IMG/VR virus record: IMGVR_UViG_3300044623_000430
Location: 1 to 34,731 of that record
DNA from: a virus
Length of the DNA stretch: 34,731 nucleotides
Direction: 5' to 3' (one strand)
The notes under the pieces are model-generated. The model had not been told where the DNA came from. It ran no database searches and was given only the letters and a program-made list of their open reading frames with translations. Shown piece by piece: positions 1-34,731 of the stretch; position 1 is the first letter of the stretch; every line of letters begins with the position of its first letter. Made by a program: the position numbers and the translations under genes.

Positions 1-37
1 ACGACCGTACTTCATCGAAATAATGACAAGAATATGA
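1..37 (+). CDS. 3' end of the 99-aa gene that begins at 34342 (wraps round the circle)
   Basis: This is the tail of the reading frame that is complete at 34342-34641, seen again because of the terminal overlap. It ends in TGA at 35-37, which overlaps the ATG of the next small gene by four bases (ATGA). It is not a separate gene. Confidence 0.85.
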   Translation, partial: RPYFIEIMTRI

Positions 38-127
38 ATACAAAAATAAAAGCAGTAGTAAAAGGAGTTTTGATAGTAGGGGTGGTTGCATCGTTTATTG
101 GTATTACCTACTTCTCCAGCTTTGCGA
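1..127. repeat. Terminal overlap, left copy (circular closure)
   Basis: These 127 bases are identical to positions 34605-34731. The reading frames of the 99-aa and 48-aa genes run cleanly through the join. The exact length of 127 matches a common maximum assembler k-mer, so the simplest reading is a circular or circularly permuted genome of 34,604 bp. A true short terminal repeat is a less likely alternative. Confidence 0.95.
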
Positions 128-180
128 TAGCATTTAGCGTTTATTCGCTGATAGCTTGCTACTTTATGTTAAACAAGTAA
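34..180 (+). CDS. Small membrane protein, 48 aa
   Basis: I do not recognise this protein. It starts MNTKIKAVVKG and is almost entirely hydrophobic after residue 8, with room for two membrane helices (about 9-27 and 29-45) and a short lysine-bearing N-terminus, so it should sit in the inner membrane. The start is set by ATGA overlap with the upstream 99-aa gene, which suggests coupled translation. It crosses the circular join: its first 94 bases are repeated at 34638-34731. It could affect the host envelope or superinfection, but nothing in the sequence decides this. Confidence 0.7.
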   Translation: MNTKIKAVVKGVLIVGVVASFIGITYFSSFAIAFSVYSLIACYFMLNK

Positions 181-199
181 ACAAACAAAATCAATCAAT

Positions 200-523
200 A
201 TGAAAAAAGAACAAATAAAAAAAGGCGTTAAGGTAATCCACAAAAAAGAAAGGAAAGAAATAATTGAAGTGGTTCACGTTTACGACGGAGGCTTTATAGG
301 TAAATGCGGAAAAACAGAAAAGCCATATTCCCCTATAAGTGATTATACTACTTATAGTCCTTTCGAATCTTTTAAAACATTTATAATTCAATCAATTTCA
401 GCTAACGGGATTCCTTTCCAAAGAGTACAAAGATACATGAGTATTGAAGACGCTAAAAAAGATTTTCAAGGTTTAGAGGTTGATATTTATGAGATAAAAC
501 AAATAATCGAAGTAAAGCAATGA
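200..523 (+). CDS. Hypothetical protein, 107 aa
   Basis: Unrecognised soluble protein. The N-terminus is lysine-rich (KKEQIKKGVKVIHKKERKE) and is followed by short beta-like stretches (IIEVVHVYDGGFIG) and a mixed C-terminus, with no signal peptide or membrane segment. The ATG follows an A/C-rich leader (CAAACAAAATCAATCAAT), the start context used throughout this genome. The stop overlaps the ATG of the lipoprotein gene at 520 by four bases, so the two are probably translated together. The order membrane protein, small soluble protein, lipoprotein just before the terminase suggests an accessory group. Confidence 0.7.
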   Translation: MKKEQIKKGVKVIHKKERKEIIEVVHVYDGGFIGKCGKTEKPYSPISDYTTYSPFESFKTFIIQSISANGIPFQRVQRYMSIEDAKKDFQGLEVDIYEIKQIIEVKQ

Positions 524-930
524 AAAAATCAATCTTAGCATTATTTGCGGTTATAGTAATCGCATCTTGTGCAAAACCAAAAGAAGAAAGTAAAACAGTA
601 TCAAAACCAGTTAACCAAGAAGTTTTTGGCGAATGGCAACTAGATAGCCTAAGCAATCCAGACACTATGAAGTGGCAAGATACTATTCTTTGGAAGCACT
701 ATTTAGTTATTGAGCAATCACAAGTTAAAACACAACAAGAAGCGTTTAGTTTCATGCCTAGAGTGTCGTATGGTGTTAGTTCGATTAATACCCCTTGTTC
801 ATTTGATGGTGATGTTATTTCGTGGGGTTCGCAATCTTATACATTTACGGTATCGAAAAATGAATTAACTTTAGTAAGAGTTAATCCAAGTAGCAAGGAC
901 ACGAAGCGAAAACATTATAAGCGTAAGTAA
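520..930 (+). CDS. Predicted lipoprotein, 136 aa
   Basis: The N-terminus is a lipoprotein signal: MKK, a hydrophobic core of about ten residues, then the lipobox IASC with Cys17 as the lipidated residue. Just after the Cys comes AKPKEE, which has a Lys followed by two acidic residues; in some Bacteroidetes a K-(D/E)2 stretch near the Cys acts as a surface-export signal, so the protein may face outward (inference). The mature part begins with a segment (VFGEWQLDSLSN) like the first strand of lipocalin-like lipoproteins, has several beta-like stretches, and ends very basic. Phage lipoproteins are often superinfection-exclusion factors, a plausible but unproven role. Start and stop overlap both neighbours (ATGA, TAATG). 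Confidence 0.8.
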   Translation: MKKSILALFAVIVIASCAKPKEESKTVSKPVNQEVFGEWQLDSLSNPDTMKWQDTILWKHYLVIEQSQVKTQQEAFSFMPRVSYGVSSINTPCSFDGDVISWGSQSYTFTVSKNELTLVRVNPSSKDTKRKHYKRK

Positions 931-1061
931 TGAGCGATAAGAAGATTAAAGCGTATTACACTAGGATAATTAAAGAGGCGTTGAAAGAAGTTGAGAAGAG
1001 GCAAAACGAAGCACTCCCATATAGAATGGGAAAAAATGGGTTAAAAAATGGCAAGAAGTAG
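930..1061 (+). CDS. Small basic protein, 43 aa
   Basis: Short frame supported by tight packing: its ATG overlaps the preceding stop (TAATG) and its end overlaps the TerS-like start by 14 bases. The product (MSDKKIKAYYTRIIKEALK...) is predicted helical and strongly basic, ending in a Gly/Lys-rich tail. It could be a small DNA-binding or packaging accessory protein, but no family is recognised. Confidence 0.5.
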   Translation: MSDKKIKAYYTRIIKEALKEVEKRQNEALPYRMGKNGLKNGKK

Positions 1062-1359
1062 TACTACATTTGACGGAAAGAATAATAAAGGCGGAAGACC
1101 TAAAGGCTCGGTAGATAAAGTTACTAGCGATGCTAAAGCCTTGTTCATGGAAATAATGGAAGGGCAAGTACCTAAAGTGCAAGAAGCATTGAACGAGGTG
1201 TACAAAGAAGATAAAGCCGCTTTCTTAAAGTACCTAGCAGCATTAATGCCTTACTTCATTCCAAAGAAAACAGACGTAACCAGCAACGGCAAAGAACTAA
1301 ACGAGAAGCCTATAATTATTGATTGGAATGGCGGAAGCGATAAGGATAACACCCTTTAA
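1048..1359 (+). CDS. terS: Putative small terminase subunit
   Basis: 103 aa, directly upstream of and overlapping the large terminase. Near the N-terminus it has the GGRPKGSVDKVT motif (residues about 15-26), typical of many phage small terminase subunits and related DNA-recognition proteins, followed by a helical region (about 28-72) and a flexible tail. Small terminases bind the packaging site and load the large subunit. The family is poorly conserved, so the call rests on the GRPKGS motif, size and position. The gene overlaps the TerL start by about 32 bases. Confidence 0.65.
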   Translation: MARSSTTFDGKNNKGGRPKGSVDKVTSDAKALFMEIMEGQVPKVQEALNEVYKEDKAAFLKYLAALMPYFIPKKTDVTSNGKELNEKPIIIDWNGGSDKDNTL

Positions 1360-2569
1360 CAAACAGATTGAAGCTAAACGCATAGCCGACACAAAAACCT
1401 TTACACTTTACGGGGGTGCTATTCGAGGGGGGAAGTCTTATTGGCTTCTACTTTGTTTACTTTCTAACTGTTTCAAATACGATAAAAGTCGTTGGTTAGT
1501 TGTCCGCGAATCATTGCCGACACTTCGCAGAACTATCTTAGTAACCTTTCAACGATTACTAGATGAAGGATTTCAAAGGTATGTTAAGGAGTTCAACCAG
1601 CAGACAATGACCGTAACTTTTACCAACGGTTCGCAAATCATTTTCTTAGCTGAATCATTCGATACAGATAAAGAGTTGAACAGGTTCAAAGGGTTAGAGA
1701 TTAATGGCGCTGGACTAGACGAGATAAACGAACTACAAGAGGCAACATTTAACAAGGTTATTGAAAGAAGTGGAAGCTGGACTGGTTCACCTAATTGCCC
1801 TATCCAAATCTTAGCGACGTGTAACCCGTCAGGCGGTTGGGTGAAGTCGCGCATCTATGATAAATGGAAGGATGATACATTGCCTCCGACATGGGCATAC
1901 ATACCAGCAAAGATTAGCGATAATCCACATATTCCAAAAGATTATATCGAATCACTAAAGGCGAATATGCCACCGCATGAGTACGATGTATTCGTGAATG
2001 GTAATTGGGAGGTTGATTTAAATGGCTCATTATTTAAACGTACAGACTTTAACTACTTTGATACATTGCCCGAAGGTGCGCCCGAAAGCGTACTTGGTTA
2101 TGTAGATATTGCCGATGAGGGCAGCGACTACCTATGCGCGGTGTTTGCTAAGATATACGGCAATCAAATCTATATTACTGATGCTATCTTCACACAAGAC
2201 ACAATCGACATTACTTGTCCTATGGTATCGGCTAAGATAAAAGAGGTGAACGCGGACTACACACGAATAGAGGGTAACAATCAAGGCAGCGGATTTATAC
2301 GCTTACTTCGTCAATCAGTGCAAGAAGATAAAGTGTTAATGGTTAAGAATACCCAAAACAAGCACACGCGTATATTGATGAGTTACCACGTTACTAAGAA
2401 TAAGTTCTTATACGTTAAGCCCGAAAATCAAAGTGATGAATATAGAGCAATGATGCAACAAATATTCGAGTATAAGAAGGATGGCAAAAGCAAGCACGAC
2501 GACGCGCCCGATGCAATGGCTGGTTTGGCTAAGTTTATTCAAGTGTTTCTACCCCACGTATTAGAATAA
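1328..2569 (+). CDS. terL: Large terminase subunit (packaging ATPase/nuclease)
   Basis: 413 aa from the ATG at 1328; an in-frame TTG at 1319 would add three residues. This motor cuts concatemeric DNA and pumps it through the portal. Visible motifs are Walker A GGAIRGGKS (about 29-37), Walker B INGAGLDEINE with Asp131/Glu132, and the coupling motif ILATCNPSGG (about 161-170). The C-terminal nuclease half shows VLGYVDIADEGSD (Asp260) and a final acidic cluster HDDAPDA (about 390-396), as in RNase-H-fold terminase nucleases. Length fits the PBSX/Terminase_3-like group. It is followed by a promoter and the portal gene. Confidence 0.95.
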   Translation: MAEAIRITPFNKQIEAKRIADTKTFTLYGGAIRGGKSYWLLLCLLSNCFKYDKSRWLVVRESLPTLRRTILVTFQRLLDEGFQRYVKEFNQQTMTVTFTNGSQIIFLAESFDTDKELNRFKGLEINGAGLDEINELQEATFNKVIERSGSWTGSPNCPIQILATCNPSGGWVKSRIYDKWKDDTLPPTWAYIPAKISDNPHIPKDYIESLKANMPPHEYDVFVNGNWEVDLNGSLFKRTDFNYFDTLPEGAPESVLGYVDIADEGSDYLCAVFAKIYGNQIYITDAIFTQDTIDITCPMVSAKIKEVNADYTRIEGNNQGSGFIRLLRQSVQEDKVLMVKNTQNKHTRILMSYHVTKNKFLYVKPENQSDEYRAMMQQIFEYKKDGKSKHDDAPDAMAGLAKFIQVFLPHVLE

Positions 2570-2571
2570 AA

Positions 2572-2600
2572 TTTGGCAATTAATTTAATGGTTAATTTTA
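2572..2600 (+). promoter_or_regulatory. Late promoter, portal gene (TTTG-17-TAATTTTA)
   Basis: TTTG at 2572-2575 within TTTGGCAATTAAT, a 17-nt spacer, then TAATTTTA at 2593-2600, one mismatch from the Bacteroidetes TAnnTTTG box. It belongs to a family of four similar elements in this genome (see 3886, 7600, 16703). The implied transcript start leaves only about 8 nt before the portal ATG. Confidence 0.5.
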
Positions 2601-2614
2601 AAAAAAATTAATCC

Positions 2615-3877
2615 ATGAGTTACGTATCTAATTTAGTTGCTAAAATCTTTGGCTTTAATAGCGTTAATGGTATGTACACGCAGTCGATATACGACCGCAA
2701 GAACCCGATTCTAATAGATACGCAAAACAAATTACAGATTTACAACACTATACCCCACTTTCAATTCGTCATTAACCAGCTTGCCGATATGTTTAAAAAC
2801 ATGGAGGTTAAGCTATACAATAAAAAGACTGGTGAAGAAATCGAGAATCATCCAGTGTTGGATTTACTAAAGAAGCCTAACCCGTTACGCTCATTTGAAG
2901 AGTTTCTTTATGAGTACTACGTGTTTAAGTCGGTATTTGGTAACGCGTTCATATATCAAATTAAAGGACTACCAAGCGCCTTGCCTTCTTTGATGTGGAA
3001 TTTACTACCTAGCGATGTCGAGGTAGTGCCTACGGGTAAGCTATACAGTCAATCGACTATCGATGGAATCATTAAGACGTACAAAGTATATGACCAATCG
3101 ACTTATATTAACGTAGCGCCAAGCGACATGATATATAAGAATGAAGGAGTGGGCGGTAACATGATTACTTCAATTAGCAAGGTTGATGCTTTACAGCTTC
3201 CATTATCAAATATCATTGGTGCGCTAAAAAGTGAAAACGTATTGATAGTTGAAAGAGGCGCAGAAGGTATATTAAGTAACGAGAGCAGCGCAGATGGTGG
3301 CGCGATACCATTAGGTAAGGAAGAGCGCGAACGTATAGAAAAAGAAATGCAACGTACCTACGGGATATTCGATGGACAAAAGCGAAAGATTATAACTAAT
3401 AGTTCCTTGAAGTGGCAGCCGATGTCTTTTCCTATTAAAGACCTTATGTTATTAGAGTGTATAGAATCTGACTTTCAAGCAATATGCGCTGCTTACGGGG
3501 CTGATAGGGATTTATTCCCTAGTACTAAAGGGGCAACATACGAGAATAAGAACAACGGACTAAAGGCAACCTATCAAAACACAATCCAACCACAAGCAGA
3601 TGACTTTATAAGCACGTTAAATAATGCGCTAGGGTTAGATAAACAAGGTCTTTATTTAGAGGCTTGTTATGAACACGTGCCAGTATTACAAGAAGATAAG
3701 CAAATGGAAGAGCAAGCCGAGAAAACAGAAGCAGAAACCAACAGCATAAACATTAATACAATCATTTTATTGAATGGTGCGGTAGGTAGAGGTGAGATAA
3801 GTCGCGATGTGGCAATTAACATTTTGAGCGGTGTTATGGAGTGCGATTTAGAAGATGCTAAAAAGTATATCAATTAA
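2615..3877 (+). CDS. Portal protein (HK97/SPP1-like)
   Basis: 420 aa. The portal is the dodecameric ring at one vertex through which DNA enters and leaves the head. The N-terminal half carries typical portal features: a clip/stem-like region with NHPVLDLLKKPNP (about 77-89) and FEEFLYEYYVFKSVFGNAF, where HK97-type portals have N.W...N.H..L..PNP..t..ef. A conserved-looking DRDLFPSTKGATYEN stretch lies near 305-320, and the C-terminus is acidic and helical. Position between TerL and a prohead protease fits perfectly. No frameshift or truncation seen. Confidence 0.9.
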   Translation: MSYVSNLVAKIFGFNSVNGMYTQSIYDRKNPILIDTQNKLQIYNTIPHFQFVINQLADMFKNMEVKLYNKKTGEEIENHPVLDLLKKPNPLRSFEEFLYEYYVFKSVFGNAFIYQIKGLPSALPSLMWNLLPSDVEVVPTGKLYSQSTIDGIIKTYKVYDQSTYINVAPSDMIYKNEGVGGNMITSISKVDALQLPLSNIIGALKSENVLIVERGAEGILSNESSADGGAIPLGKEERERIEKEMQRTYGIFDGQKRKIITNSSLKWQPMSFPIKDLMLLECIESDFQAICAAYGADRDLFPSTKGATYENKNNGLKATYQNTIQPQADDFISTLNNALGLDKQGLYLEACYEHVPVLQEDKQMEEQAEKTEAETNSININTIILLNGAVGRGEISRDVAINILSGVMECDLEDAKKYIN

Positions 3878-3885
3878 AATAAAAA

Positions 3886-3914
3886 TTTGGCAATTAATAA
3901 AGTACTTATTTTTG
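3886..3914 (+). promoter_or_regulatory. Late promoter, protease-capsid unit (TTTG-17-TATTTTTG)
   Basis: TTTG at 3886-3889 in AAAATTTGGCAATTAAT, 17-nt spacer, then a perfect TAnnTTTG box TATTTTTG at 3907-3914. The upstream 17 bases repeat those before the portal gene. It should drive the prohead protease and major capsid genes with a leader of only about 10 nt. Confidence 0.65.
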
Positions 3915-3930
3915 AAATATAAATAAAGGC

Positions 3931-4800
3931 ATGAGCGAAGAAAAACAAAATATAATTAGTGAAGTCGACAAGAAGGCGGCTCATTATTCTGTTAAGTCAG
4001 CCGATGCTAATATTTTAGATGTTAGCACATCTTCAAGAATAGTAACGGGTTTCTTTAACTCTTATAACTTCTTTGATTCAGACAAAGATGTATTGATAAT
4101 GGGGGCTGCTAAGAAGTCAATCGAAGAACGCGGAGTGAATAGCAACGCGGTAGCTAAGATTAAACACGCTTTGAACCATGACTTAACTACATTGGTTGGT
4201 AAGTTACAAGTATTAGAAGAAACGACTAAGAACGGTATCACAGGTATTTATTTTGAATCTAAGATAGCTAATACCACTTTAGGTAACGATACTCTTATCA
4301 ACTATAAAGAGGGCGTGTATGACAATCATTCAATAGGCTTTAAGTACAATCAACTTTCATTGATAGAGGCAGAGAAAAGCCCCGTTGCATGGAATGAAGT
4401 ATTAAGCAAGTTAGTTAACCCACAAGAGGCTGAGAAGTTCGGGTACTTATACCTAGTTAAAGAAATAAACCTATTTGAAGGTTCTACGGTTGCTTTTGGC
4501 GCAAACTCATTAACTCCATTCTTAGGGGTTAAGAGCGGAAATAAAGAATCTATTACCCTAGCATTAGATAGCAAATTGAATCAATTGATGCACACCGTAA
4601 AGAACGGAAGCCAATCTGATGACATGATGCACACGCTTGAATTGCAAATAAAGCAAATCAAACAAGTATTAAAAGAAATTGAAGTAGCCGAAGTATTTGA
4701 TAAGTCCACACTTTCAAAAGAAGTGCCGAACGATGTAAAGCCAAGCGAAAAAATAAAACAATTCGACATTAACTCAATTATTAAAAATCTAAATTTCTAA
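3931..4800 (+). CDS. HK97-family prohead protease (S78-like)
   Basis: 289 aa. These serine proteases cleave the capsid scaffold domain during head maturation. Catalytic candidates are His83 in ALNHDLTTLVGKL, matching the LLNHD..p.iG pattern, and Ser134 in DNHSIGFKY, matching HSIGF. The fold covers about residues 1-200. The remaining C-terminus (about 210-289) is charged and helical, ends IINLNF-like, and could act as part of a scaffold or be self-cleaved. It lies two bases upstream of the major capsid gene, as expected. The start ATG follows the promoter box by 16 nt. Confidence 0.88.
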   Translation: MSEEKQNIISEVDKKAAHYSVKSADANILDVSTSSRIVTGFFNSYNFFDSDKDVLIMGAAKKSIEERGVNSNAVAKIKHALNHDLTTLVGKLQVLEETTKNGITGIYFESKIANTTLGNDTLINYKEGVYDNHSIGFKYNQLSLIEAEKSPVAWNEVLSKLVNPQEAEKFGYLYLVKEINLFEGSTVAFGANSLTPFLGVKSGNKESITLALDSKLNQLMHTVKNGSQSDDMMHTLELQIKQIKQVLKEIEVAEVFDKSTLSKEVPNDVKPSEKIKQFDINSIIKNLNF

Positions 4801-4802
4801 AA

Positions 4803-6035
4803 ATGGAAGCAAATGAAAAAGCGTTAGTTGACGCTATCAACCTTGAAGTTGGTAAAAAACTAGATGCAGCAAAAGCAGCATCACAAGATGAAATTACATC
4901 TTTAAAATCTGAATTAGAGGCGGTAAAAGCAGCTAAAGAAGAATTAAAAAACGAAGTAAACGGAGAGATTGTTAAATTGAAAGCAGCTAACGAGGCGGCT
5001 TCTGTTAAATCTGAATCTTACAAATCACTTGCTGATTTATTCGTTGATTCTTACAAATCGTTATTGAAAGAAAACGGTGCGGACAAAATGAAGAAAAAAG
5101 GTTTCAGCGCTTCAATGGAAGTTAAAAGTGCTGCTAACATGACTACTGCTAACATCGATGCAGTTGGAACTAACTCAATTCCTTATGAATTAGCTTCTTT
5201 CTCTACTGGCTTGGTAACAACTAAGAGAAGAAGACCATTTATTATCGACCTTACCAACTTCGGTAGAACTGATAAAATGTACGTGCAATGGGCTGAGATG
5301 GCTAACAATGACCCAGGCACTGCTGGAATGACATCAGAAGGTACTGCGAAGACACAAGAAGATTTTGATGTAAACGAGAAATCTGCAAAAGTTGAGAAAG
5401 TAACGGCTTACACTAAGGTTTCAATGGAGATGTTAGATGATGTTGCTTTCATGGAAGCAGAAATCAGAAACAACTTGATTGAACTTATCGCTTTGAAAGC
5501 TGATGCTGGTGTATTAGGTGGTAACGGAACAACTCCAAACTTGAATGGTATTATAACTCAAGCAACTACTTACGCTGCTGGTTCTTTTGCTGGTACTTTC
5601 GGAACTGCTGCTAACAACTTCGATGTATTGCGTACTGCAATCAACCAGGTTGAGGCTGCTAACTACTTGCCTAGCGCAATCGTATTGCATCCAACAGATG
5701 CGACGTTCATGGAGTTGACTAAAGATAGTACTAACGGTTATGTTGCACCTTCATTATTCGTAGTTAACAACGGGGTAACTACTTTTGCTGGTATTCCTGT
5801 AATTAAAAATACTGGTGTAACTGCTGGTACATTCTTACTAGGTGATTTCAACCAAGTGAATGTTAGAATGCGTCAAGATGCGACTATCTCAATGGGTCAT
5901 GATTCTGACGACTTCACTAAAAACTTAATTACTATTTTAGCAGAGATGAGATTGGTTTGCTACATTCCAACTAACAGAGTGTTATCATTGGTAACTGGTT
6001 CATTCGCAACTGCGAAAACTGCGTTAAACGCATAG
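4803..6035 (+). CDS. Major capsid protein (HK97 fold)
   Basis: 410 aa. It builds the icosahedral shell. Residues 1 to about 75 are an Ala/Lys/Glu-rich coiled coil, the expected N-terminal scaffold (delta) domain removed by the upstream protease; cleavage probably falls near residues 90-110, before the region containing NSIPYELASFSTGLV. The rest has the look of the phage capsid family, including a central VEKVTAYTKVSMEMLDD segment, an E-loop-like region and a C-terminal stretch ending with NRVLSLVTGSF. Codon choice is notably biased toward a few codons (GCT, AAC, ACT), as expected for the most expressed phage gene. A hairpin terminator follows. Confidence 0.92.
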   Translation: MEANEKALVDAINLEVGKKLDAAKAASQDEITSLKSELEAVKAAKEELKNEVNGEIVKLKAANEAASVKSESYKSLADLFVDSYKSLLKENGADKMKKKGFSASMEVKSAANMTTANIDAVGTNSIPYELASFSTGLVTTKRRRPFIIDLTNFGRTDKMYVQWAEMANNDPGTAGMTSEGTAKTQEDFDVNEKSAKVEKVTAYTKVSMEMLDDVAFMEAEIRNNLIELIALKADAGVLGGNGTTPNLNGIITQATTYAAGSFAGTFGTAANNFDVLRTAINQVEAANYLPSAIVLHPTDATFMELTKDSTNGYVAPSLFVVNNGVTTFAGIPVIKNTGVTAGTFLLGDFNQVNVRMRQDATISMGHDSDDFTKNLITILAEMRLVCYIPTNRVLSLVTGSFATAKTALNA

Positions 6036-6041
6036 TTAATA

Positions 6042-6072
6042 GGGGGAGGAATTAAAACACCTCCCTCTTTAA
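6042..6072 (+). terminator. Hairpin terminator/attenuator after capsid gene
   Basis: GGGAGG (6044-6049) pairs with CCTCCC (6060-6065) across a 10-nt loop, with flanking G.T pairs possible, followed by a T-rich run. The loop and tail also hold AATTAAA (6050-6056) and TTTAATT (6068-6074), which can pair in a competing structure. Probably partial, since the next gene belongs to the same unit. Confidence 0.6.
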
Positions 6073-6089
6073 TTTTAAAACTAAAAGAT

Positions 6090-6266
6090 ATGGCTAAGAA
6101 AGTAAAAGAAGAATCTATTGAAGTTGTAAGTGTTGCACCTATCGAGGGCAATGTTTCAATCAAAATAGTTAAAGATACCCAACACTTAAAAGTTGGTGAA
6201 GTCTATAAAGAAAGCGGTGATATTGCTGCCATCTTAGTAGCTAAAGGCATTGCTGAAATTATTTAA
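6090..6266 (+). CDS. Small head protein downstream of capsid, 58 aa
   Basis: The frame starts ATGGCTAAGAAAG at 6090 and encodes MAKKVKEESIEVVSVAPIEG and onward, ending KGIAEII. The pattern hKDTxHLKVGEVYKESGDIAAILVAKGIA resembles small proteins found next to capsid genes in many phages (V.V.K...hLK.G..Y.....A..Li.KG.A), often interpreted as head accessory or decoration-related proteins. Hairpin terminators on both sides isolate it, and it probably shares the strong capsid transcript. Confidence 0.75.
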   Translation: MAKKVKEESIEVVSVAPIEGNVSIKIVKDTQHLKVGEVYKESGDIAAILVAKGIAEII

Positions 6267-6289
6267 GACGTTTGTTTTGTTTGTTTATT

Positions 6290-6319
6290 GGGGTGGGAGT
6301 GATTACCCACCCTTTTTTT
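6290..6319 (+). terminator. Strong intrinsic terminator
   Basis: Perfect seven-base stem GGGTGGG (6291-6297) with CCCACCC (6306-6312), an 8-nt loop, then seven T residues. It closes the protease-capsid-small head protein unit, 16 nt before the next start codon. Confidence 0.85.
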
Positions 6320-6334
6320 ATTTAAGGTTAAACT

Positions 6335-6898
6335 ATGGCATCAATATTAGTAAGAACAACAGACTTTACAGGGCTTTACGCGATAGCGCAAACGACCTAC
6401 ACAACACCAATATTACAAGCGTATATTGATGAGTTTGAAAAGACTTATATACGTAAGTTGCTAGGCTTGGAATTAGGTGATTTGTTTATTGCTACTGTTA
6501 CAAACTACTTACCCGTTGGCGCTAGATACTTAGCTGTTTACAATCCTTTAGCGATTCAAGTTAACGGATTAGATTCGGGAGTATATTTGAATGGGCAAAA
6601 TTGGGTGTCTGGTAGAATATACGAAAGTAGAGGAATGAAAGAAATATTGAAAGGTATTATCTATTGCCTTTATGTACAAGGCACTCAATCGCACCACTCT
6701 CAAAGCGGAGTTGCTAAGTCTTTAGCCGATGTAGGTATTGTAATGACTGGAGAGAACGCGGCTCGTATGGGTGAAATAAGACATAACGGAATCATAAGTG
6801 ATTGGGAAGCGGTGCAATATTATATACAGCAAAACAACTCGACCTATACAGAGTTTGACGGCTTGCAGCTACAACCTAAATACAGCGCTATACTATGA
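6335..6898 (+). CDS. Head-tail connector/adaptor candidate, 187 aa
   Basis: No catalytic motif. Its place right after the capsid unit, size, and helical N-terminus (TPILQAYIDEFEKTYIRKLLG, about 25-45) fit the adaptor proteins that attach beneath the portal; the N-terminal YI.....YI..LLG pattern is seen in Bacteroidetes phage connector proteins (possibly the DUF6712 group, from memory). A Tyr/Gly-rich stretch (about 60-100) and a short helical C-terminus follow. It overlaps the next gene by four bases (ATGA). Assignment is by position as much as by sequence. Confidence 0.6.
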   Translation: MASILVRTTDFTGLYAIAQTTYTTPILQAYIDEFEKTYIRKLLGLELGDLFIATVTNYLPVGARYLAVYNPLAIQVNGLDSGVYLNGQNWVSGRIYESRGMKEILKGIIYCLYVQGTQSHHSQSGVAKSLADVGIVMTGENAARMGEIRHNGIISDWEAVQYYIQQNNSTYTEFDGLQLQPKYSAIL

Positions 6899-7593
6899 CG
6901 TACAAAACGGATATAATCGAGTATTTAAGCGATGTGCTTGATGCGGTCGATAAAACGATAACAATACTAAGCACTACCAATCCTTCGGCTGGTGTGTACA
7001 CTATAACCGTTGATGATGTAAAGTGGATTCAACCAAGTATAGCACTTTCAATAGGTGGCAATGATTACACCGTAAGTTCTATTTCGGGCTGTGTGATTAC
7101 GCTAATAGGTGCGAGCGCTATCGTGGTTAGTTCATTCACTTTACCAACGGTTTACTTCTTTCATGGTACAGTTAAAGAAACAAACATAACTTTAACTAAA
7201 AGGCAATTTGACACGCAGAAAACACCGTTGGTTTATCTGTTAGAGATATTCAGCGAAAGGTTTAACGAAGATGTAGATGAGTTTGAGCGCGTAAGTGATT
7301 TGCGTTTATTTTTTCTTACTCATGCTAACTTTGAAGAGTGGGAAATTGACGAGTTTTACGATAACAGCATTAAGCCGATGCAAAGATTGGTGCAGCACTT
7401 TATTGATACATTGAATAAACAAGTTAGAGTGCAACAAATACGCGACTACGAGTTAACTAACCTATCAAGGTTCGGTGTGTACGTTAACAATAAAGGCTTT
7501 GAATCAACATTATTTGAAGATAAATTGAGCGGTGTAGAATTGCGTATTTCGTTGGAACTTAGAAAGCCTACCGATTGTTCTGGATGCTGCTAA
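6895..7593 (+). CDS. Head-closure/tail-completion candidate, 232 aa
   Basis: Overlaps the connector gene by ATGA. The N-terminal third is beta-rich (AGVYTITVDDVKWIQPSIAL, then a GGNDYTV segment), like a small barrel. The rest is helical with charged surfaces (RFNEDVDEFERVSDLRLFF), and the C-terminus ends with a Cys cluster CSGCC. Between connector and tail tube one expects stopper and tail-terminator proteins, so this is a reasonable role. The Cys-rich end echoes the MANCCS start of the next protein, perhaps by chance. Confidence 0.55.
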   Translation: MTYKTDIIEYLSDVLDAVDKTITILSTTNPSAGVYTITVDDVKWIQPSIALSIGGNDYTVSSISGCVITLIGASAIVVSSFTLPTVYFFHGTVKETNITLTKRQFDTQKTPLVYLLEIFSERFNEDVDEFERVSDLRLFFLTHANFEEWEIDEFYDNSIKPMQRLVQHFIDTLNKQVRVQQIRDYELTNLSRFGVYVNNKGFESTLFEDKLSGVELRISLELRKPTDCSGCC

Positions 7594-7599
7594 AAAAAA

Positions 7600-7628
7600 T
7601 TAGGCAATAGGAATATAAAGTAAATTTG
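7600..7628 (+). promoter_or_regulatory. Late promoter, tail tube gene (TTAG-17-TAAATTTG)
   Basis: TTAGGCAAT from 7600, 17-nt spacer, then the perfect box TAAATTTG at 7621-7628. The element ATTAGGCAATA...AAAGTAAATTTGAA closely resembles the fibre promoter at 16703. The leader to the ATG at 7666 is about 30 nt, the longest in this family. Confidence 0.7.
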
Positions 7629-7665
7629 AATAATAATTTTTACATAAACTTTTAAATTTTAAATC

Positions 7666-8598
7666 ATGGCAAATTGTTGCAGTCTTACAGTCGCAAATAC
7701 AGGGTTTGGCTGTACCCCCATTATGGAAGTAGTGGAGAAATTCATTGAGGTTTCATACTTTAAAGAAGATGGAACTATCAACGAAATTGATTTGACAGAT
7801 ACTTTCAACTTAGCTTATTTTACCGCGCTTGTAAATAACGCTGATGAAACACTACGTTGGTTTCCTTTACCTTTCGTTAAGAACATGGTGGATGAGCGTG
7901 CTGATTCTGACTTTGAAACTTTCGATGACAAAACAAAGATTGAAAGACAAGTTGGTATTCGTTCAGTTAAAACAATGATTACTACTTTAGGTAATAACGC
8001 TGGCGCGGTATCGCCTCAAATGGTTGGTAAAATCAACGACAAAAAATGTAAAGTTTCTGGTTTGTTTGGTATTACTAAATCAAAACAGTTAGTTGGTGAA
8101 ATGATTAACGATGGTTTCTTAGCACCAATTAGAATAGACAATGGCTCTATCTCTGCTAAGTTAATCAAGACTGGTTCAGGTGCAGTTACTCAAAAAATCG
8201 ATTTGTCTTTCGATTGGCATATTGACGTGCAAGATGAAAGACTAAGAACATTGGAAGCTGACGAAATGAGTACAGATATTTCATTGTTGAATGGTTTGTT
8301 AGATGTTACATCTACTTACACTGCAATCGGGCAAACATCATTCAAAGCAACTTTGAAAACTATCTACGGTTCTTACTTAACGCCTGTATTAGTTGAAGGC
8401 TTGTTGGCTGCTGATATGGCTCTTTACAATGTTACTGATAGTGCTTCGGTTACTATCACTTCAATTGCAGAAAGCCCAGACGGCACATATCAAATCAACT
8501 ACGCATCGCAAACAGTTGCAGACGTGTTGAGATTGACTATTACTAAAGACGGTTACAACTTCGCTGCGGTTACTACTAATACTATCACAGTAGCATAA
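7666..8598 (+). CDS. Likely major tail tube protein, 310 aa
   Basis: The gene has its own consensus promoter and a C(UUCG)G terminator, the arrangement expected for an abundant virion protein. With its position after head-completion genes this points to the tail tube. The protein starts with a Cys-rich MANCCSLTVANTGFGC, then an alternating alpha/beta body (about 20-220). A final domain of about 85 residues (SASVTITSIAESPDGTYQINY and onward) looks like an Ig-like or carbohydrate-binding decoration, common on phage tail tubes. Codon use is biased like that of the capsid gene. Family homology itself was not recognised. Confidence 0.7.
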   Translation: MANCCSLTVANTGFGCTPIMEVVEKFIEVSYFKEDGTINEIDLTDTFNLAYFTALVNNADETLRWFPLPFVKNMVDERADSDFETFDDKTKIERQVGIRSVKTMITTLGNNAGAVSPQMVGKINDKKCKVSGLFGITKSKQLVGEMINDGFLAPIRIDNGSISAKLIKTGSGAVTQKIDLSFDWHIDVQDERLRTLEADEMSTDISLLNGLLDVTSTYTAIGQTSFKATLKTIYGSYLTPVLVEGLLAADMALYNVTDSASVTITSIAESPDGTYQINYASQTVADVLRLTITKDGYNFAAVTTNTITVA

Positions 8599-8604
8599 AT
8601 TTAG

Positions 8605-8628
8605 GGGAGGGCTTCGGCTCTCCCTTTT
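8605..8628 (+). terminator. Intrinsic terminator with UUCG tetraloop
   Basis: GGGAGGGC (8605-8612) pairs with GCTCTCCC (8617-8624), with one G.T pair, across the very stable C(TTCG)G tetraloop, followed by four T residues. It ends the tail tube transcript. Confidence 0.88.
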
Positions 8629-8640
8629 AAAACTTAAACA

Positions 8641-8901
8641 ATGGCAAAAGAAAATGATTTTTTAAAAGTGGGGGGTATTACTTGGGCGCTTCATGGCGTT
8701 GCTGGTTTAACCTATAATGACTTTATCGAAATGTACAAAGGCACTCCACAGCTTACTGATGGCTTAGATAAGATTTGGGCTACTTTACAAAAAGAGTGCA
8801 AAGCTAAAGGCATTGTGTGGAAAGAAGAAGAGTTAGCAGAAGCACCAGCAAATACAGATTTGCAAATCAAGCCTAAGAAGAAAAAGAAAAGCGAAGAGTA
8901 A
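8641..8901 (+). CDS. Tail assembly chaperone candidate, 86 aa
   Basis: Small protein between tail tube and tape measure, where siphoviruses carry tail assembly chaperones. MAKENDFLKVGGITWALHGVAG is followed by a helical middle and a strongly basic end (KPKKKKKSEE). There is no canonical slippery heptamer in frame: the A-rich end reads AAG AAG AAA AAG, so a lambda-G/T-type frameshift is not supported. Its TAA at 8899-8901 is followed by one codon and then the ATG of the next gene in the same frame. Role inferred from position. Confidence 0.5.
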   Translation: MAKENDFLKVGGITWALHGVAGLTYNDFIEMYKGTPQLTDGLDKIWATLQKECKAKGIVWKEEELAEAPANTDLQIKPKKKKKSEE

Positions 8902-8904
8902 GCA

Positions 8905-9354
8905 ATGAAAGCATTAGCTGACATATGCAAAAGGGTTATTTATTTGCCTAAAATAGCGGATAAATTATTTATTGCTGCTGTCAAAGAAAACGAAGCATAC
9001 ATAAGAACTTTAAACCTTTACCAATTATACGAGCAAGGTGTAAATACAGATGGTGAAATGATAGGATATTATTCACCTGTATCTGTTTATTTAAAAGGTG
9101 TTGCGGCTAATTACGGGAGGGATAGTAAGACAGACCATATTACATTAAAGGACACAGGCGCGTTCTACGATTCATTTAAGGTGGTGATTCAAAAAACGCA
9201 ATTTAAAATAGTAGCAGATGACAACAAAGACGGGAATCACCTTCAAGACGCTTATCCTAAAATTATCGGGCTTACCGAAGAAAGCATGGGCAAACTTAAA
9301 GAGCGTATGCTTCCTATTCTTATTGAAGATTTACGGACAGAAATACTGGGATAA
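8905..9354 (+). CDS. Tail completion/minor tail protein candidate, 149 aa
   Basis: Starts three bases after the upstream stop and in the same frame. The segment HITLKDTGAFYDSFKVVIQ (about 79-97) resembles the LxxTGxLxxS pattern found in tail-completion (HK97 gp10-like) proteins. The N-terminus is helical and the C-terminus ends KERMLPILIEDLRTEILG. Tail-completion proteins cap the tail near the connector, so the position one gene after the tail tube is acceptable. Family assignment is tentative. Confidence 0.5.
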   Translation: MKALADICKRVIYLPKIADKLFIAAVKENEAYIRTLNLYQLYEQGVNTDGEMIGYYSPVSVYLKGVAANYGRDSKTDHITLKDTGAFYDSFKVVIQKTQFKIVADDNKDGNHLQDAYPKIIGLTEESMGKLKERMLPILIEDLRTEILG

Positions 9355-9364
9355 CATAGACGAG

Positions 9365-9784
9365 ATGCCAATTTATTATTGGTTCAAATGGCACGAAGAG
9401 AAAGACAATAGTTATTTAAGCAAGACGCGCAAAATAGGTTATTTGGTTAATTACTTCGGGGATAAGATAATGACACAATTCATAGAGCGTTTTGGCTTTA
9501 GTGAGGTGTTCATTAAGACCTTAGAGAAGGAAAAGGAATTAGTGTTGTTGCAAGCACGAAGAGCGATAACAGATGATAGGAGTTTAAATGCGTTCATTAA
9601 GATTTGCGAGTTAGAGATTGAAGCACTAAAGAAAGAAACAACAGAGCGCGCGGACTTCTACGAAATTAAAGGAGTGTTAGAGCATGAAATGGGGTTTCAG
9701 ATTGATATAAAAAAAGTTAGTGTAGCTGAATACTACACCTACTTCAAAGCATTAAAAAAAATAAGACCTAAACAAAATGGCTGA
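9365..9784 (+). CDS. Tail assembly protein candidate upstream of tape measure, 139 aa
   Basis: I chose the ATG at 9365 (MPIYYWFKWHEEKD) because a start at 9218 would overlap most of the end of the preceding gene in another frame and encode an unlikely sequence. The protein is charged and helical, with KTLEKEKELVLLQARRAIT near the middle. It ends by overlapping the tape measure start by eight bases, which implies coupled translation. Proteins in this slot usually help tape measure folding or tube assembly. No family recognised. Confidence 0.55.
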   Translation: MPIYYWFKWHEEKDNSYLSKTRKIGYLVNYFGDKIMTQFIERFGFSEVFIKTLEKEKELVLLQARRAITDDRSLNAFIKICELEIEALKKETTERADFYEIKGVLEHEMGFQIDIKKVSVAEYYTYFKALKKIRPKQNG

Positions 9785-12260
9785 AAGCGGTAAAATAACC
9801 AGAGAAGATATAATTGCTAAAGACGCGTTCACTAGTGCCGTTGACGAAGCAAAACAACTCTTAGCGGTTATTAATGAAATATCAGCAGCGTTAAAGACTA
9901 AAGCAAAACAATCAACAGAAGGCTTTGCTATCGCATCACCGCAATCGATTGAAGATGTTAAGAAGCTAACCGACCAGATAGCGGAACTTAAAAAGCAAAT
10001 AGCAGCTTTAGAGGCGGTAACGGAAAAGCAAAAGAAAGCAACTAAAGACCTAACCGCAGCACAAGCAGAAGAAAACCTAGCGCGTCAAAAGCAAAGACAA
10101 GAGGTTACTCAGCAAGTAAAACTTACAAGTGAACTAACTACCGAATACGAGAAGCAAGTAGTTAGATTAGCACAAGTAAAGAAGGAATTAAAGGATTTAT
10201 CGGTACAGGGTAAGGAAGCGCCTAAATCGTTAGTTGAAGAGTTTAATAAGTTAGATAAAAGCGTAACAAAAGCCGAGCAAGGGGTAAAGGAATTTCAACG
10301 CGCTATTGGTAACTATTCAAGCGCAACAGCAGAACTTAAAGATTTAACTAGGCAATTATTAGAACTAGAAAAAGCTGGTAAAAGAAATACGGATGAGTTT
10401 AAAAACTTACGCGCAAAGGCAGCAGAGTTAAAAGATACTATTTCAGATGTAAAAGCTGAGGTAAAGGCATTAGCGAGTGACACAAGAACTATTGATGGTG
10501 TGGTAGGTAGTGTTAATCTTCTTGCGAATGCTTACCAAGTAGCAGAAGGTGCAGCAGCTTTATTAGGAGAGGAAAGTAAGGAGTGGCAACAAACAATGGT
10601 GAAGTTACAGGCTATAATGGCGGTAACAACAGGATTACAAGAAATTCAAAACTTATTGCAGAAGGAGAGTGCCGCAATGATGTTTTTAAATACTGTTCAA
10701 ACTAAGGCAGCAGCAGCAGCACAGAGTCTTTATGCTTTTGCCACTGGTGGCGCGACTGCAGCTACTAAGGCGTTTAGAATAGCATTACTTGCTACTGGTA
10801 TAGGCGCTGTGGTGGTTGCTGTTGCTGCATTAGCTGGAGCGTTTGATGATTTAAATGATTCGGTAGAAGACGAAATAGAGAAGCAAGATAAGTTAGCTGC
10901 CGCGCTATTAAAAACAGATGAGGCGTATAAAAAAATAATCGATAAGTCGGATAAATTAAGAGCAAGAAGCAATGAAGGAATAGACGTGTTGAATAGAGAA
11001 TTGGTAATATTGAGGGCGAAAGGAGCAACACAATTAGAAATATTTGAAAAAGAACAAGAGATAAGAAGAGAGGAATTATCTAGGCTAAGAGCAAACGCTG
11101 CTACTAGATTTCAAACACAAGCAGAGATAGACGCAAACCTAATAGATGCATTGGAATTAGAAAAGCAAATAAAAGATAAGCAAAATGAGATAGATGCAGC
11201 CCAAATACAATTTAAAAGAGAATCGGAAGAAGAGAAGAAGAAAGTTATAGTAAAAAGTGCGCAAGAAGAAATTAAAATAAATGATAAAGTAGTTGAAGAA
11301 TATAAGGATAATAGCGAAGAAGTTCAAACAATTATTGACAATTTAGCGGAAGCCGAAATGGAAGCCAACAGAAAGGCATATGAAGATTCATTAGCGCTAG
11401 CAGAAAAAGAAGCGGCAGAGAAAAAGGTAATAGCAGACCAAAAAGAAAAAGATGATGAAAAAAGAGATAAAGAGAAATTAGACAGGGAAAGAAGCGTACA
11501 AAATCAAGTTATTAAAGGATTGCAAGATGGCGTTCAAAGGAAAAGTGAAATAGTACAAAACGGACTTGAAAAAGAAATTGATAAACAAAACACAGCTATT
11601 GAAAAGCAACAAGAACTAGCTGCTAAAGGATTAGAAAACACGTTAGCATACCAAGAAAAGAAACGTGCAGAATTGCAAGCAAAGCTAGAGCGAGAGAAAG
11701 AAGCGGAGAGAAAAAAAGAAGAGGCGTTACAATTGGCTGGCGCTTTCTTAGGTTCTTACAATACACGTTTGGATAAGGGGCAACAAAGCACACAGGCATT
11801 AGCTGGCGCATTAGCTGATACATTAATTGCAAAAGCAATAAGTTCAACAATCGCTGGCGCATTTGCCGAAGGGGTGGAAAACTTTCAAGGTAAAGGAACG
11901 GGAACGAGTGATAGTAATTTAATCGCCTTCTCTCATGGTGAATCGGTTGTTACTGCTGCGGCAACTTCTAAGTATAGCGGACTTGTAACGGCAATGAATA
12001 AGGGATTAGTTGATGACTACGTGAAGCAAATGATATTACCAGATATGGATGCACCAATGAGCGTAAACACTAGCAGCTTTCAAAGTGCAGCTATTGTGTA
12101 CACACTTACAAAAGAACTAGGGGAACTAAAACAAGCCATCAAGAACAAACAAGAAATAAAAGTGAATTGGAATGCACAAGGCGAACGAGTTGAAGAGATT
12201 GTAAAAGATGGAATGAAGACCGTTATTAAGCACGTAACAACTGGAAAGCGTAGATTATGA
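9777..12260 (+). CDS. Tape measure protein, 827 aa
   Basis: Sets tail length and is ejected with the DNA. Residues about 60-240 are long coiled coil rich in Lys, Glu, Ala and Gln. A Gly/Ala-rich hydrophobic segment (FRIALLATGIGAVVVAVAA, about 333-351) is a likely membrane-inserting helix. Further charged coiled coil spans about 360-660, including a Glu/Lys-dense tract. Near residue 702 the motif FQGKGTGTSDSNLIAFSHGE then VVTA matches the C-terminal G.GT..SDS....S.GE.VVTA element of Bacteroidetes phage and prophage tape measures. At about 1.5 angstroms per residue (textbook value) a tail near 120 nm is expected. Confidence 0.93.
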   Translation: MAESGKITREDIIAKDAFTSAVDEAKQLLAVINEISAALKTKAKQSTEGFAIASPQSIEDVKKLTDQIAELKKQIAALEAVTEKQKKATKDLTAAQAEENLARQKQRQEVTQQVKLTSELTTEYEKQVVRLAQVKKELKDLSVQGKEAPKSLVEEFNKLDKSVTKAEQGVKEFQRAIGNYSSATAELKDLTRQLLELEKAGKRNTDEFKNLRAKAAELKDTISDVKAEVKALASDTRTIDGVVGSVNLLANAYQVAEGAAALLGEESKEWQQTMVKLQAIMAVTTGLQEIQNLLQKESAAMMFLNTVQTKAAAAAQSLYAFATGGATAATKAFRIALLATGIGAVVVAVAALAGAFDDLNDSVEDEIEKQDKLAAALLKTDEAYKKIIDKSDKLRARSNEGIDVLNRELVILRAKGATQLEIFEKEQEIRREELSRLRANAATRFQTQAEIDANLIDALELEKQIKDKQNEIDAAQIQFKRESEEEKKKVIVKSAQEEIKINDKVVEEYKDNSEEVQTIIDNLAEAEMEANRKAYEDSLALAEKEAAEKKVIADQKEKDDEKRDKEKLDRERSVQNQVIKGLQDGVQRKSEIVQNGLEKEIDKQNTAIEKQQELAAKGLENTLAYQEKKRAELQAKLEREKEAERKKEEALQLAGAFLGSYNTRLDKGQQSTQALAGALADTLIAKAISSTIAGAFAEGVENFQGKGTGTSDSNLIAFSHGESVVTAAATSKYSGLVTAMNKGLVDDYVKQMILPDMDAPMSVNTSSFQSAAIVYTLTKELGELKQAIKNKQEIKVNWNAQGERVEEIVKDGMKTVIKHVTTGKRRL

Positions 12261-14134
12261 AAACACTATTTTATTTAAATGGTGCGCTCATTGAACCACC
12301 AGCAAACCAAAAAGAGCTATCTATTCAATTAAACTTTGATAAGGATGCACCGACTGCGCAAGTATCTATTAATAAGTGGCGATTTGTACGCGATAACGCT
12401 GGAACTATTCAAGATTATATTGATGGGGGTTTACTCGGCTCTGATACTATTTATGGCTCTTACGGCACTACTGCTGGTATATTTGAAGGATTACCTTTTA
12501 GAATCGACCTTGATTATATGGGTACGGTTCAAACTATTTTTGATGGGTACTTAGATTTAACCGATAATGTGGAAGTAAGCTGCAACGATATAACGGCAAG
12601 CGCTAAAGAATCACATAAGATTGATTGGTTGAATGAAAGTGCAGATAGTATAGATTTTCAATACTTATACGACACAAACCCTTCATTGTTTAGTGGTAAG
12701 TTTATAGATATACCTTATGTTATAAATACTTTACCACAAGCTGGCGAGGCTTTTATGGCGACAATATCGGCATTTGTTATTGCGCAAGAATTGGCAAAGG
12801 TAGCTATTGAATTAAGCATGATATTCGCGGATATTGCGAGCGTCATGGGTTCGATACAAGGGATATTAAAACTTGTTGCGTACATTGTTTACTTCATTAC
12901 GCTTGTTGCGTCATTAATTAAACTTGTTTATGACGCTTTCAACTACATCATACAGCCGATAAAGTACCACCAAGCAATGAGGGTTAAAGACCTTTTAGAA
13001 GTTGGTTGTTCTCATTTCGGTTATACTTTTCAATCATCCATATTTAGTGGCGACTTAAAAGATTTGGTAATATTGCCTGAGAAGTACCAAAACCCTGACA
13101 CCGATGGAATATTAGGCTTTCTAAATCCTAATCAACCCGATATGCGCGGTTATTACAAGGGCACGTTTGGGCAACTATTACGCGACTTAAAATTGATATT
13201 TAACGCGAAGATTATAATTGATAACGGCAAACTAATTTTTGAGCGTAGAGATTACGACTTATACCCAGCAACAACATATCAACTACCCGACCTAAGAAAC
13301 GATTGGAACGGCTTTAATACTAGCGAATTTAATAGCGGTTTTTACATCAAGTTTCAAACCGATATAAACGATAAGAATACGATTGATAGTTACACAGGTA
13401 CAGCGTATCAAATAACATTTCAACCTAACATAATAGGAAATAAAAACAACTTACTATTTAAAGGTTATGAAACACTTAATATACCTTTCGCGCTAGGTAA
13501 AAGAAAAACATATTTAACTTTTCCTGAGCAAGTTTTTCAAGTGATATTCGATACATTTAGCGCGGTGGTTAACATCTACGTTACTATTATTAACGCTGCT
13601 ATTGATGGCTTGAACGCTGTTATAGGCGTTATAAACGACTTAATCGATGCTCTAGCAGTTATCGGTATATTAATACCATTTAGTGTAGGCGCTATTAACC
13701 ACATTCAACCAGTTGTGCTAGGTTCATTAATGACCGATAGAATAGGAATGTTAATGTTAGAGAATGATTTTGTAGATACCCCTAAGATGTTTATTATTAA
13801 CGAGGGCGCGATACCTCGCAAAACCGATGTGGTAGAAACGCTTACGGCTAAGTATCTATGGGAAAACTACAAGTACATTGATTCATTTATGCCAATAAGC
13901 GGAAAGCATAACCAATACATTTTAAAGAATCACGATAACGTGCCGTTTTGTTTTGATGACTACGAAAAAGTAAAATTGGATAATCGAATTTTGACTAATT
14001 TTGGTGAGAGCGCGCTAGTTGATTCTTTAGAGTGGGATGTGTACAATCAAAGCGCGAAGGTAAAGTACAGAGTAAACAAACTATATTACAACAACTTCAA
14101 AGCAGCAATAACAAATGAAGCAACAGGAAATTAA
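12257..14134 (+). CDS. Tail-tip/distal tail protein with hydrophobic blocks, 625 aa
   Basis: Follows the tape measure with a four-base overlap, the place of distal tail and hub proteins. The N-terminal region (about 1-125) is beta-rich and contains TIFDGYLDLTD, a pattern seen at the start of baseplate and distal-tail proteins. Unusually, two long hydrophobic helical blocks interrupt it, about 165-232 (for example LKLVAYIVYFITLVASLIKLV) and about 427-480 (FSAVVNIYVTIINAAIDGLNA). The region between has charged beta-like sequence (KLIFERRDYDLYPATTYQLP). The hydrophobic blocks could insert in a host membrane during DNA delivery. Function is inferred from order. Confidence 0.65.
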   Translation: MKTLFYLNGALIEPPANQKELSIQLNFDKDAPTAQVSINKWRFVRDNAGTIQDYIDGGLLGSDTIYGSYGTTAGIFEGLPFRIDLDYMGTVQTIFDGYLDLTDNVEVSCNDITASAKESHKIDWLNESADSIDFQYLYDTNPSLFSGKFIDIPYVINTLPQAGEAFMATISAFVIAQELAKVAIELSMIFADIASVMGSIQGILKLVAYIVYFITLVASLIKLVYDAFNYIIQPIKYHQAMRVKDLLEVGCSHFGYTFQSSIFSGDLKDLVILPEKYQNPDTDGILGFLNPNQPDMRGYYKGTFGQLLRDLKLIFNAKIIIDNGKLIFERRDYDLYPATTYQLPDLRNDWNGFNTSEFNSGFYIKFQTDINDKNTIDSYTGTAYQITFQPNIIGNKNNLLFKGYETLNIPFALGKRKTYLTFPEQVFQVIFDTFSAVVNIYVTIINAAIDGLNAVIGVINDLIDALAVIGILIPFSVGAINHIQPVVLGSLMTDRIGMLMLENDFVDTPKMFIINEGAIPRKTDVVETLTAKYLWENYKYIDSFMPISGKHNQYILKNHDNVPFCFDDYEKVKLDNRILTNFGESALVDSLEWDVYNQSAKVKYRVNKLYYNNFKAAITNEATGN

Positions 14135-14351
14135 CCCAGAAGATATTAAAAAGGCTATGGAGATGTTAGCAAATGTGGCGAATAACGCGCATTTGTTTAC
14201 CTCATTAGCCGAAAATATGATAGGCAATTTACCAGCCGACAAGCAAGAACAAGCTAAGAAAATATTAGCTGGTAACGATATGAAAAAGGCGATTGATAAA
14301 TTGAATGGTGCTGTAAACAAGATGCAAGATTATGAGCGTAAAAATAAATAG
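14115..14351 (+). CDS. Small helical protein between tail-tip genes, 78 aa
   Basis: Overlaps the previous gene by 20 bases and the next by 20, a nested arrangement that supports a real coupled gene. The product (MKQQEINPEDIKKAMEMLANV and onward) is almost fully helical and amphipathic, with charged Lys/Glu/Asp faces and no membrane segment. It may be a small chaperone or scaffold for the large tail-tip proteins on either side. No family recognised. Confidence 0.65.
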   Translation: MKQQEINPEDIKKAMEMLANVANNAHLFTSLAENMIGNLPADKQEQAKKILAGNDMKKAIDKLNGAVNKMQDYERKNK

Positions 14352-16698
14352 CATTTCATTTGATAGCGAGTTAACAACTGGTACAACTGATTACCTTTTA
14401 GGCAACGTGCTTAACAGTGTAACGGCTACGGTTCAAATCGCTATTGGTTGGTTTGCATTTGCTACATCTAGCAGCAAGATACAATTTGCACCTACAAGCG
14501 GTTATCCAAACCCTGATGAAATTATAAAATGTAATTCGGCTTTATTTGGAGAGTTTCAACTAGGCGATACAATAGAAGTAAGCGGAACAGCTTCAAATGA
14601 TGGCACATACACTATAACCGATAAGATAAGCGCGAACGAAATAAGGGTTGGCACGTCTTTAGTAAATGAATTGAGTTCGGTTGCCGAGATAGTAGGCACA
14701 ACACCTATAACGGCTTTAAACTACTTTTACAACTTAATCGAAAACGCTAACGCACCTTCATATATTAGTCAAATTGATGGAAGTATTCAAAAGTATTTTG
14801 CATTTGATTTAGACGCAACCGACACATCAACGGTAGTTAACTTTGAAGGTATAGGAGATAAAAGCTGGCAAAGTGGCTCGGCAACTATAAAAGGTAATGG
14901 AACAGATGCGTACTATCAATACTTCACTATTACCCACAACTTTTTAGTAATTCCTTATTATGTTGAAGGTGAATTTACTGACTTGCAAAGCGGAACACCT
15001 CCTTACAATTTTGATAACACTAACTCTCTTAAATATATCTCTTCATTTGAGGCTCTATACTTTAAGACAGACCCAAACAAGAAACAGATAGGTTCATTTA
15101 TTTCTAACAACGGGAACGTAGGGTGGTTTGATGAAAACTTTAATACAGACCTTACGAACTACTCACATACCGCGATAGTTCATAAAACGCCTACCAACAT
15201 CACTTTGCCTAGCGTTGAGATTACAGAGAATTTAAACACGTTTACTTTCGATGTAACTAATACAACCGATGCGCCATTTGTAATTAATACCACCCCTTGT
15301 ATATTAGGTTTCTCTTTATTAAGTGATGAAAGTGATTATACCGATGCAGCAAAAACAGTAGAGGAAAACTTTTATATCGATAGAATAGAAACGGTGGTTA
15401 GTAATAGCACACCAACAGCAGACGGATTATATATAGAGAATGTTAACGTCGAGTTTATTAGTTCTAGTGTTGTAAGGGTAACGGGTAACTTTAAATTCGA
15501 CGCTGGCGATGTTACGTATCTAAGCGCTCTGAGTGGTAAGCGTTATTGCATGGCGTTCGATGTTGTTGATGATGCTTTGGCGATTGATGTAGCTGATAGG
15601 GTTACTTTGTTAGTTGATGCGAACGACCTTTATATTGATACTTCAAACGATGGCTTGATAGTGTTTGATACTGATATTGTAACAATGGCTGATGAAGACG
15701 AGTTAGGAGTTGCAACAACGGAGGCTTTCCCTACCGATGCAATAGTAATTCGTTCAATAATGGCATTTGATTACGAAGCTGATACGACATTTGAAACTAT
15801 AACAGCTAAGATTATAGCGGAAAACGCAACAGGTGATTCATTTGATTTAGACGTGTTCACATTTGATTTAAGTACACAGCCAAAGGTTAGTGATATAACG
15901 CAAATAAACATTAGTCAAGCGCGCCCATTTGTACCGAGTGGCAATAGCTTTATGCAAAACATTATCGTTAAGCGTAGAAGCGATTTAGATGCTGGTAATC
16001 TTTACTACTATGAAATAAACTTTCCTGTACTTTTCCGTTGGGAATATTGGAAGACTTTGTTAGGAGTTAACGCGGCTTTTTACAATACGTCTTTACCTAA
16101 CAATGGATTTAACAATTTGTGGTATCGTTACGATGCTTCACCATTCAATATTAAAGGCTACGTTAGTTTAGATGTAATCAACGAAGGAAACCCGTTAACA
16201 TTTGAAGATAAAATAACCTTAGACGCTTACAACTATTCGAGCAGCGCGGAGTGGATAGTTAAAACCGTTAAGGCTTACGATTTAGACGATAACGAGTTAA
16301 CCGATGGTGTGAATAACTACGTGCAAGGATTTGCTAAGACTAAAGTAGTAGCTGTATTTGAAAATATAAATACTATTGATAGCGATAATGTTTTTGTGAG
16401 ATTTGGCGCTGAGGTTTACGAAAGTGGAGGCGTTAGTGGATTACATACGATAGATTCACTTTATCCCGTAGCAGCAAATGAATGGTTTGAAAATACAGAT
16501 AACGGGGGATTGATTGAATTGGTGTTGAGCGGAAACGAAGTAACAGCAACAGCTTATTTGAACAACAACAATATTCCTAGCAATGGCAAACTAACAATAT
16601 ATGCGCGTATTTATAATTTAGGTATTGCAGATGGTAAGCTAACGGAAGCTGGCGTTTACAAGGCGACAGAAGACGGAATACTAAAAGCCCTAGAATAA
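14332..16698 (+). CDS. Large tail-tip/baseplate protein, 788 aa
   Basis: Beta-strand-rich protein with many Thr, Asn, Asp and aromatic residues, typical of receptor-facing tail proteins. An early motif DTIEVSGTASNDGTYTI (about 82-98) looks like a small beta-sandwich also hinted at in the connector-region protein at 6895. The middle has several similar Asp/Thr-rich beta segments (DFDAGDVTYLSAL-like, then ITDAIVI-like), and the C-terminus ends AGVYKATEDGILKALE. It precedes the fibre gene, and a promoter separates the two. No enzyme motif seen. It is likely part of the tail tip to which the fibre attaches. Confidence 0.6.
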   Translation: MSVKINSISFDSELTTGTTDYLLGNVLNSVTATVQIAIGWFAFATSSSKIQFAPTSGYPNPDEIIKCNSALFGEFQLGDTIEVSGTASNDGTYTITDKISANEIRVGTSLVNELSSVAEIVGTTPITALNYFYNLIENANAPSYISQIDGSIQKYFAFDLDATDTSTVVNFEGIGDKSWQSGSATIKGNGTDAYYQYFTITHNFLVIPYYVEGEFTDLQSGTPPYNFDNTNSLKYISSFEALYFKTDPNKKQIGSFISNNGNVGWFDENFNTDLTNYSHTAIVHKTPTNITLPSVEITENLNTFTFDVTNTTDAPFVINTTPCILGFSLLSDESDYTDAAKTVEENFYIDRIETVVSNSTPTADGLYIENVNVEFISSSVVRVTGNFKFDAGDVTYLSALSGKRYCMAFDVVDDALAIDVADRVTLLVDANDLYIDTSNDGLIVFDTDIVTMADEDELGVATTEAFPTDAIVIRSIMAFDYEADTTFETITAKIIAENATGDSFDLDVFTFDLSTQPKVSDITQINISQARPFVPSGNSFMQNIIVKRRSDLDAGNLYYYEINFPVLFRWEYWKTLLGVNAAFYNTSLPNNGFNNLWYRYDASPFNIKGYVSLDVINEGNPLTFEDKITLDAYNYSSSAEWIVKTVKAYDLDDNELTDGVNNYVQGFAKTKVVAVFENINTIDSDNVFVRFGAEVYESGGVSGLHTIDSLYPVAANEWFENTDNGGLIELVLSGNEVTATAYLNNNNIPSNGKLTIYARIYNLGIADGKLTEAGVYKATEDGILKALE

Positions 16699-16702
16699 AA
16701 AA

Positions 16703-16731
16703 ATAGAGTAATAAAATAAAAAGTAAATTTG
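16703..16731 (+). promoter_or_regulatory. Late promoter abutting the tail fibre start (17-nt spacer, TAAATTTG)
   Basis: ATAGAGTAAT at 16703, 17-nt spacer, perfect TAAATTTG at 16724-16731. The box ends only four bases before the ATG at 16736, so transcription would begin at or just after the start codon's first base. Either the mRNA is leaderless or the gene is mainly read from upstream. Confidence 0.6.
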
Positions 16732-16735
16732 AAGT

Positions 16736-18304
16736 ATGAGCGAGAAGATAAGTCAATATAGTACAAGTGTTTCATCGCTTGCAACGGGCGACTTAATGGA
16801 TGTGAGTAAACTCATATCTACAAGTCCTAACGTGTATCAATCGCAAAAGTTAAATTACTCTGTATTAATTAGCGAGTTAAATAACGATTTAACATTTAAC
16901 AATCTAGGTAATTCAGATTTAACATCTACGGCAAACGCTAGATACTTTTATTTGAACGGCAATACCTCTTCTAACTTCTTAAAGGTTAGAAACTCGGATA
17001 ACATTTCAATTCTTTCATTATTTGGTGATAAATCCGTTGTATTTGGCAATGTGTCTAACCCAGTAACAATGCAGTTTAATATAGATGCTGCCGATTCAAC
17101 TGGAGATATATGGTATAGAAATAGTGGTGGTAATTTACAGAGATTAGCAATAGGAAGCAGTAACCAAGTGCTAACCGTTGCGGCTGGATTGCCGTCATGG
17201 GCTGCTTCATCATCAAGTAATTTAGGTACATCAAATTTAACGGCTGCCGATGACGCAAGAACATTCACTCTAAAGACTGGTACAACAGCAACTCAAAACT
17301 TTCAATTTAAGAATAGTTCAGGAACGATAGGTTATTATTTTGATGGGGCTGATTCTTTAGGTTTTAAGACCTCAACATTTGCAACTGTTGGAAGCGGTAT
17401 TAATCAAAACTTCGTAATAGGCTCAACTACCAAACCCGTAGTGGCTGCGTTGTATTTAGACACTTTAACGGCTGGTCAGTATAGGGCTTATGAAATGTTC
17501 GCCAATACAAATAAACTTTATTCTATTGATTCAAGAGGCTATTACAATTATTACAGCCAAGACCTAAATTCAAACGTTGACATAAAATTTAACACTTACG
17601 GTGCTAACGCTAGAATAGCTATTAGTTCAGCAAGTACAGGTTATTATACACAAGCGTTTTCTTTCTCTGGCGCTGGTACAGAATTAATTTCATTAGCTGG
17701 TAGTAACTTCTTCTTCTCTGGACTTGTAAATGTAAAAAATGATAGCGGTACATTAAAAAGCGCTATTAGAGCAAATAGAGCGCAAGGATATTTATCATGG
17801 TTTGGCGAGGGGGCGCAGTTTGGCGGTACTGATAACACTTTTAGCGCTAGTGCTTTAGTTGACATGATAAGCACTACTCAAGGGCTAGGAATCCCTTCTA
17901 TGACATCAGCACAAAGAAGTGCAATCTCATCACCTAGAGAGGGCTTGTTAGTTTATCAAAATGATGGAACGGAGGCTGTTTATGGTTATGTTAATAGCGC
18001 TTGGCAGGCTTTCGGTAGTGGTAATATGGTTAATGTTGGCACTGGAACATACACGCCAAACACTTCAATATCAGGAATAACTAGAACGACGGTAACGGTA
18101 ACGGTTACGGGAGCATTGACTACTGACAAAGTTGTTGCTTGTATTAATGACGCTATGAGAGCTGACTTTGTAACTGCTGTATCATGGTTCTTAGATATGC
18201 AAGCATACGTTAGTGCTGCTGATACGGTAACTATAACTTACTTAATAAGCGGTTACACAACCTTTGGATCGAGTTCATCAATTAATGTAATGGTACAACG
18301 ATAA
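16736..18304 (+). CDS. Tail fibre / receptor-binding protein, 522 aa
   Basis: The N-terminus KISQYSTSVSSLATGDLMDVS is the type used by Bacteroidetes phage fibres to attach to the tail. Two related modules follow at about 56-104 (NLGNSDLTSTANARYFYL) and 162-212 (NLGTSNLTAADDARTFTL), with a GDIWYRNSGGNLQRL ... NQVLTVAAGLPSW linker between them. Near residues 383-430 comes GIPSMTSAQRSAISSPREG then GLLVYQNDGTEAVYGY, a widely shared fibre motif. The last 90 residues (ISGITRTTVTVTVTGALTTD and onward) probably form the receptor-binding head. No reverse transcriptase or template/variable repeat was seen nearby. Confidence 0.85.
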   Translation: MSEKISQYSTSVSSLATGDLMDVSKLISTSPNVYQSQKLNYSVLISELNNDLTFNNLGNSDLTSTANARYFYLNGNTSSNFLKVRNSDNISILSLFGDKSVVFGNVSNPVTMQFNIDAADSTGDIWYRNSGGNLQRLAIGSSNQVLTVAAGLPSWAASSSSNLGTSNLTAADDARTFTLKTGTTATQNFQFKNSSGTIGYYFDGADSLGFKTSTFATVGSGINQNFVIGSTTKPVVAALYLDTLTAGQYRAYEMFANTNKLYSIDSRGYYNYYSQDLNSNVDIKFNTYGANARIAISSASTGYYTQAFSFSGAGTELISLAGSNFFFSGLVNVKNDSGTLKSAIRANRAQGYLSWFGEGAQFGGTDNTFSASALVDMISTTQGLGIPSMTSAQRSAISSPREGLLVYQNDGTEAVYGYVNSAWQAFGSGNMVNVGTGTYTPNTSISGITRTTVTVTVTGALTTDKVVACINDAMRADFVTAVSWFLDMQAYVSAADTVTITYLISGYTTFGSSSSINVMVQR

Positions 18305-18314
18305 AAAAGATATT

Positions 18315-18770
18315 ATGAGTATAGACTTAACAATTGACGCGGGGCTAACATCAGGTTTAGGAGGCAATCCTTTGCAGCTTGAATTAAAATCTTTATTGGT
18401 AGAAAATGAAGATAAGTATATTGATGTGAAATTTTATGAGCAAACTATTGTAGGTGGTGAGGCAGTGAAGAAAAAACTTTATTCTTATCGCTTAATGAAT
18501 GGAATGGCTCACATCCTTAAAGATGGTACTATTGTTCAAGCGAAAGATTCAGAAGATAATTTGCTTTTTGATACTATTCAGAAACAATCAAGAGATGAGA
18601 ACGATAACCTTATGTTCAATCAAGATGGCTCTCCAGTTCTTGAAGATGTAGAAGTTCCTACTGCTTTACTTAATCAGTTTACAAGATGGGTAACAGCAAT
18701 GAAGCCTTACGTGTGGGATGCACAAGGCGCACTAAAAGACGGTATTAAGCAGTTCTATAAATTAGTTTAA
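18315..18770 (+). CDS. Hypothetical protein after tail fibre, 151 aa
   Basis: Acidic soluble protein with no recognised motif. It has alternating short strands (DVKFYEQTIVGGEAVKKKLY, about 38-57), an Asp/Asn-rich middle (RDENDNLMFNQDGSPVLEDV) that could bind metal ions or form a loop, and an amphipathic C-terminal helix. It begins ten bases after the fibre stop and its TAA overlaps the next ATG by one base (TAATG), so it belongs to the fibre-lysis transcript. A fibre chaperone or small tail protein is possible. Confidence 0.6.
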   Translation: MSIDLTIDAGLTSGLGGNPLQLELKSLLVENEDKYIDVKFYEQTIVGGEAVKKKLYSYRLMNGMAHILKDGTIVQAKDSEDNLLFDTIQKQSRDENDNLMFNQDGSPVLEDVEVPTALLNQFTRWVTAMKPYVWDAQGALKDGIKQFYKLV

Positions 18771-19126
18771 TGGGTTTGATACTTCTTATAATCGCAATAC
18801 TACTTAGCTGGATTCTCTTCCCTTTGGGGTGGTTTTACTCACTAATAACATTGCGATTAAAATGGAGTAGATTAAATGATTACGCTTTAAGTATTGCTAT
18901 ATCACTTGACCAAATGGGTAATGTAGTATTAAGCAATGTAATGAATGATTTACTTATTGAGAAAGGCGGATATAGGTTCGGCAATCCTGACGATACAATA
19001 AGCGCAGTATTAGGTTTTAATAAAAAAATAGGAATGCTAAAAAAAGGCGGCAAATTATTATCTTCGCTTTTAAATAAACTAGATGCTAATCACGTAGAGA
19101 AAGCGTCAGAAAAAATAAAACTATGA
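18770..19126 (+). CDS. Membrane-anchored protein of the lysis region, 118 aa
   Basis: One strong N-terminal membrane segment (LILLIIAILLSWILFPLGWF, residues 3-22), then a soluble region with YRFGNPDDTISAVLGFNKK (about 67-85), a motif I remember as frequent in small Bacteroidetes phage and prophage proteins near lysis genes. Function of that group is unknown to me. It is coupled on both sides (TAATG upstream, ATGA downstream). It could regulate or assist the holin. Confidence 0.65.
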   Translation: MGLILLIIAILLSWILFPLGWFYSLITLRLKWSRLNDYALSIAISLDQMGNVVLSNVMNDLLIEKGGYRFGNPDDTISAVLGFNKKIGMLKKGGKLLSSLLNKLDANHVEKASEKIKL

Positions 19127-19290
19127 AATCAGAACAAAAAAAACAATTAGCAGATGCGTTGAATTTCATTTACAACGTAAGTACAAAAGCGCCATTAGAG
19201 AAAGCGGTACATGATAACTGCTTTGAAGCCGCAAAAGAATTAATGAAGCACATAGAATCAAGCGAAGTAGAAGAAACTAAAGAAGATTAA
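19123..19290 (+). CDS. Small acidic helical protein, 55 aa
   Basis: The frame MKSEQKKQLADALNFIYNVS... begins with an ATGA overlap and ends three bases before the next gene, which supports reality. It is helical with an acidic tail (SSEVEETKED) and a single Cys. Small proteins of this kind recur in Bacteroidetes phages, but I cannot assign a function. Confidence 0.6.
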   Translation: MKSEQKKQLADALNFIYNVSTKAPLEKAVHDNCFEAAKELMKHIESSEVEETKED

Positions 19291-19293
19291 AAT

Positions 19294-20223
19294 ATGCCAA
19301 CGGGAGAGTGTATAAAAGCTAACTTTATTATTGTTGCGACTAATCCTGTTGAGGAAGTGCCAACTATTGAAGGGATTATACCTACTTCATCTGTTGCTCA
19401 ATGCTGCTCAAATACTACATTCTTCGCTTCAACTGATGATGATGCGGAACTAAAAAACGATAAAACAGCGTTCTTATGGGTGCTTTCGCCTTTGGTTTCT
19501 GCGTCTGTAATGACCTTACAAAAGGCTGATGCTGATGGAGATTTCACAGATGTTGAAACATTAGATAATAATGACTTTGGCACATTCTACGCGTTATCAT
19601 TTAACACCGATGAAGATTCACGTAAGTACATAGGCTACCAACTTAATATGCGTGATGTTATCATTGCTCATGAAGGCGGCTTTTATCGCGTTAAAAATAC
19701 GATTACGACTATACTAGGCAACAAGTCTTTATATTCAAATTCGTTTTGCTTAGTTGAATATTCGCCAGCTTTGATAAATGGCACGGTAAGAATAGAAACT
19801 TACACAAACGGCATACGTGGCGCGGCTGGTTCGCAAACCGATTATATCGACTTTAATAGTATCAATTGGTACAATCAAATAAGATTGAAAGGTATGTTTG
19901 GCTTTACCACTAGCGAATACACTAGAGAAGAAGTTGAGTATAACAACGGGCAGAAACAATGGGTTATCGATGAGCAAAAGGAAAAGTATATTTTGAAGTT
20001 GAAACCTATTGAGCAAAGCACTAGAAACTTCTTGAAAACAGATGTTTTACAAGCTGATGAAATTATTTGCACCGACTACAACAGCTTAAATCCTGATGAG
20101 TTCATTGGCATTTACGTTAAAGGTTCGGGAGGTTTTGAACCGCGCCACAACATTAAAGAGGCTTTGCCAGTTGATATAAACTTTGATAGCGCATTTAATA
20201 ACCAACGTAAAAAAAGATGTTAA
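19294..20223 (+). CDS. Probable structural/minor tail protein, 309 aa
   Basis: Beta-rich protein with no signal peptide and no enzyme motif. Features are a CC pair near residue 37, an Asp/Thr-rich N-terminal domain with FLWVLSPLVSASVMTLQK, and a C-terminal domain carrying NGTVRIETYTNGIRGAAG (about 162-179) and NSINWYNQIRLKGMFGF. It ends NNQRKKRC. The style is that of tail or adhesin proteins rather than lysis enzymes, even though it is embedded in the lysis operon. The TAA overlaps the next start (TAATG). Confidence 0.5.
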   Translation: MPTGECIKANFIIVATNPVEEVPTIEGIIPTSSVAQCCSNTTFFASTDDDAELKNDKTAFLWVLSPLVSASVMTLQKADADGDFTDVETLDNNDFGTFYALSFNTDEDSRKYIGYQLNMRDVIIAHEGGFYRVKNTITTILGNKSLYSNSFCLVEYSPALINGTVRIETYTNGIRGAAGSQTDYIDFNSINWYNQIRLKGMFGFTTSEYTREEVEYNNGQKQWVIDEQKEKYILKLKPIEQSTRNFLKTDVLQADEIICTDYNSLNPDEFIGIYVKGSGGFEPRHNIKEALPVDINFDSAFNNQRKKRC

Positions 20224-20570
20224 TGAGTGAGCATAATATAGGAAGCGTTATAGTGGTCGCTATTATAGGCATCATTGGCTACTTCATTAAAACGACATTA
20301 AGAAGGATTGAAGATAACTTAATCGACCACGTAAAGAACTTCAACACTCTTAACGACAAAGTGAATTCCATCAACCTGTCAATGGTTCGGATAGATTCGT
20401 CACTTAGCAACATTGATAAAGATTTAGAGCGAGCGAATAGAAGAGTGTCAGATATTAATCAGATAGTAATGAGCAACATTGATAAAGTTATTGAGCAAGG
20501 GCATGAGATTAACAACATCAAAGCCCAAATTAAAATGCTATCGAAAGAACTTGAAGATATTGCGAATTAA
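20223..20570 (+). CDS. Membrane-anchored coiled-coil protein (lysis module), 115 aa
   Basis: I take the ATG at 20223 because it overlaps the upstream stop as TAATG; an in-frame ATG at 20217 would add two residues. The N-terminus is one membrane helix (IGSVIVVAIIGIIGYFI, about 6-22), and the rest is a long coiled coil with Asn-Ile-Asp heptads to the end. This shape recalls XhlA-type proteins and some holin partners that act with an adjacent holin and endolysin. Sequence family not recognised. Confidence 0.65.
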   Translation: MSEHNIGSVIVVAIIGIIGYFIKTTLRRIEDNLIDHVKNFNTLNDKVNSINLSMVRIDSSLSNIDKDLERANRRVSDINQIVMSNIDKVIEQGHEINNIKAQIKMLSKELEDIAN

Positions 20571-20599
20571 AATGGATATAGCGACGGCATTTGAAAACT

Positions 20600-20833
20600 A
20601 TGACAATGTGGGAAAAAATAAAGTTAGAAGCTAAGGCGCGTTATGTTGTAGGCTTTCTTATTGGTAGTATGTTAGCGATAGCTTTCATACTTGCTTTTTT
20701 TGTGGAATACCCAAAGAGCAACGAGGTATTAATTGCAAAGTTAGAAACTGCATTCAGTATATCATTTGGCGCGTTCATTCAGCACGTTATGAAAACCCCT
20801 GACAAAGAGAAAACAAATGGAAATGATAAGTAA
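20600..20833 (+). CDS. Candidate holin, 77 aa
   Basis: Small membrane protein directly before and overlapping the endolysin, the usual holin place. Start chosen at ATG 20600 (MTMWEKIKLEAKARYVVGF); an in-frame TTG at 20591 is less likely. It has a charged N-terminus, a strong membrane helix (VVGFLIGSMLAIAFILAFF, about 16-34), a weaker hydrophobic stretch (ETAFSISFGAFIQHVM, about 47-62) and a charged C-terminus. One or two membrane helices would fit class II/III holins. It should open the inner membrane for endolysin release. Confidence 0.6.
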   Translation: MTMWEKIKLEAKARYVVGFLIGSMLAIAFILAFFVEYPKSNEVLIAKLETAFSISFGAFIQHVMKTPDKEKTNGNDK

Positions 20834-21293
20834 CCACATAAACTATTTCGAGGCTACCAACAGCCCAACGGCTACGGCTAAAGGAATAGTGAACCAGCCG
20901 AACGCGGAACAATTAAAAGCGATGCGATTAGTCGCGGTGAAGTGTTTTGAACCTTTGAGAATGTGGGCTAATGTACCACTATCAATCAATTCTTTTTTTC
21001 GTGGTAAAGAATTAAACGAGGCTATTAAAGGCGCTGCAAGTAGTCAGCATTGTAAGGGCGAAGCGATTGATATTGATGGCAAAGGTAAAATTAGCAACTC
21101 GAAGATATTTCACTTTTTAAAAGAGAATACAGAGTTTGACCAGCTAATAGCCGAGTTCCCATTTAATGGTGAACCAGCATGGGTACACGTAAGCTACACA
21201 GAAAGGGTCAATAGAGGTCAAATACTTGTGGCTACTAAAGTAAAAGGAAAAACAGTTTACTCACCTTACAAACGTGGTGATGTTACGTTATAA
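20817..21293 (+). CDS. Endolysin, M15-type peptidase
   Basis: 158 aa. Peptidase M15 enzymes are zinc D-Ala-D-Ala or L-Ala-D-Glu peptidases that cut peptidoglycan cross-links. The zinc set is visible: SSQHCKGEAIDID gives His78 and Asp85, and AWVHVSY gives His124. SINSFFRGKELN upstream matches the S.YR...LN element of the family. There is no signal peptide, so it needs the holin. It overlaps the putative holin by 17 bases and the spanin-like gene by 14. An ATG six bases in (20823) is an alternative start. Confidence 0.92.
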   Translation: MEMISNHINYFEATNSPTATAKGIVNQPNAEQLKAMRLVAVKCFEPLRMWANVPLSINSFFRGKELNEAIKGAASSQHCKGEAIDIDGKGKISNSKIFHFLKENTEFDQLIAEFPFNGEPAWVHVSYTERVNRGQILVATKVKGKTVYSPYKRGDVTL

Positions 21294-21930
21294 CTTCGAC
21301 ATAAAAGACGGTGTAATATTGCTATGCTTTTTAGCTATGCTGGTCTTTAAGTTGGATTCGTGTAGCGATAAAAAAGAGTTGGTAAAAGCTAATAACGAAT
21401 TACTCAACTATTCAGATTCAATAAAAACGTATGAAGCTAAGAACGGAGATATAGCAGAAACAAATTACGCTTTAGAACTAAGCAATAAAGTTAAGTTAGA
21501 AGAGATTGAAGATTTAAAAGAAAACCTAAAACTTAAATCTGTTGAAACGGTGGTGAAATACAAAAGCATTTTTAAGTACGATACTATCAACCACGTATTC
21601 CGTGAGCAGTTACCTTGTGATTCATTTAATGAAGTGGTGAATATTGATAGTACATACTTTAAACTTAATTTAAGCCTATCTAATAAATCATTAACGATAA
21701 ATAGTATTGAGATACCGAATGAGCAAAACTTTGTAATAGGCGAAAAGAAAAACGGACTATTTAAACCGAATGAGTATAGCGTATTAGTAACGAATTCAAA
21801 TCCAAACATCAAAGGCGAAAGTCTAAAAGCATACACTTTCAAACCTTCGCCTAAGTGGTATAATTCAATCAGCTTTAAAGGTGCTGTCTTTGTCGCTGGT
21901 GTTATTGGTGGATTCTTGCTTGCTAAGTAG
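21280..21930 (+). CDS. Spanin-like envelope protein, 216 aa
   Basis: Start taken at ATG 21280; GTG codons at 21274 and 21277 are in frame. The N-terminus has a hydrophobic stretch (GVILLCFLAMLVFKL, about 11-25) followed by DSC, the middle is a coiled coil (KLEEIEDLKENLKLKSVETV), then a beta-like region, and the last 20 residues form a second membrane helix (GAVFVAGVIGGFLLAK). Directly after the endolysin this is where spanins lie. If LDSC is a (non-ideal) lipobox, this would be a one-protein u-spanin linking outer and inner membranes. Otherwise it is an inner membrane protein with two anchors. Confidence 0.6.
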   Translation: MLRYNFDIKDGVILLCFLAMLVFKLDSCSDKKELVKANNELLNYSDSIKTYEAKNGDIAETNYALELSNKVKLEEIEDLKENLKLKSVETVVKYKSIFKYDTINHVFREQLPCDSFNEVVNIDSTYFKLNLSLSNKSLTINSIEIPNEQNFVIGEKKNGLFKPNEYSVLVTNSNPNIKGESLKAYTFKPSPKWYNSISFKGAVFVAGVIGGFLLAK

Positions 21931-22074
21931 ATGCCATGTATTCATTATGTCGTTTTTCTCATCTCGATTATATTGAGTGCTGTTTAATGCGTTTAAAACA
22001 TGGTCAATATCTAAGTGGTTAAATTCTGTATTAGCCGAGCAAACAAAGCAAGTACATCTTGTTTTACCTTCCAT
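21865..22074 (-). CDS. Small Cys/His-rich protein, 69 aa
   Basis: Last gene of the reverse-strand block; its 3' end overlaps the end of the spanin-like gene on the other strand by 66 bases. The N-terminus MEGKTRCTCFVCSANTEFNH then LDIDHV has CxCxxC followed by HxDxDH, and NTWHLL follows, which loosely resembles a shortened HNH/zinc-finger layout. Support for reality comes from the start context AATAGTATGGAA, nearly identical to that of the gene just upstream, and the one-base spacing. Function unknown. Confidence 0.5.
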   Translation of the reverse strand: MEGKTRCTCFVCSANTEFNHLDIDHVLNALNSTQYNRDEKNDIMNTWHLLSKQESTNNTSDKDSTFKAD

Positions 22075-22075
22075 A

Positions 22076-22294
22076 CTATTTACATATTGTTTTAAAATGA
22101 TGAATACTTGACATTGAATACCCAGCTACATTTGTTTGCCTATCTCCAATATTACAAGCACCAACAGTAGTAAATTTATTACCGTCATTTAGAGTATATT
22201 CACAATTACAATTTGACTCATATCCAACAATAATAATCAGCGTAGTAATAAAAGCCGCAGCAATTATAGCAAGTATTTTCCCTTCTCTTTCCAT
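22076..22294 (-). CDS. Small membrane protein with Cys-rich exterior, 72 aa
   Basis: One N-terminal membrane helix (ILAIIAAAFITTLIIIVGY, about 7-25), then a 47-residue polar part with Cys at positions in ESNCNCEY, GACNIG and near the end (TICK), which could form disulfides in the periplasm. It shares the start context GAAAAATAGTATGGAA with its downstream neighbour and is one base from it. Possibly a receptor-blocking or envelope-acting early protein, a guess from topology only. Confidence 0.55.
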   Translation of the reverse strand: MEREGKILAIIAAAFITTLIIIVGYESNCNCEYTLNDGNKFTTVGACNIGDRQTNVAGYSMSSIHHFKTICK

Positions 22295-22295
22295 A

Positions 22296-22769
22296 CTATT
22301 TTTCTATTTTGTTCCTAAACCACATAAATAAATCGTGAGGCGCAGTAGTTATGTGAATAAATCCTCCTGTGTCTTTCTCTGTATGTTCACTAAAGAACTC
22401 TTCTCTTAAATGCTTCCAGTCGATTGAAGATTTAAGTAGTTCCCTTTCTTCTTCGTGGTACTTTTCCATTGATTTAGTATTCATCTTACTTATTGTTTTT
22501 GATTGCTTAAATAGTTCATAATTTTCTACAGGTGTATTAAAGTGTAGTATAGTATTATATTGTTCGCTTTCCCTCATCTTCTTAATAATCCAGTTACCGA
22601 ACTCTGACATTTCACTCTCTTCCATTTTTGCTCTGTCTATGAAGCCTTCTGTGTACGCCTCTCTTTTTATCCACGCTAATCTTTGGTTTAAATCACTCTC
22701 CTCAATTACGTGAGGGTATTTCTTTCTAGCTTCCGATTCTGCTTTATTTAAAATTTGCTCGTGGTCCAT
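22296..22769 (-). CDS. Hypothetical protein, 157 aa
   Basis: Charged helical soluble protein, starting MDHEQILNKAESEARKKYPH. Contains many Glu/Lys pairs, a central SEFGNWIIKKMRESEQYNT, and an aromatic C-terminus (HDLFMWFRNKIEK). No enzyme motif or membrane segment. The ATG follows a leader (CCTCCGCTGGGATAAAA) that partly repeats the leader of the next upstream reverse gene. Member of the tight reverse operon. Confidence 0.6.
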   Translation of the reverse strand: MDHEQILNKAESEARKKYPHVIEESDLNQRLAWIKREAYTEGFIDRAKMEESEMSEFGNWIIKKMRESEQYNTILHFNTPVENYELFKQSKTISKMNTKSMEKYHEEERELLKSSIDWKHLREEFFSEHTEKDTGGFIHITTAPHDLFMWFRNKIEK

Positions 22770-22803
22770 ACTTATTGTTTTATCCCAGCGGAGGGTGGGT
22801 TAG
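22770..22803 (-). promoter_or_regulatory. Leader element copy A with CCTCCGCT...GGG
   Basis: On the reverse strand the 34 bases before the ATG at 22769 read CTAACCCACCCTCCGCTGGG then ATAAAACAATAAGT. The core CCTCCGCT-(n)-TGGG-A/T-rich recurs before the ATG at 23116. CCCA/TGGG can form a short hairpin next to the start codon. Possibly a duplicated translation-control element. Confidence 0.3.
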
Positions 22804-23116
22804 TTAATAATTCTTGCGCTCCGTCTTTAATTAGAAATTGTTCAATGAAATCAACAACATTTAAACTACTGTCAGTTATTCTTTCACCCCAAGATTCACT
22901 AAATTTTGTTACTCCATTAATGAGTATTCCCCATCTATCATAGTCAATTTCTACACAATCTAATTCACACTCGCTACTTACATAATTATTTAGAACAATC
23001 ATAGGTCTTTTCCCTTTATATCCAGTGTGTGTGAATATAAATTTAGCATCATTTACCAATTCATCAAAAGACTTTACATATCCCCAATTCTTTGATATTT
23101 TAAAATCTATTTCCAT
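22772..23116 (-). CDS. Hypothetical protein, 114 aa
   Basis: Soluble, mixed alpha/beta protein beginning MEIDFKISKNWGYVKSFDEL. A Cys pair pattern SSECELDCVEIDYDRWG lies near 48-64, and the C-terminus is helical then Pro-rich (LLTNPPSAGIKQ). Codes through leader element A at its 3' end. No family recognised; part of the reverse early-type operon. Confidence 0.6.
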   Translation of the reverse strand: MEIDFKISKNWGYVKSFDELVNDAKFIFTHTGYKGKRPMIVLNNYVSSECELDCVEIDYDRWGILINGVTKFSESWGERITDSSLNVVDFIEQFLIKDGAQELLTNPPSAGIKQ

Positions 23117-23151
23117 ACATTTTAATTTTCCCGCCCATTAGCGGAGGTTAG
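23117..23151 (-). promoter_or_regulatory. Leader element copy B with CCTCCGCT...GGG
   Basis: On the reverse strand CTAACCTCCGCTAATGGGCG then GGAAAATTAAAATGT precedes the ATG at 23116. CCGC/GCGG can pair across a six-base loop. Related to element A before the ATG at 22769. Confidence 0.3.
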
Positions 23152-23381
23152 TGAATTAGTTGTTTTATTTCTATTTTATTCAAATCAAGTCCGTTTCCAT
23201 GCCCGTTGATAGCTGCTAAAACTTCAATCATGTTATTGTGTGATTTTATCTTAGCTAAAACATGACCATTAAAATCTACTTCAAATATCTTTCCAGTCTC
23301 ATCACTCTCCTTTTCATTCTGTTGATTTTGGGAGGCGGATTCTTTAACCTCTTCAATCTTCTTTTTAATTTCTTCTTTCAT
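23148..23381 (-). CDS. Hypothetical protein, 77 aa
   Basis: Short protein with a charged, Gln-rich helical first half (MKEEIKKKIEEVKESASQNQ) and a compact second half (IFEVDFNGHVLAKIKSHNN then AAINGHGNGLDL). The second half resembles small beta-alpha units but no family is recognised. It follows the 161-aa gene by four bases, with its ATG right after that gene's leader region. Confidence 0.6.
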   Translation of the reverse strand: MKEEIKKKIEEVKESASQNQQNEKESDETGKIFEVDFNGHVLAKIKSHNNMIEVLAAINGHGNGLDLNKIEIKQLIH

Positions 23382-23385
23382 AATC

Positions 23386-23871
23386 CTATTTATTAATTGT
23401 GTTAAAATCTATTGCTTTTCCCGCCTCAATTAGTCCGAAAACGTCGAAGTGAAGTTCAAATAGCTTCTCAAATAGTTGAAGTTGATTTTTAATAGGGAAT
23501 GAAACAAACTCTTCTTCTAAATCTCCATTTTGAAAGTTACCATCTCTAAAGACGGTAAATCTATTTCTATGCAAACAAGTTGCGATATGCCCACCATCCA
23601 CTATTCTAAAATCCATATCTTGTTTTTCCATAAAGTTTATACCCCACGCTAATTCATGTAATCTAAGCATTGGTACAAACTTCTCCCCATTATGCTCAAT
23701 CTCTTTTGTGAGGTCGGAAAGAGGGCGAAGGATTGGTTTTGCTCGTGGTTGTTCTACAATTATAAACTCAACATTGTGCAGTGTGATACTGTCTATTAGT
23801 TTTATATCTTCCGCATATCCTTTCAGCCCATAAGGCAAATAAGGCGCTAAGTGTTTTAGTTCTAATTTCAT
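23386..23871 (-). CDS. Conserved Bacteroidetes-phage protein of unknown function, 161 aa
   Basis: The start LELKHLAPYLPYGLKGYAED (residues 2-21) and KPILRPLSDLTKEIEHNGEK (about 45-64) are hallmarks of a protein I have often seen in Bacteroidetes phages and prophages, always annotated as hypothetical. The N-terminus defines the start. The C-terminal half has FPIKNQLQLFEKLFELHFDV, an amphipathic helix pattern. It commonly occurs near replication or recombination genes, as here. No known activity. Confidence 0.8.
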   Translation of the reverse strand: MKLELKHLAPYLPYGLKGYAEDIKLIDSITLHNVEFIIVEQPRAKPILRPLSDLTKEIEHNGEKFVPMLRLHELAWGINFMEKQDMDFRIVDGGHIATCLHRNRFTVFRDGNFQNGDLEEEFVSFPIKNQLQLFEKLFELHFDVFGLIEAGKAIDFNTINK

Positions 23872-23911
23872 TGTGTTTAATTTACTTTTTTTACTTCGTT
23901 TATTTTGTGGT

Positions 23912-24100
23912 TTAAATACAATTAATTGAGTGGTTTTGAATCAATGTCTTTACGTTCAACTTTAGCACAGTCGGCTTTTTGAATCTGCTTATAAACAAGT
24001 CAGCCATTCTTTCAGCAACTCTTAACTGTTCTTTTGTTGTGCAGCTTTTAATCGTGGTAATCACTTTTAAATAGGCTCTTTCAATTTGGTAGGCATTCAT
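23912..24100 (-). CDS. Small basic helical protein, 62 aa
   Basis: Product MNAYQIERAYLKVITTIKSC... with helical, Lys/Arg-rich sequence and a few Cys. It overlaps the stop of the first reverse gene as TAATG, implying coupled translation. The net positive charge suggests nucleic-acid or protein binding, but no motif is identified. Between it and the next gene (23872-23911) is a short A/T-rich leader. Confidence 0.6.
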   Translation of the reverse strand: MNAYQIERAYLKVITTIKSCTTKEQLRVAERMADLFISRFKKPTVLKLNVKTLIQNHSINCI

Positions 24101-24435
24101 TATAGTAAAGATTTAATTACGTTTTCAATCACTTTGTATTCACTTTCTGAGCATTCGATTTCATCGGCTTCGCTAGTATAGTAAAAAGCCTCTGTAATAT
24201 CTTCTAACTCTGTTGTGTATTCGTCATAACCTTGCTCTTCATAAGTATCGGCTACGCTATCGGTTAAAGTTCTGCGAATTGAAGCGGTAATTACTAATTG
24301 CATATTGCCTCTAGTTAACTCTACTTCAAATGAATCGGTGTCGTAGCTGCCCACACCATCAAATGAAAAATCTAATTTGTCAATAGCGCGTGAAATTTCG
24401 CTGCGGTTTTCTAAAAATACATTAATGTCGTACAT
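24100..24435 (-). CDS. Acidic protein, first gene of the reverse operon, 111 aa
   Basis: First gene after the divergent control region, so probably expressed early and strongly. The protein is strikingly acidic (DVFLENRSEISRAIDKLDF then many Asp/Glu through TSEADEIECSESEYK). Its start follows AAACAAACAAACACTTATAAT. Acidic small early phage proteins are sometimes DNA mimics that block host nucleases, but the alternating SFEVELTRGNMQLVITASI stretch shows a normal fold, so this is only a possibility. Confidence 0.65.
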   Translation of the reverse strand: MYDINVFLENRSEISRAIDKLDFSFDGVGSYDTDSFEVELTRGNMQLVITASIRRTLTDSVADTYEEQGYDEYTTELEDITEAFYYTSEADEIECSESEYKVIENVIKSLL

Positions 24436-24463
24436 ATTATAAGTGTTTGTTTGTTTGATGTGG

Positions 24464-24493
24464 TAAATGTAGGTAAATTATTTTGATACGCAA
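24464..24493 (-). promoter_or_regulatory. Reverse-strand promoter for the 24435-21865 operon
   Basis: Read on the reverse strand, TTG (24491-24493), a 19-nt spacer, then TACATTTA (24464-24471), one mismatch from TAnnTTTG. Distance to the ATG at 24435 is about 28 nt. It faces away from the promoter at 24551. Confidence 0.5.
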
Positions 24494-24504
24494 CAAAAAT
24501 AATA

Positions 24505-24518
24505 AATAAAGTTTACTA
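24505..24518. promoter_or_regulatory. Operator-like repeat, copy 1 (AATAAAGTTTACTA)
   Basis: Fourteen bases identical to 24565-24578, exactly 60 bases apart start to start, or close to six DNA turns. The core TAAAGTTTA is a palindrome around its central base, as expected for a dimeric repressor site. Copy 1 lies just upstream of the reverse promoter. Confidence 0.5.
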
Positions 24519-24550
24519 ACAATAGTATGTTAATATCTATTTTAATTTAT

Positions 24551-24584
24551 TTTGCGTGTTTATTAATAAAGTTTACTACATTTG
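24551..24584 (+). promoter_or_regulatory. Forward promoter of the recombination operon (TTTG-22-TACATTTG)
   Basis: Perfect TAnnTTTG box TACATTTG at 24577-24584, with TTTG at 24551-24554 upstream (22-nt spacer, slightly long). It lies 29 bases before the ATG at 24614 and shows that the more upstream in-frame start at 24527 is not used. Confidence 0.6.
24565..24578. promoter_or_regulatory. Operator-like repeat, copy 2 (AATAAAGTTTACTA)
   Basis: Second exact copy of the 14-bp repeat. It covers the spacer and the first two bases of the TACATTTG box, so a bound protein would block RNA polymerase at the forward promoter. Confidence 0.5.
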
Positions 24585-24613
24585 CCTCTATACAATTTAA
24601 ACCAATTAATAAA

Positions 24614-24799
24614 ATGGCAAAAAAAGAACTATTAAAACAGGCTAACTTCGCTAGGCTAGTGAATCAATCACCTATAAGAATACACTACCTTATAGAAACA
24701 CGAAGACTACCGTTTACAGAGATTGACGGGGTTAAGTTTATCGAAACAACGGAAAGTAATATTAACATAGCTAAAAGAAAAAGCGATGGTAAAAAGTAA
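24614..24799 (+). CDS. Small HTH protein (excisionase/regulator-like), 61 aa
   Basis: MAKKELLKQANFARLVNQSP... followed by IRIHYLIETRRLPFTEIDGV and KFIE. The pattern F.ARLVN.SP..IHYLIE..RLP is that of short winged-helix or MerR-type DNA-binding proteins such as Xis/AlpA, where a recognition helix is followed by a two-strand wing. First gene of the operon and next to the repeated operator, so it may bind those repeats and autoregulate. No integrase is present, so regulation is likelier than excision. Start at 24614 chosen because the promoter lies just upstream. Confidence 0.7.
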   Translation: MAKKELLKQANFARLVNQSPIRIHYLIETRRLPFTEIDGVKFIETTESNINIAKRKSDGKK

Positions 24800-24989
24800 G
24801 ATTAATGAAACTGTTGATATAATCGGGCAACTAGACTTCAACATTCGCTGGGTTCAACGCAAGATAGCACTAAAGAACTACAACAGTTTCAAAAAATCGG
24901 TAGAGCATCAAGAACAAATTCAAATGATGGTTTTGCAAAGACTTAAAGAGCGTTACAATAAAGAAGTAGACAAATTAAAAATTTACTAA
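24786..24989 (+). CDS. Small basic coiled-coil protein, 67 aa
   Basis: Overlaps the HTH gene by 14 bases. Product MVKSKINETVDIIGQLDFNI and onward is helical, Lys/Arg-rich, with a heptad-like tail LQRLKERYNKEVDKLKIY. Placed before RecT it could be a small recombination or nucleic-acid cofactor, but no family is recognised. Confidence 0.6.
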   Translation: MVKSKINETVDIIGQLDFNIRWVQRKIALKNYNSFKKSVEHQEQIQMMVLQRLKERYNKEVDKLKIY

Positions 24990-24999
24990 ATCAAACAAC

Positions 25000-25815
25000 A
25001 TGGAAAACAAACAAACGCAAATCACTGAGGTAAAGCAAGAAGTATTAGCACCTCAAAAAACAAAGCTAACGGTTCAAAATCTATTCGCTAAAGAAGATGT
25101 GCGAGCAAGGTTTACGGAAATGCTAGGAAAGAAAGCGCAGGGTTTCATCACCTCAGTGCTTCAAATTACAAATTCTAACGAACTTTTAAAGAATGCTGAC
25201 CCGTTAAGTATTTACAACGCGGCGGCAACGGCAGCAACTTTAGACTTGCCTTTAAATAATAACTTGGGTTTTGCTTATATCATTCCTTACAAGCAAAAAA
25301 AAGATGGTAATTTTGTAGATGTTGCGCAGTTTCAACTAGGGTATAAAGGATTTATCCAGCTTGCACAACGTAGCGGACAATTTCAAACCATTTCGGCTTC
25401 ACCGATTTACGAAGGGCAATTAGTAGAGCAAAACCCATTAACGGGATTCGTTTTCGACTTCACTAAAAAGACTAGTGATAAAGTAATAGGTTATGCTTCT
25501 TATTTCAAGTTGATTAACGGCTTTGAAAAAACGCTTTACATGACCGTTGAGGAAATGAATAAGCACGGCGTGAAATTCTCTAAAACATTCGCTAAAGGAT
25601 TCGGCTTATGGAAAGATGATTTTGATAGCATGGCTTTAAAAACAGTTCTTAAATTGTTGCTTTCTAAATTCGCTCCGTTATCTATCGAAATGCAACGCGC
25701 TGTTATTAGCGACCAATCAATAATCAACGATGTTGAAACGCAAGATGTAACCTACGTTGATAATGAAAAGGAGGCGCTACCAGAAACACAATGGACTAAA
25801 CCAGCAGAACAATGA
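25000..25815 (+). CDS. recT: RecT-family single-strand annealing protein
   Basis: 271 aa. RecT proteins coat ssDNA and anneal it to complementary strands, working with an exonuclease. Family features include the N-terminal region VLAPQKTKLTVQNLFAKEDV, TAATLDLPLNNNLGFAYIIPY (about 79-99), the central FQLGYKGFIQLAQRSGQF (about 109-126), and MALKTVLKLLLSKFAP (about 211-226). Length matches RecT. The exonuclease partner overlaps it by four bases (ATGA). Together they give recombination, repair and probably concatemer formation for packaging. Confidence 0.95.
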   Translation: MENKQTQITEVKQEVLAPQKTKLTVQNLFAKEDVRARFTEMLGKKAQGFITSVLQITNSNELLKNADPLSIYNAAATAATLDLPLNNNLGFAYIIPYKQKKDGNFVDVAQFQLGYKGFIQLAQRSGQFQTISASPIYEGQLVEQNPLTGFVFDFTKKTSDKVIGYASYFKLINGFEKTLYMTVEEMNKHGVKFSKTFAKGFGLWKDDFDSMALKTVLKLLLSKFAPLSIEMQRAVISDQSIINDVETQDVTYVDNEKEALPETQWTKPAEQ

Positions 25816-26459
25816 TTGAGCAAGGAAGTTTAGAGTGGCATAGACAAAGATTCAGAAAGATAACATCAAGTGAGGTTTCTGTTTTAATGTCAGACAAAAA
25901 AGAACTAACGCAAGGCGCTAGGACTTATTTAATGAGCAAGGTTGCTGAATGTTTAAAGAGTGACGAAATTCTATTGCAAGAAGCAGAGGCAAACGAAGCA
26001 ATGAATGTTTGGTCTTTAAAGCACGGGAAAGAATGTGAACCTATCGCGCGTTACTGGCTAAGTAAAAAGATAGTTTCTGAAATAATAGAAACTGAATTCT
26101 TTCCACACGCAAAACTTCGTTACGGCGGTAGTGATGATGGGTGGATTAGAGAAGTTGACGGCATCGCAGAGATTAAATGCCCACTAAACAGTGGAAAGCA
26201 TTTGTATAATTGTGAGGCAGCACAGTCAGTAGATTTATTTAAGAAAAATCTGAAAGACTACTATTGGCAAATGCAAAGCAACATGATTTTACAGGATAAA
26301 AAAGTAGGTTATTTCTGTACATTCGACCCTCGAATTGACAATAAATGGGGGCTTACATTTTTGCGAGTGCCTAGAAATGATGAAGATTGTGAATTGCTTT
26401 TACGTAAAGTAGAGGAAGGGCACAATTTCATAGAAGAAAAACTATCGTTCTTTAAATAA
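25812..26459 (+). CDS. YqaJ-type exonuclease (RecT partner)
   Basis: 215 aa, PD-(D/E)xK nuclease of the YqaJ/lambda-exonuclease type. Starts EQGSLEWHRQRFRKITSSEV, the usual W...R...iTaS opening. Visible active-site residues are Glu76 in HGKECEP, Asp108/109 in GGSDDG, Glu120-x-Lys122 in GIAEIKCP, and Gln153 in YYWQMQSNM. It degrades one strand of dsDNA ends to load RecT. Its start overlaps RecT by ATGA. Length is at the short end of the family but all motifs are present. Confidence 0.94.
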   Translation: MIEQGSLEWHRQRFRKITSSEVSVLMSDKKELTQGARTYLMSKVAECLKSDEILLQEAEANEAMNVWSLKHGKECEPIARYWLSKKIVSEIIETEFFPHAKLRYGGSDDGWIREVDGIAEIKCPLNSGKHLYNCEAAQSVDLFKKNLKDYYWQMQSNMILQDKKVGYFCTFDPRIDNKWGLTFLRVPRNDEDCELLLRKVEEGHNFIEEKLSFFK

Positions 26460-26488
26460 ATTAGTATTAACAATCAAAAACAAATAAA

Positions 26489-26920
26489 ATGAGTAATTAT
26501 TTCAATTGCAAAATCAAATTTTTAAAAATGGCTGATAACGGTAGTGTCTACTGGAAAACTGAAAGCTATTTAATCTATTCAATGAGTTTCACGGAAGCAG
26601 AAGCAAAGCTGCAAGCTAACTTAGAGGAATCGATACCTGAATACAATCTATTAGCCATGAAAAAGGATAGTATTACTAGCGTTATTTACAACGAAACAAG
26701 CGACTTGTTTTTCAAAGCTAAGATAACTTTCGAATCGATTGATGAAGATTCAGGCAAAAGTAAAAAAGCTACCGAGAGTTATTTAATTCAATCGGACTCT
26801 GTTGAGGAAGCTACTAATTCAATAAAAGAAAAAATGGTAGGCACTGTTGTTCCATGGGAATTGAACAGCGTAACAAAAACCAATATTGTTGAAGTGTTTG
26901 AAGAAGAAGTAAAAATCTAA
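26489..26920 (+). CDS. DUF4494-like protein, 143 aa
   Basis: MSNYFNCKIKFLKMADNGSV with SYLIYSMSFTEAEAKLQANL (about 27-46), a second unit SDLFFKAKITFESIDEDSGK then KATESYLIQSDSVEEATNSI, and an ending VFEEEVKI. The two similar halves (KI.F......S..ESYLI.S.S..EA...I) fit the Bacteroidetes DUF4494 family as I know it. The function of that family is not established; it often sits in phage and conjugative-element DNA-processing regions. TAATG joins it to the next small gene. Confidence 0.8.
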   Translation: MSNYFNCKIKFLKMADNGSVYWKTESYLIYSMSFTEAEAKLQANLEESIPEYNLLAMKKDSITSVIYNETSDLFFKAKITFESIDEDSGKSKKATESYLIQSDSVEEATNSIKEKMVGTVVPWELNSVTKTNIVEVFEEEVKI

Positions 26921-27075
26921 TGACCCACGAAACAACCAATCTATTAAAGGAGGCTATCTTTCAGCTATTGACGCGAAAAGGAATTATACCGAGTACTAAA
27001 AACATCGAGTTGATTTTAACCGCTCACTTGCATACCGATACCCCTTTGATAGATTTGATTGACGAAATGTTTTAA
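26920..27075 (+). CDS. Small protein ending the recombination operon, 51 aa
   Basis: MTHETTNLLKEAIFQLLTRK and onward, overlapping the DUF4494-like stop as TAATG. It is helical, with an His/Thr-rich middle (LILTAHLHTDTPLIDLI), no membrane segment. The next promoter's upstream box begins five bases after its stop, so it closes the operon. No family recognised. Confidence 0.6.
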   Translation: MTHETTNLLKEAIFQLLTRKGIIPSTKNIELILTAHLHTDTPLIDLIDEMF

Positions 27076-27079
27076 AAAG

Positions 27080-27111
27080 TTTGCAAAATCAAAATACTTT
27101 GCATACTTTTA
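27080..27111 (+). promoter_or_regulatory. Promoter of the modification cassette (TTTG-20-TACTTTTA)
   Basis: TTTG at 27080-27083, 20-nt spacer, TACTTTTA at 27104-27111 (one mismatch to TAnnTTTG). The upstream block AAAAAGTTTGCAAAATCAAAA is nearly repeated at the promoter at 31827. The following leader of about 130 nt (27112-27249) contains no clear gene and ends ACAAACAAAAAACAAACAAA before the ATG. Confidence 0.5.
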
Positions 27112-27249
27112 CAAAATCAAACAAATGACGTTCTTTCCCTCTTAGTTTAATTACAGAACATTTTATAGTTAAGAATGAATACAACTCTATAAAAAAGTGT
27201 GTGCGAGATTCATGCAGAGGTATTTTATAAACAAACAAAAAACAAACAA

Positions 27250-28638
27250 ATGAAACAAGAAAAATTATTTAATGACAAAATAGAATTAATACAGGTTGAT
27301 TCTGTGATTGGTTCTGGATACGAAAGCAAGGTAGCTGAATTAGCTTTGATTGATAAAATTGCATACAGGGCAGCACGGGCAAATATGCAAAAACATTCTG
27401 CGATAATTCTACTAATAAATGATGAATTTAGTGGATTCTTTACATATGAAGTTAATCATATTGTTGGGGAATTCTGCTTATTGCAATCTGCAATGTATCC
27501 CGACAGAAAGGATAAGGAAATATATAGCATGATGGTTCAAAAAATTATAGACCAAAATACCTACGGATACCACATGGTAATGACTGTGTCAAACAAACAC
27601 GATTTAGAAAATCCAAAAGTATTTTTAGCGTTGGGTTTCAAAGTTAACTTAGCTAAGAGTGATTTTACTTATATCTATTATGGAAAAGAAGAGCAAGTAC
27701 GAGTAAAAAGACTATGCCACATGGCTATGACTAATTTATGGCAATCAACAAGCGGTGAGTGGCTTAAAATTAAAAAAGAGTGGAACGCAAAATTAGAAGA
27801 GGCAGGAATAAAATATAATATTCCTAATCCTAAATTTGCAAGTCGTGAGGGATGCTGGCAAGGTAAAGCCGGTATGTCGAATGTTGTTTTATCAAAACAA
27901 AAAGTAGTAGATGATGAAATTATAACCGATAAGTCAAAAGATTTAAACGGAAACGCAAGCGTATTAGATCCTACAGCTTGTGAGATTATAGTTAGAATGT
28001 TTATGCCTAAAAATGGGTTTAGAGTATACAATCCTTTTGGTGGTGGAGTTCAAATGGGTTTTGTTGCTGGTGGTTGTGGATATGATTATTTAGCAAGTGA
28101 AATAAGACAGAATCAATGCGATGCTAATAACGCGCTTTGTCAAGATTACCCAAACGTAAAATGGATTAAATCTGATACTTCAAAATTCACGCCTAAACAG
28201 AATTATGATTTAATATTTAGCTGCCCTCCTTATTACAAAGTAGAAAAGTATATTGATTATGATGGCAAAAGTCCAGAAGGGGAGTTAAATTCATTACCTA
28301 CATATGAAAGCTTTAGAGATATGCTTTTTGAAGGTTATAAAAATGCTATTAAAGTTATGAATGATAATACATTCTTTGTAGTTATGACTGGAGATAGTAG
28401 AGATAAAGATGGCGGTTACTATGGAAGTGATGCAGAACACGAATTGTTTTTTAAACAACAAGGGTTACACATTTATAATAAAATAATTTATTTAGAGAGC
28501 GAATTTACACGAAGAGCAACGGCAAAGAAAACATTAAATAGCCGTAAGTATCCTAAATGTGAGCAGCGTATTTACGTGTTCTATAAAGGTGATACAAGTA
28601 AAATAAAAGATTTGTATCCAAACGTAGGAAGGCTATAA
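27250..28638 (+). CDS. GNAT-like acyltransferase fused to phage DNA-methyltransferase-like domain, 462 aa
   Basis: Start at ATG 27250, after an ACAAACAAA leader; an earlier in-frame start at 27199 is not supported. Residues about 10-145 look like a GNAT fold: SGFFTYEV, EFCLLQSAMYP (beta-4 type), IYSMMVQKII helix, YHMVMTVSN, and VFLALGFK like the FY..GF ending. The usual glycines of the acyl-CoA loop are replaced (PDRKDKEIYSMM). Residues about 155-462 match a phage family of methyltransferase-like proteins: SVLDPTACEIIVRMF, motif I-like VYNPFGGGVQMGFVAGG (259-275), motif IV-like IFSCPPYY (CPPY instead of DPPY), and late GDSRDKDGGYYGS. Mu Mom is a GNAT-fold DNA modifier, so a complex base modification is inferred. 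Hand-counted GC is about 33%. Confidence 0.8.
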   Translation: MKQEKLFNDKIELIQVDSVIGSGYESKVAELALIDKIAYRAARANMQKHSAIILLINDEFSGFFTYEVNHIVGEFCLLQSAMYPDRKDKEIYSMMVQKIIDQNTYGYHMVMTVSNKHDLENPKVFLALGFKVNLAKSDFTYIYYGKEEQVRVKRLCHMAMTNLWQSTSGEWLKIKKEWNAKLEEAGIKYNIPNPKFASREGCWQGKAGMSNVVLSKQKVVDDEIITDKSKDLNGNASVLDPTACEIIVRMFMPKNGFRVYNPFGGGVQMGFVAGGCGYDYLASEIRQNQCDANNALCQDYPNVKWIKSDTSKFTPKQNYDLIFSCPPYYKVEKYIDYDGKSPEGELNSLPTYESFRDMLFEGYKNAIKVMNDNTFFVVMTGDSRDKDGGYYGSDAEHELFFKQQGLHIYNKIIYLESEFTRRATAKKTLNSRKYPKCEQRIYVFYKGDTSKIKDLYPNVGRL

Positions 28639-28639
28639 A

Positions 28640-29434
28640 ATGAGAACCTATAAAGATGTAATATCCCTCTCTAATAATGAGAGGGGTATTTGGGATTTAG
28701 ACACTATTAAGGGTTGCGAAAGTGGATTATTAAATAATGAAAAAGGATGTTACAACGATTGCTATGCGTTTAAAACAGCTAAAAGATACGGTATTGATTT
28801 TAGTAAATCAATTGAGCGTAATTTTATAGATGAAAAATATCGTTTAGAAATTATTAGGCAAATTGAAAAAATTGATATGCCTTTTATTAGGATTGGTTGC
28901 GCTGGCGACCCGTCGGAAAATTGGGAACACACTATTAAAATTATTTCAGAACTAAAACGAAATAATCAATTTTCATTATTCGATATTTCATCTAAAAAGC
29001 AAATAGTAATTATAACAAGGCACTGGAAAGAATTAACCTATTGGCAATTGATTGAACTATCAAAATACAACGTAGTGTTCAATACATCAATTAGCGCATT
29101 AGATAGTTCTGAATTGATTGAAAAATCATTGAATCAATACAACAGAATTAAGCCTTTTGTAAAATCTATTCTTAGAATAGTTTCATGCGATTTTAACGAA
29201 GATAATGAAGAGGGAAAACGAATGGCTGAAATACAGAGAAAACTATTTAAAAATGAAAATATAATAGATACTGTTTTTCGTCCTTCAAAAAACAATTACT
29301 TTGTTAAAAATGAAATAATTAAAACAAGAAAAAGCGCATTTATGAAATCTACACAACTACTTAGTAAATACAATAAAAAAGCATTTACAGGAAAGTGTAA
29401 AAATTGTTTAGAAATGTGTGGTGTAAATGTGTAA
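28640..29434 (+). CDS. GP88-like, probable radical-SAM-type Fe-S protein, 264 aa
   Basis: Starts one base after the fusion gene. The Cys pattern is C26-x10-C37-x3-C41 followed by YA (GCYNDCYAFKTAKRYG), then FIRIGCAGDPSENWEHTIKI with C87 and the AGD motif, and a C-terminal C253-x2-C256-x3-C260 (CKNCLEMC). The CxxxCYA, AGD and terminal Cys cluster match mycobacteriophage GP88-type proteins, which look like divergent radical-SAM enzymes. The spacing differs from the textbook CxxxCxxC, so SAM chemistry is inferred. Pairing with the GNAT/methyltransferase fusion suggests joint DNA modification. Five hand-counted lines gave about 30% GC. Confidence 0.75.
   Translation: MRTYKDVISLSNNERGIWDLDTIKGCESGLLNNEKGCYNDCYAFKTAKRYGIDFSKSIERNFIDEKYRLEIIRQIEKIDMPFIRIGCAGDPSENWEHTIKIISELKRNNQFSLFDISSKKQIVIITRHWKELTYWQLIELSKYNVVFNTSISALDSSELIEKSLNQYNRIKPFVKSILRIVSCDFNEDNEEGKRMAEIQRKLFKNENIIDTVFRPSKNNYFVKNEIIKTRKSAFMKSTQLLSKYNKKAFTGKCKNCLEMCGVNV
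28660..28690 (+). promoter_or_regulatory. Intragenic hairpin near the start of the GP88-like gene
   Basis: Positions 28660-28671 pair with 28679-28690: CCCTCTC (28665-28671) with GAGAGGG (28679-28685), extended by A/T pairs and one G.T to twelve pairs, loop TAATAAT. It begins about 18 nt inside the coding region. No T-run follows, so it is not a normal terminator; it might slow translation or pair with another RNA. Confidence 0.5.
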
Positions 29435-29462
29435 TTTTTTCCGTAAATTAGCGGAACTCTTA

Positions 29463-29553
29463 GCCGAAAAGTCGAATTCAACTAAGAAATTGTTAAACAG
29501 CATAAACGGGCAACTGGTTTATAGGGCTTCGACTCCCTCGGCAACCAGCCCCG
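29463..29553 (+). other. GC-rich structured segment, tRNA-3'-end-like
   Basis: The 60 bases 29501-29560 are 55% GC by hand count in a region near 25-30%. A nested structure forms: CGGG (29507-29510)/CCCG (29550-29553), CTGGTT (29514-29519)/AACCAG (29543-29548), AGGG (29523-29526)/CCCT (29535-29538) with loop CTTCGACT. The inner part AGGGCTTCGACTCCCT then CGGCAACCA resembles a tRNA T-arm and 3' end, and GCCGA at 29463 could pair with TCGGC at 29538. A competing stem ATAAAC/GTTTAT (29502/29517) exists. It is not a valid complete tRNA. Confidence 0.5.
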
Positions 29554-29573
29554 AATATGCTTATTATTTTAAT

Positions 29574-30296
29574 ATGGCTAAAGAACTACCTTATTTTAAA
29601 TTCTTTTGCTCTGAATGGAGTGATGGGGATATTACATTAGAGGGTTACGAAACTCAAGGACTTTTTATAAATATTTGTGCTTACTATTGGAGTAATGAAT
29701 GTATTTTAGAAGTTTCTAAACTCAAAAAGAGATTTAGAAATGATGTTGAATTAATTGATTTATTAATTAAAAACAATATACTAAAAACAACAGATGGATT
29801 CATTGTAATTAACTTCTTAGATGAGCAGAAAAACGATAGAAAGTTGAAGTCAAACACTAATAAATATAATGGAAGTTTAGGAGGCAGACCAAAAAAGCGA
29901 AACGAAAGCGAAAATAACCCAATCGGTTATGATTCGCTAACCGAAACGAAAGCGAATGAAAAGGCAATAAGAGAAGAGAAGAGAAGAGAAGATAAGAATT
30001 TAAAAAAGGATTTTTCTGATGAAGTAGTTGAATTAGGTAAATGCGTTTTCAAAGATGAATTTGCAGTTAACAGAGCAATCACAACTTACTCAACTTCATT
30101 AACCAACCTAAAAGAATCTTTTCTAAATTTCTTAATGTCCGAAAAATACCACGAAAAAGAATTGGAAGAGTCAGCAATGAAAAAGATGGCACAGCATTTC
30201 TTTAGATGGCTTTCAACACATCAACCTAAAAAAGAAGTTAAGGTATTAGACAATCCAGCGCCTTGGGTAAACTTTGGTAAAGACATTGAGATATGA
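29574..30296 (+). CDS. Replication protein, DUF4373/DnaD-like
   Basis: 240 aa from the ATG at 29574, chosen because MAKELPYFKFFCSEWSDGDI (residues 1-20) followed by a helix with YETQGLFINICAYYW is the conserved start of Bacteroidetes phage replication proteins. An in-frame ATG at 29427 would add 49 residues reading through the structured GC-rich segment, which I think is non-coding. The N-terminal winged-helix-like domain (1-90) is followed by a basic linker GSLGGRPKKRNES (about 100-112), a charged Glu/Lys/Arg run (EEKRREDKN), and a C-terminal helical domain. It may load the helicase, whose ATG overlaps its stop. The first half is AT-rich like the preceding cassette. Confidence 0.8.
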   Translation: MAKELPYFKFFCSEWSDGDITLEGYETQGLFINICAYYWSNECILEVSKLKKRFRNDVELIDLLIKNNILKTTDGFIVINFLDEQKNDRKLKSNTNKYNGSLGGRPKKRNESENNPIGYDSLTETKANEKAIREEKRREDKNLKKDFSDEVVELGKCVFKDEFAVNRAITTYSTSLTNLKESFLNFLMSEKYHEKELEESAMKKMAQHFFRWLSTHQPKKEVKVLDNPAPWVNFGKDIEI

Positions 30297-31273
30297 GCAA
30301 ATTAACAGCAGCAGAAAACATCTTTGAACCATCGGAGGGCAGAGCATTTGTAGAAGGATTACGAAGCGGTGCAATTAAAAGAGGTTTAGGTATTGGCGAC
30401 AAGGTAGCCGACCAGCATTTGGCATACAAGCCTGAGCAATTAGTATTCATTAACGGACACGACAACGTAGGTAAGACCGATTGGATTCTTTGGTACTTCT
30501 GCGTACTAAGCAAAAAGTATAATTTGAAATGGGATATATTTTCAGCAGAAAACTCTATTGGTTCATTGAAAATAAAGATAGCGCAATTCTTAACGGGTGT
30601 AAACATTTTTAAAATACCTGAACTGCAACTGCACAGAACCTTTGACGAAATGAGCGAAATGTTTAACTTTATTCGAAACGATAGGCTTTTTGATGCAAAA
30701 CAGATATTAGAAGTTAGCAGCGGAACTAAATCTAATGGATTGCTTATAGACCCGTACAACTCGCTAAAAGGAATGGGTCTAGGCAACAACAAGCACGAGG
30801 AGGACTATGAGATTTGCGCGCTAATGCGAATATTTTGCAAGCAAACACATAAAAGCCTTTATGTTAACACCCACTTGGTAACGGAGGCAGCAAGAAAGAA
30901 GTTCCCAAAAGACCACGTAAACGAAGGACATTTAATGCCACCCGAAAAAGCCGATACGGAGGGAGGGCAAAAGTTCGCAAATAGAGCCGATGACTTCATA
31001 AGTATTCACCGTATGACGCAACACGCAACGGCATTTAATGTAACGGAAGTTCACGTAAGGAAGGTGAAAGAAACTTTAACTGGTGGCAGCGTAACAAGTA
31101 GGGAAAGCCCATTACTATTCACGATGCAAGACTATTGTAAATTTACTATAGGAGGCAATAACGTACTTGAAACAAAGCCATTACAACAAACATTATCAAC
31201 ACTTAACAACAAGAAAAATGAAGGATTTGAAAAAGAAAGCGTTCAAGAAGATGCAGACCCTTTCCCGTTCTAA
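30293..31273 (+). CDS. DnaB/SF4-type replicative helicase ATPase
   Basis: 326 aa. Overlaps the replication protein by ATGA. Motifs: Walker A GHDNVGKT (55-62) after LVFING, Glu/Asn in FSAENSIGSLK, Walker B NGLLIDPYNSL with Asp153, H4-like SLYVNTHL, and KADTEGGQKFANRADDFISI with the helicase-type GG and arginine region. It lacks the N-terminal primase-interaction domain of full DnaB, so it is a minimal ring-helicase core, common in small phages. The last residues EDADPFPF resemble the acidic tip of SSB proteins, which is unusual. Confidence 0.9.
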   Translation: MSKLTAAENIFEPSEGRAFVEGLRSGAIKRGLGIGDKVADQHLAYKPEQLVFINGHDNVGKTDWILWYFCVLSKKYNLKWDIFSAENSIGSLKIKIAQFLTGVNIFKIPELQLHRTFDEMSEMFNFIRNDRLFDAKQILEVSSGTKSNGLLIDPYNSLKGMGLGNNKHEEDYEICALMRIFCKQTHKSLYVNTHLVTEAARKKFPKDHVNEGHLMPPEKADTEGGQKFANRADDFISIHRMTQHATAFNVTEVHVRKVKETLTGGSVTSRESPLLFTMQDYCKFTIGGNNVLETKPLQQTLSTLNNKKNEGFEKESVQEDADPFPF

Positions 31274-31625
31274 GATAGCAGCAGAGCGCGAAACGGATAG
31301 CCTTAACGATTTATTTAAGGAGGAGGTGATGATAGATTTATCTTTTGACTTAGCACTATGCAACATGATGGCTAAAAAGTCAACAGGCGCAAAAAAAAAT
31401 AATTGGGAAAACATGGCTTTGAGAATAGAAGGATATAAAACATACATCCAGAAAATACATTTAAAGGCAAAAAGAGAGTATCTAATAAACGATATGAAGC
31501 CAAGCGGTATAATTACATTACTTGATGAAAATAAACGCTTACAACGGCTTAATTTAAGTTTGGCAAAACAAAATGATGAATTGAAAACGCAAATTGATAA
31601 CTATGTGGCTAGATTTGGACTATGA
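31218..31625 (+). CDS. Hypothetical charged helical protein, 135 aa
   Basis: Start taken at ATG 31218 (MKDLKKKAFKKMQTL), overlapping the helicase end by 56 bases; the next ATG at 31251 is possible. Very Lys/Arg-rich, predicted all-helical with ENKRLQRLNLSLAKQNDELK coiled coil near the end. It could interact with the helicase or with DNA. No family recognised. It overlaps the next gene in another frame. Confidence 0.55.
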   Translation: MKDLKKKAFKKMQTLSRSKIAAERETDSLNDLFKEEVMIDLSFDLALCNMMAKKSTGAKKNNWENMALRIEGYKTYIQKIHLKAKREYLINDMKPSGIITLLDENKRLQRLNLSLAKQNDELKTQIDNYVARFGL

Positions 31626-31815
31626 AAAAAAAGTTTGGGGTTTACTTGTTTCGATGCAAGTAGGCGAAGAGTTTGATATAATACAAAAAGTAGCGCCACA
31701 AAGACGTGATGAATTTATAAAGATAGTTAAGTATTACATCGACCACGATTGCAGCGATTTAACAGAGGTGGAATTTAATAATGAGTACACTAAAATTAAA
31801 AAATATTTAAAATAA
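31603..31815 (+). CDS. Hypothetical small protein, 70 aa
   Basis: Start taken at ATG 31603 (MWLDLDYEKKVWGLLVSMQV), since upstream TTG/ATA positions are poor; overlap with the previous gene is 23 bases. Contains VGEEFDIIQKVAPQRRDEFI and an acidic patch (HDCSDLTEVEFNNEYTK). The compact amphipathic pattern resembles small wHTH-type phage proteins, but no motif is decisive. Confidence 0.6.
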   Translation: MWLDLDYEKKVWGLLVSMQVGEEFDIIQKVAPQRRDEFIKIVKYYIDHDCSDLTEVEFNNEYTKIKKYLK

Positions 31816-31826
31816 TTATGAAAAAG

Positions 31827-31857
31827 TTTGCAAATCAAAATAAAGGGGCTATATTTG
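31827..31857 (+). promoter_or_regulatory. Promoter (TTTG-19-TATATTTG)
   Basis: TTTG at 31827-31830, 19-nt spacer, perfect TATATTTG at 31850-31857, the textbook Bacteroidetes layout. The block AAAAAGTTTGCAAATCAAAATA repeats that of the promoter at 27080 (one base shorter). It drives the small-gene group from 31900 onward, with a leader ending ACAAACGAT. Confidence 0.7.
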
Positions 31858-31899
31858 TAAACGAGGAAGCAATAACGCAACCTTAAAAAAACAAACGAT

Positions 31900-32058
31900 A
31901 TGAAAAACTATAAAGAAATGACAATCACTGAACTAGCAAAGGCGATTTGTATTTATAACGGGCAAAGAGGAACTGACAAACAGATAAGTGTTTGTAAAAG
32001 TAATTTTCAAAATGACATTACTATAATGCACAACTTCGCGTTTAATAGACTTAAGTAA
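31900..32058 (+). CDS. Small hypothetical protein, 52 aa
   Basis: MKNYKEMTITELAKAICIYN and onward. First gene after the promoter at 31827; its TAA overlaps the next ATG (TAATG). The TITELAKAI start hints at a short HTH-like helix pair, and RGTDKQISVCKSNFQNDI follows, but it is too short to assign. Confidence 0.6.
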   Translation: MKNYKEMTITELAKAICIYNGQRGTDKQISVCKSNFQNDITIMHNFAFNRLK

Positions 32059-32222
32059 TGAAAAACAAAAAACAATGGGGAGGCGCTCGGCAAGGTTCGG
32101 GAGCTAAACCGAAATACTCTGAAAAAACAACAACTATCGCTTTTCGTGTACCGATTAGCAAAGTAGATGAGGTTAAGGAAATAATAAAAAACAAACAAAC
32201 ACAATGGAAAATAAAAAACTAA
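32058..32222 (+). CDS. Ribbon-helix-helix-like regulator, 54 aa
   Basis: GGARQGSGAKPKYSEKTTTI then AFRVPISKVDEVKEIIKNK. The G(A)R.GSG..P linker followed by a (T)I.FRVP..K..E.K..I unit is typical of small phage CopG/RHH-type proteins, in which the strand pairs in a dimer and contacts DNA. It overlaps the next gene start by 19 bases. It could regulate the 31.8-34.6 kb genes. Confidence 0.65.
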   Translation: MKNKKQWGGARQGSGAKPKYSEKTTTIAFRVPISKVDEVKEIIKNKQTQWKIKN

Positions 32223-32476
32223 TCTACGTGTACACTGCAAGCGGTCAGCTAGTGAATAACACACCATTTATAGGTGAGCAGAAAGCACTTGAATTCTTAG
32301 TTAAGATAGCCGAAATAGAATTCGATGTAACCGAAGACGACAAAAGTTTATGGTTAGATGCTATAATAGAAAGATGCAGAATGAACGGTGAAAAATACGC
32401 TGGCTACTACTTCCGACCACGCCCGACAACGGTTTTCAAAACAGCGCAGAAATTTAAAACGGTTAAACATTATTAG
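32204..32476 (+). CDS. Hypothetical protein, 90 aa
   Basis: MENKKLIYVYTASGQLVNNT, then helical IGEQKALEFLVKIAEIEFDV, ending in basic and aromatic residues (YYFRPRPTTVFKTAQKFK). The start follows AAACAAACACA. The alternating strand then helix layout suggests a small alpha/beta fold. No family recognised. Confidence 0.6.
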   Translation: MENKKLIYVYTASGQLVNNTPFIGEQKALEFLVKIAEIEFDVTEDDKSLWLDAIIERCRMNGEKYAGYYFRPRPTTVFKTAQKFKTVKHY

Positions 32477-32477
32477 T

Positions 32478-32813
32478 ATGAAAGCACCCGAAAGAACAAC
32501 TTACATTTGGAAGATTGAAGGCGACGAAAGACGATTGAATATGGTTTGCCCTTCACTTAGCGCGGCAGCTCGATTCTTAGTTGAAAATGGGGCGAAGAAT
32601 TGTAGTATCATTAGCAGCGTGATGAAAACATTGCATCCTCACGTAGATACTGATATACCTATTGGAAATGCCTATATTTTAACGTCATACCTTAAATGGA
32701 AAACAATTGCAAAGCAACAGCAAGAATTAATGATTGAAGCGGCAATTGAACCAAAGCATTTGCGATTTACTGGATTTAATTATAAGTTTAAGGAGAATGA
32801 AGCCAGCTTTTAA
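32478..32813 (+). CDS. Hypothetical protein, 111 aa
   Basis: Start chosen at 32478 (MKAPERTTYIWKIEGDERRL), one base after the upstream stop; an earlier in-frame ATG at 32388 would overlap the previous gene. Contains SLSAAARFLVENGAKNCSII, a helix with Cys, and PHVDTDIPIGNAYILTSYLKW. No catalytic pattern recognised. Confidence 0.6.
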   Translation: MKAPERTTYIWKIEGDERRLNMVCPSLSAAARFLVENGAKNCSIISSVMKTLHPHVDTDIPIGNAYILTSYLKWKTIAKQQQELMIEAAIEPKHLRFTGFNYKFKENEASF

Positions 32814-33090
32814 AATATACAAGTACTACCAATGCTGCAAGCTTATGGCTACGCATAAAATGGTATTTAGAACGTACTACAATCAATCTTGGAAAATAAC
32901 AGATAAGGACATAAAAGACATAAGAAAGCAAGAAAAAAAATTTAGCAAGTACGAAGATTTTAGACCTTACGTTAAACACTATAAGCCAATAATAAAAAGG
33001 GCGTATAATATTTACGGTGGGTTTAAATTGAAATATTTAAGTAAATTAGCAGCAAACTTATCAACAGACTTATATGCGCCGTATTGCTAG
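32797..33090 (+). CDS. Basic, Tyr-rich protein, 97 aa
   Basis: Start at ATG 32797, preceded by TAAGGAGA, one of the few Shine-Dalgarno-like sequences here. The product is very basic and aromatic (MKPAFKIYKYYQCCKLMATH, then KHYKPIIKRAYNIYGGFKLK), suggesting nucleic-acid binding. It overlaps both neighbours by 17 bases. No family recognised. Confidence 0.6.
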   Translation: MKPAFKIYKYYQCCKLMATHKMVFRTYYNQSWKITDKDIKDIRKQEKKFSKYEDFRPYVKHYKPIIKRAYNIYGGFKLKYLSKLAANLSTDLYAPYC

Positions 33091-33364
33091 AACAGACGAT
33101 AACCAACAATTAATAGTTAAGCAGTTGCGCCAGTTAGGGTGTAGCGTTGCGATAACTTCAATGATTGGTAAAGGTTTTCCTGATTTTGTTGTGGGGTATC
33201 AAAACAAAAACTATCTCATCGAATTAAAAGATGGCGCGAAAACAAAAAGCCAAAAAGGGCTAACTATGGATGAGGCTAAGTTCTTCACCGCGTGGAAAGG
33301 TCAGGTTGATAAATGCGAATCATTAGAAGAGATTTGCAAGGTAATAGGAATAATACTTTTTTGA
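33074..33364 (+). CDS. VRR-NUC domain nuclease, 96 aa
   Basis: The VRR-NUC fold is a PD-(D/E)xK nuclease family that includes phage Holliday-junction resolvases and flap nucleases. Motifs: N-terminal RRIARTDDNQQLIVKQLRQL, then ITSMIGKGFPDFVVGYQNKN with Asp37 (GKGFPD), and YLIELKDG with Glu50-x-Lys52. The later KSQKGLTMDEAKFFTAWKGQ matches the family's C-terminal helix. It would resolve branched DNA during RecT-driven replication. It overlaps the previous gene by 17 bases. Confidence 0.9.
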   Translation: MRRIARTDDNQQLIVKQLRQLGCSVAITSMIGKGFPDFVVGYQNKNYLIELKDGAKTKSQKGLTMDEAKFFTAWKGQVDKCESLEEICKVIGIILF

Positions 33365-33365
33365 T

Positions 33366-33542
33366 ATGGGAGATTACGATTTAATGCCGTTCGGGGCATA
33401 CAAAGGAAAGGAACTAATAGAAGTGCCAGCAGAATACTTATTGAATATTCTTAGAAGCGGTGAGGCTACGGGGGAACTGAAAGAGTATATCGAGGATGTT
33501 AAAGATATATTAGAGTTGGAGATGCAAAGTAAATTGAATTGA
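33366..33542 (+). CDS. DUF3820-like small protein, 58 aa
   Basis: MGDYDLMPFGAYKGKELIEV then PAEYLLNIL. The MPFG.YKGK....VPA.YL pattern is that of DUF3820, small proteins of unknown role often beside phage nucleases and recombination genes. It starts two bases after the VRR-NUC stop. Its last codons (SKLN) lie in the first copy of a 17-bp direct repeat. Confidence 0.75.
   Translation: MGDYDLMPFGAYKGKELIEVPAEYLLNILRSGEATGELKEYIEDVKDILELEMQSKLN
33526..33542 (+). repeat. 17-bp direct repeat, copy 1 (AAAGTAAATTGAATTGA)
   Basis: Identical to 33655-33671, 129 bases apart. It covers the end of the DUF3820-like gene including its stop. It also resembles the AAAGTAAATTTGAAT of the late promoters with one T missing. 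Confidence 0.8.
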
Positions 33543-33543
33543 A

Positions 33544-33666
33544 ATGAAAATGCCAAGAAAAATGAAGAAAAGAGTAAGAAGTGGTAATGCTTCAATTCAA
33601 TACTTATGCAAAGCCTTTAGACTTAAACCTGATATTTTTCCCATAATCTCGGAAAAAGTAAATTGA
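33544..33666 (+). CDS. Small basic protein, 40 aa
   Basis: MKMPRKMKKRVRSGNASIQY then LCKAFRLKPDIFPIISEKVN. Strongly basic N-terminus, suited to RNA or DNA binding. It is bounded by the two copies of a 17-bp repeat, each ending in a stop codon, suggesting insertion by recombination between short repeats. Its reality is supported only by tight spacing. Confidence 0.45.
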   Translation: MKMPRKMKKRVRSGNASIQYLCKAFRLKPDIFPIISEKVN

Positions 33667-33671
33667 ATTGA
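33655..33671 (+). repeat. 17-bp direct repeat, copy 2 (AAAGTAAATTGAATTGA)
   Basis: Second exact copy; it includes the end of the 40-aa gene and lies three bases before the ATG of the next gene. Confidence 0.8.
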
Positions 33672-33673
33672 TT

Positions 33674-33898
33674 ATGGAGAAGATAGTTAAATACTCTACT
33701 ATAAAACATGAGAATAGTCAAAAAGAAATATGGCTAAGGTTGTGGATTTATAGGTTAGTTAAGAAGCACAAAAAGGAATTAAAGGAAGAAAGAGGGATAG
33801 ATGTGCAACCAATAAATATAACATTTGGTTTTATGAATGATGATTTTGCACAGAACAATCTGACAATAGCAATACAGTACGAACAATTTAATAATTGA
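33674..33898 (+). CDS. Hypothetical protein, 74 aa
   Basis: Start at ATG 33674 (MEKIVKYSTIKHENSQKEIW); an in-frame TTG at 33668 is inside the repeat and less likely. Basic helical N-terminal half (RLVKKHKKELKEERGIDVQP) and a beta-like second half (ITFGFMNDDFAQNNLTIAIQ). Its stop overlaps the next TTG start. No family recognised. Confidence 0.6.
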   Translation: MEKIVKYSTIKHENSQKEIWLRLWIYRLVKKHKKELKEERGIDVQPINITFGFMNDDFAQNNLTIAIQYEQFNN

Positions 33899-34326
33899 AA
33901 GCCTCAATACATAGCAAGATAGTTAACGGTAAGTGCATCGAGAATAAAGATAGCATCAATAAAGCCTTTGAGCAATACGAAGGTAAGGAGGTGAAGATTA
34001 CGATTGAAGAAAGGAAGGCAACGCGAAGCACGGAACAAAATAACTATTTATGGGGTGTTGTTTACCCTCTACTAAAAAAAGGTTTTTTTGATACACAGGG
34101 CGAAGTTTATTCGATTGAACAGATACACGAAGCAATGAAGCAACGGTACAACTACATTGATAGTATCAATAAACAAACAGGCGACTTCGTAAGGCTACCG
34201 AAAAGCACTACCAAGAACAACACGAAAGAACAAGAAGCCTACCACGAAGAGTTAAGAAGATTTGCGCTCGAATGGTTTAATATCATCATACCGTTGCCGA
34301 ATGAAAAAATTATACTAAATTCGTAG
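33895..34326 (+). CDS. NinB-like recombination protein
   Basis: 143 aa, TTG start overlapping the preceding stop (TTGA); no ATG is near, and the downstream motif is complete. Contains RSTEQNNYLWGVVYPLLKKG (about 44-63), the R(S/T)..QN.YLWGVV.P pattern of NinB/Orf-type proteins, then DFVRLPKSTTKNNTKEQEAY and RRFALEWFNIIIPLPNE near the C-terminus, where the family has STT.L......Y...I..fA.e...i.iP.P. Lambda NinB (Orf) helps RecA-independent recombination and binds ssDNA. It fits with RecT and YqaJ. Confidence 0.85.
   Translation: MKASIHSKIVNGKCIENKDSINKAFEQYEGKEVKITIEERKATRSTEQNNYLWGVVYPLLKKGFFDTQGEVYSIEQIHEAMKQRYNYIDSINKQTGDFVRLPKSTTKNNTKEQEAYHEELRRFALEWFNIIIPLPNEKIILNS
34294..34323 (+). promoter_or_regulatory. 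Possible promoter before the 99-aa gene (TTG-19-TAAATTCG)
   Basis: TTG at 34294-34296, 19-nt spacer, TAAATTCG at 34316-34323, one mismatch from TAnnTTTG. It ends 19 bases before the ATG at 34342 and would feed the group running across the circular join to the terminase. Confidence 0.35.
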
Positions 34327-34341
34327 CAAACAAACAAATCA

Positions 34342-34641
34342 ATGCGAATAAGTGAAAATTTTGATAGCGAGCAAAGGATAATAATCGATAGAATTCTTAG
34401 CGATATGTGGGCAACAATGACGGAGGACAATTGCAAAGAATATTATGAGTATTTAAAAGAAAAGCTATATTTACACCAAGTGCCGAAAGAAGTGGATTAT
34501 AGACACGTATTAAAACAAAGATTGCACGGTAGGATAAAATGGTCTTTGATTACTTGCAATGTACCGCGATTACTTAAAATGGAACAAGACAAGGACAAAT
34601 ATAAACGACCGTACTTCATCGAAATAATGACAAGAATATGA
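34342..34641 (+). CDS. Hypothetical protein, 99 aa
   Basis: MRISENFDSEQRIIIDRILS and onward. Mixed charged helical protein with HVLKQRLHGRIKWSLITCNV near the middle and a basic ending (KDKYKRPYFIEIMTRI). The ATG follows CAAACAAATCA. Its TGA overlaps the next ATG by four bases and its 3' end lies in the terminal overlap, so the gene is complete only once the circle is recognised. No family recognised. Confidence 0.65.
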   Translation: MRISENFDSEQRIIIDRILSDMWATMTEDNCKEYYEYLKEKLYLHQVPKEVDYRHVLKQRLHGRIKWSLITCNVPRLLKMEQDKDKYKRPYFIEIMTRI

Positions 34642-34731
34642 ATACAAAAATAAAAGCAGTAGTAAAAGGAGTTTTGATAGTAGGGGTGGTTGCATCGTTT
34701 ATTGGTATTACCTACTTCTCCAGCTTTGCGA
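34605..34731. repeat. Terminal overlap, right copy
   Basis: Exact repeat of positions 1-127. Includes the first 94 bases of the 48-aa membrane protein gene (34638-34731), which is complete at 34-180. Confidence 0.95.

Follow-up and report, generated by a model that had tools for sequence, protein, structure and literature searches.

Several described phage systems resemble parts of the locus analysed here. Mom of phage Mu has a GNAT fold and makes N6-carbamoylmethyl-A. In the thymidine hypermodification pathways of phages M6 and ViI, radical-SAM isomerases and acetyltransferases build hypermodified bases, and these pathways start from 5-hydroxymethyl-dU with a DNA kinase. ParB-DNA methyltransferases (phrog_498) are found in phages, as in Listeria phage B054 gp77, Enterococcus phage phiFL3A gp36 and Croceibacter phage P2559S_66. 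The products of CmoX and CmoY in phage DNA are 5-carboxymethyl-C and the glycine amide of this base (PMC12783734).

The window (the whole stretch of DNA that was analysed, a 34.7-kb record of 34,731 nt) carries tailed-phage genes for a terminase, a portal protein and a major head protein. In named phages, relatives of its portal protein come mainly from Flavobacterium and Polaribacter phages and are distant (best identity about 32%), and no named phage shares DNA with positions 10000–34731 at the megablast level. We regard the host phage as flavobacterial-type; the phage is metagenome-derived only. The original prediction of a two-gene cassette placed between recombination and replication operons is borne out by two genes on the same strand, flanked by RecT/YqaJ on one side and the replication gene on the other (Pfam and phrog matches). 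The features of the region are as follows.

25000 to 26920, plus strand: left flank with RecT, YqaJ exonuclease and DUF4494 (Pfam).
26920 to 27075, plus strand: open reading frame of 51 aa (MTHETTNLLKEAIFQLLTRKG...), the final gene ahead of the slot (sequence).
27076 to 27249, plus strand: slot leader, with a weak Bacteroidetes-type promoter match and a conserved leader of about 130 nt (locus comparison).
27250 to 28638, plus strand: gene 1, predicted GNAT-methyltransferase fusion, 462 aa (profile matches, AF2 model, alignment).
27280 to 27690, plus strand: predicted GNAT-fold domain, residues 11–147 of gene 1 (AF2 secondary structure, fold matches, alignment).
27727 to 28635, plus strand: class-I DNA methyltransferase domain of gene 1 (phrog_498 / phrog_12517; profile matches).
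28030 to 28047, plus strand: AdoMet-binding motif I, NPFGGG, residues 261–266 of gene 1 (invariant in 39 sequences).
28219 to 28233, plus strand: motif IV, S-C-P-P-Y, residues 324–328 of gene 1 (CPPY invariant in 39 sequences).
28640 to 29434, plus strand: gene 2, predicted divergent radical-SAM-type protein, 264 aa (AF2, PDB fold match, replacement).
28715 to 28762, plus strand: candidate Fe-S cysteines C26, C37 and C41 (GC..GCYNDCYA) of gene 2 (conservation).
29396 to 29419, plus strand: second invariant cysteine set C253, C256 and C260 at the C-terminus of gene 2 (conservation).
29440 to 29573, plus strand: pseudoknotted RNA-like element in the leader of the replication gene, outside the cassette (z = -3.3, covariation).
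29574 to 30296, plus strand: replication gene, the right flank of the slot, starting at ATG 29574 (MAKELPYFKF...; phrog_29280 / primosomal protein).

The cassette shares with the ParB-DNA methyltransferases the motifs NPFGGG/DPFAGG and CPPY, colinear over gene 1 residues ~160–462 at about 30% identity, but has a GNAT domain in place of ParB and a radical-SAM-type gene always adjacent. With Mu Mom it shares a predicted GNAT fold and, on the presumption made here, action on the bases of phage DNA with an anti-restriction role; Mom, however, stands alone, without a methyltransferase or radical-SAM partner. Similarity at the level of sequence profiles was not found: comparison of the GNAT domain with a single Mu Mom sequence (hhalign) gave a probability of about zero, and direct Mom homology is therefore not supported. 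Unlike in the M6 and ViI pathways, neither a gene for 5-hydroxymethyl-dU nor one for a DNA kinase was recognised here, and the methyltransferase-type domain would supply the handle. The CmoA/CmoX/CmoY system likewise combines an AdoMet-dependent transferase with a second enzyme extending the base, but CmoX is a C5-cytosine enzyme (SPPC motif) that uses carboxy-AdoMet, and the system has an ATP-dependent amide ligase and no GNAT or radical-SAM protein (PMC12783734). Finally, the fold of gene 2, and the sequence of the proteins that replace it in three loci (L018, L021, L210), resemble spore photoproduct lyase and the PA0069 family. In contrast to the lyase, the cysteines of gene 2 are rearranged (C26, C37, C41) and a second set is present at the C-terminus; its function is presumably not dimer repair.

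Sequence matches and the structural model identify gene 1 as a predicted GNAT fold fused with an AdoMet-dependent DNA methyltransferase domain, the latter from the ParB-methyltransferase family of phages. Residues 181–458 match the DNA methyltransferase profiles phrog_498 (E 5.3e-39) and phrog_12517 (E 1.4e-40), and the match to Pfam N6_N4_Mtase lies below the cut-off. Motif IV has a Cys where canonical amino-methyltransferases have D, N or S. The named-phage relatives of gene 1 are ParB-methyltransferases; in an alignment of gene 1 with eight of these, CPPY is common to all and the methyltransferase domain starts just past the ParB domain. This N-terminal ParB domain is absent from gene 1, where it is swapped for about 150 GNAT-like residues. 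The order of elements in the AF2 model of the N-terminal domain is that of a GNAT (b-a-a-b-b-b-a-b-a-b-b), a viral fold library returns GNAT/RimI matches (TMt 0.6–0.7), and the region displays a weak colinear PDB match to the GNAT 3bln (E 0.58). No Pfam GNAT model matches gene 1, and a GNAT CoA-binding loop (Q/RxxGxG/A) was not seen by eye in the sequence between b4 and a3. Mean identity within the family is 71% for the GNAT domain versus 77% for the methyltransferase domain. An uncharacterised phage protein in BFVD (A0A6J5SUH2) is 66% identical to gene 1. ATG 27250 is the start of the fusion gene, and an upstream GTG at 27199 was rejected. With regard to known defence systems, PADLOC linked the methyltransferase domain (residues 239–389) only weakly and partially to mad2 (E 3e-9), and this label was not adopted.

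Gene 2 may be described as a divergent radical-SAM-type protein, a prediction drawn from fold, replacement and motif order. Its AF2 model (pLDDT 92) has spore photoproduct lyase 4k9r as top PDB match in Foldseek, with moderate values (prob 0.92, TMq 0.52, E 0.027), and this match places it with the radical-SAM partial TIM-barrel fold. OxsB, also a radical-SAM enzyme, is among the fold matches. Across 32 relatives of gene 2, there is little or no variation at C37, C41, C253, C256 and C260, in the GDPS motif and in T-R/K-H-W; C26 is nearly invariant. The cluster motif CX3CX2C is absent from gene 2, which displays C-X10-C-X3-C instead. No Pfam family, Radical_SAM included, matches the protein of the window, and one family member has a weak match to Fer4_12 (E 0.0046). 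The label GP88-like (PF17338) originally given to this gene is not sustained, with no match for the window protein and only 1 of 32 family members reaching GP88 (E = 0.051).

A stronger argument than the moderate fold match is the replacement of gene 2 by a canonical radical-SAM protein, which stands in its place in L018, L021 and L210, with broken forms in L023 and L217. The replacement proteins of the former three loci have CX3CX2C. The replacement matches Pfam Radical_SAM (E 7.8e-8), the PA0069 and Rv2578c families and radical SAM mobile pair protein B (NCBIfam), and weakly the spore photoproduct lyase family TIGR04070 (E 0.0013). Motif order, compared by eye, agrees between gene 2 and the replacement (GC..C..YA, R/K-x-G-x2-G/T-D, IxTR/K, K/V-S-V-x-R). 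Comparison of gene 2 with the replacement gave no profile match, on very shallow alignments; hence, the assignment rests on fold, replacement and motif order.

Gene 1 and gene 2 always travel together and are inseparable. In contigs from IMG/VR and GTDB genomes, the partner is directly adjacent in 80/80 distinct gene-1 sequences, all loci stemming from pattern-seeded searches, which favour closer relatives. The partner is of the gene 2 type and downstream in 69 of them, upstream in 6, and a canonical radical-SAM gene in 5. The usual spacing of +2 or -1 nt is typical of translational coupling. In one viral contig (L027), gene 2, GNAT and methyltransferase form a single open frame of 737 aa. The two proteins diverge in step (r = 0.78 between their pairwise identities), with gene 2 evolving faster, and a third conserved partner gene was not found in 52 contexts. 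Contigs with relatives were binned to Bacteroidetes, Desulfobacterota-type and Spirochaetes genomes.

The genomic position of the cassette is an interchangeable slot. The helicase gene of the window is 94–96% identical in 16 other viral contigs (L029–L044), and the cassette is present in 0/17 loci spanning exonuclease to helicase; it is not at the same place in all relatives. The closest relatives of gene 1 (92–94% identical) reside in phages that share no other gene of the window over the stretch compared. Slot contents were examined in 15 loci, several of them contigs from related samples and not all independent. They comprise a 719-aa SNF2/DEAD helicase-N6_N4 methyltransferase (L029, L034, L036, L045, L048, L049, L052), a PAPS reductase with a ParB-type protein (L038, and L047 also with a helicase), a small second gene beside an N6_N4 methyltransferase (L050), and contents without a modification gene (L037, L039, L040, L042, L051). 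Compared with L049, the left border displays 94% identity up to 27250, the start codon, and none thereafter. Beyond the stop codon of gene 2, identity resumes almost at once, at 29443, and continues at 86% into the replication gene; both borders are sharp. The 51-aa open reading frame of the left flank has a counterpart in L047 (1653–1808), directly 3′ of the exonuclease gene. Modules are thus swapped in the slot as units running from start codon to stop codon, while the leader on one side and the RNA element and replication gene on the other are conserved.

The cassette is exchanged with other DNA-modification modules at one genomic slot, and is a real, mobile unit. The view of it as a candidate hypermodification unit acquired or exchanged as a whole is upheld by the 80/80 pairing, the unrelated backbones and the slot rivals, which are mostly DNA-modification genes. 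The nearest backbones, moreover, are without the cassette. Low GC as evidence of transfer is not supported (see below).

The promoter and leader had been assigned to the cassette itself. A weak match to the Bacteroidetes promoter consensus is present (TTTG at 27080, a 20-nt spacer, TACTTTTA at 27104), followed by a leader of roughly 130 nt (ATCAAACAAACGACGTTCTTTCCCTCTTAG...GTGTGTGCGAGATTCATGCAG). Three different kinds of module, two of them other than the cassette, have this leader upstream in nearly identical form, and promoter and leader therefore belong to the slot. Folding of the leader above shuffled sequence was not found (z = -0.07).

The structured segment at the right border, taken in the original prediction as a mark of the transferred cassette, is real (z = -3.3, covarying pseudoknot) but no part of it. 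It is kept in phages without the cassette and therefore belongs to the leader of the replication gene, whose start at ATG 29574, downstream of the element, is common to L049 and L050. The element is conserved in 13 aligned loci with differing slot contents. Pairing in its pseudoknot helix reaches 95.6%, and 6/7 pairs show double changes. The whole structure beats 500/500 shuffles in percentage paired and covariation score as well as every slid version, a control that somewhat favours the structure, which was named by eye from the same sequences. Neither an Rfam match nor a tRNA was found for this element.

Base composition is not uniform in the sliding-window calculation. The GC content of 27076–29573 is 31.2%, versus 35.9% for the whole window; a value this low is found in only 1.4% of 2.5-kb stretches, and the lowest stretch of all, beginning at 27001, falls here. 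Per gene, hand counts of 33% (fusion gene), 30% (second gene) and 42% (helicase) compare with computed values of 32.8%, 28.2% and 39.8%, and the low-GC tract does extend into the first half of the replication gene (29427–29900, 31.4%). As proof of recent transfer, low GC is ruled out. Gene 2 is AT-rich in every context: in 59/59 distinct contigs with the pair its GC is below that of the flanks (27.7% versus 34.7%) and always below that of gene 1, while the GC of gene 1 tracks that of the flanks (r = 0.89). Because of these two relations, low GC is no sign of recent transfer; it is intrinsic to the cassette genes, adjusted to each phage, and dates no transfer.

Based on this dataset, we hypothesize that the cassette occupies an exchangeable evasion slot and probably hypermodifies bases of phage DNA through acyl transfer and radical-SAM chemistry. 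The methyltransferase domain would bind phage DNA, flip out an adenine or cytosine and put an AdoMet-derived group on the flipped base, or prepare the base. The radical-SAM enzyme would functionalise this group or another unactivated carbon, and the GNAT domain would transfer an acyl or similar group and finish a bulky base, which may shield phage DNA from host restriction. A defence-evasion role is plausible.

We favour this reading because gene 1 shares its family with the phage ParB-DNA methyltransferases, with the domain boundary at the ParB/GNAT exchange, and because a GNAT topology in a confidently modelled domain is joined by viral GNAT fold matches. The fold match of gene 2 to spore photoproduct lyase and its replacement by a Radical_SAM protein point in the same direction, as do the constant pairing, the three-domain fusion in L027 and slot rivals that are DNA-modification genes. 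A further argument comes from a Riemerella contig (L222), in which this methyltransferase family is fused to another acyltransferase-type domain, LPG_synthase_C (E 0.011). CmoX/CmoY, Mom and the thymidine hypermodification pathways serve as chemical precedents. Counted against it are the negative outcomes for the Mom profile, the profile of gene 2 against its replacement and the CoA loop, together with the moderate fold match.

Ordinary methylation, which we consider unlikely, would limit the domain to making m6A or m4C and leave the GNAT and the radical-SAM-type protein with separate tasks, e.g. modification of host proteins. It is conceivable because most ParB relatives of the methyltransferase domain have no such partner, and phage GNATs modifying host proteins have been discussed (PMC7824862). 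However, the 80/80 pairing, the L027 fusion and the non-homologous radical-SAM replacement require joint action of three activities, and the GNAT domain is conserved nearly like the methyltransferase domain.

With still lower probability, a larger AdoMet-derived group (aminopropyl or aminocarboxypropyl) would be transferred and its free amine acylated by the GNAT, CPPY being the mark of a non-methyl transferase. Consistent with this, Cys stands in place of the catalytic D/N/S throughout the family, AdoMet-decarboxylase-like genes lie directly 3′ of ParB-CPPY genes in P2559S, ZRG1 and 4/76 further loci, and a PLP enzyme is the neighbour in Vincenzo and part of a fusion in Pam4. These neighbours may point to a family that transfers more than methyl groups. 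However, SpeD or PLP partners occur in a minority of ParB-CPPY loci, which rules out a general partnership with CPPY methyltransferases; some phage homologues of SpeD act as ornithine or arginine decarboxylases (PMC10407285), and no such decarboxylase or PLP gene is present in the 34,731-nt window.

Repair or de-modification appears very improbable. Here a lyase-like enzyme would reverse DNA damage or strip marks made by the host, and the repaired DNA would be protected or marked by gene 1. Spore photoproduct lyase is the closest solved fold of gene 2, the replacement weakly matches TIGR04070 and the slot adjoins recombination genes, but the slot alternatives are modification genes, the replacement fits general radical-SAM families better than the lyase, and the fused GNAT domain is left unexplained.

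Returning to hypermodification, a wider proposal is more tentative, and we give it somewhat less than an even chance. It holds that a methyltransferase fold with a Cys motif IV, a GNAT and a radical-SAM protein like spore photoproduct lyase may constitute a new class of base modification, building an amine- or acyl-bearing hypermodified adenine or cytosine directly in the double-stranded DNA of the phage, and may be spread widely among phages of the Bacteroidetes type and others. A published description of the combination of GNAT-methyltransferase and radical-SAM protein was not found in the open-access papers searched; subscription papers may hold an earlier prediction.

If true, radical-SAM chemistry and acyl transfer would be coupled to a DNA methyltransferase in a compact module of two genes, sometimes one, and this would offer an easily expressed route to a new DNA base and to new DNA-labelling enzymes. 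Near-identical phage backbones that differ only in the modification module, under a shared leader, constitute a natural experiment, in which the value of each slot module against host restriction is directly comparable.

Different sets of genes occupy the slot between the recombination operon and the replication gene in the loci compared here (L-numbers, with coordinates within each locus):

L038, 1743-3648: PAPS reductase (DUF3440) and ParB-type protein
L047, 2291-5173: PAPS reductase (DUF3440), ParB-type protein and SNF2 helicase
L039, 1900-2469: small protein, cassette-less phage
L051, 6765-7127: small protein, cassette-less phage

The PAPS reductase/ParB-type set is a candidate for another modification module, and by inspection of their sequences the small proteins resemble HNH homing endonucleases. 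In other loci the cassette itself is damaged: the radical-SAM partner is broken into two frames in L023 (7389-8242) and has lost most of its length in L217 (7569-7835), while L105 and L187 carry an interrupted fusion gene. These defects may stem from sequencing errors; as they read, all four are degenerate copies.

Methyltransferases of the CPPY family, or otherwise similar to that of the fusion gene, are found in further settings:

L222, 1481-7323: HNH_4 protein, SNF2 helicase and acyltransferase-methyltransferase fusion (Riemerella columbipharyngis, NZ_FNAS01000028)
L137, 5791-6111 and L140, 4950-5339: AdoMet-decarboxylase-like (SpeD) genes after ParB-CPPY genes (also L243, L254, L256, L263)
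L141, 1406-2275: PLP-dependent enzyme adjoining the methyltransferase (Mycobacterium phage Vincenzo)
L145, 2024-4513: PLP-dependent enzyme fused with the methyltransferase (Pseudanabaena phage Pam4)
L049, 624-1274 (-) and L111, 966-1634 (-): a second methyltransferase elsewhere on each of these contigs, sharing about 30% identity with the methyltransferase domain of gene 1

The HNH_4 domain of L222 lies in an 889-aa protein of Cas9-like appearance, adjoining the helicase and an LPG_synthase_C-like acyltransferase/CPPY fusion. The SpeD-like genes directly follow ParB-CPPY genes of unrelated phages.

Two non-coding elements flank the slot:

Window, 27120-27249: slot leader, about 130 nt (also L029, L036, L041, L045, L047, L048, L049, L052)
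Window, 29440-29573: pseudoknotted RNA-like element, about 110-130 nt, upstream of the replication gene (also L029 6833, L036 5967, L042 7198, L049 7053, and others)

The pseudoknotted element covaries strongly, is kept ahead of the replication gene across this phage group and has no match in Rfam, and we consider it a candidate new RNA family, cis-regulatory or catalytic. The leader is more conserved than the genes downstream of it and is common to three different DNA-modification modules, which may point to a shared regulator.
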